Origin: an uncultured Psychroflexus sp.
GTDB taxonomy: Bacteria > Bacteroidota > Bacteroidia > Flavobacteriales > Flavobacteriaceae
Assembly (NCBI GenBank): GCA_913062845.1
Contig: CAJXVZ010000001.1
Coordinates: forward strand, 92,645-156,644
DNA length: 64,000 nt
Direction of reading: 5' to 3'
In this document: positions 1 to 64,000 of the stretch, one piece after another
Layout of the letters: every line of letters starts with the position of its first letter
Position numbering within the stretch: position 1 is the first letter of the stretch
The notes under the pieces: model-generated
Databases searched by the model: none
Seen by the model: the letters and a program-made list of their open reading frames with translations, nothing else
Told to the model about the DNA's origin: nothing
Program-made: the position numbers and the translations under genes

Positions 1-760
1 CACTGGTGTATTGTAATGCCATATCCTTCTGCAATTTACTTTCAAGTAGTTTCTCCAGGCTATGGTCATGCAATTGGCTTTTATAAGTTATTTGAATAGG
101 TTCTTCTTTCTTGCATATTTCAAAATATCTTTTTTGCAATATGGTTTTAAATTTATCAATAAAATCGCATCGCTTATCATAGATATATTGGCCAAGACTT
201 ACCAGTTGATCATTGTAAACTTCAAGGTTACTGCTGTCAAAAGTATGGTTGGCTGCAAAGTATTTCAACAGTGCATTTCTTTGGCTCAGAATATTATTGT
301 ATTTGATAAGTGTGTTGAGATATACCTTATCGATCTGAGAAATCACAGCATCCATAAATTTTCTGCGAACATCACTACCTTCAAGAATTAAATCCCTGTC
401 GGTGGGTGAAATGATCACCACAGGAATAAAGCCAACATGATCACTTAGCCGGTCATAGACTTTGGCATTACGCTTCACTACTTTTTTATCCCCTTTTTTT
501 ACGGAGATGGTAATATTTTCATTTTTATCCAGTCTATTAAAATTACCATCTACTACAAAAAACTCTTCGCCGTGCTTTATATTTTGTCTGGTAATGGGAT
601 TAAAATAGCTTTTTGTGTAAGCCAGGTGATAAATACTATCCAAAATATTGGTTTTACCCTTACCATTCTGTCCGACAATACAATTGATTTTATCATCAAA
701 TTCAAATTTTGCGGATTCAAAATTTTTATAATAAATCAATGATAATGAGTTTAATACCAT
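1..760 (-). CDS. recF: DNA replication and repair protein RecF, truncated by window edge (C-terminus missing)
   Basis: Reverse-strand reading from ATG at 760 gives [54 protein letters not shown]..., with a RecF-type Walker A (GQNGKGKT). The frame stays open to position 1; it is absent from the supplied ORF track because it has no stop in the window. Confidence 0.92.
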
Positions 761-844
761 AAAATATTTTTAAAAGACATAAATCTATTTTCAAAGCTAA
801 ACATTCATTTTTAATTGAGTTTTCAATTTTTAAAAAATTAAGCA

Positions 845-872
845 TTGGTTATCAATAAAAATTATACTTTTG
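845..872 (+). promoter_or_regulatory. Bacteroidota-type promoter (TTG-N17-TAnnTTTG) for the 894 gene
   Basis: TTG at 845-847, 17-nt spacer, TACTTTTG at 865-872, about 20 nt upstream of ATG 894. Confidence 0.6.
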
Positions 873-893
873 CAAGTCGAATAAATTTAGCAT

Positions 894-1670
894 ATGGCAA
901 CGTATAAAAAGCGCGGTGGCAAGCCCAAAACAAAGAAAGAAAAACAGGACAAAATAGAAGAAGAGTCAACAACAGCTGAAGTATTTAATACGCTGGATGA
1001 AGGTGCTTCCAAAACAGAAGAAATTATATCTAAATACCAGAATGTTATAGTTGGTGTGATTCTCGTCGCAGTTGTTGGTATCCTTGGCTACTTAGGTTAC
1101 AACAAATACATCATAGAACCTAAGGAAGAAGAGGCAGCCAATGAGCTTAACCAGTCACAGATATATTTTGATATGGCTCTGGAGTCTACAAACGCGACTG
1201 AAAGAGATTCGCTTTTTAATATGGCCATTAATGGTGGTAATGGAAAGTTTGGTTTCGTTGATATCGCCGAAGAATACAGTTCTACAAAAATAGGTGACCT
1301 GGCAAATTATTATGCCGGCATATCTTATCTTAATACAGGTGATTATCAAAATGCGATAAGCTATTTGGAAGCTTTCAAAACTGATGATGAAATCATAGCA
1401 ACTTTTGCAATAGGTGCAATAGGCGATGCCTTTTTACAACTGGAACAACCAGAGGAAGCTTTGGATTATTTTGTAAAAGCTGCCAACAGAAGAGACAACA
1501 ATTACACTACACCAAAATACTTATTTAAGGCTGCAATAACTGCCCTTGAACTAAATGATGCAGAAAGTGCAATTGAGTACTTAGAAAGAATAGAAGAGAA
1601 ATACAGCGATTCTGAAGAAGCAAAAAAAATAGCGCCATACCTGGGTAAGGCCATGGCCATGAAATCTTAA
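894..1670 (+). CDS. TPR-containing membrane-anchored protein (YfgM-like)
   Basis: Single N-terminal TM segment (NVIVGVILVAVVGILGYLGY) followed by TPR-like repeats (GDYQNAISYLEAF, EEALDYFVKAA, DAESAIEYLERI). Confidence 0.75.
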   Translation: MATYKKRGGKPKTKKEKQDKIEEESTTAEVFNTLDEGASKTEEIISKYQNVIVGVILVAVVGILGYLGYNKYIIEPKEEEAANELNQSQIYFDMALESTNATERDSLFNMAINGGNGKFGFVDIAEEYSSTKIGDLANYYAGISYLNTGDYQNAISYLEAFKTDDEIIATFAIGAIGDAFLQLEQPEEALDYFVKAANRRDNNYTTPKYLFKAAITALELNDAESAIEYLERIEEKYSDSEEAKKIAPYLGKAMAMKS

Positions 1671-1674
1671 TATA

Positions 1675-2181
1675 ATGGCTACTTCCGGAAATAATCTTTC
1701 TGAATACGACTCTGATAATGTACCTGATGCAAAAGACTTCAAATTTGGAGTCGTTGTTTCTGAGTGGAATGCAGATATTACACAAAATCTTTTCCAGGGC
1801 GCATTTGATGCCTTTATAAAACATAATGTTTTTAAGGAAAATATTGTAAGATGGAATGTGCCCGGTAGTTTTGAATTGATCTATGGTGCAAAAACACTCG
1901 CAGAGAGCTTTGATATGCTAGATGCCATCATTGTCATTGGGTCAGTGATTGAAGGAGAGACAAAGCACTTCGATTTTGTTTGCCAAGGGGTTTCAAACGG
2001 TATTGCACAATTGAATATTGATCTGGATATACCTGTTATTTTTTGCGTTCTAACAGACCATAACAAACAACAATCTATAGATCGGTCCGGCGGTAAGCAC
2101 GGCAACAAAGGCACTGAAGCTGCTATTGCGGCAATAAAAATGGCTCAGCTAAAGAAAGACGCCAAATTCTACAAACCTTAG
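1675..2181 (+). CDS. ribH: 6,7-dimethyl-8-ribityllumazine synthase
   Basis: Lumazine synthase motifs: VVSEWNADITQNLFQGA, VPGSFELIYGAKTLA, IVIGSVIEGETKHFDFVCQGVSNGI, VLTDHNKQQSIDRSGGKHGNKGTEAA. Confidence 0.95.
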   Translation: MATSGNNLSEYDSDNVPDAKDFKFGVVVSEWNADITQNLFQGAFDAFIKHNVFKENIVRWNVPGSFELIYGAKTLAESFDMLDAIIVIGSVIEGETKHFDFVCQGVSNGIAQLNIDLDIPVIFCVLTDHNKQQSIDRSGGKHGNKGTEAAIAAIKMAQLKKDAKFYKP

Positions 2182-2186
2182 ATTTT

Positions 2187-3428
2187 ATGACCGCACAACT
2201 GCTTTTCTATATCATTCTAGGAATAGTTGTACTTTCATTTATATTTGAGCAATATCTGGATCACATTAATGCAAAAAAGTTTAATGATGAGGTTCCAGAT
2301 GAACTCAAAGATGTCTACGATGAAAAAGAATACCAAAAATCTCAGGCCTACAAAGCCGCAAAGCACAAATTTGTTACTTTTAGCAGCTGGATATCATTTA
2401 TAGCTATTGTCGTTTTTTTATTGCTGGATGGTTTCGCCTACGTAAATCAATTAGCCTTCAGCATAACTTCACAACCTATTGCTGTAGGATTATTATTTTT
2501 TGGCATACTTCTCTTGGCCAGCGATATATTATCTACACCGTTTAGCTACTACTCTACTTTTGTTATAGAAGAAAAATTTGGATTCAATAAAACGACCAAA
2601 AAACTCTTTTGGCTGGACAAATTAAAGGGCTGGCTTGTTGGCGCTATCTTAGGCGGAATTATACTGAGTTTAATTATCTGGTTCTTTCAAAAATTTCCAG
2701 ACACGTTTTGGCTTTACGCGTGGATATTGATAAGTCTTTTCAGCCTGATCATGAATATGTTTTACACAAAATTGATTGTACCATTATTCAATAAGCAGAC
2801 GCCTTTAGAAAACGGAAGCCTGAGAGATAAGATTGAAAGTTATGCAGAAACAGTAGGCTTTCAACTGGATAATATTTTTGTGATAGATGGTTCGAAACGA
2901 AGTACAAAAGCCAACGCCTATTTCTCCGGTTTTGGATCACAAAAACAAATTACTTTGTATGATACTCTGGTTAATGACCTCGAGGAAGAAGAGATTGTTG
3001 CTGTCCTGGCCCATGAAGTTGGACACTATAAACACAAGCATATTATTTACAATCTTGTGATCTCAATCATATCAACTGGGTTTACGCTTTGGATACTATC
3101 CCTTATGATTGGTAACCCGTTATTGTATGAAGCTCTTGGCGTGGAAAAACCGGGGTTCCACATTGGTCTGGTCGCATTTGGGTTACTTTATTCACCAATA
3201 TCCACATTAACAGGTTTACTGATGAATATGTTGTCCAGAAAATTTGAATATCAGGCAGATAATTATGCAAAAGATACATTTGATGGCAAATTTTTGCTGC
3301 AGGCCTTAAAAAAACTTTCCAGAAAGAGTCTGAGTAATTTAACACCACATCCACTATACGTTCAGATCCATTATTCTCACCCGAGTCTTTTACAGCGCGT
3401 TAGAAATCTTAAGCGCAGAAAAAGTTAA
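2187..3428 (+). CDS. M48 family metalloprotease (Ste24/CAAX prenyl protease-like)
   Basis: Multiple TM segments; VAVLAHEVGHYKHKH zinc motif (HExxH); EYQADNYA. Confidence 0.93.
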   Translation: MTAQLLFYIILGIVVLSFIFEQYLDHINAKKFNDEVPDELKDVYDEKEYQKSQAYKAAKHKFVTFSSWISFIAIVVFLLLDGFAYVNQLAFSITSQPIAVGLLFFGILLLASDILSTPFSYYSTFVIEEKFGFNKTTKKLFWLDKLKGWLVGAILGGIILSLIIWFFQKFPDTFWLYAWILISLFSLIMNMFYTKLIVPLFNKQTPLENGSLRDKIESYAETVGFQLDNIFVIDGSKRSTKANAYFSGFGSQKQITLYDTLVNDLEEEEIVAVLAHEVGHYKHKHIIYNLVISIISTGFTLWILSLMIGNPLLYEALGVEKPGFHIGLVAFGLLYSPISTLTGLLMNMLSRKFEYQADNYAKDTFDGKFLLQALKKLSRKSLSNLTPHPLYVQIHYSHPSLLQRVRNLKRRKS

Positions 3429-3501
3429 AAACCCTTTCTTTTTCTGATTTTATTGTAACCTGACGCTGAGCCATTCAATCAGAAAATTATATTTTAGTTG
3501 A

Positions 3502-4074
3502 ATGCTTTTAAAAATTCTTGACAAAAAAATATTATCTGACAATTGGTATAAACTTTTCAAATACACATTCAGATACCAAAAAAGAAATGGTACGGTAGAA
3601 ATTCAAAAACGAGAAGTATACGACAGAGGAAACGGGGCTGCCATACTATTGTACAACCTCGAAAAAAAGACCATAATTCTTACCAGGCAATTCAGATTGC
3701 CAACATATCTGAACCAGAATAAAGATGGCATGATGACAGAAGTCTGTGCAGGTATTCTGGATGAAAAAGACCCGGAACAATGTGTAATAAGAGAGACCAA
3801 AGAAGAAACCGGTTATGAGATAAAAAGTGCCCAAAAGATTTTTGAAGCATACATGTCGCCCGGTGCCGTTACTGAAATCATACATTTTTTTATTGCCGAA
3901 TACAAACCACACATGAAGACCGGAAAAGGTGGTGGACTTGAAAAGGAAACTGAAGACATAGAAGTTCTGGAGCTGGAATTCAACAAGGCATACAACATGA
4001 TTGAAAAAGGCGAAATAAAAGACGCCAAAACAATTTTACTTCTACAACATGCCAAAATTTCAAAGCTCTTTTGA
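3502..4074 (+). CDS. NUDIX hydrolase (NudK/ADP-ribose pyrophosphatase-like)
   Basis: Nudix box region AGILDEKDPEQCVIRETKEETGYEI; YMSPGAVTEIIHFFIAEY typical of NudK-type proteins. Confidence 0.88.
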   Translation: MLLKILDKKILSDNWYKLFKYTFRYQKRNGTVEIQKREVYDRGNGAAILLYNLEKKTIILTRQFRLPTYLNQNKDGMMTEVCAGILDEKDPEQCVIRETKEETGYEIKSAQKIFEAYMSPGAVTEIIHFFIAEYKPHMKTGKGGGLEKETEDIEVLELEFNKAYNMIEKGEIKDAKTILLLQHAKISKLF

Positions 4075-4077
4075 ATT

Positions 4078-4101
4078 CATGCTTTTAAAGTTGAAAGCAT
4101 G
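4078..4101. other. Intergenic hairpin
   Basis: CATGCTTT-taaagttg-AAAGCATG, perfect 8-bp stem immediately after the NUDIX stop; no strong T-tract. Confidence 0.4.
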
Positions 4102-4361
4102 CCTTCACTTGTAGAGTCAGTAAAAAATCTTGACTGTAATTTCTGATGCATGGATCATTCAGTAATGCAGCTGTGTATTCAGCCCAATAATTTTTATGGC
4201 AAAGCCTTTTTGTGTACACAATCTTAAAACAAAACTATAGATGTTAAATTAAAGCACTTTATTTGTCACTTATGTTAAGATTTAAACGGTATAAACAATC
4301 TGTGCTTTAAATGTTTGTCTTTGACCTTTATTATCGTTAAATTAAAGAAAAACAAATAATT

Positions 4362-4649
4362 ATGAATAAAGAAGAGTTTAAAGCAAGAACAAACAAAACA
4401 ATTGATTTGATATCAGCAAAGCTAAACGACTTAAAAGCTGAAAAAGCCTCAGCAGAAAGTGATGCCAAAACAGAAATTGAAAATAAAATCAATACATTAG
4501 AAAATAATCAAAACGACTTGCAATCAACTTTAGAAAATCTGGAAGCAACATCAGAAGAAAAATGGAATGATATCAAGAATTCATTCGAAACAACTTTGAA
4601 CAAGTCAGAAAATGCTTTAGAAAGCATTAAAAATAAAATTACTGCCTAA
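4362..4649 (+). CDS. Small coiled-coil protein (possibly sll1863-type stress-response family)
   Basis: 95 aa, nearly all helical/coiled-coil composition (AKLNDLKAEKASAESDAKTEIENKINTLENN...), with no signal peptide. Followed by a clear terminator. Confidence 0.6.
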   Translation: MNKEEFKARTNKTIDLISAKLNDLKAEKASAESDAKTEIENKINTLENNQNDLQSTLENLEATSEEKWNDIKNSFETTLNKSENALESIKNKITA

Positions 4650-4673
4650 AGTCAAGTCATTTTACTATTCAAT

Positions 4674-4712
4674 AAGCTGTCTCAAGATAAACTTTAAGAC
4701 AGCTTATTTTTT
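4674..4712 (+). terminator. Rho-independent terminator after the small coiled-coil gene
   Basis: AAGCTGTCTcaagataaactttAAGACAGCTT followed by ATTTTTTT. Confidence 0.8.
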
Positions 4713-4841
4713 TATGGCTATATAACTATTTAAAATTCTATTTACTAGCTTAATTAAAATCAAATAAGTCGGAAAATAATGCCATTGAATATGTATCTGA
4801 AAATTGAAATTAATTGGCTTAATTTGCATTAAAAATAAAAA

Positions 4842-6485
4842 ATGCGCTATTTTTTTTTCATGTATGTTTCCTTGGTATTTTCCTGCACTATCATTGCACA
4901 GGAAAAAACAATCATTAAGGTAATCGTGCCAAATCCTGAGGATGAGGTTTATATTGTGGGTAATCAAACAGATTTAGGAGATTGGAATCCAGCTAAAGTA
5001 AAAATGTTTAAGGTTTCTGATTATGTAAGAATGATTGCCATACCATTTTATTTTCCGGCCGAATTTATGTTTACAAAAGGTAGTTGGGCAACAGAAGGTA
5101 TAATTTATGAACTTGATAATAACCCGAACATTTACCTCGAAGAATATGTCAAAGAAAAAGTTTATAAGATTAAGGGATGGAAAGATGAAATGCTAAAAGC
5201 AAAGTTCACTATAAATTATAAAAATGAACCATTTGAAAGCAGAATCCTCAGAGACGACAGAAAGCTTAAGGTATTAACGCCAAAAAATTACAATATTGAA
5301 AAAAGATATCCTGTAATTTATGTGCCGGACATCGGTAATATATTTAAGATTACCACACAATATTTTGACCTCTGGTCTAATCAGGATTATAAAGATTTTC
5401 CGGACTGTATAGTTGTTGGTATACCTTTCAATGAAAGTGAAATCGAGCTTTTAAAAAACGAACCTGATGGTTCAAATAATATTTTAGACTACATCAGGTA
5501 TGATGTTGTTCCTTACGTAAATTCAAAATTCAGCACATCAGGTTTTAATATTATGATTGGTGAGGGATATTACGCGGATTTTGTTAATAAATTGGTTATA
5601 GAAAATAATTCTCTGGTCAGCGCAGTAATCAGTATCAATCCAAAGAACGATCCGGATATTTCATATAGACTTGACAACTATTTTATGAATTATGATGGCG
5701 ATAATATATTCTACTTTTTAGCAAAGCCTGAGATAAATTTAGAGATATCGGATAGGGTTCCATTAATTTTAGAAGATGTTGAGAAACCAGAGACTAAGGT
5801 AAAATCAGTCACATATAATACTACTTCTGAAAATTTATACAGCTTATCGTTAAATGATGCCATTAATTTTATTTTTCAGGATTATCGAAATTTGAAATCT
5901 TATGAAGATTTTAAAGATTTTATTTTCAATTATGAAAAAATACTTATGGATACTTATAATATTTCAGCAATTTATCACGAAAATGAGATCAGGTATTTTT
6001 TAAAAGACATCCTCAACAAAAAGGATGAGGCTGCTTACGAGAAGCTACTAAGTTTTATCGAACTGCAAAAAATAAAAACAAAAGACGGAGGTTTGGTCTA
6101 CTTTGATGATGTTGATAAATCTAAACATTATTATTATCTGGGTAATTACGAAAAATGCATAACAATGAATAATGAAATCCTAAGCCGTTTTAAAACAAAA
6201 AATTACGACAGAAAACTGGCAGAGCGTTTTTTTAATAATACTGAACTCGTTCTGATGAGTTATGGAGAACAAAAAAAATATAAAGCCATTTTTGACTATC
6301 TGGAAAGCATCATAGATAAGCTACCTGCTTACATTTTGGAGAGTTATTACCTTATGGCAAAATACTCCAGTAAATACAATATCCTGACAACACGAGGAGA
6401 AAGCGCCCTTGAGTATTGTCAAACTTATTTTCATAAGAATAAATTATTTGAGAAAAAAGACCTTAATAAAATTAAGTTCAGGTAG
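4842..6485 (+). CDS. CBM20-like domain + esterase-D-like alpha/beta-hydrolase fold protein, secreted
   Basis: Signal peptide; CBM20-like VIVPNPEDEVYIVGNQTDLGDWNPAKVKMF; esterase-like RKLKVLTPKNYNIEKRYPVIYVPD and DYIRYDVVPYVNSKF. Confidence 0.7.
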   Translation: MRYFFFMYVSLVFSCTIIAQEKTIIKVIVPNPEDEVYIVGNQTDLGDWNPAKVKMFKVSDYVRMIAIPFYFPAEFMFTKGSWATEGIIYELDNNPNIYLEEYVKEKVYKIKGWKDEMLKAKFTINYKNEPFESRILRDDRKLKVLTPKNYNIEKRYPVIYVPDIGNIFKITTQYFDLWSNQDYKDFPDCIVVGIPFNESEIELLKNEPDGSNNILDYIRYDVVPYVNSKFSTSGFNIMIGEGYYADFVNKLVIENNSLVSAVISINPKNDPDISYRLDNYFMNYDGDNIFYFLAKPEINLEISDRVPLILEDVEKPETKVKSVTYNTTSENLYSLSLNDAINFIFQDYRNLKSYEDFKDFIFNYEKILMDTYNISAIYHENEIRYFLKDILNKKDEAAYEKLLSFIELQKIKTKDGGLVYFDDVDKSKHYYYLGNYEKCITMNNEILSRFKTKNYDRKLAERFFNNTELVLMSYGEQKKYKAIFDYLESIIDKLPAYILESYYLMAKYSSKYNILTTRGESALEYCQTYFHKNKLFEKKDLNKIKFR

Positions 6486-6714
6486 TCTTATTAATTACAA
6501 TGAGCATAATTACTTATCAGAATTAAATTTACCTATGATTTAAAAGTTTTGTATTCTTTAACAATACAGACTCAACAACAGGTTTTTGTTGAAACTTTTA
6601 GATCGAATATCATAAATATACTTAACATTTCTTAACACTGGTGTTTAATATTTAACTTGTCTTTTTAAACAAAGTATAACTTTAATTTTTATTTTTGACG
6701 TGTTATACTTTATT

Positions 6715-7614
6715 ATGGGAAACATTAAACAAAACTTCAGCATCAAAGACTTGGAATCTCTAAGTGGTATCAAAGCGCACACTATCAGAATGTGGGAAAA
6801 GAGATACAAAGTATTAGAGCCCAAGAGAACCGAAACCAACATCAGAAGTTATGGTGTAAATGGTTTACAAAAGATTTTAAACATTGCTTTTTTAAATGAA
6901 AACGGATATAAGATATCCCGAATTTCAAAAATGAATGATAGCGAGATAGGTGAATTGGTTCAAAAAATTACTACGAGTAAGAGTAACACCAATAGAGCTG
7001 TAAAGTCTTTAAAAGTGGCTATGATGAATTTTGATCAGGCTCTTTTCCTTAAAACCTACGATGGTTTGCTTGAACATAATACATTCAGGGAAATTTATAA
7101 TAATGTTTTTATACCCTTATTAAAAGAGATAGGTTTTTTATGGCAGGCAGGAACGATAACACCTGCGCATGAGCAATTTATTTCAACCTTAATCAAGCAA
7201 AAATTATTTTTGAATATTGAAAAGTTACAGTTTGAGAAGCCCTCGAAGACAGATAAAGTTTTTATACTGTTTCTGCCTGAGGAGGAAATACACGATATAG
7301 GTTTATTTTATACAAATTATGAGCTCTTACTGCACGGTTACAAAGTTATATTTCTGGGACAAAGTCTTCCGATGGAAGATTTGACCTACCTTTCAAAGCT
7401 TTTTGATCAGACAGTTTTCGTTTCTTATCTTACTGTTAAACCTGAAAATATTAAAGATTATTTAAATAGATTTACCAAAAATATTTGCACTGATGACGGC
7501 TGTGAATACTGGTTATTGGGTAGAAAAGCTAATGAAATTATTGAAAAAAATATCAGTCTTCCAGCGAGAGTCAGAGCATTTGAAGACATCAATCAATTGA
7601 CCTTAAATTTGTAA
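6715..7614 (+). CDS. MerR-family regulator with B12-binding domain (CarH/LitR-like); ORF-track start at 6700 is TTG, ATG at 6715 preferred
   Basis: MerR HTH (FSIKDLESLSGIKAHTIRMWEKRYKVLEPKRTETNIRSY); helical domain FLWQAGTITPAHEQF; cobalamin-binding-like EIHDIGLFYTNYELLLHGYKVIFLGQSLPMEDL. Located directly upstream of crtI. Confidence 0.85.
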   Translation: MGNIKQNFSIKDLESLSGIKAHTIRMWEKRYKVLEPKRTETNIRSYGVNGLQKILNIAFLNENGYKISRISKMNDSEIGELVQKITTSKSNTNRAVKSLKVAMMNFDQALFLKTYDGLLEHNTFREIYNNVFIPLLKEIGFLWQAGTITPAHEQFISTLIKQKLFLNIEKLQFEKPSKTDKVFILFLPEEEIHDIGLFYTNYELLLHGYKVIFLGQSLPMEDLTYLSKLFDQTVFVSYLTVKPENIKDYLNRFTKNICTDDGCEYWLLGRKANEIIEKNISLPARVRAFEDINQLTLNL

Positions 7615-7615
7615 A

Positions 7616-9079
7616 ATGGCTAAAACTGTCCATATCATTGGCTCAGGGTTTTCTTCACTCTCTGCAGCTTCATACTTGGCAAAATCCGGATATAAAGTAA
7701 AAGTATTTGAAAAAAATGCATCAATAGGTGGAAGAGCCAGACAGTTTAAGCATGAAGGCTTTACTTTTGATATGGGACCATCATGGTATTGGATGCCTGA
7801 TGTATTTGAACGGTTTTTTGGAGATTTCGGCAAAAAGCCAGAGGATTACTACAAATTAGACAAGCTCAATCCAGGATACAAAGTAGTTTTTAGTGAGAAT
7901 AATTCTTTTGAAGTCTCGGACAATCTTGATGAGATTTATAAGGCATTTGATGAAAAAGAAACAGATGGCGCTAAGAAACTAAAAAAGTTTATGGATAATG
8001 CAAAGTCTAATTATGACATTGCCATCAAAAAATTGGTTTATAAGCCCGGAGAATCACCACTTGAATTGGTTACACCTGCAACTGTAGGTAAGGTCGGCGA
8101 GTTTTTTAGCAACATCAGTAGAGATGTAGAAAAGGACTTTGAAAACAATGACCTTAAACAGATTCTTAAATTTCCGGTTCTCTTTTTAGGCGCAAGACCA
8201 CAGGACACCCCGTCTTTCTACAGTTTTATGAATTATGCAGATTTTGGACTGGGCACATGGCATCCAAAAGGTGGTTTTTTTAGTGTTGTGAAGGCGATGA
8301 AAGAACTCGCAGAATCTTTGGGTGTAGAATTTCAAACCAATGCCACCATAGAAAAAATTGATGTCAATCAGTCAGGTCGGGTTAAAGGAATTCAAGTCAA
8401 CGGAGAAACCCTTACCGCAGATTATGTGTTATCAGGTGCAGATTATCATCATACAGAGACACTTCTTGATGAAAAATACAGACAATATTCTGAACAATAC
8501 TGGGACAAGAAAGTTTTTGCGCCCTCTTCACTGCTATTCTACGTTGGCTTTGATAAAAAACTTAAAAATGTCAACCATCACAATCTGTTTTTTGATGTCG
8601 ATTTTAATCAACATGCAGATGATATTTACAAAACACCGAAATGGCCTAAAGAACCTTTATTCTACGCAAATTTTACTTCTCTTACTGATCCTGACACAGC
8701 ACCGGATGGATGTGAAAATGGTTTTTTCCTGATACCCTTAGCACCGGATATTAATGATACTGAAGAACTCAGAGAACAATATTTTCATAAAATCATCACA
8801 AGATTTGAAAAACTGACGGGTCAAAGCGTTCAAAAAAATATTATATTTAAAAAATCCTTTTGTGCAAAGGATTTTAAAAATGATTATAACTCATACAAAG
8901 GAAATGCTTACGGAATGGCTAATACGCTACTACAAACAGCATTTTTAAGACCAAGGCTGAAAAGTAAAAAAGTAAAGAATTTATATTTTACAGGACAGCT
9001 TACAGTACCAGGACCAGGTGTGCCACCTGCTTTGATATCTGGAAAATTAGTATCAGAACTCATAAAGAAATACGATTAA
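7616..9079 (+). CDS. crtI: Phytoene desaturase
   Basis: FAD-binding GSGFSSLSAASYLAKSGYKVKVFEKNASIGGRARQFKHEGFTFDMGPSWYWMPDVFE; C-terminal LYFTGQLTVPGPGVPPALISGKLVSELI. Confidence 0.95.
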   Translation: MAKTVHIIGSGFSSLSAASYLAKSGYKVKVFEKNASIGGRARQFKHEGFTFDMGPSWYWMPDVFERFFGDFGKKPEDYYKLDKLNPGYKVVFSENNSFEVSDNLDEIYKAFDEKETDGAKKLKKFMDNAKSNYDIAIKKLVYKPGESPLELVTPATVGKVGEFFSNISRDVEKDFENNDLKQILKFPVLFLGARPQDTPSFYSFMNYADFGLGTWHPKGGFFSVVKAMKELAESLGVEFQTNATIEKIDVNQSGRVKGIQVNGETLTADYVLSGADYHHTETLLDEKYRQYSEQYWDKKVFAPSSLLFYVGFDKKLKNVNHHNLFFDVDFNQHADDIYKTPKWPKEPLFYANFTSLTDPDTAPDGCENGFFLIPLAPDINDTEELREQYFHKIITRFEKLTGQSVQKNIIFKKSFCAKDFKNDYNSYKGNAYGMANTLLQTAFLRPRLKSKKVKNLYFTGQLTVPGPGVPPALISGKLVSELIKKYD

Positions 9080-9082
9080 ACC

Positions 9083-9922
9083 ATGAAGTCAATTTTTGAT
9101 CATATCGCCAGACATTGCAGTATGCATGTAACTAAATCCTATAGTACATCATTTTCATCTGCAACCAAGCTTTTAGCTCCTTCAATCAGACAAGACATAT
9201 ACAACATTTATGGATTTGTAAGATTTGCTGATGAAATTGTAGATACATTTCACGATTATGACAAAGAGGCTCTTTTTGATGATTTTGAAAGACAGCTTTA
9301 CGATGCCATTGAAAAGAAAATAAGCCTTAACCCTATTTTGAATGCTTTTCAGGAAACTGTGCATAAATACAATATTCCTGAACACCTGTACGATGCCTTT
9401 ATGTCAAGTATGAGAAAGGATTTATACAAACACACTTACAAAACTGTTGAAGAATACGAGCAGTACATTTATGGAAGTGCAGATGTAGTTGGACTCATGT
9501 GTTTAAAGGTATTTGTGAAAGGTGATAATGAATTGTACGATGAATTAAAGCATGATGCCAAGAAATTAGGATCAGCGTTTCAAAAAGTAAACTTCCTTAG
9601 GGATCTCAAAGCAGACCATGAAGATTTAAACCGGGCTTACTTTCCAAATGTAAATCTTGAAAAACTGGATGAATCTACCAAAATGAGGATCATTTCTGAA
9701 ATAGAAGATGATTTTAAAGCCGGATTGAGGGGTATTGTAAGGCTGCCCGTAGAGGCTAAACTTGGCGTATATACGGCCTATGTTTATTATTCCAAACTGT
9801 TACAGAAACTTAAAAAAACACCTTCACTTCAAATAAAATCAACCAGAATCCGTGTAAATGATTACCAAAAAGTTGGTTTACTTGCACAATCTTACTTATC
9901 TTGTAGATTAAATTTGATTTAA
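9083..9922 (+). CDS. crtB: Phytoene/squalene synthase
   Basis: SYSTSFSSATKLL; YGFVRFADEIVDTFHD; GSADVVGLMCLKVF; AFQKVNFLRDLKAD. Confidence 0.95.
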   Translation: MKSIFDHIARHCSMHVTKSYSTSFSSATKLLAPSIRQDIYNIYGFVRFADEIVDTFHDYDKEALFDDFERQLYDAIEKKISLNPILNAFQETVHKYNIPEHLYDAFMSSMRKDLYKHTYKTVEEYEQYIYGSADVVGLMCLKVFVKGDNELYDELKHDAKKLGSAFQKVNFLRDLKADHEDLNRAYFPNVNLEKLDESTKMRIISEIEDDFKAGLRGIVRLPVEAKLGVYTAYVYYSKLLQKLKKTPSLQIKSTRIRVNDYQKVGLLAQSYLSCRLNLI

Positions 9923-9925
9923 ATT

Positions 9926-10378
9926 ATGATAGTATACTCTATTTTAGTTTTTTTAGTCACATTTTGTTTTATGGAATTTATGGCGTGGTTTACGCATAAG
10001 TATGTCATGCATGGCTTTTTATGGTCACTGCACAAAGACCATCACTTAAAAGACCATAAAAGCTGGTGGGAAAGAAATGACTTGTTCTTTATTTTTTATG
10101 CTGCCGTGAGCATGTTTTTCTTTATATACGTTGATAGCCAAGGTTATTGGTTTGGAATTCCAATCGGCGCAGGAATTGCAGCTTATGGCGCAACTTATTT
10201 TTTAGTTCATGATATATTTATACATCAGAGATTCAAGCTGTTTAGAAAAGCTGATAATTGGTACGCCAAAGCCATAAGAAGAGCGCATAAAATACACCAT
10301 AAGCACATAGGTAAAGAAGATGGAGAATGTTTTGGAATGCTCGTTCCGCCTATGCGTTTTTTCAAAAAATATAAATAA
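9926..10378 (+). CDS. crtZ: Beta-carotene hydroxylase
   Basis: Membrane protein with His-box set HKYVMH, HKDHH, HDIFIHQRF, HKIHHKH. Confidence 0.93.
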   Translation: MIVYSILVFLVTFCFMEFMAWFTHKYVMHGFLWSLHKDHHLKDHKSWWERNDLFFIFYAAVSMFFFIYVDSQGYWFGIPIGAGIAAYGATYFLVHDIFIHQRFKLFRKADNWYAKAIRRAHKIHHKHIGKEDGECFGMLVPPMRFFKKYK

Positions 10379-12469
<2,091 letters not shown>

Positions 12470-12480
<11 letters not shown>

Positions 12481-13627
12481 GGTTTTTGACTATATCATTG
12501 TGGGTTCAGGGGCTTCAGGCCTCCAGCTGGCTATGGCCTTCGTCAGAGATGATTATTTTAGGGATAAATCCATTGGTATCATAGAAAAAAGAAGATCTTT
12601 TACCAATGATAAGACCTGGAGTTTTTGGGAAATAGGTTCAGGCTTATACGATGATATCATCTACAAATCATGGAAAAAAGGTCAGTTTACGGCATGTGGA
12701 GAAACCATAGATTTAGATTTAGGAGAATACAATTATAAAATGCTCAGGTCTATTGATTTTTACAATTACGCTGAAAGCATTATCAATGAGAGTAAAAATA
12801 TAGAATGGATACAAGACGAGATAAGTTTTATAGATGAGCAAAAGAATATTGTAGCACTCACAGGAAAGCAAAGCTACAAGGCTAAACATGTTTTTGACAG
12901 CAGGCTGCCGGATAACTTTAAGCCCACTGAAAGTCTTAATATTCTTCAACACTTTAAGGGTTGGTTTATTGAAACAGATGAAGACGTTTTCACGCCTGAA
13001 AGTTTTGACATGATGGATTACAGCATAGGTGATAAAAGTAAGACCTGCTTTATGTACGTATTACCTTTTACAAAGAGAAAAGGTTTTGTGGAATTCACTT
13101 ACTTTTCACCTGAATTAGTGGATGATCAAACTTATGATAAGTATATCAAAAGCTATTTGTCTGATAAATTGGGCGTTGAAAATTATAGCGTATCTGAAAC
13201 TGAAAAAGGCATCATTCCCATGTCCAGTTATCCTTTTTATAGGCAAAATTTTTCAAAAATCACAAAAATAGGCACGGCCGGAGGCTGGGTAAAAGCTTCA
13301 ACGGGATATTCATTCAAAAATGCTGAGAGGTTTGCCTTAAAAATTGTAGATAATATCAAAGCGGGTAAAATCCCACATTCAAATTTACACAAGAAGAGAT
13401 TTAAGCATTATGATAAACTATTCCTCGATGTATTATTAAATTATAATGCATATGGCGAGAAATTATTCTATAAGATGTACAAAAAGAACAGTATATATGA
13501 TATTTTTAATTTTCTTGATGACGAGAGCCATATTATTCAAGAGCTAAAAATTATTATAAGCATGACTTCTCACCATTTTATCAAAGCGCTCATCAAACAT
13601 GCTTTAAGCGGGTTCAGAATAAAATAA
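12470..13627 (+). CDS. crtY: Lycopene cyclase (CrtY/CrtL type)
   Basis: VFDYIIVGSGASGLQLAMAF; NDKTWSFWE; SSYPFYRQNFSKITKIGTAGGWVKASTGYSFKN. Start placed at ATG 12470, 11 bp inside cruF. Confidence 0.92.
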
Positions 13628-13629
13628 AA

Positions 13630-14262
13630 TCAAATTTTCCTGAATATTTCTCTAAGTTCACTCAATATCATTGCCGTAGCACCCCAAACAATATAGCCGT
13701 TTATTTTAAAACACATGACCTCTTTTCGCCCGGCATAGGATGTCACAATTTCTCCTCGTTCTGGTTTAGCATTAAGAAAATCATCTAATTTCACAGGTAT
13801 TATTAGTTCAACCTCGCTGTCTTCTTTAATAAATTTTGGAGTATTATCCACCACGCCTACAATAGGCTTTACCAGAAAATTTGATGGAGGTATATACAGC
13901 TCTGTCAAAGCTTTTAAGACCTCTACAGCAGAGGCATCCACCCCAATCTCTTCCTCCGTTTCGCGAAGAGCTGTATCAGTTAAATTTTCATCCTGTTTTT
14001 CGATTTTGCCTCCCGGCAATGCCACCTGTGCAGAGTGAACACCTTTATAGGATTTCCTTAGGATCAGCGTAAAATATGTTTGACCATCAGCGTCGGGATA
14101 AAACAATATCAAGACACCAGCTTTTTTAGCCTTAACAAGATCAAAGTCAAATGCTAAAGATTTCTTTCTGAACTCCGGCGCTAATAAGAGTTGGGCATCA
14201 AGGCCCGGTAATTCAATTTTTTTTATTTTTGACGAAATTTGTTTGAAATATGAAAATTGCAT
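13630..14262 (-). CDS. NUDIX hydrolase (CoA pyrophosphatase-like)
   Basis: HSAQVALPGGKIEKQDENLTDTALRETEEEIGVDAS, characteristic of NudL/CoA pyrophosphatases. Confidence 0.9.
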   Translation of the reverse strand: MQFSYFKQISSKIKKIELPGLDAQLLLAPEFRKKSLAFDFDLVKAKKAGVLILFYPDADGQTYFTLILRKSYKGVHSAQVALPGGKIEKQDENLTDTALRETEEEIGVDASAVEVLKALTELYIPPSNFLVKPIVGVVDNTPKFIKEDSEVELIIPVKLDDFLNAKPERGEIVTSYAGRKEVMCFKINGYIVWGATAMILSELREIFRKI

Positions 14263-14981
14263 TACGACTAGTCTTCTGTTTGTGTCTTTTTAGCTTCATT
14301 TTATCTTGTAAAAACGATGGATCAAAAAATACTGACGACACATCAAAAAAAGATAAAATAATTCGCAAAGATAAGGTTCCTGAGGTAATTATTCCCGCCG
14401 GCGGTGAAGATGACGTTGATGTTTCTCATATAGAAACACTTACGCAGGAAACCCTGGAAAGCTATTTAAAAAAATATGAAAAAAACAATCCGGAAACCAT
14501 CGTAAAAGTAAAAACACGCTTTGGTGATTTTACCATACAACTGTTTGCACAGGAACGCTTGCACCGGCTGAATTTTATCCGTCTGGCAAAGCTTGGATAT
14601 TACGACGACACGTTTTTCCATAGAATAGACAGCGGATTTGTAGTACAGGGCGGAAACAGCGATAAGCCCAGCACTCAAAAATTAAGAGCTAAGGTAGGAG
14701 ATTATTTCGTTCCCAATGAATACAGTCCTTTCCACAAGAACAAATATGGCTATGTAGGCATGGCCAAGCCACCAAGCCAAAAAGTAAGTAATTCATCCAG
14801 TGCTTTTGAATTTTATATCGTCATGGACAAAAATGGAGCGCCACATCTCAATGAAAAATTCACAGTATTTGGAAGAGTCATTGAAGGCATGGAAGTCTTA
14901 GAAGAAATGCAAAAAGTCGAAATAGATGCCAGTGAGTGGCCTTTAAGAAATATACAGATGAAAGTTGAGGTTTTAGAATAA
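14250..14981 (+). CDS. Peptidyl-prolyl cis-trans isomerase, cyclophilin type, lipoprotein
   Basis: Lipobox FILSCKND; cyclophilin core FIRLAKLGYYDDTFFHRIDSGFVVQGGN, GYVGMAKPPSQKVSNSSSAFEFYI, LNEKFTVFGRVIEGMEVL. Confidence 0.92.
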   Translation: MKIALRLVFCLCLFSFILSCKNDGSKNTDDTSKKDKIIRKDKVPEVIIPAGGEDDVDVSHIETLTQETLESYLKKYEKNNPETIVKVKTRFGDFTIQLFAQERLHRLNFIRLAKLGYYDDTFFHRIDSGFVVQGGNSDKPSTQKLRAKVGDYFVPNEYSPFHKNKYGYVGMAKPPSQKVSNSSSAFEFYIVMDKNGAPHLNEKFTVFGRVIEGMEVLEEMQKVEIDASEWPLRNIQMKVEVLE

Positions 14982-15203
14982 ACAAAAAAATGAATTACCC
15001 CAGGCAGAGCCATCGGTGTATCAAATAAGGGTACTCTTTTAAGATTTCGAGGCTGAATGACGGGTTATTAAACCCAATATTCAGCTCTAAAAGCAGGTTT
15101 AATGAAACATACAACTTTGAAATCCTAGCTATACTCTGGAAGCGTCAGCATTCAAAGCTGAGTTTCATTAACAAATCTGCGATAGCATATTACCTAGATT
15201 TCA

Positions 15204-16253
15204 TCAGTCCAATAACTGGTAATCCTGAGATTCGCCAAGTGTGGATTTCCTGGCATTTATAACATTGCCCTCTTCATCTGTGAGAAATGCAACAAAATCA
15301 ATTTGTGAGGCGTCTTCTACATTATCGGGAACATTAAGCGTGAAGGATCGCGTAAATTCCAAACCTCTTTTGGTTGAATTACTATCAATCTCATCCCCGA
15401 TTATATTAGTAAGCGTTTGTCTTAGTGTGTAGTCATGCACATATTCTTCAATTGGATTCTCGCCATCGAAATAGGACGTGTAATTAACCTGTGGATAGAC
15501 CAAACCATTTTCCAGAAGGTAAACGACCAGTTTCAAATTATCAAAGTCATTGGCAAATAAAGCGTCGACATCAAGTGATATTTGATTCCCATCTAAAGCG
15601 GAATTCATCTTGAGTCCAAGTTTTGGATTTGCACCCTGTGTAAAAGCAATGGCTTGTCCGACATTATCGGGTTCCGGAAAATCCCATTGTGTGAGCCTGT
15701 TGATAAAACCTTTTGGATATCCAGGCGTATTAATAAGCTGTTCCAGCTCATCAGCATCTTCATAAATGTAAGGATCCTGTAAACCTACCGGCGCTCTGTG
15801 AATAGCTACAAAAACTGCAGCATCGGTCTGTTCTTCCAAGAGTTTCATGGCATAAGATACTCTTGGGCACCAACCACACCATGTCCCGGTATAATCTTCA
15901 ATCAATACATTCTTTTTGAAATTGGTCTGTGAGCCATCGTGATACTCAACTTCTACCACAGAAGATTCAAGGTTTTGATAAACAGCTCTTAATTGCACTA
16001 TACCGATCTCTTGCTGAGTAAAAGATGGTGAAGACAATACTTCATTGTTTGCGTATATGATAGCATCATCTGTAATGTCTTCACCTCCTTCAGTTTTAAC
16101 GCTTATCGTTAATTCTTGTCCTATAATTCTTGAATTTGCATTGAGTTGAATGAATATGCCAGATATACCTTCTTCAGTAAAGTATTGTTCTGAACAGGAT
16201 TGAACTCCAAAAACTAAAACCAGTGCAATAAATAAATGATAAGCTTTCTTCAT
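15204..16253 (-). CDS. Omp28-related / thioredoxin-fold lipoprotein
   Basis: Lipobox VFGVQSCSEQ; GTWCGWCPRVSYAMKLLEE; YPKGFINR; Omp28-like layout. Confidence 0.75.
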   Translation of the reverse strand: MKKAYHLFIALVLVFGVQSCSEQYFTEEGISGIFIQLNANSRIIGQELTISVKTEGGEDITDDAIIYANNEVLSSPSFTQQEIGIVQLRAVYQNLESSVVEVEYHDGSQTNFKKNVLIEDYTGTWCGWCPRVSYAMKLLEEQTDAAVFVAIHRAPVGLQDPYIYEDADELEQLINTPGYPKGFINRLTQWDFPEPDNVGQAIAFTQGANPKLGLKMNSALDGNQISLDVDALFANDFDNLKLVVYLLENGLVYPQVNYTSYFDGENPIEEYVHDYTLRQTLTNIIGDEIDSNSTKRGLEFTRSFTLNVPDNVEDASQIDFVAFLTDEEGNVINARKSTLGESQDYQLLD

Positions 16254-16258
16254 TTAAA

Positions 16259-16987
16259 TTAGTTTTTTTGAATTCTTACTTGCGTTTTTCTTCCGGAATT
16301 GTCTTCAAATATAACGACATAATGACCAGTACTCAGATTGCTTAGATTATATCGGTGCTGACCAATATTTGCATTATAGCCTGAAATTTCTCTCGCATTT
16401 ATATCATAAATTCTTAGAGACACTTTATTATCTGTATCAAAATTCAAGGATTCAGAGATTACTGTACTTTCTAAAGTTACACCAAGGTCTTTCAAACTAA
16501 AGCTTGAAGTACTGACATTCGGTGAGTACTGATAAGTAACAGTCAAATCACTACCAACTTCGTTCCCGTTGTCATCCACTGTATAAAATCTCAATACGTA
16601 TTCTATAGGATAGTTTGCACCATCACCGGGATTTGTATTGGAGAAATAGTCGTTTGGACCATTATCTGCACCCGGTGAAAGTGTAATTGGATTGTTTGGA
16701 TAAGACTGACCTTCATTTATAGAAAAAAAGCATAAAGGCTGAACGCAAAGCTGACAGTTTGTTCCATCAGTATTGGTGAAGGAGACCACTTCTATCAGCA
16801 CATTTATATCGTCTGTTGCTGATGTATTGCCAATAACATACTTCAGTTTTGCAGGTTCAAAATCATTTGTATCATAGGTATACAAACCACCATCCTGCAG
16901 GGGATTTCCTTGTAAGTCTGTAACTGACATTTGAGCAAATGAAATTCCAAATGATAAAAATAGTATTAGAAATAATTTAATGTTCAT
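16259..16987 (-). CDS. Secreted protein with T9SS type A-like C-terminal sorting domain
   Basis: Signal peptide; C-terminal KVSLRIYDINAREISGYNANIGQHRYNLSNLSTGHYVVIFEDNSGRKTQVRIQKN. Confidence 0.75.
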   Translation of the reverse strand: MNIKLFLILFLSFGISFAQMSVTDLQGNPLQDGGLYTYDTNDFEPAKLKYVIGNTSATDDINVLIEVVSFTNTDGTNCQLCVQPLCFFSINEGQSYPNNPITLSPGADNGPNDYFSNTNPGDGANYPIEYVLRFYTVDDNGNEVGSDLTVTYQYSPNVSTSSFSLKDLGVTLESTVISESLNFDTDNKVSLRIYDINAREISGYNANIGQHRYNLSNLSTGHYVVIFEDNSGRKTQVRIQKN

Positions 16988-16996
16988 AAGATGTGT

Positions 16997-18454
16997 TTAC
17001 TTTAAGATTAATTTTTCGGTTCGACTGATACCATTTATATCTACTTTAACCAGATAAACGCCGGCAGTTAAACCACTGAGGTTAAGTTCTTCAGAAATGT
17101 CTATATTCTTTTGTAAGACCTTTCTTCCATTAATATCATATAATTCTACGGAAAAATTTTCATTAGCAGTAAAATTAACAATCCCGTTACTTGGGTTTGG
17201 GTACATGCTGAAATTATAATCATCGAATGAATTAACACTAAATGTCTCGTTGTACTTCATAGCAGATGCTAAATTAAGTTCAGAACCGAAATCACCAACG
17301 TTTCTTAAAAAGACTGAATTACCGTTTTCAAATATTTCAATTCCAGGATCTATAGTCGAGGCTAATCCCCAACCGTCCCCAAAAGAATCATAAAGATTTA
17401 CTGTATAACAGGCGTCTACATCTGGAAGGGTTACACTATGAACTTTAGTAGTTTGTGCATCCGGGCCACCGCCTCCCCATTGGTCATCAGTACCTGGCTG
17501 GTATGGACCTCCCGAGGCAACAACATTACCGGATTCATCTTCAATATCCCAGCTAATTTCACTTGGATAATTGTCTGTATAAACATGAACTTCTACAGCT
17601 TGCTGATTAACCTGACCTGCTAATGCGACCTCAAATCCACTTGAATTAGTCACAGACTGAAATACAGCACTGTTATTAACAGACGTAAAATCTACTGAGT
17701 TTGCTGTTCCCTGAGCCAGAGTTACATTTTGAGTTACACTTAACTCTCCAAACAAGCCGGCATTACCACTTCCGGAATAAGAACCAGTATTTGAACCGGA
17801 GGTAATATCATAGTCGAAACTCGTAAGCGGATTATTACCATAATTTTTTACGCTGAATGTAAGGTCTGCACTTAACCCATCCTCGCAAAGTTTCACATCG
17901 TCTACTTCTGCTCTTACATGGTTCGAAACGCCTTGTAAATTACCCGAACAGTTGGCATTAATGTTTGCATTAATTCCGGTGTTTGATAGCTGCCCCATCT
18001 CGTATACAAATCCATCAGGACATATTCTGTAAACAGTTGGAAAATAACTAATCTGATAGGCATTTGCTATACTGGCATCATCTATAATAGGAAATGGTGT
18101 AGAAGACACCCAATCCCCAACAGTTCCAGAGCCAATTCCATTGAGTTGATCAATACCAGTAGAAGGATCACCTTCAACATAAAGTACAACGACTTCGTCT
18201 GAACCGTGCTCTCCATACGCATAATATATATCTTCAAGAGCTCCGGTTTGTTTATAATTCCAGCACGGACCACACCATGTAGCCGAAATATTTAGAATAA
18301 CGGTTTTACCTTGATTGAGATAGGCTTGAAGGTCGTGAGAGTTTCCGTTGATATCGGTTGCCGTGAAGTTTGGCGCAACCGAACCATCTGCAATTTGTGC
18401 ATTTAAAGTTAAACTGACAATACTTAAAAGTGATAAGAGTAAAAATTTCTTCAT
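16997..18454 (-). CDS. TlpA/thioredoxin-fold secreted protein with T9SS C-terminal sorting domain
   Basis: Start moved to MKKFLLLSLLSIVSLTLNAQ (18454); ISATWCGPCWNYKQTGALEDIY; C-term FSMYPNPSNGIVNFTANENFSVELYDINGRKVLQ...SGLTAGVYLVKV. Confidence 0.88.
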   Translation of the reverse strand: MKKFLLLSLLSIVSLTLNAQIADGSVAPNFTATDINGNSHDLQAYLNQGKTVILNISATWCGPCWNYKQTGALEDIYYAYGEHGSDEVVVLYVEGDPSTGIDQLNGIGSGTVGDWVSSTPFPIIDDASIANAYQISYFPTVYRICPDGFVYEMGQLSNTGINANINANCSGNLQGVSNHVRAEVDDVKLCEDGLSADLTFSVKNYGNNPLTSFDYDITSGSNTGSYSGSGNAGLFGELSVTQNVTLAQGTANSVDFTSVNNSAVFQSVTNSSGFEVALAGQVNQQAVEVHVYTDNYPSEISWDIEDESGNVVASGGPYQPGTDDQWGGGGPDAQTTKVHSVTLPDVDACYTVNLYDSFGDGWGLASTIDPGIEIFENGNSVFLRNVGDFGSELNLASAMKYNETFSVNSFDDYNFSMYPNPSNGIVNFTANENFSVELYDINGRKVLQKNIDISEELNLSGLTAGVYLVKVDINGISRTEKLILK

Positions 18455-18561
18455 AATTTTGAGTTTTGAATGAGATTTCAAACTTAACAAACTGAAACAA
18501 ATAATTAACGTATAATTAATATAATTTTTTAGATTTGTTCCCAAAACCCTAAAATTTTTAC

Positions 18562-19038
18562 ATGAGAACTTTATTTATTGCCCTTTTTTTTCTGATTCAG
18601 ACTGGTTTTGCACAAGAGACCTTACCTAATATAAATATTAAAGATTTAAAAAATAAAACCGTAAATGTAAGTTCAGACTTTACAGAAAAAGACAAAATCT
18701 ACGTTTTTTCTTTTTGGGCAACTTGGTGCGTTCCGTGTATAAGAGAACTCGAGGCCATTAAGGAGCATTATGCCGATTGGTCTGAAGAGCTAAATATGGA
18801 ATTGATTGCCATATCTACCGATGACAGCAGAACCCAAAAGAGAGTAAGACCTTTGGTGAATGGTAAAAACTGGCCTTATAAGATTTTACTGGATGAAAAT
18901 CAGGAATTGAAAAGAGCCCTTGCCATTGTGAATATTCCCTATACGGTTATAGTAAAAAACAAAGAAATAAAGCATATCGTAAACGGTTATAGCCAGGGTG
19001 CAGAAATGGAGTTGTACGAAACCCTGAAAGAACTCTAA
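18562..19038 (+). CDS. TlpA-family thiol-disulfide oxidoreductase
   Basis: Signal peptide; FSFWATWCVPCIRELEAIKEHY; NIPYTVIVKNKEI. Confidence 0.9.
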   Translation: MRTLFIALFFLIQTGFAQETLPNINIKDLKNKTVNVSSDFTEKDKIYVFSFWATWCVPCIRELEAIKEHYADWSEELNMELIAISTDDSRTQKRVRPLVNGKNWPYKILLDENQELKRALAIVNIPYTVIVKNKEIKHIVNGYSQGAEMELYETLKEL

Positions 19039-19047
19039 GCTGCATTT

Positions 19048-20745
19048 ATGACAAAATATTTTTTCCTCGCATTACTAAGTTTTTGCTTTCTTTTAAATGC
19101 ACAAGAAGATAAGGATTATGGCAGAATATATGGAGGTATTGAGTCCAATGCTCAATATTACCTTGATGATGTCGGCTTAAATTTTACCCAACCGGACGAA
19201 CCTTTCAGGTCAAACAATTATCTTTTTTTAAATTATAATTTTAAAAAATTTACCGCCGGCTTTCAGCTGGAATCCTATGAACCTAATGCACTTTTGAACT
19301 ACAATCCATTGTTCAACGGTACGGATCTGGGAACGTACTTTATTGATTACAAAAGTGAAAAAATACAGGTTACCGTCGGTCATTTTTACGAGCAATTTGG
19401 TTCAGGCATATTGTTAAGAGCCTGGGAAGACAGGGCTCTGGGTATAAATTCTGCGCTTAGAGGTACACGGGTAAAATACTCTCCTAATGATAATATAAAC
19501 ATCACTGCCCTTTATGCAAGACAACGCTCAGGTTTTCATGTTACCAAAGGAGACATATATGGTTTTGATACCGATTTCTTTTTAGGGGAATGGCTAAATC
19601 TTTACGAAAAGAGTCAGGATTTGAGTATTGGCTTAAGCTACGTTGGACGCTATGAAGCCGTTGATTTTGAAAACCATAACTTTGATGAGTTGACCAATGC
19701 CTATTCCTTCAGATTTGATTATATCAACAATTCATTTTATTTAAACGGTGAAGCCACTTACAAAGAAGAGGATGGCATAGTTGATTCTCAGGGTAGATTA
19801 AGCAATGATTTTGTAGAACCTGGGCACGCCTTTCAATTGAATTTTGGATATTCCAGTTTAAATTACGGTGTGGATGTGACATTAAGGAGAGTACAAAATA
19901 TGGGTTTTTTATCTGAAAGAGAACCAACAACCTATACTGATTTTCAGGGTGAATTGACTTCAAGCCTGGATTTTTTGGATGGCATAATGAACTTTGTACC
20001 GGCTTTAACTAAGCAGCACCATTCTCAGCTATCAAACATATATGTATATCAGGCTTTTAATGGCGTATCATTCGTTGACCCTGAAATCATGAGAGCCGGT
20101 GAGACCGGTGGACAGATCGATTTCTTTTATTCCATACCAAAAGATACGGGTTTGGGTGGAAAGTACGGTACCAATATCTCTATTAATCTGGCTTCATGGT
20201 ATAATCTACCGGGAAGATATACCTTTAGCCCTCCTAATTACAATGTTGATTTTTTTGGTATTGGCAATAAATTCTTTTCGGATTACAGTATCGAAATCAC
20301 CAAGAAGCTAAGCGATGACTGGCATTTAGGAGCAACCTACATAGACCAATACAGTGACCTTAGATTTCTTGACGGTCGTGATCCTGTTAATGCAGATATT
20401 GTGGTCGCTGATGCCACTTACAATATTACCGAAACCAAATCTGTTAGGCTTGAACTTGAAAAAATGTGGGCGACTGCTGACAGAAAGGACTGGGTTGGCG
20501 GTACACTGGAGTTTAATCCGAATGAAAATTTTTCAGTTTACGTTTGGGATATTTATAATTACGGTAGTGATAAACCCGAAGAACAAGTGCATTATCTCAA
20601 TTTTGGAGGTTCTTTCAGGAAAGGCAGATATCGTATTGCCCTCAATTATGGCCGACAACGAGGCGGATTGGTTTGTGTTGGTGGTGTATGTAGATTTGTT
20701 CCCGAAAGTTCAGGTTTTACGCTTGCCTTCAATACGTCATTTTAG
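19048..20745 (+). CDS. DUF6029-like outer-membrane beta-barrel protein
   Basis: Signal peptide, alternating beta-strand pattern, aromatic C-terminus (GFTLAFNTSF); translationally close to the TlpA gene. Confidence 0.65.
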   Translation: MTKYFFLALLSFCFLLNAQEDKDYGRIYGGIESNAQYYLDDVGLNFTQPDEPFRSNNYLFLNYNFKKFTAGFQLESYEPNALLNYNPLFNGTDLGTYFIDYKSEKIQVTVGHFYEQFGSGILLRAWEDRALGINSALRGTRVKYSPNDNINITALYARQRSGFHVTKGDIYGFDTDFFLGEWLNLYEKSQDLSIGLSYVGRYEAVDFENHNFDELTNAYSFRFDYINNSFYLNGEATYKEEDGIVDSQGRLSNDFVEPGHAFQLNFGYSSLNYGVDVTLRRVQNMGFLSEREPTTYTDFQGELTSSLDFLDGIMNFVPALTKQHHSQLSNIYVYQAFNGVSFVDPEIMRAGETGGQIDFFYSIPKDTGLGGKYGTNISINLASWYNLPGRYTFSPPNYNVDFFGIGNKFFSDYSIEITKKLSDDWHLGATYIDQYSDLRFLDGRDPVNADIVVADATYNITETKSVRLELEKMWATADRKDWVGGTLEFNPNENFSVYVWDIYNYGSDKPEEQVHYLNFGGSFRKGRYRIALNYGRQRGGLVCVGGVCRFVPESSGFTLAFNTSF

Positions 20746-21641
20746 TTTACATCTTTGTACTCATTGTAGAGGTACTTTATGATACCATCAGAAAGACCGA
20801 TTTTTGGGACATGAATAGTTCTGGATTTACTGTATTTCATAGCAGTCAGATAGATTTCAGTTGCAGGGATGATAACATCGGCTCTGTCTTCATTCATACT
20901 CAGTTGCGCTATTCTTTCTTCATAAGTCAAAGACTGTAGCAATTGATAATAGGAGCTTAAATACAGAAATGAAAGTGGTTTGCCTAATTTCTTTGCACTG
21001 GCCTTAAATATGTGATTTATATTTCCTCCCGAACCTATCATTTCAATTTTAGACATGCCTTTTGTATGTTCCTGAATCCATTCCCTGAATGTTTTCCAGT
21101 CTGATTCAGAAACCAAATTATTGAGCAGTCTTACTGTACCAAGATTAAAAGACCTAGAAGCGACAGTTTTTCCATCTTTATAAATAGTTATCTCTGTAGA
21201 ACCACCACCAACGTCAACATAAATGTAGGTTTTTTCAGACTTTATAAGCTCATGCAGATCTGTTGCAGCTATTATGGCAGCTTCATCATTTCCATCTATG
21301 ACCTCTATATCTATTCCCGTGTCTTCCTTGATTTCTTCGACTAAAGCCCTTGAATTTTTAGCATCTCTCATGGCTGATGTCGCACAGGCTCTAAACCTTT
21401 CAACCTTATGACAGTTCATTAATAGCTGAAATGCTTTTAAAGTTTGTTTCATTCTCGAGGTATTGTAATCTGAAATATACCCGTTTACAAAAACATCCTG
21501 ACCCAGCCTGATTGGTACTCTAACCAATGATGTTTTTTTAAAGGTTACCGGTTTATTTTCCGGTTCTGTTATTGTTGAAATAAGCAGCCTCACAGCATTT
21601 GAACCGATATCGATGGAAGCGTATTTTCTAATTTTAAGCAA
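20742..21641 (-). CDS. Ppx/GppA exopolyphosphatase family protein
   Basis: YASIDIGSNAVRLLIS; ATSAMRDAKNS; IYVDVGGGSTEITIYKDGK; EMIGSGGNINHIFK. Confidence 0.9.
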   Translation of the reverse strand: MLKIRKYASIDIGSNAVRLLISTITEPENKPVTFKKTSLVRVPIRLGQDVFVNGYISDYNTSRMKQTLKAFQLLMNCHKVERFRACATSAMRDAKNSRALVEEIKEDTGIDIEVIDGNDEAAIIAATDLHELIKSEKTYIYVDVGGGSTEITIYKDGKTVASRSFNLGTVRLLNNLVSESDWKTFREWIQEHTKGMSKIEMIGSGGNINHIFKASAKKLGKPLSFLYLSSYYQLLQSLTYEERIAQLSMNEDRADVIIPATEIYLTAMKYSKSRTIHVPKIGLSDGIIKYLYNEYKDVN

Positions 21642-21643
21642 AA

Positions 21644-23707
21644 CTAATTATTTTCTAATTTTTGTTTATAATAATCATAAGTTTCAAATTGACTTCTGAA
21701 TGGCTTATCATCATTTTTGACGTACTCATTTTTATCGTATGAGGCGTGGTCTCGGGCTTTGACATTATCCTTCCAGCAAATATTAAAACTTTCAATTAAT
21801 TCAGATTTCAGGTCATTATCATAAATCGGGCAAGTAATTTCAACCCTGTTATCCAGGTTTCTTGTCATTAAATCAGCCGAAGAAATATAAACTTCTTCTT
21901 TCTTTTTTTTCTTAAAAATAAACAACCTGGGATGCTCTAAAAACTTATCGACAATACTTATCGCTCTTATATTTTCACTCATTCCTTTAACACCCGGCAC
22001 CAGACAACATATTCCTCTTATGATCAGTTTTATTTCAACGCCTGCCTGACTCGCCTGGTATAATTTTTCAGCCATATCAAAACTTGACATACTATTCATT
22101 TTAAGCATGATACCGCATGGCTTGTTCGCTTTTGCCAAAGCTATCTGTTCATCTATCTTTTTGTAGAAAAAATCTCTGGTGTAATGTGGAGAGACGATAA
22201 GGTGCTTATACTTTTTGATCCTGTAATTGGCTTCAAAAAACTCAAAGACTTTTAAAATGTCTTTTAGAATCTCATTGTTTGAGGTGAATAATGTATAGTC
22301 TGTGTAGATCTTGGCAGTATTCTCGTTGAAGTTACCAGTACTTATAAAGCCATATCTTTTAAGCTTTTTGCCTTCCAGACGCTCAATCACGCAGGATTTA
22401 GCATGGACTTTTAATCCAGTAACACCAAATATCAGTTTGATGCCTTCTCTCTTCATTCGCTCAGAATACTTGATGTTGTTTTCTTCGTCAAATCTGGCCT
22501 GCAACTCTATTGACACTGTCACATCTTTACCGTTTTTTGCCGCATTGATGAGTGAACTGGCTATATGTGATATCTCGGCAAGACGATAAATGGTAATCTT
22601 AATAGATTTTACATTGGGATCCAGAGCTGCCTCTCTCAAAAACTTAATGGTATAAGAAAAGGTCTGGTAAGGCGTATATTGGAGGTAGTCCTTTTCAGCA
22701 ATTTTTTTCAACAAACTTCCCTGCAGACTCAAACCAGGTATTGGCAGAGGCTCTATTTTCTCATAAAGTAAATGTTTTGCTCCTAAATCAGGAAACTTCA
22801 TATAATCCCTGCGATTATGATACCTGCCGCCGGGAATTAAACTATCTGTGTTTTCTATCTCCAATTTCAGCAGAAGAAAATCTAATGTATCCTGATCTAT
22901 ATTTTTATCATATACAAAACGAACAGGATCACCTATTAGCCTGTCTTTGACACTGTCCATCAATTGTTCCACATAACTTTTGTCCAGATCACCTTCCAAA
23001 TCCAATTCAGCATCCCTTGTAATCTTGATCATATGTGTAGAAATACTGTCGTATTCAAAAATGTTGAATATAACCTCCAAATTGTACCTTATTAAATCAT
23101 CAAGCATGATGATGTATTGTTTTCCATCAACACTTGGTAATACCACAAATCTATTGATGCTATTGGGTATTTCGATCAGGGTGTACATAGGCTTGTTGCC
23201 ATCACCGTCAACTCTATTGAGCTTTACTGCGAGATAAGCTGCAGTATCTTTTAGATTTGGAACTTTGTCAAGGTCGTTGAGCATTATGGTCACGAGGGCA
23301 GGACTAACTTTATTTAAAAAAAAGTCTTTCACAAACTGCTCGTGCTCCGGGATTATTTCTTTTTCATTAATAATATGAATGTTGTGCTCCCTAAGTTTTT
23401 CATGGATCTCGTTTAATATTTTCAGACTTTCTGTCTGCTGTGAGATGACTATGTTGGTGATCTCTTTTAGCAGTTTATTGACATTATAGCCTTTAATCAC
23501 TTTATTTTTTCCACCCTCGCTCTGTGAAATTCTTTTATAGGTCGCATAACGCACCCTAAAGAATTCATCTAAATTATTTGAAAAAATTCCAAGGAACCTT
23601 AATCTTTCAATCAAAGGCACATTAGGGTCTGAAGCTTCCTGTAAAACTCTGGCGTTGAAATTCAACCAGCTTAATTCCCGGTTGTTATATTTATATTTGG
23701 TGGTCAT
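21644..23707 (-). CDS. ppk1: Polyphosphate kinase 1
   Basis: NNRELSWLNFNARVLQEASD; DPNVKSIKITIYRLA; KVHAKSCVIER; GFISTGNFNENTAKIYTDYTLFTSN. ATG at 23707 preferred over 23758. Confidence 0.95.
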   Translation of the reverse strand: MTTKYKYNNRELSWLNFNARVLQEASDPNVPLIERLRFLGIFSNNLDEFFRVRYATYKRISQSEGGKNKVIKGYNVNKLLKEITNIVISQQTESLKILNEIHEKLREHNIHIINEKEIIPEHEQFVKDFFLNKVSPALVTIMLNDLDKVPNLKDTAAYLAVKLNRVDGDGNKPMYTLIEIPNSINRFVVLPSVDGKQYIIMLDDLIRYNLEVIFNIFEYDSISTHMIKITRDAELDLEGDLDKSYVEQLMDSVKDRLIGDPVRFVYDKNIDQDTLDFLLLKLEIENTDSLIPGGRYHNRRDYMKFPDLGAKHLLYEKIEPLPIPGLSLQGSLLKKIAEKDYLQYTPYQTFSYTIKFLREAALDPNVKSIKITIYRLAEISHIASSLINAAKNGKDVTVSIELQARFDEENNIKYSERMKREGIKLIFGVTGLKVHAKSCVIERLEGKKLKRYGFISTGNFNENTAKIYTDYTLFTSNNEILKDILKVFEFFEANYRIKKYKHLIVSPHYTRDFFYKKIDEQIALAKANKPCGIMLKMNSMSSFDMAEKLYQASQAGVEIKLIIRGICCLVPGVKGMSENIRAISIVDKFLEHPRLFIFKKKKKEEVYISSADLMTRNLDNRVEITCPIYDNDLKSELIESFNICWKDNVKARDHASYDKNEYVKNDDKPFRSQFETYDYYKQKLENN

Positions 23708-24195
23708 TATCTGAGATTTTTGGGAAATAAATGTAAGGCTGTTCTCGCTTTCCTGCAATCTTTCCAGGAGGAATTTTCAAAGCTTAATTTTACAAGTCCC
23801 GAAGTCGGTATATTGTCAAATTGCTTATCTCCAAATTCGTTTGCCAACATGGTAAAAGCCGGATTATGACCAAATATGACAATTTCACTATACTGATCAT
23901 CCATACGTTGAACAATGTTTTTCAGAGCGCTTGGATTAAATGTATAGAGCTCTGGCAAAATTTCAAGTTTATACAAACTCAGGTTTAAATGTTCCAAAAA
24001 AAGTCTGCCCGTGGTCTTTGCTCTGTTTGCTGAACTGGAAAAAAAATAAGTATCTGCGCTTATATGTGGTTTTGCTTCATCGGCGATCAACTTAATATCG
24101 TTGTAAGCTCTTTTCTTAAGCGGTCTTTCGTGATCATCTACGTTGAATTCCCAGGATGACTTTCCGTGCCTTATCAATGTTAATGTCTTACTCAT
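23707..24195 (-). CDS. SixA-type histidine phosphatase
   Basis: LTLIRHGKSSWE (RHG motif), SSSANRAKTTGRLF, VIFGHNPAFTMLANEF. Confidence 0.9.
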   Translation of the reverse strand: MSKTLTLIRHGKSSWEFNVDDHERPLKKRAYNDIKLIADEAKPHISADTYFFSSSANRAKTTGRLFLEHLNLSLYKLEILPELYTFNPSALKNIVQRMDDQYSEIVIFGHNPAFTMLANEFGDKQFDNIPTSGLVKLSFENSSWKDCRKARTALHLFPKNLR

Positions 24196-24198
24196 TAT

Positions 24199-24855
24199 TT
24201 ATGGTGCTAAGCGTTTAATATTCCAGTCATACTCACCGTCTTTTTCGAACAAAAACCTGTCGTGCAAACGGTTTGGCCTGCCCTGCCAGAATTCGAAGGA
24301 ATGGGGTGAGACACGAAAACCGCCCCAATGCTGCGGCTTTTCGACCTCCTTGTCTTTGTATTCTTCCTCTAAAGATTTGAGCCGTTCTTCAAGAACCTGT
24401 CTGTTTTTTATTTCCTGACTTTGAGGTGACACTATAGCGCCTAGTTGACTTCCTTTAGGTCTGGATTGAAAGTACCTGCTAGACTCCTCGTCAGACATTT
24501 GTTCTGCAATGCCTTTTATTATGATTTGGCGTTCGGCCGAAGGCCAGAAAAATGACAAACAAACTTTAGGGTTGTTTAAAATCGCCTGTCCTTTTTCACT
24601 ATTATAATTGGTATAAAAAACAAAGCCATACTCGTCGTAAGATTTCAACAGGACCACTCTTGATTTTGGAAAACCATCTACACCTATGGTACTTATGGTC
24701 ATGGCATTGGCCTCATCTACATTACCGGCTTCATCAACCTCCGTAAACCAGGTTCTGAATTGCTGAAAAGGGTTTTCGTTGAGGTTATCTCTTGAAAGCG
24801 CATTTTTTTCATAAGATTTTCTGTAATTCTCTAAGTTATTTTCGTTGTTTCCCAC
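24199..24855 (-). CDS. pdxH: Pyridoxamine 5'-phosphate oxidase
   Basis: NPFQQFRTWFTEV; SRVVLLKSYDEYGFVFYTNYNSEKG; PHSFEFWQGRPNRLHDRFLF; C-terminal NIKRLAP. Confidence 0.96.
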   Translation of the reverse strand: MGNNENNLENYRKSYEKNALSRDNLNENPFQQFRTWFTEVDEAGNVDEANAMTISTIGVDGFPKSRVVLLKSYDEYGFVFYTNYNSEKGQAILNNPKVCLSFFWPSAERQIIIKGIAEQMSDEESSRYFQSRPKGSQLGAIVSPQSQEIKNRQVLEERLKSLEEEYKDKEVEKPQHWGGFRVSPHSFEFWQGRPNRLHDRFLFEKDGEYDWNIKRLAP

Positions 24856-25175
24856 CGCATTAGTTTTGTATGCAATTTAAAGGTTTTTTGGCATACAAAT
24901 AAAGCCAATCAGGATTTTAGGTTTTTATTAATGATGGGTTGCAAATCAGGTGTAAAGCTTAAATTTGATAATGCTTATTCTTTTAAACAGATAAGCCTAT
25001 GACTTGTTTTTTTATAAGAACAGGTATGACTAAAATGAATATAAACGGAATTTTATTCTTATATATATGTATATTTGGTGTATATAAGGAGATTGTTCTT
25101 AATTTACGGATGTTGTATACCATGCTGAAAAAGCCGACCGCACAAACAGCACATTTGGTTTTTGCCGACACAAAA

Positions 25176-25186
25176 GCCAACGCTTA
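25176..25186. repeat. Left copy of 11-bp direct repeat GCCAACGCTTA flanking the R-M island
   Basis: Exact match to 32565-32575; a partial third copy GCCAACGCT lies at 25210-25218. Confidence 0.5.
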
Positions 25187-25237
25187 AAAAACCAAAAGAG
25201 CTGTTTTTTGCCAACGCTCGACAAGAAATTAAAGTGA

Positions 25238-27610
25238 ATGAATAAAAAAGACTTATCAGAATCGGACATAAAAGCAAAGTTTATCACGCCTGCGATACTG
25301 AAGGCAGGTTGGGACGAACTGACTCAGCTTGGACGTGAGATATTTTTCACGGATGGACGTATCTATGTGAAAGGAAAACTGACCGCAAGAGGAAAAAGAA
25401 AATTTGCTGACTACATTCTTTTCTACAAACCGAATGTGCCAATAGCTATCATTGAAGCAAAGGACAACAAACACTCAGTAAAAGGCGGAATCCAACAGGC
25501 ACTTGGATATGCGAATACGCTGGACATTCCTTGTGTTTTCAGTAGCAATGGAGATGGTTTCTACTTTCATGACAAGACCGCTACTGACGGACAAATAGAA
25601 AAAGAACTTTCACTTGATGAATTCCCAAGCCCTGAAATGCTTTGGGAGAAATACAAACAATACAAAGGCATTGAAAGCAATGACGTTGAAGAAATTGCTT
25701 CACAAGAATACTTTCAAGACGAATCTGGCAGATCGCCAAGATATTATCAGCAGATTGCGATAAACAGAACCGTTGAAGCTGTTGCAAAAAAGCAAGACCG
25801 AATTCTTTTGGTCATGGCGACTGGAACAGGAAAAACCTATACTGCTTTTCAAATCATTTACAGACTTTGGAAAAGTGGAGCTAAAAAAAGAATCCTGTTT
25901 CTTGCTGACCGAACCGCACTAATAGACCAAACCGCCAGAGGGGATTTCAGGCATTTCAAAGATGCAATGACTATCATCAAGCACAAACAGATTGACACCG
26001 CATACAACATCTATTTGGCTTTATACCAGGGTTTATCTGACAGCAAATCAGAAGATGCATACAAACAATTTAGCCCTGACTTTTTCGACCTTGTAATCAT
26101 TGACGAGTGCCACAGAGGAAGTGCAAAAGAAGATAGCAAATGGCGTGAAATTCTCACCTACTTCAACAAGGCTACTCATATTGGTTTAACAGCCACACCA
26201 AAGGAAACAACGGAAGTTTCAAACATTGAATATTTCGGAGACCCGATTTACACCTATTCTTTGAAACAAGGAATTGATGACGGTTTCCTTGCACCTTACA
26301 AAGTGGTTAAAATCACTTTAGATATTGATGCAGAAGGTTGGCGGCCACCAAAAGGATATTTGGACAAGGACGGAAATCCAGTTGAAGACAGAATCTACAA
26401 CCGTACAGACTTTGACAGAAACATCATTGTCGAAGAACGAAGAAAACTGGTTGCAGATAAAATCACTGAATTTTTAAAAGGAAATGACCGATTTGCAAAG
26501 ACGATAGTTTTCTGTATAGACATTGAGCATGCCGAAGGCATGCGAACTGCATTGGCTAACGCCAATGCGGATGAAGTTGTCAAAAACAGTAAGTACGTTA
26601 TGCAAATCACAGGCGACAATGAAGAAGGTAAACGCGAGTTAGACAGCTTCATAAATCCTTCTGAAAAATACCCTGTTATTGCCACCACTTCAAAATTGAT
26701 GACTACTGGTGTTGATGCTCAAACTTGCAAATTGATTGTATTGGACAGCAATATTGGTTCTTCAACTGAATTCAAACAAATTATTGGTAGAGGCACGAGA
26801 ATCAATGAAGAATATGACAAAACCTATTTCACCATCATTGATTTTAGAAATGTAACCAATCATTTTGCTGACCCTGACTTTGATGGTGATCCAGTAATGA
26901 TTAAGCAAGTGGGTGAAGATGACGACCTCACAGGAACAGAAGACGAAACCACCGAAGAAGTAATCAGCGACATTTTAGACGGAGAAGAAATTGAATTTCC
27001 TGAGTATCCTGAGATTGAGGGCGGTGGCGATATTGTTGAGGAACCAAGAGTAAAAATTCGGGTTGATGGCGTTCAGGTAAAAGTTGTCAATGAACGTGTT
27101 CAGTATTTGGGTGCAGACGGTAAAATCATCACTGAAAGCATTCGAGATTATACCAAAAAAAGTGTCAGCGAAAAATTCACAAGTCTTGATGATTTCTTAA
27201 ACCGCTGGAATGCTTCTGAACAAAAGAAAGCCATCATTGAAGAATTGGAAGACCAAGGCATTTTCTTCGAACCCTTAAAAGAAGAAGTTGGAAAAGACTT
27301 TGACCCGTTCGATTTGATTTGTCATGTGGCTTTTGAGGCAAAACCATTGACCAGAAAAGAACGAGCAGAAAATGTGAAGAAACGCAACTACTTCACAAAA
27401 TACGGAGACAAAGCCCAAGCAGTAATCAATGCTTTATTGGACAAATACTCAGATGATGGATTAGTAACCATTGAAAGCACAGAAGTTTTGAAGCTTGACC
27501 CTCTCAACAAATTGGGGACACCTTTAGAACTTATCAAAGCCTTTGGAAGCAAGGCTGAATACATTAAAGCATTAAAAGAATTAGAAAACGAATTATACAA
27601 AACAGCATAA
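25238..27610 (+). CDS. hsdR: Type I restriction enzyme R subunit (EcoEI-like)
   Basis: N-terminal nuclease-type PNVPIAIIEAKDNKH; helicase motifs LVMATGTGKTYTAF, VIIDECHRGS, GLTATP, QIIGRGTRI; EcoEI-like C-terminal region. Confidence 0.95.
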   Translation: MNKKDLSESDIKAKFITPAILKAGWDELTQLGREIFFTDGRIYVKGKLTARGKRKFADYILFYKPNVPIAIIEAKDNKHSVKGGIQQALGYANTLDIPCVFSSNGDGFYFHDKTATDGQIEKELSLDEFPSPEMLWEKYKQYKGIESNDVEEIASQEYFQDESGRSPRYYQQIAINRTVEAVAKKQDRILLVMATGTGKTYTAFQIIYRLWKSGAKKRILFLADRTALIDQTARGDFRHFKDAMTIIKHKQIDTAYNIYLALYQGLSDSKSEDAYKQFSPDFFDLVIIDECHRGSAKEDSKWREILTYFNKATHIGLTATPKETTEVSNIEYFGDPIYTYSLKQGIDDGFLAPYKVVKITLDIDAEGWRPPKGYLDKDGNPVEDRIYNRTDFDRNIIVEERRKLVADKITEFLKGNDRFAKTIVFCIDIEHAEGMRTALANANADEVVKNSKYVMQITGDNEEGKRELDSFINPSEKYPVIATTSKLMTTGVDAQTCKLIVLDSNIGSSTEFKQIIGRGTRINEEYDKTYFTIIDFRNVTNHFADPDFDGDPVMIKQVGEDDDLTGTEDETTEEVISDILDGEEIEFPEYPEIEGGGDIVEEPRVKIRVDGVQVKVVNERVQYLGADGKIITESIRDYTKKSVSEKFTSLDDFLNRWNASEQKKAIIEELEDQGIFFEPLKEEVGKDFDPFDLICHVAFEAKPLTRKERAENVKKRNYFTKYGDKAQAVINALLDKYSDDGLVTIESTEVLKLDPLNKLGTPLELIKAFGSKAEYIKALKELENELYKTA

Positions 27611-29044
27611 ATGGCAAACGTAGGAGCAGTAGTAAGTAGCATCCGCAACATCATGCGTCAAGACAGGGGAATCTCTGGTGATGCACAACGATTGGAGCAA
27701 TTGGGTTGGATGCTATTCCTAAAAATAATTGACGACAAAGACCAGGAATTAGAAATCATCAAAGACAATTACGTTTCTGTTATTCCTGAAAAATTTCAGT
27801 GGAGAAATTGGGCAGCAGACCCAGAGGGAATGACTGGTGAAGAATTGCTCGAATTTATTGACAGTAACGCACAAAGCAACAAAGGACTTTTCGCTTCTCT
27901 AAGAGAATTGAATGTTCCTAATCATCCGAAACGTGCTGCTATTGTTCGCGAAGTATTTGAAGGTTCGAATAACTACATGAAGTCAGGCTATGAAATGCGG
28001 AAAGTCATTAACAAGCTGAATGAGGTTGACTTCAACAACTCGGAAGACAAACACATTTTCGGGAATATCTACGAGAGCATTTTACAGGAATTACGTGATG
28101 CTGGAAACAAAGGTGAATATTATACACCAAGAGCGGTAACGCAATTGATGACCCAAATGACCAATCCAAAATTGGGTGAAAAAGTGCTTGACCCTGCTGC
28201 TGGAACTGGTGGTTTCTTAACGGCAGCCATTGACCATGTTCGAGAAAACTTTGTAAAAACCGTTGATGACGAACACATTTTGCAAAACAGCATAACCGGC
28301 TGGGAATTAAAACCTGTGGCTTATGTCTTGGGCTTGACCAACTTGATACTTCACGAAATGGATGTGCCCGACTACCAATACATTGACAGTTTAAAAAAGG
28401 AATTCAACAGCATTGGTAAAAAAGACCAAGTGGATGTCATCCTTGCCAATCCACCTTTTGGAGCGAGTATAGCAGACGGTGTGGAAACCAACTTTCCTGC
28501 GACTTATCGTTGCAAGGAATCTGCCGATTTGTTTGTGATTTTAATGTTGCAATTGTTAAAACCAAAAGGACGTTGTGCGATTGTGCTACCTGATGGCTCT
28601 ATTACAGGAGATGGCGTAAAAGCAAGAATTAGAGAAAAGTTATTGACGGATACGAATTTACACACCATTATCCGTTTACCGCAAACTACCTTTTTTCCTG
28701 CCACAGTAAGTACCAATTTACTGTTTTTCGAGAAAGGCAACAAAACCAAAGACATTTGGTACTACGAACATAAGTTACCAGAAGGTCAAAAAAGTTATTC
28801 CAAAACCAAACCCATACAATTCAATGAGTTTGAATCTTTAATAAAATGGTGGAATAACCGAGAAGAAAACGAACAAGCTTGGAAAGTAAATATTAATGAA
28901 TTAAAAGATTGGGATTTAGATATTAAAAATCCTATTCAGGAAGAGGAAGAAAAAATATTTTCAACAAATAAATTGCTTTCTAAACTTTCAAATTCTTTTG
29001 AGACAAGCAATAATATCATTAACGAGATAAAACAGTTAATGTAA
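27611..29044 (+). CDS. hsdM: Type I restriction-modification system M subunit
   Basis: GEYYTPRAVTQLM; VLDPAAGTGGFLTAA; VILANPPFGAS (N6-adenine MTase motif IV). Confidence 0.96.
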   Translation: MANVGAVVSSIRNIMRQDRGISGDAQRLEQLGWMLFLKIIDDKDQELEIIKDNYVSVIPEKFQWRNWAADPEGMTGEELLEFIDSNAQSNKGLFASLRELNVPNHPKRAAIVREVFEGSNNYMKSGYEMRKVINKLNEVDFNNSEDKHIFGNIYESILQELRDAGNKGEYYTPRAVTQLMTQMTNPKLGEKVLDPAAGTGGFLTAAIDHVRENFVKTVDDEHILQNSITGWELKPVAYVLGLTNLILHEMDVPDYQYIDSLKKEFNSIGKKDQVDVILANPPFGASIADGVETNFPATYRCKESADLFVILMLQLLKPKGRCAIVLPDGSITGDGVKARIREKLLTDTNLHTIIRLPQTTFFPATVSTNLLFFEKGNKTKDIWYYEHKLPEGQKSYSKTKPIQFNEFESLIKWWNNREENEQAWKVNINELKDWDLDIKNPIQEEEEKIFSTNKLLSKLSNSFETSNNIINEIKQLM

Positions 29045-29046
29045 TT

Positions 29047-30390
29047 ATGAGAACTCAAAAACTTGGTGAATTTATTGAAAAGTGGCACGTCAAAAAAGAT
29101 GAATGGGAAGGTTCAAAAAAATTAGAAGTTTTAGGAGTTTCTAATGTTGATGGGATTACAATGACTTCACATAAAAAGTCTAAAGACCTTTCTAAATATT
29201 TAGTTATAGAACCAAACTGTTTTGCTTACAATCCTTATCGTATAAATGTTGGCTCAATTGGCTTAACACCTAAAAAAATCTATGGTTTGGTTAGTCCTGC
29301 CTATACTGTTTTTAAAGTAAAAGAGAATAAACTAATCCCTGAACTTCTGTTAGATTTTCTAAAGTCGTTTGATGGCTTACAACAAATAAATAAATATGCG
29401 AGAGGTACTGTAAGAAAAGCACTAAGGTATGATGATTTGTGCGAGATTAAAGTCAACTTTCCAAATTACGAAGAGCAAAAAATAATCTACAATAAAAAAT
29501 TATTGACGGAAAAGAAACAAAAAGAGCTATCTAAAGAAATCCAAACCCAAAAACAACTCATTTCTCAACTCAAACAAGCCGTTTTACAAGATGCCATACA
29601 AGGAAAACTCACCCAAGAATGGCGAGCACAAAATCCAAATACAGAACCTGCAAGCGAATTATTAAAACGCATAAAAGCTGAAAAAGACCAGTTAATCAAA
29701 GATAAGAAAATTAGAAAGGAAAAAGCTTTACCACCAATCACCAAAGAGGAAATTCCTTTTGACATCCCTAAAAGTTGGAGTTGGTGTAGATTGGGAGAAA
29801 TCACTCACACTATTACAAAAGGCTCTTCACCAAAATGGCAAGGTGTTCAATATGTCGAAGAAGGCGTATTGTTTATAACAAGTGAAAATGTTGGAACAAA
29901 CGAAATATTATTAAAGAAAAAGAAGTTTGTTCAAGAAAAATTCAATGAAATAGAACCTCGCTCAATTCTTAAAAAAGGGGATATACTGACAAATATCGTA
30001 GGAGCTTCTATTGGTAGAACAGCTATTTGGGATAAAGACGAAATAGCGAATATAAATCAAGCTGTTTGTTTAGTTCGTTTCCCAGAAGAATACTTCAACA
30101 AAGAATTACTCGTAAATACGTTGAATTCTGATTTTGGAATTAAACTTATGATGGATGGTCAATTTGATACAGGTAGAGGTAACTTAAGTTTAGGTGCAGT
30201 ATCTAAATTTAAAATTCCGTTTCCACCAAAAGAAGAACAAAAAGCAATAGTAGAAAAAGTAGAAACTTTAATGCTAAAATGCAATGTCTTGGAGCAAGAA
30301 ATAACTCAAAGTGAGCAACACGCCAATATGCTAATGCAAGCGGTTTTAAAAGAAGCATTTGACTGTAAAAAGGAACTGTATGCTGAATAA
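29047..30390 (+). CDS. hsdS: Type I restriction-modification system specificity subunit S
   Basis: Two TRD-like halves with central conserved coil (QLISQLKQAVLQDAIQGKLTQEWR) and IPKSWSWCRLGEITHTITKGSSP; C-term IPFPPKEEQKAIVEKVETLM. Confidence 0.93.
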   Translation: MRTQKLGEFIEKWHVKKDEWEGSKKLEVLGVSNVDGITMTSHKKSKDLSKYLVIEPNCFAYNPYRINVGSIGLTPKKIYGLVSPAYTVFKVKENKLIPELLLDFLKSFDGLQQINKYARGTVRKALRYDDLCEIKVNFPNYEEQKIIYNKKLLTEKKQKELSKEIQTQKQLISQLKQAVLQDAIQGKLTQEWRAQNPNTEPASELLKRIKAEKDQLIKDKKIRKEKALPPITKEEIPFDIPKSWSWCRLGEITHTITKGSSPKWQGVQYVEEGVLFITSENVGTNEILLKKKKFVQEKFNEIEPRSILKKGDILTNIVGASIGRTAIWDKDEIANINQAVCLVRFPEEYFNKELLVNTLNSDFGIKLMMDGQFDTGRGNLSLGAVSKFKIPFPPKEEQKAIVEKVETLMLKCNVLEQEITQSEQHANMLMQAVLKEAFDCKKELYAE

Positions 30391-32576
30391 AATAAAACTA
30401 CATAAAACAGCATGCTACAATGAAGTTGTAGAATTTGAGCCAAAAGAAATTAACTACTTTTTTGGCAGCAATGGTGTTGGCAAATCTTCACTGGGAAAGG
30501 TTATTTCAAATATATCTTCTTATCCTTCATGCGAGATAAATTGGGCTTCCTCACCTGTAGATATAAAAATTTACAATAAACAATTTGTTAAGGATAGCTT
30601 TTCTCAAAGCAACCAAATAAAAGGGATTTTTACACTGGGAAAAGATTTAACCGATACCCAAAACTTTATAGAAGAAACCAACAAAAAAATTGGAGAATTA
30701 AACACCAAAATTGAAGGTTTAGTAAAATCACAAACTCAACACGAAAAAAAACTTTCAGCCAAGGTATCCGAAATGCAAGAAAAGGCTTGGTCTTTAAAAA
30801 GAAAGTATGAGGATGTTTTTAAACCTGCTTTTATTAGTTTTATGGGTAGTGGAGAAAGTTTTTTCAATAAGTGTTTAGCTGAACAATCAAATTCCTCCAA
30901 TCTACTAACAGAAGGAGAAATTAAAGAAAAATGCAATCGTGTTTTTAATGATGACTTAAAAGCATTTGACCAAATTCCTGATTTTACTTTTGCAGAACTC
31001 GAAACCAAAGAGTACTCGGATATTTTAAAGACAAAAATAATTGGGAAAGAAGATATCGAAATTGCAAAACTCATTCAAAAACTCGATAACAGTGATTGGG
31101 TAAAAGATGGAGTTGATTATTTGCAAGTAACAGTAGATTCCTGTCCATTTTGCCAGCAATCAATAAGCTCTGAATTAAGAAAAGAAGTAGAATCTTTTTT
31201 TGATGAAACCTATGAAAACCAAAAAATTGAGCTTAATGATTTTATAGAGAGCTATAAAACTTATGTGGGAGGATTGATTAGCGAACTAGAATTGCTCAGT
31301 AATCGGACAATTGCCATTATTGATTTCCAAGAATTAAATGACAAAATAGATTTATTAAAGGAGCAATACAAAAACAATATTGCAACTCTTGAAGCAAAAC
31401 AAAAAACACCGAGTGTTCCAACTAGTATTGATAGCTTAAAAGAAATACTCTCAGAAATTTCTACTCTTGTAACTGGCTACAAAGCCAAAGTTGAGGAAAA
31501 CAACAAAACTGTTTTAAACATTAAATCAGAAAAAAACACCCTAAAATCAGCAATTTGGAGATTTATTGTAAATGAACTTGACATTGACTTAACGGCATAC
31601 AATTCTACGAAACAAGCTGTAGACAAAGCTATTACTAGCATTACCGCATCGATTAAAGCCAAAAAAGAAGAAAAAGGAAAACTAGAAAAAAGCGGTTAAG
31701 GAAAAGGAAGCAGATGTTACCAGTGTAAAACCAACCGTAAATGAAATAAACAAAATTTTGGCACTGTTTGGCTTTACCAATTTCAGCCTTGCGGAAGCTG
31801 AGAAAAAAGGATTTTATAAAGTCATTCGTGAAGATGGAACGGAAGTTCAAGAAACATTAAGTGAAGGTGAATCAACTTTTTTGACCTTTCTTTATTTCTA
31901 TCACATGCTAAGAGGTAGCACTTCGGACACAGGGATTGGAAAAGATAAGGTTGTAATTATTGATGACCCTATTTCGAGCTTAGATAGCAATGTGATATTC
32001 ATTGTTAGCAATCTAACTAAGGAATTAATACGTGATGTTAAGAACAAGACCAATGGGATAAAACAAATATTCATTCTTTCTCATAATGTTTACTTTTTCA
32101 AGGAAGTTACTTTCAAAGGAAACGGTAACAACAAATGGAAAGAGGAAGCCTATTGGATAATCAGAAAACTTGACAACAACTCTTTTATCAAAGAGCATGA
32201 TAAAAACCCAGTAAAAACAACTTATGAATTATTGTGGCGTGAATTAGACGACATTGAGAAAATCAATACTGCCACAATTTTTAATACACTAAGAAGAATT
32301 CTTGAATATTATTTCAACATTCTCGGAGGCCTTGACTATGAAAAAGCTCTAAGCAAATTTGAGGGAGAAGAGCAAATAATATTTAAGTCCTTGATTTCCT
32401 GGATAAATGACGGCTCACATTTTATAAATGATGATTTAGTTGTTGATGCAGAACCAGAGAATGTATCTAAGTATTTAAAAGTTTTCAGACTGATATTTGA
32501 AAGATTAGGTCATCAAAGTCATTATAACATGATGACCAATGACAAAATTGAAATCAAAGTAAATGCCAACGCTTAG
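30380..32576 (+). pseudogene. PrrC/RloC-like AAA_13 ATPase / putative anticodon nuclease, interrupted by one frameshift near 31686-31691 (ORFs 30359-31699 and 31758-32576)
   Basis: N-part: FGSNGVGKSS Walker A, coiled coils and a CPFC motif. C-part: LSEGESTFLTFLYFY signature and VVIIDDPISSLDSN Walker B. Removing one A from the A6 run gives a continuous KLEKAVKEKEADVTSVKPTVNEINKILALFGF. ATG 30380 overlaps the hsdS stop. Confidence 0.75.
32565..32575. repeat. Right copy of 11-bp direct repeat GCCAACGCTTA flanking the R-M island
   Basis: Identical to 25176-25186; it overlaps the 3' end of the RloC-like gene. Confidence 0.5.
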
Positions 32577-32612
32577 CAACCATACACATTGGCAAGCCGC
32601 CACATCCAGCCA

Positions 32613-34664
32613 CTACCCGCCAACATTCATCAACACCCTAAAGTAAAATTGTCTCGGCATACCCGGATAGTAAAATCTGGCTGGCCTGCCTCCAAATCCT
32701 ACTGCATTTGGCAAAACACTGGCCGGATAGTTGATGTCAAAAATATTATTTACCCCAAATGTCAATTGGCTATTGGTGTCAAATACATTTATAAAATGGT
32801 TCAGTTGAAGGTTCAATAACTCATAGGCCTCAGTGAAATCCGAATTGGCATCGTCCAAAGGCATGGCACCGAACCATTCCGTATTGATCAATAAAGACCA
32901 TTTGTCTCTGTAAAAAAGATCAATATTAAAGTGTGCATCATAATCAGGAATGGCTGGAATGGCGTTGCCTGTATAATCTGTTCCGGCATCTACAAAATCG
33001 GTGAATTCAAATTGATTCAGGGCTAAATTGGCATTCAAATCAAATCGGAATTCTTCTGAGATCTTTCTGCCATAACCCAACATAACTTCAACACCCAAAT
33101 GCCTGGTGGCTCCGGCATTTATGCCTACAAACCTGTCCTCCTCTACTCTTCTCGCTACAATAAGGTCTTCAACATTCATCTGAAAGATGTTGAATTGAAG
33201 GTTGAGACCAGAATCTGCTGGCCTGTAGATCACGCCCAATTCATAATTCTGACCAAAAGAAGTGTTCAAATCAGGATTGAAAAAACCATCCTCATCCAGG
33301 CTTTCATCTATGCCGGGCACGGCGATTCCAATACTGTAGTTGGCAAAAACATCCAGGCTTTCACTAAAATTGTAATGTATGTTCAGATCCGGTAACAGCC
33401 TTGGAACATATGACAAGTTACCACTTTGGTCTAAACCGTCTTCAGTAAAAAGATCTGTGGTGTTGTATTCCGCGAAATTAAGATTCAATCCCAGGGCCAG
33501 ATTTACTTTTGGCAGCATCCTGTAGTTTGCCTCTGCAAAAGCGAACAGTCTTAGCCGGTCTTGTTCAAAGGCATTCACCAAATCACCCTGAATGCTTTCC
33601 CTCTCAGGGGTATTTTGGTATAGATTATTATAATTTGAAGCCGAATAGTCATCAACCTGAACCTCAAAGCCTGTATTCAAATTCAACGGCTTATCATTCA
33701 AAAAAGTTTTATAATCCAATTGAGTTCTCAAACCGTAACCTGTCTCCTTTTCATCCAGAATATCAAAAGGTCTTGGTTCAAAACCATCTCTGTGACTGAA
33801 AAATAATGAAGTGCGCCAATTAAAACCATTCCCGAATTCATACTCAAAGGTCGATGCCAAAAATATTTTTTCATAGGATTCAAATCCCGCTGAGGCAAAC
33901 CAGTTTTGCGCCGCACTTTCAGGATTGTTTAGAAAATCATCTTCTGAAAGAGAGCTGGGTATAAAAGCCTTAAGTCTGGTAGCCAAAACCATATTTTTCA
34001 ATGTCAAACCTTCATTTAGAGCCGTTTGTGAAAACAGACTGAGGTTTTGCCTTTCATACTCCATATTGTCTCTGAACTCATTGGATTGGATATGGTTGGC
34101 GTAGGCCTGAATATTCGTTTTCCCTAATTTCTGATGCGTTCCAAAATTAAGCTGAAACCTGTCAAAACTTCCTCCGGATGCACCCAACATCACCTTTTCA
34201 TCCTTAGCTTCGTTGGGCTGGAGAATCATGTGACCGCCGAGATTTGCGCCGTATTGACTAGATTTGGGACCTTTAATGATGTTGATATGCCCAATAGCAT
34301 TCAAATCCACATCATCCAGAACTGAGACGCCATTGGCATTGGTCAACGGCACATTTCCAAAATACAATTTGAGCCTGTTGGTAGAAAATTGTGATCTTGC
34401 CCCGATACCTCTGATAGTGATCCGATTGGTATTGAGCGCACCCTGTTGCATTACTACGCCCGGAATTCTGTTGAGCACGGGTGTTAAGATTATACCATCA
34501 TTAGACTGTATGCTCTTACTGCCTAATGAATCAACTCTGAAGGTCTTCAGGTCTGTTTTATCAGCCTTAAGGTTTACAGCATCAAGTTTATTGAAATCTT
34601 GTGCGCAGATAATTTGTGTTAGGAATAAAGATAAAAATGTAAATGCGTAAAAATATAATTTCAA
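32613..34664 (-). CDS. TonB-dependent outer-membrane receptor
   Basis: Plug domain GIILTPVLNRIPGVVMQQGALNTNRITIRGIGARSQFSTNRLKLYFGNVPL...INIIKGPKSSQYGANLGG; beta-barrel with NIFDINYP near the C-terminus. Confidence 0.92.
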   Translation of the reverse strand: MKLYFYAFTFLSLFLTQIICAQDFNKLDAVNLKADKTDLKTFRVDSLGSKSIQSNDGIILTPVLNRIPGVVMQQGALNTNRITIRGIGARSQFSTNRLKLYFGNVPLTNANGVSVLDDVDLNAIGHINIIKGPKSSQYGANLGGHMILQPNEAKDEKVMLGASGGSFDRFQLNFGTHQKLGKTNIQAYANHIQSNEFRDNMEYERQNLSLFSQTALNEGLTLKNMVLATRLKAFIPSSLSEDDFLNNPESAAQNWFASAGFESYEKIFLASTFEYEFGNGFNWRTSLFFSHRDGFEPRPFDILDEKETGYGLRTQLDYKTFLNDKPLNLNTGFEVQVDDYSASNYNNLYQNTPERESIQGDLVNAFEQDRLRLFAFAEANYRMLPKVNLALGLNLNFAEYNTTDLFTEDGLDQSGNLSYVPRLLPDLNIHYNFSESLDVFANYSIGIAVPGIDESLDEDGFFNPDLNTSFGQNYELGVIYRPADSGLNLQFNIFQMNVEDLIVARRVEEDRFVGINAGATRHLGVEVMLGYGRKISEEFRFDLNANLALNQFEFTDFVDAGTDYTGNAIPAIPDYDAHFNIDLFYRDKWSLLINTEWFGAMPLDDANSDFTEAYELLNLQLNHFINVFDTNSQLTFGVNNIFDINYPASVLPNAVGFGGRPARFYYPGMPRQFYFRVLMNVGG

Positions 34665-34701
34665 ATTAATGTATTTTACGCAAATCTAAATATTTCCAAT
34701 T

Positions 34702-36435
34702 ATGGCATTTAGCAAAGTCGCTTTTTTAATGATAATCTTAGCATTTCTGATCTTTTCCTGTACTGAAGAAAGCCCGAAAGATTTTGATAACAAAATAGGT
34801 TTTGAAATTTCTGATGCTGAGCAAACGGCTACCTATCATGAAATGATTTCCTTTTACAAAGCTGCAGCTAAACATTCTGACAAAGTGGACATAACTGAAA
34901 TGGGCGAAACTGATTCTGGTCTTCCTTTACACCTCATAACTTTCAACAGTAGAAACACCTCAGAAAATCCACTTCATGTATTGATAAACAATGGCATTCA
35001 CCCTGGTGAACCTGATGGTATCGATGCCAGTATGCTATTGCTCAGAGATTTGATAAATGGTATTCACAACCTACCTGAAAATGTGGTTCTACATATTATT
35101 CCGGCTTATAATCTTGGTGGTATGCTCAATAGGAACAGTACAACAAGAGCCAATCAAAACGGACCGGAATCTTATGGTTTTAGAGGTAATGCCAAAAACT
35201 ACGACCTCAACCGGGATTTCATAAAAATGGACACTAAAAACATGGCAGCTTTCGCGGAAATTTATCATCAGATCGATCCTGACGTGTATGTAGAAACACA
35301 CGTATCCAATGGTGCTGATTATCAATATACTTTAACGCATCTCATTACCCAACATAACAAACTGGGATATGATTTGGGTGATTTCACAGAGAACACTTTC
35401 AGACCTGAACTGGAAAAAAATATTCGTGACAAAGAATTGATGATTACGCCTTATGTGAATGTATTTGGGAGAACACCTGATTCAGGTTTTAATCAGTTTT
35501 TTGATTCGGCACGCTATTCCACAGGATACACCGCTCTTTGGAATACTCTGGGTCTCATGATTGAAACCCACATGCTCAAGCCATATCAGCAAAGGGTTAT
35601 ACAGACTAAATCCATGCTAGAAAGCATAATAGACATTGCCGGAAAACATCAGGGCCAAATTCAAAAGTTCAGAGCAAAAAATGCAAAGGATTTTAGCCAT
35701 GATGAATATTATAGATTCAATTATGTTCTCGACTCGACCGCATACGAGATCTTAAATTTCAAAGGATATACGTCAGCATACATTAAGAGTGAAGTTACAG
35801 AACTGCCAAGACTCAAATATTATAATGATCAACCCCAATCCTTTCCTGTGAAATACTTTAACCAATACAAAGCTAAGGATTCAATAAAAATACCTGATTA
35901 CTACATCATTCCCGGTGCATGGGATAATGTCTTGAAAAGGCTAAAGTTAAATGCTGTTGAATTTTTAGAAATTGAAAAAGACACCTTTATCAATGTAGAT
36001 ACATATTACATTGAAAAATATGATACTTATACTTCCGCCTATGAAGGTCATTATCCACATTACAATACTCTGGCAGAAAGCAAAAACAATACTTTAAATT
36101 TCAAAAAAGGTGATATTATAGTTCCTGTACGTCAAAAATCTATGAGATACATTATTGAAACCCTTGAGCCTGAGATGAAAGACTCATTTTTTAACTGGAA
36201 TTTTTTTGACAGCATTTTACAACAAAAAGAAGGCTTTTCGGCTTACGTTTTTGAAAATTATGCAAAAGATTTTCTAGAAGAAAATCCGGAAATCTACAAA
36301 GAGTTTCAGCTTAAGAGAGAGACAGATGACAATTTCAGAACAAACGCCTATCAACAATTGAACTGGATCTATGAAAAAAGTCCACTTTATGAAAATTCAC
36401 ATTTAAGATACCCGGTCTTTAGGGTGTTTGATTAG
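34702..36435 (+). CDS. M14 family zinc carboxypeptidase, lipoprotein
   Basis: Lipobox LIFSCTEE; NNGIHPGEPDGIDASM (HxxE); NYDLNRDFIK; DVYVETHVSNGADY. Confidence 0.88.
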   Translation: MAFSKVAFLMIILAFLIFSCTEESPKDFDNKIGFEISDAEQTATYHEMISFYKAAAKHSDKVDITEMGETDSGLPLHLITFNSRNTSENPLHVLINNGIHPGEPDGIDASMLLLRDLINGIHNLPENVVLHIIPAYNLGGMLNRNSTTRANQNGPESYGFRGNAKNYDLNRDFIKMDTKNMAAFAEIYHQIDPDVYVETHVSNGADYQYTLTHLITQHNKLGYDLGDFTENTFRPELEKNIRDKELMITPYVNVFGRTPDSGFNQFFDSARYSTGYTALWNTLGLMIETHMLKPYQQRVIQTKSMLESIIDIAGKHQGQIQKFRAKNAKDFSHDEYYRFNYVLDSTAYEILNFKGYTSAYIKSEVTELPRLKYYNDQPQSFPVKYFNQYKAKDSIKIPDYYIIPGAWDNVLKRLKLNAVEFLEIEKDTFINVDTYYIEKYDTYTSAYEGHYPHYNTLAESKNNTLNFKKGDIIVPVRQKSMRYIIETLEPEMKDSFFNWNFFDSILQQKEGFSAYVFENYAKDFLEENPEIYKEFQLKRETDDNFRTNAYQQLNWIYEKSPLYENSHLRYPVFRVFD

Positions 36436-37026
36436 GTATTCCGGCGGAAAGAGCAATTTTATGTTTTCATAGGATTTATGCACGGCTGACTGTGATTTCT
36501 GAAAATTTTTCCACTTCACTTTTTTAATGTCTTCTTCAATCTGAGGTACCAATTCTCCATCAAAAGTAGTATACATCTCATACCAATAGGTCTCTTTCAG
36601 CTTGTATTTCCCGTTTCTCTTAAGGATATGATAGGTTTTATCTATGAACCGGACTATTTCAAGATCCCTCACGCCGGTTTCTTCTTCAACCTCTCTTATG
36701 GCTCCTTCTTCAAGACTTTCGCCTTTATCGACCTTACCTTTGGGCAAATCCCATCTTCCTTTTCTGTGGATAAATAAAATCTCTTTTTTATCGTTAAAAA
36801 CAAGACCTCCGGCTGCAATTATTACTTTTAATTTCTTTTTTAGATGGTGAAGCAGCTTTTCTTCTTTTTTGTGATAAAGATTGACATATTGGATTTTTTT
36901 ATCTAAAATATCTTTGATAAGTTGTTTGATATCAACTGTTTTGATGGGATAAGACGTATAATTGGCACCAATTTTCTTTTGTGTTGAGAGAATTATCGGC
37001 ACATCATTAAGAAAAACTTTATACAT
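36403..37026 (-). CDS. NUDIX hydrolase
   Basis: RWDLPKGKVDKGESLEEGAIREVEEETGV. Start at MYKVFLNDVPI (37026) preferred over 37110, which would overlap pyrE. Confidence 0.9.
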   Translation of the reverse strand: MYKVFLNDVPIILSTQKKIGANYTSYPIKTVDIKQLIKDILDKKIQYVNLYHKKEEKLLHHLKKKLKVIIAAGGLVFNDKKEILFIHRKGRWDLPKGKVDKGESLEEGAIREVEEETGVRDLEIVRFIDKTYHILKRNGKYKLKETYWYEMYTTFDGELVPQIEEDIKKVKWKNFQKSQSAVHKSYENIKLLFPPEYLIKHPKDRVS

Positions 37027-37034
37027 TTGTAGCC

Positions 37035-37691
37035 ATGATTTTAAATGATTCAATAGCACAGGAAACTGCAGAGCTTCTTTTACAAATAAACGCAATAAAA
37101 TTGAAACCACAAGAGCCTTTTACATGGTCCAGTGGCATAAAATCTCCAATATATTGTGACAACAGAATAGTGCTGTCATATCCGCCGATCAGAAATTATC
37201 TGAAAGATCAAATGGCAAAACAGGTAGAACAGCTTTACGGTAAACCTGACGTCATTGCAGGTGTTGCCACAGGAGCCATTGGTATTGGTGCACTCGTTGC
37301 AGATGTTTTGGGATTGCCGTTTATATACGTTAGGCCAAAGCCTAAGTCTCATGGACGCCAGAATCAAATTGAAGGTCAACTGGAAAGCAATCAAAATGTT
37401 GTTGTTATAGAAGATCTGATCAGTACAGGTGGAAGCAGCTTAAATGCTGTAGAAGCGCTAAAATCTCAAGCCCAGGCAAAAGTAAAAGGACTTATTGCTA
37501 TTTTTTCTTATGGTTTTAAAAAAGCGCAAAAAGCTTTTGAATCCTCTGAAGTTGAATACCATACCCTGAGCAATTATGAGGTCTTGATCGATAAGGCTTT
37601 TGACACCGGATATCTCAATAAAGAAGAACTCGGCATATTAAAAAAATGGCGATTAGACCCTGAAAACTGGGATTACACGAACAAGAAATAA
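37035..37691 (+). CDS. pyrE: Orotate phosphoribosyltransferase
   Basis: FTWSSGIKSPIYCDNRIVLSYP; VAGVATGAIGIGALVAD; VVVIEDLISTGGSSLNAVEAL. Confidence 0.96.
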   Translation: MILNDSIAQETAELLLQINAIKLKPQEPFTWSSGIKSPIYCDNRIVLSYPPIRNYLKDQMAKQVEQLYGKPDVIAGVATGAIGIGALVADVLGLPFIYVRPKPKSHGRQNQIEGQLESNQNVVVIEDLISTGGSSLNAVEALKSQAQAKVKGLIAIFSYGFKKAQKAFESSEVEYHTLSNYEVLIDKAFDTGYLNKEELGILKKWRLDPENWDYTNKK

Positions 37692-37699
37692 ATAAACCA

Positions 37700-38098
37700 A
37701 TGAATTTAGAAACACCTAAAGTTACCATTAATAAGTCTCAAAAAGAACTTTTCACCTACCTGGCCAAGGCAGATAATTATGTAAATATTATGCCTGACGG
37801 TATTGAAAAGTTTGAAGTTTTGACAGATAAAAGTTTTTTATTCCAGTTGAAAGGAATGCCGGTCATCCAACTGGCTTTTGCTGAAAAGCAAGAGTTTGGA
37901 AAAATAGTTCTGGAAGCAGATGGTGGAAAATTTCCTTTCAGCCTGACGGCTCACTTTGAGCCGGTTGGAGAAGAAAAGACTGATTTTCAATTAAAGTTCG
38001 ACGGTGAATTTAATGCGATGATGGCTATGATGATTAAATCGCCTATCAATAAATTTATCAACGCTTTATCCGAAAACTTCAAAAAAATAAATGATTGA
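37700..38098 (+). CDS. SRPBCC-like protein
   Basis: 132 aa START/SRPBCC-like pattern (TINKSQKELFTYLAKADNYVNIMPDGIEKFEVL); immediately downstream of pyrE. Confidence 0.6.
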   Translation: MNLETPKVTINKSQKELFTYLAKADNYVNIMPDGIEKFEVLTDKSFLFQLKGMPVIQLAFAEKQEFGKIVLEADGGKFPFSLTAHFEPVGEEKTDFQLKFDGEFNAMMAMMIKSPINKFINALSENFKKIND

Positions 38099-38824
38099 TC
38101 AAATGACCTGCCTGATTTCCTTATGTTGAAATTTACCGGTTTTTCCATCAATAAAATCTACGTTTAGTCTGCCGCTGCAATCTACATCTTTAATAAGGCC
38201 TTTTACAAGAGAATCATTGATGAGAAAATCAGACTTGGTATTGAATTTATACAATCTGGCTTTATATTGATCCAAAACAACTTCCGGATTTAAGTCATGG
38301 ATATGCTTAGGTAAATCATTGAATTCATCGATCAAATCCTTTAAGAGCTGATCTCTGTCAACATCTTTATCTAAAATATTTTTTAAAGATGAAGCATGGT
38401 TCAGATTATCAAAATGTTGTTGGTTAACGTTCAGACCTATACCAATATATGAAGTTTTGATAATACTGCCACTTATTGCATTTTCAATTAAAATTCCGCA
38501 TATTTTTTTTTGGTCTGCCAAAATGTCGTTTGGCCATTTCAAAAATAAAGACTCAACATGATAAGATTTTAAGACTTTATGAATTCCCAAACAGATAAGA
38601 GCATTCAGAACAAACTGATGTTTAATCTGTAGTTGTAAATTGTTGTAAACTATTGTAAACGTGAGATTTTTAGACCTCTCGCTTTCCCATTTACTGGATT
38701 TTTGTCCTCTTCCACTAGTCTGATATTCTGCAGAAACACAGAAGTTTTGAAAATTATCACTTCTGTTTATTTCTTTAGCTAATGAATTAGTTGAGTTTGT
38801 GGCATCAACTTTGACTATTTTCAT
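38099..38824 (-). CDS. birA: Biotin--[acetyl-CoA-carboxylase] ligase
   Basis: VDATNSTNSLAKE; AEYQTSGRGQKSSKWESERSKNLTFTIV; LKWPNDILADQKKICGILIE; YIGIGLNVNQ. Confidence 0.94.
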   Translation of the reverse strand: MKIVKVDATNSTNSLAKEINRSDNFQNFCVSAEYQTSGRGQKSSKWESERSKNLTFTIVYNNLQLQIKHQFVLNALICLGIHKVLKSYHVESLFLKWPNDILADQKKICGILIENAISGSIIKTSYIGIGLNVNQQHFDNLNHASSLKNILDKDVDRDQLLKDLIDEFNDLPKHIHDLNPEVVLDQYKARLYKFNTKSDFLINDSLVKGLIKDVDCSGRLNVDFIDGKTGKFQHKEIRQVI

Positions 38825-38953
38825 AAGACGACTTGTTTTAGCAAATTTAGTCAACTTTAAGCAATCATTATCATTGAATAATCTTTTGTTAAGTGAAGAC
38901 TATAATTACTAAAAAAAGTTATTTTTGTAACAATCTAAAATTCAGCATAAACA

Positions 38954-39316
38954 TTGACAAAAAGCGGTAATCAACTTATAACATATATTATAGAGGGAAT
39001 TGAAAATGTAAAAGGGGATGATATTCAATTGCTAGACCTTAGAGAAATTGAAAATAATGTATGTGATTACTTTATTATCTGCACGGGGAATTCATCCACA
39101 CAAGTAGATGCAATTGTTAATTCAATCCAGAAACACGTTAGCAAAAATTTGAAAGATAAACCCTGGCATGTTGAAGGTCAAAACGGGTCACAATGGATTT
39201 TAATGGACTATGTAAATATTGTTGTCCATGTTTTCCAAAAGCAGGCCAGAGAATTTTATGATATTGAAGGATTATGGGGTGATGCTAAGATCACAGAAAT
39301 AGAGACAAATTATTAA
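38954..39316 (+). CDS. rsfS: Ribosome silencing factor (TTG start)
   Basis: DYFIICTGNSSTQVDAIVNSI; HVEGQNGSQWILMDYVNIVVHVFQKQAREFYDIEGLWGDA. Confidence 0.94.
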   Translation: MTKSGNQLITYIIEGIENVKGDDIQLLDLREIENNVCDYFIICTGNSSTQVDAIVNSIQKHVSKNLKDKPWHVEGQNGSQWILMDYVNIVVHVFQKQAREFYDIEGLWGDAKITEIETNY

Positions 39317-39336
39317 TATTATTGTAGAAAGGAATA

Positions 39337-41451
39337 ATGGCTAAAAACGCACAAAAAAATACATCACAGAAAAAAGGAGGAAAAAAGCCTGGTCCTAAAA
39401 AACCCGGTTATAATTTATACATAATCATAGGGATTATTGTTTTATTTTTTGGACTTCAGTTCTTTGCCGGCGGCGGTTTCGGAGGCGGAAAGGATATTAG
39501 TGTTGAAAAATTTGAAACTTACCTAAAAGACGGCGATATTAGAAAAGTAGTGCTCATCAAGGGTTCTAATGTGGCTAAGGTTTATTTGACTCCGGAAGCT
39601 AAATCGCAGCCAAGACATAAAGGCACAGGAAATGATAATGTGTTTCCCGGAGCAAATTCACCAGATTACCAATTCGAGTTTGGTACAATGGAGAATTTTG
39701 AAAAGAAAATTGACACCATAAAAGATGAATATAACCTTGAAACTGAAAAGGATTATGAAACGCAGGATACGACCCTTAGTGATATATTAATAACATTGCT
39801 CCCATTTGCGTTGATCATTGGTATATGGATTTTCATCATGAGAAGAATGAGCGGCGGTGGTGGCGCTGGACCTGGTGGTCAGATATTCAATATCGGAAAA
39901 TCCAAGGCTAAATTATTTGATGAGAAAACAGACATTAAAACCTCATTTAAAGACGTGGCCGGATTAGAAGGAGCGAAAGAAGAAGTACAGGAAATTGTAG
40001 ATTTTCTTAAATTTCCTGAAAAATATACAAATCTTGGTGGTAAGATACCAAAAGGTGCACTGTTGGTAGGACCTCCAGGAACAGGTAAAACTTTGCTGGC
40101 CAAAGCTGTTGCCGGAGAAGCAAATGTGCCGTTCTTTTCACTTTCAGGTTCAGATTTTGTTGAAATGTTTGTTGGTGTAGGTGCTTCAAGAGTAAGAGAT
40201 CTGTTCAAACAGGCGAAAGAGAAGTCACCTTCAATCATTTTTATAGATGAAATAGACGCTATAGGCCGATCCAGAGGTAAGAGTAATTTCTCAGGTTCAA
40301 ACGACGAAAGAGAAAACACACTGAATCAACTTTTAACAGAGATGGATGGTTTTGGCGGCAACGCGAATGTGATTGTACTGGCTGCAACAAACCGTGCGGA
40401 TGTCCTTGACAAGGCGCTGATGAGAGCTGGACGTTTTGACAGACAAATTTACGTAGACCTGCCAGACATCAGGGAGAGAAAAGAAATTTTTGAAGTACAC
40501 CTAAGACCTCTTAAAAAGATAGACAGCGCACTTGATACAGACTTCCTGGCAAAGCAAACACCCGGCTTCTCAGGTGCAGATATTGCAAATGTCTGTAATG
40601 AAGCAGCATTGATTGCCGCAAGAAAGGGCAACAAAATGGTTATGAAACAAGACTTTCTTGATGCGGTAGACAGAATCATCGGTGGTCTTGAAAAGAAGAA
40701 CAAAATAATGACCCTGGATGAGAAAAGGGCTATCGCTTATCATGAAGCAGGTCATGCTACCGTGAGCTGGCTATTAGAGCATGCAGCTCCATTGGTTAAA
40801 GTAACCATTGTGCCGAGAGGACAATCTTTGGGTGCAGCCTGGTACTTACCTGAAGAAAGGCTCATTGTAAGAACTGAGCAGATGCTTGATGAAATGTGTG
40901 CTGCGATGGGTGGTCGTGCTGCTGAAAAGATAAAATTTGATAAGATTTCAACAGGTGCACTTAGCGATCTGGAAAAAGTTACAAAGCAGGCTAAAGCTAT
41001 GGTCACCATTTATGGATTAAATGAAAAGGTTGGAAATCTGACCTATTACGATTCTTCAGGACAATCTGAATATAGCTTCCAAAAACCTTACAGTGAAAAA
41101 ACCTCGGAAGTCATCGATAAAGAAATCAAAAATATCATTGAAACCCAATACGAAAGAGCTTTAAAGATTTTGGAAGAAAATTCTGACAAACTGGATGAAC
41201 TTGCCGAATTGCTATTTGAAAAAGAGGTTATCTTTAAGGATGATATGGAGAAAATTTTCGGTAAGAGGCCATTTAAAAAGCCGGAGATGATAAAGCCCCG
41301 ACACAGCAAAAATGGAGAAGAGAAAAAAGCTGACATGAATTTAAATGGCAATGATTCTTCTAAATCCAAAAAATCTGATGAAAAGGCTGAAGAGATGCCA
41401 AATGAAGATAAAGAAGATGAAGCTGTAAGCAATACAAATGATAAAAAATAA
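39337..41451 (+). CDS. ftsH: ATP-dependent zinc metalloprotease FtsH
   Basis: [63 protein letters not shown]. Confidence 0.98.
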
Positions 41452-41485
41452 ACTTAAACACTGATATTATTTATGACATAAGTTT

Positions 41486-42088
41486 ATGAGCTTATTAAAA
41501 CGTCTACTTGGGATAAAGGATAATAAATCAGAACAGAAAAGTTCTGAAACAAGTAAATTTATGCCAGTAAAAAAGCCTCCGGTAGATGAGTTGTTTATGA
41601 TGAATTTTAAAAAAAACGGAGGCAAGTTTATTTACTGTGAAGACAAGGAAGAATTGCTCAGTAATTTCCAAAATATACTTGAAGAGAATGAATGGACAGG
41701 TCAGGAGTTTTACAGCCATGATATCAACAGAGATAAAACATTCTTAAAAGATTCGGGCGTTACTTTTACCACAGACAAGTCTGCAAATGTTTTAATTGGG
41801 AACTGTGAATATCTTATTGCCAATAATGGCGCTCTCCTGGTTTGCTCTAACCAAATTGGTGAAGGTAAGTTAGCTGATTTACCACACAATTTTATCATTT
41901 ATGCAACCACAAGTCAGCTTTTGGAAAGCCTTGGTGAAGGGCTACAGCTCATAAAAAAGAAATATAATACCAAAATACCTGCAAGCATAACCACACTAAA
42001 AACTTTTGAAGAAAAGTCCGATTCTGACTTTCTGAGTTATGGTAGCACACAAAAAAACTTATATTTGTTGCTCTTAGAAGATTTATAA
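41486..42088 (+). CDS. LUD domain protein (LutC/YkgG-like)
   Basis: LIGNCEYLIANNGALLVCSNQIGEGKLADLPHNFIIYA pattern; small acidic protein between ftsH and cdsA. Confidence 0.75.
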   Translation: MSLLKRLLGIKDNKSEQKSSETSKFMPVKKPPVDELFMMNFKKNGGKFIYCEDKEELLSNFQNILEENEWTGQEFYSHDINRDKTFLKDSGVTFTTDKSANVLIGNCEYLIANNGALLVCSNQIGEGKLADLPHNFIIYATTSQLLESLGEGLQLIKKKYNTKIPASITTLKTFEEKSDSDFLSYGSTQKNLYLLLLEDL

Positions 42089-42092
42089 CTTC

Positions 42093-42896
42093 ATGAATGA
42101 GCTCTTAACAAGAATTATTTCAGGAATTGTATATGCCTTAGCTATATTTTTAGCATTATGGTACGGACAATTACCAACAGTTATATTATTTGCCCTATTA
42201 GGTCTTGTTTGTTTGTACGAATTACAGAAATTACTGGACTTTAAGAATTATCTTTCTTATTTTATTTATCCCATAGCATTAGTATACTTTAACTATTTTA
42301 ATGGTCATGACATGATTGTCTTTGGCTTTATAATGATCTGTCTTTTTGTGAAACTTTTACTATTAAGAGATTTGTTTTCTTTAAAAGGCAGAAATGCATT
42401 TAAACAGAAGAAGCATATCATAACATTATTGTTTATCGTACCTTCAATGATTTTCCTGACCCTCATACCGAAATTGTATCCGGATTATGATACACACATT
42501 TTGCTCTATGTATTTATTCTGATGTGGGTAAACGACTCTTTTGCTTTTTTGTACGGAAAAAATTTTGGCAAACAAAAACTATTTGAAAAAATATCTCCCA
42601 AGAAGACTGTAGAAGGCTTCTTGGCAGGATTTATATGCACTATCATTGCTGGCGTCATAATAAGTTTTTTTCATGATAATTTAAGTATATATAATTGGAT
42701 TATCATTGGCGTAATATCGTCTGTCTTCGGTACTTTAGGTGATTTGGTTCAATCAAAATTCAAAAGAAAAGCACTTGTAAAAGACAGTGGGAATATTCTT
42801 CCCGGGCATGGTGGCGTTTTCGATCGTATGGATAGTATCATATTTTCAAGTACATTTGTATTTGGATTTTTATTTTTAATCAACCATGTTTCATAG
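42093..42896 (+). CDS. cdsA: Phosphatidate cytidylyltransferase
   Basis: Polytopic; WVNDSFAFLYGKNFGKQKLFEKISPKKTVEGFLAG; GDLVQSKFKRKALVKDSGNILPGHGGVFDRMDS. Confidence 0.95.
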   Translation: MNELLTRIISGIVYALAIFLALWYGQLPTVILFALLGLVCLYELQKLLDFKNYLSYFIYPIALVYFNYFNGHDMIVFGFIMICLFVKLLLLRDLFSLKGRNAFKQKKHIITLLFIVPSMIFLTLIPKLYPDYDTHILLYVFILMWVNDSFAFLYGKNFGKQKLFEKISPKKTVEGFLAGFICTIIAGVIISFFHDNLSIYNWIIIGVISSVFGTLGDLVQSKFKRKALVKDSGNILPGHGGVFDRMDSIIFSSTFVFGFLFLINHVS

Positions 42897-43539
42897 AGAA
42901 GGCCAACAAATTTTACTCATTGCAATCATTTTACTGATAGGAATCAACCTTTTCAGTGTAAATTTTATACAAGATCAGGTAGTACAATACATCATCTTCG
43001 GTGTGACTTTAGTCATGTTTCTGCTTGTCGCACAATTTTTCAGGAATCCAAAACGAAATTTTAAAAGAGACCCAAATATTGCATTTTCTCCAGTAGACGG
43101 AAAAGTAGTAGTGATTGAAAAAGTATTAGAGAATGAAATTCTGAAAAAAGAATGTTACCAAATTTCGGTTTTCATGTCTCCAATCAATGTCCATGTGACC
43201 AGATATCCTCTCAGTGGTGAAATTTATTATAGCAAGTACCACAAAGGAAAATACCTCGTCGCCTGGCATCCGAAATCAAGTGAAGAAAATGAAAGAACCA
43301 CAGTAGCTCTAAAAACAGAAAAGTTTGGAAATATCGCCTATCGACAGATAGCCGGAGCCGTAGCCAGGAGAATTGTAAATTACGCCCAGGAAAATGATAA
43401 AGCCATACAATGCGCTGATTCCGGGTTTATAAAATTTGGTTCACGAGTAGATATTTTCTTACCACTTGAGGCAAAAATCGAGGTTGAAGTAAACGAAGTT
43501 GTCAAAGGTGGTTTGAGTGCAATTGCTTCAATGGAATAA
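42886..43539 (+). CDS. psd: Phosphatidylserine decarboxylase family protein
   Basis: FFRNPKRNFKRDPNIAFSPVDGKVVVIEKV; ISVFMSPINVHVTRYPLSGEI; C-terminal FIKFGSRVDIFLP (Gly-Ser autocleavage site). Confidence 0.93.
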   Translation: MFHREGQQILLIAIILLIGINLFSVNFIQDQVVQYIIFGVTLVMFLLVAQFFRNPKRNFKRDPNIAFSPVDGKVVVIEKVLENEILKKECYQISVFMSPINVHVTRYPLSGEIYYSKYHKGKYLVAWHPKSSEENERTTVALKTEKFGNIAYRQIAGAVARRIVNYAQENDKAIQCADSGFIKFGSRVDIFLPLEAKIEVEVNEVVKGGLSAIASME

Positions 43540-43540
43540 A

Positions 43541-43849
43541 ATGGACCTCAACTCGCTATCAGAAGAACAATTAGATCTGGCTTTTAAAAAAGCTTATGAT
43601 GCCGTGAGTAAAACCGAATACAAATTTAAGCAGGATACACTTTTATACTTTTATGCTTATTACAAAAACACCTCTAAAGAATTCAATATAGACATTAACC
43701 AGACTGCAAATAATGGAGAACAATTGGTGAATGCCTTCAAAATGAATGCCCTATTTCAGGTGAGACATCTTAATGAAAGACAAAGCAAGATCAAATATAT
43801 TGAATTGGCCGTAAAACATATTGGTGATGATTTTTTAAAGCCATTTTAA
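43541..43849 (+). CDS. Acyl-CoA-binding protein (ACBP)
   Basis: LDLAFKKAYDAVSKTEYKFKQDTLLYFYAYYKNTSKEF; compact helical protein. ATG 43541 preferred over 43517. Confidence 0.75.
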   Translation: MDLNSLSEEQLDLAFKKAYDAVSKTEYKFKQDTLLYFYAYYKNTSKEFNIDINQTANNGEQLVNAFKMNALFQVRHLNERQSKIKYIELAVKHIGDDFLKPF

Positions 43850-44424
43850 TGAAAATTGTATTTGCAACACATAACCAAAATAAACTTAAGGAACTTCAGC
43901 AAATTATACCTGAGCACATAGAACTGGTGTCACTAACTGATATTGGCTGTGATGAAGAAATTGTTGAAGATGGAAAAACCATTGAAGAAAATGCAGCCAT
44001 AAAGGCCAGATATGTTTACGAAAAATACGGCCTGGTTTGCTTTGCCGATGATACCGGACTTTGTGTTGATGCTCTCAATGGTGAACCTGGTGTGCTTTCG
44101 GCCCGCTATGCAGGTCCTCAAAAAAATGCAAATGACAATACTCAGAAATTGCTGAACAAATTGAAAGACAAATCTTCGAGAAGTGCTTTTTTTAAAACAG
44201 TTATTGTGTACAAGTCTAAGACTACTGAGAAGTACTTCACCGGAATTTGCAAAGGTGAAATTCTGAAAGCGCCAAGTGGAAGCAAGGGCTTTGGCTATGA
44301 TCCTGTATTCAGACCATTGAATTACGAGCATAGTTTTGCAGAAATGTCATCAACTAAAAAAAACAAAATTAGCCATCGCGGACTGGCAACTCAAAAATTA
44401 CTTCAGTTCTTAAAAGGACTATGA
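43849..44424 (+). CDS. rdgB: Non-canonical purine NTP pyrophosphatase (HAM1/RdgB)
   Basis: KIVFATHNQNKLKELQQI; ENAAIKARYVYEKYGLVCFADDTGLCVDALNGEPGVLSARYAG; GSKGFGYDPVF; KNKISHRGLA. Confidence 0.96.
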   Translation: MKIVFATHNQNKLKELQQIIPEHIELVSLTDIGCDEEIVEDGKTIEENAAIKARYVYEKYGLVCFADDTGLCVDALNGEPGVLSARYAGPQKNANDNTQKLLNKLKDKSSRSAFFKTVIVYKSKTTEKYFTGICKGEILKAPSGSKGFGYDPVFRPLNYEHSFAEMSSTKKNKISHRGLATQKLLQFLKGL

Positions 44425-44742
44425 GGTTCGAAGTGTATAGTATATAGTACTTAGTAAGTAGTTTTTAGTAAGTATTAGTTGCAAGCTATAACCTTCGGCG
44501 CATTTATTACTAAGTAATAACAAGTAAAGAAAATTAGATTTCCTGAGCAGATGATAGATTTTCAAGAGCTAAAAAGCTACCCTCTAATACTATCCACTTC
44601 TCATTACTAGCTACCCGCTACAAGCTACAGACTAAAAGCTCAAGCTAAACTTAAAATTATTTAATCCATAACAAAACATTAAATAAGATTAAACAATTTA
44701 TATTTTTCGTAATTTTACGCTGAAATTTTAAAATATAAATTA

Positions 44743-45915
44743 ATGAGAGATGTTGTCATCGTAAGTGCTGCAAGAACACCGATAGGCAGTTTTTTAGGCA
44801 CTTTATCAAATATACCAGCTACTAAATTAGGTTCAATAGCCATAAAAGGTGCTTTAGAAAAGATCAATCTTGATCCTTCCATGGTACAAGAAGTTTTAAT
44901 GGGTAATGTCGTTCAAGCGAATCTGGGCCAGGCTCCTGCTCGTCAGGCTGCACTTGGTGCTGGCATTCCGGATACAGTGCCTTGCACTACAGTCAATAAA
45001 GTTTGCTCAAGCGGAATGAAAGCGGTTATGCAGGCGACGCAGGCCATTGCCCTTGGCGATCATGACATTGTAGTTGCCGGTGGCATGGAGAATATGAGTC
45101 AAATACCACATTATGTACATATGAGAAATGGTCAGAAATTTGGCCCGACTCAACTAGTTGATGGCATACAAAGAGATGGACTGGTCGATGCCTACAACCA
45201 ACAGGCCATGGGTGTTTGTGCAGACAAATGCGCTACTGACCACAATATTTCCAGAGAAGAGCAAGATAATTTTGCCGTACAATCCTACAAACGATCTGCA
45301 GAAGCATGGAAATCCGGAAGGTTCAAAGACGAAGTTGTCCCGGTTGAGGTACCACAAAGACGAGGAGAACCTTTAATATTTAGTGAAGACGAAGAGTTTA
45401 AAAATATAAAATTCGAAAAAGTAGGTAGTTTGAGACCTGCTTTTTCAAAAGAAGGTACTGCAACGGCAGCAAATTCTTCAACCATCAATGATGGTGCAGG
45501 CGCTGTGATTTTAATGAGCAAAGAAAAAGCCAGTCAATTAGGTTTAGAACCCTTGGCAACCATAAGAAGCTATGCAGATGCTGCGCAAAAACCCGAAAAC
45601 TTTACAACTGCTCCGGCCAAAGCGCTTCCTTTAGCGCTTAAAAAAGCAAAACTTGACATTAAAGACATCAATTACTTTGAATTTAATGAGGCCTTTTCAG
45701 TCGTTGGCCTGGCTAATATGAAAATACTGGGTCTTTCAGATCAGAATGTTAATGTGAATGGCGGAGCCGTTTCAATTGGTCATCCTCTGGGTTGCTCAGG
45801 CGTTAGAATTATTATAACTTTACTGCATGTTTTAAAACAAAACAATGCCAAGTATGGTGCAGCGGCTATCTGCAATGGTGGCGGCGGAGCATCAGCTATG
45901 GTATTTGAACGCTAA
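44743..45915 (+). CDS. Acetyl-CoA C-acyltransferase (thiolase)
   Basis: VVIVSAARTPIGSFLGTLS; VNKVCSSGMKAVMQATQAI; GGMENMSQIP; NVNGGAVSIGHPLGCSGVRI; CNGGGGASAMVFE. Confidence 0.97.
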   Translation: MRDVVIVSAARTPIGSFLGTLSNIPATKLGSIAIKGALEKINLDPSMVQEVLMGNVVQANLGQAPARQAALGAGIPDTVPCTTVNKVCSSGMKAVMQATQAIALGDHDIVVAGGMENMSQIPHYVHMRNGQKFGPTQLVDGIQRDGLVDAYNQQAMGVCADKCATDHNISREEQDNFAVQSYKRSAEAWKSGRFKDEVVPVEVPQRRGEPLIFSEDEEFKNIKFEKVGSLRPAFSKEGTATAANSSTINDGAGAVILMSKEKASQLGLEPLATIRSYADAAQKPENFTTAPAKALPLALKKAKLDIKDINYFEFNEAFSVVGLANMKILGLSDQNVNVNGGAVSIGHPLGCSGVRIIITLLHVLKQNNAKYGAAAICNGGGGASAMVFER

Positions 45916-45932
45916 TAAATTCAATATAATAA

Positions 45933-46685
45933 ATGACATACGGTTGTTGCCATCTCAGTCTTGTGCCAGTAAGAGAAAATGCCAGTGATAAGTCTGAGAT
46001 GGTCAGTCAGCTATTGTTTGGTGAAATCTTTGAAATACTAGAAACCAAACCAAAGTGGGTGAAAATAAAAATGGCCTTTGATGGTTATACCGGATGGATT
46101 GACGCCAAACAGTATTTGGCTATTGATGAAGAAATATTCAATAGATTTAATGAACAATTACTTCATTGTACTACGGATTTAGTTGAATATGTTCAGGATA
46201 CAGCTGGACATCTTTTACCTATTGTAATTGGGTCTTCCGCTGAAGGCATGAAACTTATGAACTTTAACACGGACGCTGTTCACAATAACGGCGAAGTGAA
46301 AAGGGAAAAGATTGTTTCTACCGCCCTACTCTACTTAAATGCGCCATACTTATGGGGTGGCAGAAGTCCATTTGGCATAGATTGCAGTGGACTTACTCAA
46401 ATGGTCTACAAAATCTGTGGCATAAAATTAATGAGAGATGCCTCTCAACAGGCTCAACAGGGCGAAAATCTAAGTTTCATAGAAGAAGCACAGCCGGGCG
46501 ATTTAGCATTCTTTGATAATTCAGATGGAGAGATCATTCACGTAGGAATTATCATGAAAAACAATTACATCATACATGCACATGGAAAAGTAAGAATAGA
46601 CCGCTTAGACCACACGGGAATTTTTAATAATGAAATAAAAAACTACAGTCACCAGTTAAGGGTTATCAAGCATATTTCAGAATGA
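45933..46685 (+). CDS. C40 family peptidase (SH3 + NlpC/P60)
   Basis: SH3-like N-terminus; YLWGGRSPFGIDCSGLTQMVYKICG; QPGDLAFFDNSDGEIIHVGIIM. Confidence 0.92.
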   Translation: MTYGCCHLSLVPVRENASDKSEMVSQLLFGEIFEILETKPKWVKIKMAFDGYTGWIDAKQYLAIDEEIFNRFNEQLLHCTTDLVEYVQDTAGHLLPIVIGSSAEGMKLMNFNTDAVHNNGEVKREKIVSTALLYLNAPYLWGGRSPFGIDCSGLTQMVYKICGIKLMRDASQQAQQGENLSFIEEAQPGDLAFFDNSDGEIIHVGIIMKNNYIIHAHGKVRIDRLDHTGIFNNEIKNYSHQLRVIKHISE

Positions 46686-47594
46686 AAATACCTCTCCGGT
46701 TTTCGCCAGCAGGACGTTATCAAAAACATTTTTAGCTTCTTCTCTAAACATTTCCAAATTCTTATATCTGGCCGAATAATGGCCTAATATCAAATGCCCT
46801 ACTTCTGCTTTTGCAGCAATGATTCCCGCCTGCTTTGCGGTTGAATGTTTTGTTTTTGCACATAAATCTTCATTGATCTCCAAAAAGGTAGATTCATGAT
46901 ATAAAGCTGTTGCACCTTTTATAATCGGAACGATATCAGGTTTAAAGGCTGTATCACTGCAAAAGGCATAGGATTTTGTTGGCTCCGGAGGAAAAGTCAG
47001 TTTGCTGTTTGGTATGATCTCACCATTTTCGAGAACAATATCTTCTCCTTTGACAATTTTTTTATAATACACCTTATCTATTGGATATTTTTCAACTTCT
47101 TCAATATTTAGCTTTCTGTCTCCAGGCTTTTCTGTGATTAAAAATCCATTAGTATAAACACGGTGATCCAGAGGTATTGTTTTCACACTAAACTTGTCGT
47201 GGTCAATGATCTGAATAGGTTCTGTACTATTGAGTTCATTCACTTCAAGCGGATAAGTCAAAAATGACTTAGAATATTTTAATTGAATGTCAATAATCTC
47301 TTTTGCGCCTACAGGAGCATAAATCTTCAGTGTATTTTTACGATTTAAAAGACTTAGTGTTGATAAAAAGCCTATTAACCCATAAAAATGATCACCGTGC
47401 AGATGAGAGATCAGGATATGCTTTATCTGATTAAATTTAATGCTGTTTTGTCTTAATCTGATTTGTGTACCTTCACCACAATCTACCAAAATAAGCTGTC
47501 CTCTGACTTCAACAACCTGAGCAGTGGGAAAGGCGTTGTTTTTGGGCGTTGCAGAATGACAACCTAAAATGGTTATTTTCAAGGGTGAACTCAT
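46677..47594 (-). CDS. rnz: Ribonuclease Z
   Basis: LILVDCGEGTQIRLRQ; HILISHLHGDHFYGLIGFLSTL; LGHYSARYK. Confidence 0.95.
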   Translation of the reverse strand: MSSPLKITILGCHSATPKNNAFPTAQVVEVRGQLILVDCGEGTQIRLRQNSIKFNQIKHILISHLHGDHFYGLIGFLSTLSLLNRKNTLKIYAPVGAKEIIDIQLKYSKSFLTYPLEVNELNSTEPIQIIDHDKFSVKTIPLDHRVYTNGFLITEKPGDRKLNIEEVEKYPIDKVYYKKIVKGEDIVLENGEIIPNSKLTFPPEPTKSYAFCSDTAFKPDIVPIIKGATALYHESTFLEINEDLCAKTKHSTAKQAGIIAAKAEVGHLILGHYSARYKNLEMFREEAKNVFDNVLLAKTGEVFSF

Positions 47595-47927
47595 CTAAAA
47601 TCCTAAATCTCGCTCTATTTCTTCCATCTGTATCATATCCTCTGCTTCCTGTAGAGTTGGGACAACTCTTAGCTCTTCGGGGACGTCATCTATCGCTATA
47701 GTGTCGTTTATAATGATAAAGGATTTATTGTTCATATAGTGTTCTAAAGACGGCTTAAGAAAGCTAAGAAGTTCATCCAGTTTTAACTCACCGTATTTTT
47801 GCAGATCAATTATCAAATTTTCATTTTCAAACTTCTTAAGCAAACTCTGTATAAATGCTGCAAAATCTTTTGGACTGTCTTTTTCATCTTTTAAGATCAG
47901 ACAGTTATCTTTTTTAATACTTTCCAT
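47595..47927 (-). CDS. Small STAS-like protein linked to rnz
   Basis: 110 aa, LIIDLQKYGELKLDELLSFLKPSLEHYMNNKSFIII pattern resembling anti-sigma-factor-antagonist folds; adjacent to rnz. Confidence 0.5.
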   Translation of the reverse strand: MESIKKDNCLILKDEKDSPKDFAAFIQSLLKKFENENLIIDLQKYGELKLDELLSFLKPSLEHYMNNKSFIIINDTIAIDDVPEELRVVPTLQEAEDMIQMEEIERDLGF

Positions 47928-47940
47928 GTTAAGGCAATTT

Positions 47941-48879
47941 TTAATTCTTGTAATGTTTCATTTTAGAAGCCAGAAGGTATAAAACAGCCATCCTTATCGC
48001 CACACCATTTTCTACCTGGTGAAGTATGATTGAATGATTTGAATCTGCTACATCACTTGAAATTTCAACCCCTCTGTTGATTGGTCCCGGATGCATAATG
48101 ACAATTTCCTTACTCAATTGATTCAACTTCTCTTTATCCAATCCATATTGCGCAACATACTCACGTGTTGAAGGAAAATATCTCGTAGACATTCTTTCAT
48201 TTTGCACCCTTAGCATATTAGCAACATCACACCACTCCAGCGCCTTTTTCAGATCAAATTCAACTTCAACGCCCAGACTTCTGATATGCTTTGGCATCAG
48301 GGTGTTTGGTCCGCAAACTTTAACCTTTGCGCCCAACTTCTGCAAACAAAAAATATTACTCAAAGCCACTCGGGAATGGAGAATATCACCGACAATTACA
48401 ATGTTTTTGCCTTTAACATCGCCTAATTTCTCGCGAATAGAATAGGCATCAAGCAAAGCCTGAGTCGGATGTTCATGAGCACCATCTCCGGCATTAACGA
48501 TTGAAGCATTCACATGTTTTGAAAGAAAAACGCCTGCCCCGGGATTCGGGTGTCTCATCACTACCATGTCGACCTTCATGGCCAGAATATTGTTGACAGT
48601 ATCAATCAGTGTTTCTCCTTTTTTAACCGATGAAGATGCAGCAGAAAAATTGACAACATCAGCACTAAGGCGTTTCTCAGCCAGTTCGAAAGATAATCTG
48701 GTTCTTGTGCTGTTTTCAAAAAAAAGATTTGCTATTGTCACATCTCTCAGCGAAGGTACTTTTTTTATAGGGCGGTTAATGACCTCTTTGAAATGGTCGG
48801 CTGTTTCGAAAATAAGCTGAATATCATCTTTGGAAATGTTTTTTATACCTAGTAAATGATTTGTACCTAGTTCACCCAT
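47941..48879 (-). CDS. pyrB: Aspartate carbamoyltransferase catalytic subunit
   Basis: LFFENSTRTRLSFELAEKRL; VVMRHPNPGAGVFLSKHVNASIVNAGDGAHEHPTQALLDAYSI; IMHPGPINRGVEI. Confidence 0.97.
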   Translation of the reverse strand: MGELGTNHLLGIKNISKDDIQLIFETADHFKEVINRPIKKVPSLRDVTIANLFFENSTRTRLSFELAEKRLSADVVNFSAASSSVKKGETLIDTVNNILAMKVDMVVMRHPNPGAGVFLSKHVNASIVNAGDGAHEHPTQALLDAYSIREKLGDVKGKNIVIVGDILHSRVALSNIFCLQKLGAKVKVCGPNTLMPKHIRSLGVEVEFDLKKALEWCDVANMLRVQNERMSTRYFPSTREYVAQYGLDKEKLNQLSKEIVIMHPGPINRGVEISSDVADSNHSIILHQVENGVAIRMAVLYLLASKMKHYKN

Positions 48880-49420
48880 TATTATCCTGAATTATATATA
48901 CTGCGTCTTCTCCATCATTTTCCTTCCATGAAACAATTACACGTTCGTCATTTATAGCGTCAACCTGTCGTCCTTTGTAGTCGGGTTGAATAGGAAGATG
49001 TCTGCTGAATCTACGGTCTATCAATGTCAATAGCTCTATCGACCGCGGACGACCAAAAGATTGAATGGCGGTGAGAGCAGACCTTATGCTGCGGCCTGTA
49101 TACAGAACATCATCCACAAGTACAACATTTTTATCTTCCACAATAAAATTAATGTCAGTCTTGTTAGCTTTCAATACTTTATTACCACGCATAAAATCAT
49201 CCCTGAAAAAAGTAATATCCAGCTTACCGAAATCCGCTTTTTTGAGCCCGTAATCTGCTGTAATCAATTTTTCTAATCTGTCGCTTAGATAAACACCTCT
49301 CGGTTGTATTCCAATAATAGCTGTATCCTTAAAATCGTCGTGTTTTTCAATGAGTTGACATGCCAGCCTGTTTAAGATGATGTTGATTTCTTCAGCATTG
49401 AGAAGTATCCTTTTACCCAT
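48872..49420 (-). CDS. pyrR: Bifunctional pyr operon regulator / uracil phosphoribosyltransferase PyrR
   Basis: IIGIQPRGVYLSDRL; NVVLVDDVLYTGRSIRSALTAI; LLTLIDRRFSRHLPIQPDYKGR. Confidence 0.96.
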   Translation of the reverse strand: MGKRILLNAEEINIILNRLACQLIEKHDDFKDTAIIGIQPRGVYLSDRLEKLITADYGLKKADFGKLDITFFRDDFMRGNKVLKANKTDINFIVEDKNVVLVDDVLYTGRSIRSALTAIQSFGRPRSIELLTLIDRRFSRHLPIQPDYKGRQVDAINDERVIVSWKENDGEDAVYIIQDNNG

Positions 49421-49554
49421 TGATTGTTTTTGTTATAACAGACACAAAAATAAAGAAATTGTTTTTAATAAGTGATGCAGTTGTATCAATATGATTATTC
49501 TTATTTGTAAAAATTAGAGCTTATCAAGAAAATACTTGAACTCATAAAATAAAA

Positions 49555-49576
49555 AACCGTCCCAAATGAGACGGTT
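49555..49576 (-). terminator. Rho-independent terminator of the FKBP gene
   Basis: Minus strand reads AACCGTC-tcatttgg-GACGGTT-TTTTATTTT. Confidence 0.85.
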
Positions 49577-49599
49577 CTGAATTATATTTTGAATATTTA

Positions 49600-50034
49600 C
49601 TATTCTTTAATTTCAACTATTTCAACTTCGAAGGTCAAATCCTGTCCTGCCAGCGGGTGATTTGCATCAACAACGATGTGATCATCATTTACTGCTGCAA
49701 CTCTTAACTGCTGTTCTCTGCCGTCTGGCGTTTTAGAGACCAAGCCCATTCCAACTTCCGGTTTAATCTCTTCAGGTAATTGTTCTTTACTTACTTTTTG
49801 GAACAAATCATCTCTCTTGTCGCCATAAGCTTTGTCTTTAGGTATGTCAATTGTCTTCTTTTCGTTAACCTTCATATCAATAATACCTTCTTCAAAACCC
49901 GGTATAAGCATACCTTGTCCAAGCGTAAATTCTAGAGGTTCACGTTCTAATGAACTGTCAAAAACCTGACCTGATTCTGTTAATTTTCCTGTGTAATGTA
50001 CTTTTACGGTGTCTTTGTCTTTTACTTGACTCAT
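49600..50034 (-). CDS. FKBP-type peptidyl-prolyl isomerase (SlyD-like)
   Basis: DTVKVHYTGKLTESGQVFDSSLEREPLEFTLGQGMLIPGFEEGIIDM; VDANHPLAGQDLTFEVEI. Confidence 0.95.
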   Translation of the reverse strand: MSQVKDKDTVKVHYTGKLTESGQVFDSSLEREPLEFTLGQGMLIPGFEEGIIDMKVNEKKTIDIPKDKAYGDKRDDLFQKVSKEQLPEEIKPEVGMGLVSKTPDGREQQLRVAAVNDDHIVVDANHPLAGQDLTFEVEIVEIKE

Positions 50035-50129
50035 AAATTAAAAATTTTTGCAAAGATACAGCTCTAAAAACACTAAGTAGGTGAAAATCAATTTAATTTG
50101 AAAATTTAAGGTTTATTTAAAACTAACTC

Positions 50130-50345
50130 TCATTTGATCTCATCTATTTCATATGATTTGATCTCCTCCAGATCTTTCAACACACTTTTTTCTGTTTTGT
50201 ATAGTTTGTCTTTACAAATCTTCAATAATTCTGAAGCCCTTTTGATCTGAGCCTCTAAATCATCAATATTAATTTCAGCATTTTCAATGTCTTCAACAAT
50301 GCTTTGAAGTTCTTGATATGCTTCAGTGTAGGTTTGCATTTTCAT
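50130..50345 (-). CDS. xseB: Exodeoxyribonuclease VII small subunit
   Basis: YTEAYQELQSIVEDIENAEINIDDLEAQIKRASELLKICKDKL; adjacent to xseA. Confidence 0.9.
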   Translation of the reverse strand: MKMQTYTEAYQELQSIVEDIENAEINIDDLEAQIKRASELLKICKDKLYKTEKSVLKDLEEIKSYEIDEIK

Positions 50346-50347
50346 AA

Positions 50348-51595
50348 TTAAGATTTTGTTTTTGTTTTGACTTCACTTTCAATACTGCCTTTATAGAATG
50401 AGGTGCTTAAAGTATCGCCCGATTTCAAATCTTCTGCATCAAATACGGTTTTACCATTTAGTGTCGTAATACTAAAACCACGCTTAAGGGTTTGTCTGGG
50501 ATGCAGAAGCTTCAGTTTTTGTTGTAAAACATCCATGTATCCGGAGTGACGCTCGAGGTATAAATTTGTCGAGCGAATCAGTTGCAATTCAAGTTGAGAC
50601 AGAGCTGTATTTTGTTGTCGAAGTCGGTTCAATATATAGATTTTAAATAATTTATTGAGGTTTTGTAATTCAACAGTCTTAGCATTCAGATCACTTCTGA
50701 CATGCTTCTCTAAATTTCTGATGTACATACTCAGATTATGTTGGACAACATCGAATTGTTCAACAAGAAATTCTGCCAGTTTTGTGGGTGTTATAAAGTT
50801 TTTGTAACTGACCAGTTCGGTAACGGTTCGATTTGAAGAATGACCGATTCCGGTCAAAACCGGTATGGGACAAGTCGCTATATTTTTCGCTAAACTATAA
50901 TCATCATAGGCCGAAAAGCCCACCTCATCGCCACCACCTCTAATGATGGCTACGGCATCAAATAGCCTTGGAAATTGACTTATGACCTGGATCTGTTGGC
51001 TTATGGTGGTAATGGCTTTTTCGCCCTGAAGCACCGCCGGGAATAGTTTATAATGAAACCGGAACTGTTTTGGATTTCTGGCAATGACATCTTCAAAATC
51101 ACCAAATCCTTTACTGGACTGAACTGAGATTACCGCAATTGTTTTGGGTAGCAAAGGAAGTTTAAGACTTTTATTTAAATCAAAAAGCTTTTCCTGTTTT
51201 AAAGCTTTAAGGGCCTCTTGTTTTTTTCTGGCCAACTCACCCAGCGTGTAATCAGAATCAATATCATGGATATTCAACGACAAACCGTGAACACTGCGAT
51301 AGTTAACGGAGACTTTAGCCACAATGGTCATATCATCCTTTAATTCCTCTCCTATATCCTTGAATTTTGCCGTAATGGCATTGAAATTAGCCTTCCAGAT
51401 CGTCGATTTAAATTGGGCCCTGAGCGTATCCTTTTTTTTATCAACCAGGTCAGGGTAAGCATGACCACTTTGTTCGTAGTAATTCAGTTTTAGAATTTCA
51501 GCCTTGACCCAATAGGTCTGACCGGCATGTCCCCGAAATAAATTCCGAATGGACCTGGACAAATCGTATAAACTATAGACTTTTTTGGGGTACAC
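50348..51595 (-). CDS. xseA: Exodeoxyribonuclease VII large subunit
   Basis: YWVKAEILKLNYYEQSGHAYPDLV; LPKTIAVISVQSSKGFGDF; AVAIIRGGGDEVGFSAYDDYSLAKNIATCPIPVLTGIGHSSNRTVTELVS. Confidence 0.95.
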   Translation of the reverse strand: MYPKKVYSLYDLSRSIRNLFRGHAGQTYWVKAEILKLNYYEQSGHAYPDLVDKKKDTLRAQFKSTIWKANFNAITAKFKDIGEELKDDMTIVAKVSVNYRSVHGLSLNIHDIDSDYTLGELARKKQEALKALKQEKLFDLNKSLKLPLLPKTIAVISVQSSKGFGDFEDVIARNPKQFRFHYKLFPAVLQGEKAITTISQQIQVISQFPRLFDAVAIIRGGGDEVGFSAYDDYSLAKNIATCPIPVLTGIGHSSNRTVTELVSYKNFITPTKLAEFLVEQFDVVQHNLSMYIRNLEKHVRSDLNAKTVELQNLNKLFKIYILNRLRQQNTALSQLELQLIRSTNLYLERHSGYMDVLQQKLKLLHPRQTLKRGFSITTLNGKTVFDAEDLKSGDTLSTSFYKGSIESEVKTKTKS

Positions 51596-51604
51596 AACAG
51601 AAAT

Positions 51605-52471
51605 TTAAAATGCGATTGGGATGGTATATAAAACGCTTACAGGCTTACTGCCTGCATAGGCCGGAATAAACTCAGGCAAGGATTTTAAAACTTTTAGCCC
51701 AATTTTTTCTTGCTTTCTGGAGGCACCTTCAACCGATTTCACCTTAACATCATCTATCATACCTTTTTCATCTATAATGATGGTATATACAACCTTACCG
51801 TGCACTTCCGGAGTTGGGTTGTTGAGATTTTCTTGTAAATACTGAATAATTTTATTTGTTGTACATTTTTTTTGAGCATCAGAGTTTTCTATGGTTTCAC
51901 AACCATAGGCGATAAAATTTTTATTTTCGATCTCAACCTCTGGTTCAATAAAAGAAAAAGGATTATCATTTATATTATTTCCAACTACACCTACTCCTTT
52001 TTTATAATAGAATTGATATTTCGTATTGTTATTTTTGTTAAGAATTTCAATTTCCAAGAGCTTTTCAAAATCACAATAAGGCGTGCTCAATGTGGCATCT
52101 ATGCTTTTTATTTTATATCTATATGTACCACAGGTGCTATTCCACTTCATACCTTTTTTTATTTCTGACGGTAATAATAGTGACGGCGTTTCTGTTTGTT
52201 CGTTATAGTAATAAACAGCCTTATTTTCTTTTCTGAAGTAAGCTTCATTTGTCTTTCCACTCTTATAAATTTTAGTTCGTGTTCTGTAAAATTTACCATT
52301 AATTTTCAAGCTATCGGCACTATAAACGTAACTGAATCCATCTTTAGGCGCATTATAATTTATGGTATCTGTGTGAAATGGCCAATATTCACCTTGGCGG
52401 TTTTCGTAACAAGCATTTTGACCATTTATTGAATAAATTGGCAACAATAGTAATAGTAGGATGATTTTCAT
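51605..52471 (-). CDS. Secreted protein with TonB-like C-terminal domain
   Basis: Signal peptide (MKIILLLLLLPIYSINGQ); C-term VHGKVVYTIIIDEKGMIDDVKVKSVEGASRKQEKIGLKVLKSLPEFIPAYAGSKPVSVLYTIPIAF. Confidence 0.7.
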   Translation of the reverse strand: MKIILLLLLLPIYSINGQNACYENRQGEYWPFHTDTINYNAPKDGFSYVYSADSLKINGKFYRTRTKIYKSGKTNEAYFRKENKAVYYYNEQTETPSLLLPSEIKKGMKWNSTCGTYRYKIKSIDATLSTPYCDFEKLLEIEILNKNNNTKYQFYYKKGVGVVGNNINDNPFSFIEPEVEIENKNFIAYGCETIENSDAQKKCTTNKIIQYLQENLNNPTPEVHGKVVYTIIIDEKGMIDDVKVKSVEGASRKQEKIGLKVLKSLPEFIPAYAGSKPVSVLYTIPIAF

Positions 52472-53117
52472 TTTTAAGGTCTTGTAAAAATAAATTATTA
52501 AGGTTTGAATGATTAAGGCCTGATTCAATCAAGCCTGAAACAAATTTAAGTATTTAGATGCAATACAGATGGTGAAATTGATAATATACAGATTAAAATG
52601 TGTGCCAGTAAAAATTGAATTGACTTGGACTTACGATAGAAAAAGGAAACAACATTTGTTGAATCCGCCAGCAGTATTTTCCCGGAGACGCAATAAAAAT
52701 GCTCGTGGTTATAATTACAATGAAGACCTAGGTTTTGTAGCTCATAGTAATATTTGTTATTCACCGGAGCATTCGGTATTTATTAAATTGCCGATTTTTG
52801 ACAAATAAAAAAGTCGTAAAGATAGGATTACTAAAGTGTTCCTTAATTCTGTAGTGATGCTAAGGAAAAGCCAGCACCTTTTAGTGCTTATGTCTTTTCT
52901 ATTTTGAGTCGCTTATGAAAGTTTCACTTTCAACGCTCACAAAATAAAAAAGCCAATAATCAAAAGTTTATTGGCTTTTCTTTGTCGGGATGAGAGGATT
53001 ACTAACGTGATCCTCAAAAAGGGAACGATGCTAAAGAAAAGCCAGCACCTATCGGTGCTTATGCCTTTTTTATTTTGTGTCATTTACAATAGTTTCACTT
53101 TTGACATTCACAAAATA

Positions 53118-53152
53118 AAAAAGCCAATAATCAAAAGATTATTGGCTTTTCT
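53118..53152 (-). terminator. Terminator downstream of tRNA-Pro
   Basis: Minus strand: AAAAGCCAATAATC-tttt-GATTATTGGCTTTTTTATTTT; a second near-identical copy lies 171 bp further downstream (about 52949-52980). Confidence 0.8.
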
Positions 53153-53156
53153 TTGT

Positions 53157-53230
53157 CGGGATGAGAGGATTCGAACCTCCGATCTCGCGCCCCCCAGACG
53201 CGCACTTTAACCGGACTAAGCTACATCCCG
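53157..53230 (-). tRNA. tRNA-Pro (anticodon GGG)
   Basis: Minus strand CGGGATGTAGCTTAGTCCGGTTAAAGTGCGCGTCTGGGGGGCGCGAGATCGGAGGTTCGAATCCTCTCATCCCG folds as a 74-nt cloverleaf: perfect 7-bp acceptor stem, GGTTCGAATCC T-arm, anticodon loop CTGGGGG. CCA not encoded. Confidence 0.93.
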
Positions 53231-53350
53231 AAATATTTATAGCAATAAGTTCACGTCAAATATCTTAAAAATTCAACTTTTCAAAAAACTTTTATCTGTA
53301 TGAGAAACCATATGCTTCTGGAGAACTTCTCCCGAAACTTTGGGACATCT

Positions 53351-53402
53351 CCAGACGCGCACTTTAACCGTCCCGATAGCTATCGGGATAAGCTACATCC
53401 CG
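53351..53402 (-). pseudogene. tRNA-Pro 5'-half remnant with an 18-bp palindrome in the D-loop
   Basis: CCAGACGCGCACTTTAACCG (53351-53370) and TAAGCTACATCCCG (53389-53402) are identical to tRNA positions 53194-53213 and 53217-53230; the intervening GAC is replaced by TCCCGATAGCTATCGGGA (53371-53388). Confidence 0.9.
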
Positions 53403-53459
53403 AAATTTGAACGGCAAATTTAAGTTTTATTATCCTTTTAGAAAAATGATTTAAACCTG

Positions 53460-54971
53460 TTATTCCATTATTAAAATATTTCTGGCCTCTGGAGACTGCA
53501 GAAAGTTTTTTGTTTTAAAAATTTCATCTGACATGAGTTTATCATTCTTGACCACAGGAACGTACTTTTGGTAAATTTCGAGAAAATTTTCGATTAGTGG
53601 AGATGACTTTAAAGGCCTTCTAAAATAAATCGCCTGACTGCTATTAAATAATTCAATAGATAAGATGGTGTTTATATTATCTACAACCTTCATCAATTTG
53701 GTGGCCGCATTAGCGCCCATGCTAACATGGTCTTCCTGGCCATTTGAAGATACAATAGAATCTACACTGGCGGGCGTACAAAGTTGTTTATTCTGACTCA
53801 CAATACTGGCAGCAGTATATTGCGGTATCATAAAACCACTATTGAGACCCGGATTATCTACTAAAAAAGCAGGCAGACCCCTTAAACCTGAAACCAACTG
53901 ATAGATTCGACGTTCTGAAATATTGCCCAATTCTGCCATGGCAATAGCAAAAACATCCAAAGCAATAGCGAGCGGTTGACCGTGAAAATTACCGCCTGAA
54001 ATCACCTTATCATCCTCAACGAAAATATTTGGGTTATCGGTTACACCATTGATTTCAGTACTTATCGTCTTATGAACATAATTTAAGGCATCTTTGCTCG
54101 CACCGTGAACCTGCGGAATACACCTGAAAGAATAAGGATCCTGAACATTTTCTTTTTCACGCTTTGCAATCTCACTACCGTCAAGATAGGCTCTGATCAT
54201 TTCTGCTGTTTTGACCTGACCTTCGTGTGGCCTCACCTGATGTACCAAAGCATCGAATGGAGATAAATTACAATCAAATGCGTCGGTTGATATCGCTCCA
54301 ATCAAATCGGCATATCGCACGGTGTATTTAGCCTGAATCAATGCCCATACCGCGTGTGCACTCATAAACTGCGTTCCATTGAGCAGAGCCAAACCTTCTT
54401 TAGACTTTAATAGCAAAGGCTCCAACTTTAACTCCTCATAAACCTCCTTTGTGTCTCTAAATTCATTATTATATTTCACATGACCTAATCCTAATAATGC
54501 TAAGGACAAATGTGCAAGAGGTGCCAAATCACCGGATGCACCAAGTGAGCCCTGTTCATAGACGAGCGGAATAATATCTTTGTTATAGAGAAAGATTAAT
54601 CGTTCTACCAACTCTAAACTGACACCTGAGTAACCAAAACTCAAGGACTGAATTTTCAAAAAAAGCATCAGTTTAACAATTTCGTCTTTAACCCTGTCGC
54701 CAGTTCCGCAAGCATGAGAAAGTACCAGATTCTCCTGTAACTGAGCCAGGTTTTCATTAGATATTTTCACGTTACATAAAGAGCCAAAACCTGTATTAAT
54801 CCCATACATGGGGTGATCTGCTTTGGTCTGTTTTTGATCCAGGTAAGCTCTACACTTTTTTATATTCTCAATGGCATTTTCACCCAATGCCAGCTGATAG
54901 CCCTGGCTTAGAATAGTCTCTATTTGATTTATGGAAAGCGTTTCCGGATTAATGTAATGTATTTTTGGCAT
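53460..54971 (-). CDS. hutH: Histidine ammonia-lyase
   Basis: YGINTGFGSLCNVKI; GSLGASGDLAPLAHLSLALLG (ASG MIO motif); SGGNFHGQPLAIALD; SSNGQEDHVSMGANAA. Confidence 0.97.
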   Translation of the reverse strand: MPKIHYINPETLSINQIETILSQGYQLALGENAIENIKKCRAYLDQKQTKADHPMYGINTGFGSLCNVKISNENLAQLQENLVLSHACGTGDRVKDEIVKLMLFLKIQSLSFGYSGVSLELVERLIFLYNKDIIPLVYEQGSLGASGDLAPLAHLSLALLGLGHVKYNNEFRDTKEVYEELKLEPLLLKSKEGLALLNGTQFMSAHAVWALIQAKYTVRYADLIGAISTDAFDCNLSPFDALVHQVRPHEGQVKTAEMIRAYLDGSEIAKREKENVQDPYSFRCIPQVHGASKDALNYVHKTISTEINGVTDNPNIFVEDDKVISGGNFHGQPLAIALDVFAIAMAELGNISERRIYQLVSGLRGLPAFLVDNPGLNSGFMIPQYTAASIVSQNKQLCTPASVDSIVSSNGQEDHVSMGANAATKLMKVVDNINTILSIELFNSSQAIYFRRPLKSSPLIENFLEIYQKYVPVVKNDKLMSDEIFKTKNFLQSPEARNILIME

Positions 54972-55013
54972 CTAATGTTTCTCTTTTAGATTGCAAAATT
55001 AACATTTTATATA

Positions 55014-56528
55014 CTAATGTTGACTTTGTTTTACCGAAGAAAACGCTAATCCTAAATGATCAATTATATCTGAAGCTGTCAAACTGTATTCTTCAAATTT
55101 TTCAGCATATATGTCAGCTGCCAGTCCATGAAAATACACGCCCAAAACTGAAGCCTCAAGTGGAGCATATCCCTGTGTCAAAAGTCCGGATATGATACCT
55201 GAGAGTGTATCACCACTTCCTGCTGTAGCCATACCGGCATTACCTGTAGAGTTAATATAACTTTGATCACGGGAAATAATGAATGTGAACGCATCTTTAC
55301 TGACTAAAATGACATCATACTTTTCAACAAATGCCTTCATTTTGCCAAGCTTGTCATATTGATCACTCCATTGTCCTATCAGTCTTTTTAACTCGCCCTG
55401 ATGTGGCGTCAGGATTGTATTGGCTGGTAATTTATCCAATAGACACGGCTCTTTCTCTGAAATATTAATTCCGTCTGCATCAATTAACATCGGTGTAGTT
55501 GAAATATCTACAAAATGGCTCAGTGTCTCAACTGCATCTCCTGAAGTTCCTATACCCATGCCCACGCAAATATGCGTTGGTTGAAAATCAAGTTGTAATG
55601 GTGATACAACAAAATCCAGATTAGAGGTGATGACCATGGCTTCCGGAACTGACATCTGAAGTACTTCTAAACCACATTTAGGCGCTAAAACACTCACCTT
55701 ACCTGCTCCGGATTTTATAGCCGCTTTCGCAGTAAATGAAACACTGCCCATCATTCCTTTTTGACCACCTATGACGAGCAGATGTCCGTAGTCTCCTTTG
55801 TGGGAAAATCGTTGCCTTGGTCTAAATAATTTTGATATTAAATCTTGAGTTACATAATGGTAATCTGAACTTAGGTTCTGTATAAAATCTTTATCCAGTC
55901 CTATATCAATAATTTTGATTTTTCCAACCTGATTCCCATAATCCGGCAGAAATAAATTCAGCTTTGGGTGCTGAAAGGTCAAAGTATAATCTGCATTAAA
56001 TACAACCGAGTTTGCAGGTGTCAAATCACTTAAAAACAAACCGCTTGGTACATCTACCGAGATACGTAAAGCCTTCTTTCGGTTGGCTTCGATCAATATG
56101 TTCTTAACAAATTCCGGTAAAGCACGGTTCAATCCTATACCAAACACAGCATCAATTATAACAGTTTTGAGATTTAAGTCTTCTATCTTAGAATCTGTTG
56201 AATAACTTTGTATGTCAAGATCTGTTTTTTCCTTTAAACGTTCAAAATTAATCCTGAAGTCTTTCGAAAACTCAGTTGTGTATTTTAATATCAGAACATT
56301 CACTTCATAACCTGATTTATGAAGATGAAATGCCAAGGCTAACCCATCGCCGCCATTATTTCCGCTGCCTGCCAAAACAGTCAACGGTTGTGATTGCTTT
56401 AAAATTTGTTTTATTTCCTCAAAAGCTGCCAGAGAGGCACGCTCCATCAATTGCCAGGAGGTTATTTTCTCCTTATCGATAGTATAAGCATCAGCTTTTT
56501 GAAGTTGTGATGGCGTTAGAATCTTCAT
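55014..56528 (-). CDS. nnr: Bifunctional NAD(P)H-hydrate epimerase / ADP-dependent NAD(P)H-hydrate dehydratase
   Basis: LAGSGNNGGDGLALAFHL; DAVFGIGLNR; SHKGDYGHLLVIGGQKGMMGSVSFTAKAAIKSGAGKV; NAGMATAGSGDTLSGIISGLL. Confidence 0.95.
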   Translation of the reverse strand: MKILTPSQLQKADAYTIDKEKITSWQLMERASLAAFEEIKQILKQSQPLTVLAGSGNNGGDGLALAFHLHKSGYEVNVLILKYTTEFSKDFRINFERLKEKTDLDIQSYSTDSKIEDLNLKTVIIDAVFGIGLNRALPEFVKNILIEANRKKALRISVDVPSGLFLSDLTPANSVVFNADYTLTFQHPKLNLFLPDYGNQVGKIKIIDIGLDKDFIQNLSSDYHYVTQDLISKLFRPRQRFSHKGDYGHLLVIGGQKGMMGSVSFTAKAAIKSGAGKVSVLAPKCGLEVLQMSVPEAMVITSNLDFVVSPLQLDFQPTHICVGMGIGTSGDAVETLSHFVDISTTPMLIDADGINISEKEPCLLDKLPANTILTPHQGELKRLIGQWSDQYDKLGKMKAFVEKYDVILVSKDAFTFIISRDQSYINSTGNAGMATAGSGDTLSGIISGLLTQGYAPLEASVLGVYFHGLAADIYAEKFEEYSLTASDIIDHLGLAFSSVKQSQH

Positions 56529-56696
56529 GATTTGATTAAAATTTATCGACCCTCAGTTTTAAATAATTAATATTTAATGATAGTGTCGATGATAACTATT
56601 TATTTTTATTAAACTTACTTAATTACTAATGTATTTGAGTATATTTTGAAATATACAAAAATGTAGCGATAACGATTATGAACTGGTCTCGATACA

Positions 56697-56716
56697 TCCC
56701 GACGAAAATGTCGGGA
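56697..56716. repeat. TCCCGAC-gaaaat-GTCGGGA intergenic hairpin
   Basis: Perfect 7-bp inverted repeat in the long nnr/amidohydrolase intergenic region. Confidence 0.7.
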
Positions 56717-56987
56717 CACTCGAGCTGACGATTTGTATTATGTCTCATCGAGTGATTTTTAAACGACGGTAGGAGTTTGAAAATTGTACTTCGACATACT
56801 CAGCAGAACTATCGAGATGTCGAACTGATGAAAATCAATTGATAATATGTTTAGTAATTTATTCTTATGTATGTCGTACAAACCTCAAAATCTAATACTA
56901 CCAGTTTTTCAAAATAATACTGATTAAAGTTCACCTCACTCAACTATTTGTCCTTTGGGACATTTTGGTAAAAATAAAACCATTCTA

Positions 56988-58613
56988 TTACTTTTGGTAG
57001 ACCAATTCCCCATTTATATAAGTACTTTGAACTTTTAGTTCCGGAACTTTTTCAATATCAATTGTCATTAGATCTTCGTTCAAAATTACGAAATCTGCGT
57101 ATTTACCGATTTCGAGACTGCCTTTTTCATCTTCTTCAAAAGCTGCATAAGCTGCCCAGATTGTCATACCCCTGAGTGTTTCTTCACGGGTTAAGGCATT
57201 TTGGGGCTGGAAACCGTTTTCAGGATAACCCTCTGTGTCCTTTCGACTTACCGCAGCATAAAACGTTAACATGGGATTGACTTTTTCAACAGGAAAATCT
57301 GTACCCAAAGGCAGAATTTCAGCTTCATCCAAAAGGCGTTTATAGGCATATGCGTGTTTTATGCGCTCCTCGCCCAGCCTGTCTTCGGCCCAGTACATAT
57401 CGCTGGTGGCATGTGTAGGCTGCACAGATGGCAGAATATTTTTAGAAAAATATTCATACTCAGAAGGGTCCAATACCTGAGCATGTTCAACCCGCCATCT
57501 TCTGTCAGGCTTATCATTTAAATATTTTTGATAGGTTCTCAGGACAACGGCATTGGCAGAATCACCAATGGCATGGGTGTTCATCTGGTAATCAGACTGA
57601 ACCAGTTTTTTGGCTAATCCATCAAAATCCTCTAAGCCAATGACCATAGCCCCAAAATGATTATGCTGGTCGCTGTATGGTTCTTTTAATGCTGCACCAC
57701 GCGAACCCAAAGCACCATCTGCGTAAACTTTCACTGAACCAACACGCAGTCTGGGCGTTTTCAAAACACCCTGATCTAAAAAATAATCAATATCCTCCTG
57801 AGTATTACTCACCATGGCATTGATACGTATTTTTAAATTTCCATTCTCCTGCATTTCTTTTATGGTTAATATCACCTCTTTGGATAAGCCTGCATCGGTC
57901 AGACTGGTGAGACCATTTCTCAGAGCAATTTCCTCCGCCTTAGCCATGGCTTCTTTAATTTCATTTTTTGTTAAAGGGGGAATGACAGCGTCTATCATAG
58001 ACATAGGGTTATCTATCAAAACACCCGTGACTTTCCCGTTTTTTGAAATAATTTCGCCACCTTCAACTTTAGTATTTTCGTCTATTCCTGATAGGTCCAG
58101 TGCTTTTTGATTGACCAGCATGGCATGACCATCTATTCTTGTCAGAGCTATTGGTGTATCGGGAAAAAGAATATCAAGTGTATCTTTGGTCGGGAAATCT
58201 TTGATTTCCCAGTCGTTTTGGTCCCAGCCTCTGCCGAGTATAAATCTGGATTTGAATTCTTTTTGATAATCTACTATTCGCTCAACTATTTCCTTAAAAC
58301 TCTTGGTTTCTTTTAATTCAACACCTCTTAAATTTTCACCCAGACCATATAAATGTGCGTGGGCGTCATTGATACCCGGATAGACAAATTTCCCTTTTAA
58401 GTCTAATTTATTTTCTGTTTTAAATTTGGCTAGAATATCTTCTGATGTACCGAGCATTAAAATTTTTCCATCATTTATGGCCATGGCTTCTTTGACGGAA
58501 AACTCATCATCTACGGTATAAATTTTGGCATTATATAATATTAAATCTGCAGAATCCGGTTGACTGCAGGACGTTAGGGTCAATCCGATTAAGAATATTA
58601 CAAAATTTCTCAT
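56988..58613 (-). CDS. Amidohydrolase (YtcJ-like), lipoprotein
   Basis: TSCSQPDSADLILYNAKIYTVDD; VYPGINDAHAHLYGLG; HAIGDSANAVVLRTYQKY; RWRVEHAQVLDPSE; GTDFPVEKVNPMLTF. Confidence 0.93.
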   Translation of the reverse strand: MRNFVIFLIGLTLTSCSQPDSADLILYNAKIYTVDDEFSVKEAMAINDGKILMLGTSEDILAKFKTENKLDLKGKFVYPGINDAHAHLYGLGENLRGVELKETKSFKEIVERIVDYQKEFKSRFILGRGWDQNDWEIKDFPTKDTLDILFPDTPIALTRIDGHAMLVNQKALDLSGIDENTKVEGGEIISKNGKVTGVLIDNPMSMIDAVIPPLTKNEIKEAMAKAEEIALRNGLTSLTDAGLSKEVILTIKEMQENGNLKIRINAMVSNTQEDIDYFLDQGVLKTPRLRVGSVKVYADGALGSRGAALKEPYSDQHNHFGAMVIGLEDFDGLAKKLVQSDYQMNTHAIGDSANAVVLRTYQKYLNDKPDRRWRVEHAQVLDPSEYEYFSKNILPSVQPTHATSDMYWAEDRLGEERIKHAYAYKRLLDEAEILPLGTDFPVEKVNPMLTFYAAVSRKDTEGYPENGFQPQNALTREETLRGMTIWAAYAAFEEDEKGSLEIGKYADFVILNEDLMTIDIEKVPELKVQSTYINGELVYQK

Positions 58614-58752
58614 ACTGTTGCGACTTGTTTTTTTATTAGGTTGTAATATAATCTTTTTTGAATCTTCAGGAGGTTAAAGCGTTGAAAGAATAACCGGTTT
58701 TCAGGAAATTCTTTCATAAATTATCCTATTTTTGAATGACCAAATATCAATT

Positions 58753-59256
58753 ATGCAAGCCTTTTGTACAGATAACCTTTTGCAAATCAAAAAGTTGATA
58801 GATCGCTTACCTAACGAAAAATACGCTGAACCTTGTGAAAAACTATTCGATTCAAGTATTGGCAAGCACGTCAGACATACCCTTGAATTTTATAAATGCC
58901 TCTTCGACGGCTTGGATTCAGGAACAGTAAATTACGATGGACGAGAGAGAGATGTCGTTCTGGAAACAGATACTGAAAAAGCTATGGAATTGATAACAGA
59001 TCTGGAGTGTCAACTTAAGGCGATTAATTCAAATAAAGGGCTGAAAATAATAGCTAATTACACAGATAAGAGTCAGGCAGATATCTTAATGACCTCATCA
59101 TTTTACAGAGAGCTGGGCTTTTGCCTTGAGCACAGCATTCATCATTTGGCCATGATAAAAATAGGCCTTAAAGAATTGAACTGTTTAAACTTGATTGATA
59201 AAAATTTCGGTATTGCTCCGGCAACCTTAAGACATCAAAAACAATGTGCACAGTAA
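58753..59256 (+). CDS. DinB-like protein
   Basis: Helical with metal-ligand-like His sets (SSIGKHVRHTLEFYKCL; CLEHSIHHLAMIKIGL). ATG 58753 preferred over TTG 58732. Confidence 0.6.
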   Translation: MQAFCTDNLLQIKKLIDRLPNEKYAEPCEKLFDSSIGKHVRHTLEFYKCLFDGLDSGTVNYDGRERDVVLETDTEKAMELITDLECQLKAINSNKGLKIIANYTDKSQADILMTSSFYRELGFCLEHSIHHLAMIKIGLKELNCLNLIDKNFGIAPATLRHQKQCAQ

Positions 59257-59978
59257 GTTTTGTAAGACATTCAGAAGGATTTAGTCTAACATCAAACCGA
59301 GATGAGGTCTCTTCACGTCCAACATCACCTCCAAGGGTTTATCATGAAAACGATCAAAAATTGGTTTATCCAAAAGATGAACTTGCCGGCGGTACCTGGA
59401 TTGCTACTTCTGCAAAAGACGTTAGTGTTTGCCTGTTGAATGGCGCATTTGAAAAACACAAAAGACAACTGCCTTATAAAAAAAGTCGCGGAGTTGTACT
59501 AAAGGAAAGATTTGAATTTGAAACACACCTTGACTTTATAAATAAGGTGGACTTAGTAAATGTAGAGCCATTTACACTGCTTATGATAGATCACAAAAAC
59601 ATATCAAATATAGATTTTAAAGCTCTTGTTTGGGATGAAAATGAAAAGCATATTTTTGATATAGACCCACGAAAACCTCATATTTGGGCCTCCTCAACTT
59701 TATATGATGAAGAACAAAGAAAGCTAAGAAAACGATGGTTCAATGACTTTTTAAAAAACAATAGAAAGCCAAATCGTTCTTCATTGATGGATTTTCACAC
59801 CGGAAGCTACACCGATAATAAACGTGAAGATATCGTCATGCAGCGAAAGAATAATTTTAAAACAATGAGCGTATCTCAGATTCATATTTCTGCAGACCAA
59901 AAATGTTTTTTATATCATGATCTTGAGGAAAACGAGACCTATAATCTAAACCTTGACAATCTATGTCATTCAGTCTAG
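59244..59978 (+). CDS. NRDE family protein (TANGO2 homolog)
   Basis: MCTVSFVRHSEGFSLTSNRDEVSSRPTSPPRVY; ELAGGTWIATSAKDVSVCLLNGAFEKH. Confidence 0.9.
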   Translation: MCTVSFVRHSEGFSLTSNRDEVSSRPTSPPRVYHENDQKLVYPKDELAGGTWIATSAKDVSVCLLNGAFEKHKRQLPYKKSRGVVLKERFEFETHLDFINKVDLVNVEPFTLLMIDHKNISNIDFKALVWDENEKHIFDIDPRKPHIWASSTLYDEEQRKLRKRWFNDFLKNNRKPNRSSLMDFHTGSYTDNKREDIVMQRKNNFKTMSVSQIHISADQKCFLYHDLEENETYNLNLDNLCHSV

Positions 59979-60910
59979 CTATAGCACTGGCATGGCCGGA
60001 AACCTATTGCAAAAAGGCCGGAGCATGGTATGACAAACCGGCAAACTTTTTTGGAGTAGCTAAAGACCATTATTACAAGGTTGGACATTCAGCTGTTATT
60101 CTTATACAGCCTGGCACCTGTAAATGTCTGTATTTTGATTTTGGCCGCTATCATGCACCTGAAGGATATGGCAGGGTACGAGATGAAAGTACCGACCATG
60201 AATTAGTAATAAATACAAGAGCTGAAATTACTGAATACCAAAAGTTGAATAATTTTCAGCAAATTATAGATGAAGTACAATCCAATAAAGCATGCCATGG
60301 TCAAGGACAGCTCTATGCCGGTTTTACCCGGATTGATTTTAAAAAAGCTTTTAAGATAGCCAAGGATGCTCAAAATCAGGGCATCATCCACTACGGACCA
60401 TTTACTCCTAAAGGAACTAATTGTTCAAGATTTGTAAGGAAAGTACTTTTTCACGCCACACTTTCTTTACTCTTAAAACTAAGACTGACATTCCCATGGA
60501 CCATCAGCCCAACGCCAATTGGTATTATACGAAATCTGAAGATTCGGAAAAAGGCTAATCTCGAAATTAGCAATCCAGAAAAGCAGAATAACTCAATTTC
60601 AAAATTTATAAATTCTACTTTACCTCAACCAAAAAGACCTGAGAACATACCCGAAAGTGCCCAATGGCTTGCCGGTGAAGGTGCTGGTTCGTGGTTTTAC
60701 ATTAAAAATGTTTCAAATGAAAATGAATTCGAGATCCAAAGATTTAGTCCAGATGGTTTTATGGAATGTAAAGGAATTTTTGAAGCGAGAAACAAGCATT
60801 CGATTTTGGAATTGAATAAGTCTTTCAAGTTTGTACACCTTAGCCACTGTGCGTTTATGCATATTCAGCAGGGTAATAAAATTATAAAGCTCATAAGAAA
60901 AGTTAGTTGA
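59963..60910 (+). CDS. Uncharacterised protein (DUF6695-like), possible permuted papain-fold hydrolase
   Basis: YKVGHSAVILIQPG...GRYHAPEGYGRVRD and GTNCSRFVRKVLFHA motifs; starts inside the NRDE gene. Confidence 0.55.
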   Translation: MSFSLAIALAWPETYCKKAGAWYDKPANFFGVAKDHYYKVGHSAVILIQPGTCKCLYFDFGRYHAPEGYGRVRDESTDHELVINTRAEITEYQKLNNFQQIIDEVQSNKACHGQGQLYAGFTRIDFKKAFKIAKDAQNQGIIHYGPFTPKGTNCSRFVRKVLFHATLSLLLKLRLTFPWTISPTPIGIIRNLKIRKKANLEISNPEKQNNSISKFINSTLPQPKRPENIPESAQWLAGEGAGSWFYIKNVSNENEFEIQRFSPDGFMECKGIFEARNKHSILELNKSFKFVHLSHCAFMHIQQGNKIIKLIRKVS

Positions 60911-60919
60911 ATAGATCTT

Positions 60920-61756
60920 CTAACTTTTTAATTTAATACCTTTATCCTTTAAGATTTCTATTTGCTTGTCTTTATACAGACTGCCTATGGCTTTTTTAAA
61001 GGCCTTTTTACTCATTTTAAAAGTATTATAAATTTGATTAGGTTCGGATTTATCATGATAAGGGAGAAAGCCACTATTTTTCTTTAGGATATCATAAACT
61101 TTTTGAGCATTAGGTTCTATACTTTTGTATCCAAATTTTGATAGCGTAAGGTCGATCTTATTGTCCTTTCTGATTTTCTTGATATAGCCTTTCAAACGGT
61201 CACCGGTCTGATAATTTTCAAACACTTCATCATGATATAACAATCCTAAATGGATATCATTGATTATCATATTGTAACCCAATTCTGTTTTATTTGTTAC
61301 TATCAGATCAACTTCATCAAATTCTTTGACCGTTAGGATACTGTTATCAACAAAATGATTGACTTTACTGGAAGCTACCAATCGCTGAGACTCTTCATCC
61401 AGATAACAGAAAATAAGATAAGAACCGCCAACTTCCATTTTATAAGCTTGTTCAGCAAAAGGTACAAACAGATGTTTTTCCAGTCCCCAATCTAAAAATG
61501 CACCGTAATCACTAACATCTGCGCAAACCAGCGTGGCAAATTCGTCGAGTTTTACTTTTGGCTCAAGTGTTGTCGCTACAGGTCGCTCGTCATGATCCAA
61601 ATAAACAAAAACTCTTATATCATCTCCAATTTCAAAAGTTTCAGGCTTGTATTTATTAGGAAGTAAAACTTCGTCACCATCTTCATTTTTTAAAAATAAG
61701 CCTGGTGGTGTATCCCGGTCAATGATTAAATTATGATATTCTCCTAGGTTGAGCAT
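60920..61756 (-). CDS. S1-like RNA-binding protein (CvfB family)
   Basis: Tandem S1-like segments (DDIRVFVYLDHDERPVATT; ADVSDYGAFLDWGLEKHLFVPFAEQ; GDRLKGYIKKIRKDNKIDLTLSK), C-terminal winged-helix-like region. Confidence 0.88.
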   Translation of the reverse strand: MLNLGEYHNLIIDRDTPPGLFLKNEDGDEVLLPNKYKPETFEIGDDIRVFVYLDHDERPVATTLEPKVKLDEFATLVCADVSDYGAFLDWGLEKHLFVPFAEQAYKMEVGGSYLIFCYLDEESQRLVASSKVNHFVDNSILTVKEFDEVDLIVTNKTELGYNMIINDIHLGLLYHDEVFENYQTGDRLKGYIKKIRKDNKIDLTLSKFGYKSIEPNAQKVYDILKKNSGFLPYHDKSEPNQIYNTFKMSKKAFKKAIGSLYKDKQIEILKDKGIKLKS

Positions 61757-61808
61757 AATATGAATTTATGATTTGGAATTTGAGATTTGAAATTTAGAAG
61801 ACAGAACC

Positions 61809-63014
61809 TTACGAGCGACCGTCAACAAAGTCCTTTAAATAACTGAATTTTTCTGTTAGTTTTCCTTTTTCTGTCATTTTAGCTCTTTTGAGAACACCAT
61901 CCTTATCATTATTAAAAAATGCGGGGATCACATATTCTGCAAACATTTCTCCAAAGCCTTCGCTGGCATCCTTAGGCAATTCGCAGGGTAAATTATCAAC
62001 AGCCATTACGCCTATAGCATCTGTATTCATGGGGTCTACCTCTGATTCTGTTTGCGGATCGTAAGCATAGAAAGGCTCAGCTATAGTTGAAGGTCTTATA
62101 GTTGAAGCCACAGGACCATCGATATCACAACTAATGTCTGTTACTAATTTAATATTGAATTCGGGATGTTTTGCATCTTCTCTTGTGAATAGATAAGGTG
62201 CATTATCCCCGTAGAAGTGTCCGGCTATAAACATATCAGCTACTTTTGCAAACTTCATAAAATCTGATTCGTAAGGCCTCGGATCTGCAAAAAACTCAGA
62301 TAAATCCGAAGGCTTTCCATCCTTGCGCTTGTTGTAATCCAAAACCTGAGCATTATAAAAAACCGGTTCTTGAAAAGTCTTGTTCAGGAAATCTTCAATA
62401 TTGACTTCTTTGATGTTCAAATGTTCCAGAATTTCTCTGGCACCTTTGGCTACTTTGCCATTTCCGGTTAAAATTATTTTGATATTTGGCACAGCGATTT
62501 TATCGAGTTCATTTTTAACTTTGCTTAAATCAGCCAGATTTTCAACCTTTGGTAATTCAAAAGTGCTATGACGTTTACCTAAAAGTCTAAAACCGTTGTA
62601 AGCCCCAACTAAACCGGCGTATCGACCAAAACCTATAAGCCTGGCGCCATTTTCTCTGGTAATCACTTCATGGTCATAAAGTTGAATGTTCTTATCCAGA
62701 ATAGCTTTTAACAAATCACGATTATAGGCTTGCTTTTTGATGGTATGGGAAAAGAAAAAATAGGACTTGTTAGGTATTAAAGCATCGATTGGCACTTCTT
62801 TTACACCAAGCAAAACTTCACATGCTGACAAATCTGAACTGACTTTGATACCGTGATTTTTATAGTCTTCATCACTGAATATTCTGATATCTGAAGGCTC
62901 TACAATAAATTTCAGATTATCATATTCTTCCTCGAGTTTTTTTAATTGACCTGGCGTGAAAACGACTCGTCTGTCTGGTGGCGTTTTGCGTTCTTTAATG
63001 ATACCTATCGTCAT
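61809..63014 (-). CDS. Alanine dehydrogenase/PNT- or saccharopine dehydrogenase (LYS1)-like NAD(P)-dependent oxidoreductase
   Basis: IGIIKERKTPPDRRVVFTPGQLKKL; VLLGVKEVPIDALIPNKSYFFFSHTIKKQ; IILTGNGKVAKGAREILEHL. Confidence 0.75.
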   Translation of the reverse strand: MTIGIIKERKTPPDRRVVFTPGQLKKLEEEYDNLKFIVEPSDIRIFSDEDYKNHGIKVSSDLSACEVLLGVKEVPIDALIPNKSYFFFSHTIKKQAYNRDLLKAILDKNIQLYDHEVITRENGARLIGFGRYAGLVGAYNGFRLLGKRHSTFELPKVENLADLSKVKNELDKIAVPNIKIILTGNGKVAKGAREILEHLNIKEVNIEDFLNKTFQEPVFYNAQVLDYNKRKDGKPSDLSEFFADPRPYESDFMKFAKVADMFIAGHFYGDNAPYLFTREDAKHPEFNIKLVTDISCDIDGPVASTIRPSTIAEPFYAYDPQTESEVDPMNTDAIGVMAVDNLPCELPKDASEGFGEMFAEYVIPAFFNNDKDGVLKRAKMTEKGKLTEKFSYLKDFVDGRS

Positions 63015-63208
63015 GAGAATTTTGAATTTTAAATTCTAATTTTTGAATGCTTTTGCAAAAATAGGGTTTTGTTTTGTAATGTCGCGGCAATGTATATTAA
63101 TGTTAATTTGGATTTTAAGGTTAAAGGTTTATTAGCTTATTCTGTCATAACCCAAATACCCTTTTCCACAAAAAGCGTTAAAAGGAAATAGAAATGCATA
63201 TAGTTTTT

Positions 63209-63216
63209 TAATTTTG
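63209..63216 (+). promoter_or_regulatory. Candidate -7 element (TAATTTTG) for ssrA
   Basis: TAnnTTTG match 20 nt upstream of the mature tmRNA 5' end; no clear -33 TTG seen. Confidence 0.4.
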
Positions 63217-63235
63217 CAATGTTCTTTGAAATATT

Positions 63236-63631
63236 GGGGTCGATTTGGTTTTGACAGCAAGACCTATTGGAGAGTAAGCACGTCGAGCATTGGAATGTGG
63301 CTCGTAAATATCATGTTTCATCCTTTTTTAAACGGCGAGAATAACTACGCCTTAGCTGCGTAATCTGAATTATAGTAGGATACGCTTAATCCCGACAAGG
63401 TCGGGAGCTAAGATGTCTCCGGAAAGCCTTGATTTATGGCGTTCCATCAGGAGGCACCGGTAAAATAAATCTAGAAATGTTATGGTCTCGATAGCATTTT
63501 GAAATTTAAGAGACTAGATATAAAGTAGGTTGTATCTTGCCAGCTTTATATCGAAATTCAAGTTGATACTAAGCGTGTAGAAAGCTGTTTAATAGCTTGT
63601 TTGGACGGGAGTTCGAGTCTCCCCGACTCCA
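63236..63631 (+). ncRNA. ssrA: tmRNA
   Basis: 5' GGGGTCGATTTGGTTTTGACAGC and 3' GGGAGTTCGAGTCTCCCCGACTCCA pair as the tRNA-like domain. Tag ORF 63334-63363 GGC GAG AAT AAC TAC GCC TTA GCT GCG TAA = (A)GENNYALAA. Confidence 0.97.
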
Positions 63632-63901
63632 CTTTTTTGATCATTCAAGAATGGGCACTTAAACACTTATACTTTATTACTAAGAAAATAATCTTTCAGA
63701 TTGTTTGTAAAGCTATTCAAGCATTATAATTTTTTTAAATGAATCTGATCATTTGATATAATTAAATTTGTTTGGATCTATTTCTGGTTTAGTTCCCATC
63801 CGACAATGCAATAACATTATATTTCATTAAATTTATTACTTTTTGGAGATATTTAATATTCATAACAATTCACTACTGTCCGGTAAAGATAAACTAAACC
63901 A

Positions 63902-63931
63902 CCCTGCACTTGAAGTGCAGGGATTTTTTTT
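63902..63931 (+). terminator. Hairpin with T-tract
   Basis: CCCTGCACT-tga-AGTGCAGGG followed by ATTTTTTTT. Confidence 0.55.
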
Positions 63932-64000
63932 ACACAGGACTGAAAGTCCTTCTTTTTCTTACTCAAGTATAAAAGCTGAATTATCATTATCCTCTTTTCT

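Follow-up and report, generated by a model that had tools for sequence, protein, structure and literature searches.

Tandem units behind a Psychroflexus tRNA-Pro gene and a candidate family of structured tRNA-trailer elements in Bacteroidota

Tandem repeats that begin exactly where a tRNA gene ends could be decayed tRNA copies, scars of integration, or elements with a structure of their own. This question is raised by the tRNA-Pro(GGG) gene in a 64,000-nucleotide stretch of contig CAJXVZ010000001.1 from an uncultured Psychroflexus sp. (the window), behind which Tandem Repeats Finder detected an array with a period of 171. An earlier, sequence-only reading of the window had described three register-locked copies starting with the tRNA-Pro 3' end, viewed them as degenerate tRNAs whose body had been replaced by hairpins, and proposed that they yield small structured RNAs made along with the tRNA or cut from its transcript, or else were left behind by repeated integration. 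Here, these possibilities were examined at the locus itself, in related genomes and across the Bacteroidota.

The units behind tRNA-Pro(GGG)

Two direct copies are real (52813-52983 and 52984-53154, 82% identical), while what was taken for a third copy, at 53155, is the intact tRNA-Pro(GGG) itself, read from its 3' end. On the minus strand, the tRNA gene (53230-53155), unit 1 (53154-52984) and unit 2 (52983-52813) adjoin without a gap (Table 1). The tRNA-Pro 3' end is exactly repeated over its last 17 nt in unit 1, whereas the corresponding tail of unit 2 has decayed. No tRNA body was found in the units by ARAGORN or Rfam; P1, P2 and P3 occupy that place, and since the units of the wider family contain no tRNA body either, neither the degenerate-tRNA view nor the idea of a replaced body could be upheld. 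With Rfam 15, tRNA alone exceeded the gathering threshold at the window locus and at the family loci searched.

Table 1. Features of the tRNA-Pro(GGG) locus in window coordinates.
Feature	Position	Strand	Basis
tRNA-Pro, anticodon GGG, intact	53155-53230	minus	ARAGORN; Rfam tRNA, 61.3 bits
Unit 1, 171 nt, better preserved	52984-53154	minus	direct repeat; RNA fold z = -7.1
Unit 2, 171 nt, older, decaying copy	52813-52983	minus	82% identity to unit 1
Unit 1 P1 5' strand AAAGAAAAGCC, directly 3' of the tRNA	53144-53154	minus	predicted fold
Unit 1 H1, hairpin and T-run resembling an intrinsic terminator of the tRNA	53117-53152	minus	16-pair stem and TTTTTT
Unit 1 P2, long A/T-rich stem	53066-53122 (approximate)	minus	predicted fold; interspecies compensatory changes
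Unit 1 P3, hairpin AGCACC-GATA-GGTGCT	53044-53059	minus	predicted fold and terminator scan
Unit 1 P1 3' strand GGCTTTTCTTT	53033-53043	minus	complementary to 53144-53154
Unit 1 H4, T-arm-like hairpin GAGGATCAC-GTTA-GTAATCCTC	52994-53015	minus	predicted fold; conserved in the family
Unit 1 tRNA-Pro tail copy AATCCTCTCATCCCGAC	52984-53000	minus	exact match to the final 17 nt of the tRNA
Unit 2 H1, terminator-like hairpin	52946-52981	minus	

The fold of unit 1 was predicted at -56.9 kcal/mol and none of the shuffled sequences was equally stable; its antisense strand was just as stable when folded (z = -7.4). The duplicated terminator that had been noticed is present, with H1 stems of 16 and 14 pairs in the two units, each followed by a T-run. 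Eight terminator-like sites were counted in the window units against 0.8 ± 0.9 in shuffles, and further unit hairpins precede T-rich tracts on both strands. The hairpins had also been thought to keep their pairing despite base changes. They do exist, and the comparison of unit 1 with unit 2 gave four double compensatory changes, all of them in P2, together with one changed pair that is kept in P3; however, five pairs differ in pairing state between the units, so that preserved pairing judged on the window alone is suggestive but not proven.

Other RNA genes were seen in the window. Just upstream of the intact tRNA-Pro lies the broken 5' half of a second tRNA-Pro (53351-53406, minus strand), whose D-loop region holds an 18-bp palindrome, TCCCGATAGCTATCGGGA; a comparable partial tRNA-Pro copy lies near tRNA-Pro(GGG) in a relative (genome G013, locus L032). 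An ordinary tmRNA gene with the tag peptide GENNYALAA is located at 63236-63632 on the plus strand.

A common fold with little common sequence

The units share a constant layout, in which P1 starts from the tRNA CCA position and encloses H1, P2 and P3, followed by a linker, H4 and the tail copy, which forms the 3' side of H4 where it is preserved. Their size is about 160 nt (171 bp in the window, about 130-190 bp in relatives). In many other members P2 is capped by a CTTG-type loop, and RNA-type loops of the CTTG, GNRA and TTCG kinds are present among the units, while the H4 loop ranges from about 2 to 22 nt. The outer pairs of H4 tend to track the T-stem of the host tRNA (CAGGAT, GAGGAT, CTGGAT, GGGAT, TGGGAT). 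A stricter rule, by which the 5' arm of H4 would in every unit be fully complementary to the host tail, was only partly right, as the match is lost in some units. The P1 5' strand has two possible partners, the 3' arm of H1 and the 3' strand of P1, and full-length H1 and full-length P1 are therefore mutually exclusive.

A covariance model, R1, was built from 22 proline-linked units including window unit 1 and contains no tRNA body. Unit 1, as one of its training sequences, scored 116.6 bits over 52994-53154, and unit 2, which lay outside the training set, scored 98.5 bits over 52823-52983. Nine of the 11 P1 pairs covary across genera. When the 22 units were aligned with MAFFT, 151 double-change cells were obtained, compared with 62 ± 7 for shuffled and 25-71 for slid controls, a test in which H4 carries little information because most members had been picked out with a pattern that included it. 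For 105 units from many tRNAs aligned with R1, the corresponding values were 1288 and 405 ± 18 (shuffled), this alignment being biased towards the structure with which the model was built.

The most independent test of covariation came from tRNA-Val orthologues, which were aligned without structure. At the tRNA-Val(GAC) locus, RNAalifold recovered P1, P2, P3 and H4 de novo from 13 orthologues, with 14 compensated pairs. The P1 helix AAATCCAA/TTGGATTT of some species is AATCCCAA/TTGGGATT in others, and the H1 arm co-varies with it. Orthologous units were 69% identical, as against 42% just downstream, in a region that holds some second copies, and 34% in the background. These units mostly have no tail copy and still keep the fold by compensatory changes, which argues that unit maintenance is independent of the tail repeat. 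Taken with the controls, the covariation strongly supports a common fold, and the hairpins noticed in the window are conserved in relatives, the fold being kept in the tRNA-Val unit orthologues of 13 species of the genus.

Distribution, descent and neighbouring islands

A pattern combining H4 with the tRNA-Pro tail was found at 35 loci in 85,462 genomes, where by our own estimate about 0.1 would be expected. All of them were in Bacteroidota (among others Polaribacter, Gillisia, Kordia, Eudoraea, Aestuariivivens, Subsaximicrobium, Olivibacter, Pedobacter and Puia) except for one MAG labelled Bifidobacterium, which has a Bacteroidota-like unit and tRNA. The MAG contig in question, CALPIE020000020.1 (L115), is labelled Bifidobacterium breve and bears a Bacteroidota-type tRNA-Pro with a unit; its bin is probably mislabelled or contaminated. 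The units at the pattern loci have little sequence in common and the same layout. Plain BLAST with the unit beyond the genus returned mostly terminator hairpins and was unusable for distribution.

With R1 at stricter settings, matches were obtained in at least 151 of 301 Flavobacteriaceae genomes (113 of 203 genera) and in at least 30 of 396 genomes in a sample of the phylum; within the genus, R1 matched at least 21 of 27 genomes. All three are minimum values, as only a few candidates were scored in each genome, and the E-values came from a short calibration. About half of the 301 Flavobacteriaceae genomes gave no R1 match at the settings used. The sequence-only reading had pointed to related genomes as the place to look for the unit, and with matches in 21 of the 27 it is indeed present there.

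Adjacency to tRNA genes was not used in building R1, and 68 of the 92 matches examined begin no farther than 10 nt from the 3' end of a tRNA; most of the others follow a tail copy. A tail copy is kept in 17 of these 68 tRNA-adjacent matches and is always that of the host tRNA itself. Three genomes of other genera were checked in full: of the 47 units in them, 36 begin no more than 12 nt from the 3' end of a tRNA, and units follow 15 of 38, 14 of 37 and 7 of 37 tRNA genes, respectively. Four of the six orphan units in these genomes lie 19-34 kb downstream of a tRNA on the same strand, a spacing that would be expected if an island separated unit and tRNA.

About twenty anticodons host units, and R1 matches were found at tRNAs for Pro, Ser, Val, Arg, Leu, Lys, Phe, Gln, Glu, Asp, Tyr and Met. 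The window genome has units behind its Pro(GGG), Pro(TGG), Gln, Val, Arg and Ser tRNAs. Related units stand behind tRNA-Pro(TGG) in many members of the genus; tRNA-Pro(GGG) units were present in the window genome and absent from the relatives whose GGG tRNA was read. Some tRNA-Pro(TGG) genes of the genus encode CCA (...CGACCA) and others do not (...CGAC); relatives differ in this, and the bases immediately behind the gene differ along with it. Units of the window had no match in 50,697 phage and 72,556 plasmid records, nor did the H4 and tail pattern match any of 2.9 million viral contigs, and a phage or plasmid origin was rejected on these grounds. No description of the unit family was found in the open-access library searched.

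To compare descent, unit sequences were taken without H4 and tail. Of 105 units, 82 had their closest relative at a tRNA of the same amino-acid specificity (shuffled mean 32, maximum 48), which indicates that units travel mainly with the tRNA type, and only five of the 105 had their closest relative at another tRNA of the same genome. Arg units are common to several Arg isoacceptors. The unit tree was weakly resolved.

Large islands also lie in the neighbourhood of tRNA-Pro in relatives. In relatives, the 15-bp tRNA tail recurs tens of kilobases away, always on the strand of the tRNA, and bounds stretches of 23-47 kb, some at tRNA-Pro(TGG) and others between unit tails. Two genomes, G026 and G019 (L112), have next to tRNA-Pro a gene for a tyrosine integrase, whose domains are Arm-binding, SAM-like and catalytic. 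The att-like use of the tRNA 3' end that had been suspected is seen in relatives. Since some of the stretches lie between units, islands appear to use the unit tails for attachment, or else the units were added in front of islands. As an observation on their arrangement, the 23-47-kb stretches of G004, G007, G025 and G026 (L095-L105, L109-L111) are stacked at tRNA-Pro(TGG) before, between or after units. The units themselves contain neither an integrase nor other genes between tail copies; with a length of 171 bp in the window and of about 130-190 bp in relatives, they leave no room for an integrase. The possibility that units are fused ends of large islands was rejected, as the island ends examined had no H4 or unit halves. 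The idea of integration relics holds for the neighbourhood, which in related genomes does have islands, and is not supported for the units, which are unlike the island ends examined and are inherited mainly with the tRNA type.

A separate kind of repeat, here called type B, occurs in the genus and consists of a repeated tRNA tail in which the T-arm or T-loop is replaced by a REP-like palindrome, for example GGTTC-TCCCGAAACTTCGGGA-CTGCCACCCCGAC. Type B copies were seen at L006, L013, L022, L025, L030, L109, L119 and L137, and sometimes alternate with folded units in one array.

Possible nature of the units

We favour, with a probability of roughly one in two, the reading that the units are a Bacteroidota-wide family of structured tRNA-trailer elements that work as RNA. 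The family is apparently undescribed, and it is probably functional because the fold is kept while the sequence changes. Units lie on the same strand as the tRNA, start at its 3' end and occur in tandem. The structural part of the earlier proposal, that of structured RNAs tied to the tRNA transcript, is strongly supported by a conserved fold with compensatory changes in many genera and behind many tRNAs, and we infer that the units are transcribed and processed. Judged from sequence, that the fold acts as RNA can be held at about one half. The RNA-type loops and the position behind a transcribed tRNA favour RNA; counting against it, both strands fold equally well. G.T pairs in the units were at 0.50 of expectation and A.C at 0.34, compared with 0.48 and 0.03 in true tRNAs, so the excess of G.T over A.C mismatches is weak; it is found outside P1, which has no strand preference.

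In the mechanism proposed for such trailer RNAs, the tRNA transcript would mostly terminate at H1. A read-through transcript would refold, with the 5' arm of H1 shifting into P1, and the refolded product may persist as a stable, compact RNA or act as a trailer with an effect on 3' processing or the level of the tRNA. It counts against this reading that termination at H1 would leave the remainder of the unit unmade in most transcripts, as do the lack of an R1 match in about half of the Flavobacteriaceae genomes and the bias of the R1 alignment. Tandem copies would arise by recombination across tail repeats. Release of the product could parallel that of rtT RNA, which is released from the E. coli tyrT transcript.

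The layout of the window locus resembles the rtT locus, a likeness that amounts to analogy rather than demonstrated homology. In the tyrT-tyrV region of E. coli K-12, whose repeats we take to be the Rfam family RtT (RF00391), three 178-bp units and one related spacer unit were found, each ending in an exact 19-nt tRNA-Tyr tail. The spacer unit (L240, 1530-1738) is rtT-like (87% over 122 bp) and has the tRNA-Tyr tail, so that E. coli has units behind both tRNAs. Both systems have tandem units directly behind a tRNA (178 bp compared with about 171 bp), each E. coli unit ends in an exact tail copy preceded by GT, and a 5' arm, GGGGAAGGAT, pairs with the tail copy, ATCCTTCCCC, on the same principle as in H4. 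However, the tail-pairing stem of rtT is long-range and encloses more than 100 nt, whereas H4 is a short local hairpin, and rtT is confined to one tRNA-Tyr locus as far as examined, in contrast to the many tRNAs and genera of the Bacteroidota units. Direct membership in rtT was rejected, as R1 failed to match the tyrT locus: its only hit there, 3.9 bits with E = 1.6, fell in the inter-tRNA spacer and not at an rtT unit. Conversely, RtT had no Rfam match on the window or the family loci at the E-values used. Tyrosine-integrase islands likewise leave tRNA tail copies on the strand of the tRNA and use the same 15-bp tail in relatives, unit tails included, but the units encode nothing, are about 160-180 nt long and have a conserved fold of their own, unlike the island ends seen. 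REP-like palindromes are also short palindromic intergenic repeats, and one replaces the T-loop in type B tails; the units differ in being long, multi-hairpin and tied to tRNA ends, with architecture rather than sequence in common.

The fold might instead be kept because it is a recombination substrate, as in a MITE-like, non-autonomous element that inserts at tRNA tails through folded single-stranded DNA or a cruciform and is moved in trans by a putative recombinase. Target-tail copies at the unit ends, tandem arrays, patchy presence and the many host tRNAs would suit such an element, but the units group by tRNA type and very rarely with units at other tRNAs of their own genome, and the Val orthologues retain P1 to H4, most of them without a tail. 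Equal fold strength on both strands and a P1 without G.T preference are as expected for DNA, yet an H4 loop of about 2 to 22 nt is unlike a fixed recombinase core. The tRNA-Pro(GGG) units found in the window genome and not in the relatives read, and the Arg units common to isoacceptors, also speak for mobility; no partner gene was found, however, and phage and plasmid records gave no match. On balance we regard this explanation as rather unlikely. Retron-like and integron attC-like readings were dropped for want of a matching gene and of a fixed site geometry.

It is improbable that the unit solely ensures bidirectional termination by strongly transcribed tRNA genes, as a terminator or insulator at the DNA or nascent-RNA level: H1 is a good terminator and other hairpins have T-rich tracts on both strands, but termination needs no closed junction with a covarying P1, conserved linkers and H4, and no T-arm-like hairpin that tracks the tRNA. 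Very little credence is given to neutral debris, meaning tail duplications left as islands integrated again and again at a tRNA attachment site and unequal crossing-over took place there. Such an origin would agree with the tail-bounded islands at tRNA-Pro in relatives and with the decay of window unit 2, but it is already largely refuted by the covariation, with compensatory changes in the fold across genera and in orthologues, and the same architecture stands behind about twenty anticodons.

More tentatively, and somewhat short of even odds, the trailer elements may constitute an RNA class that is genome-wide in Flavobacteriaceae and thinner in other Bacteroidota, combining a terminator/junction switch with a T-arm mimic. 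If so, a unit would trail as many as about 40% of a genome's tRNA genes, the H1/P1 switch would control tRNA output or yield stable RNAs coupled to tRNA synthesis, and E. coli rtT would be an isolated analogue of a general phenomenon. Attached to about twenty kinds of tRNA gene in half of the Flavobacteriaceae genomes sampled, and absent from Rfam at the tested loci, the family would rank among the more abundant structured elements of Bacteroidota that have yet to be catalogued. It joins three loose ends, namely the poorly explained rtT repeats, the reason why integration favours tRNA 3' ends, and the way in which tRNA genes end in a phylum whose known RNA regulation is scant. The R1 model and the Val orthologue set make the family directly testable.
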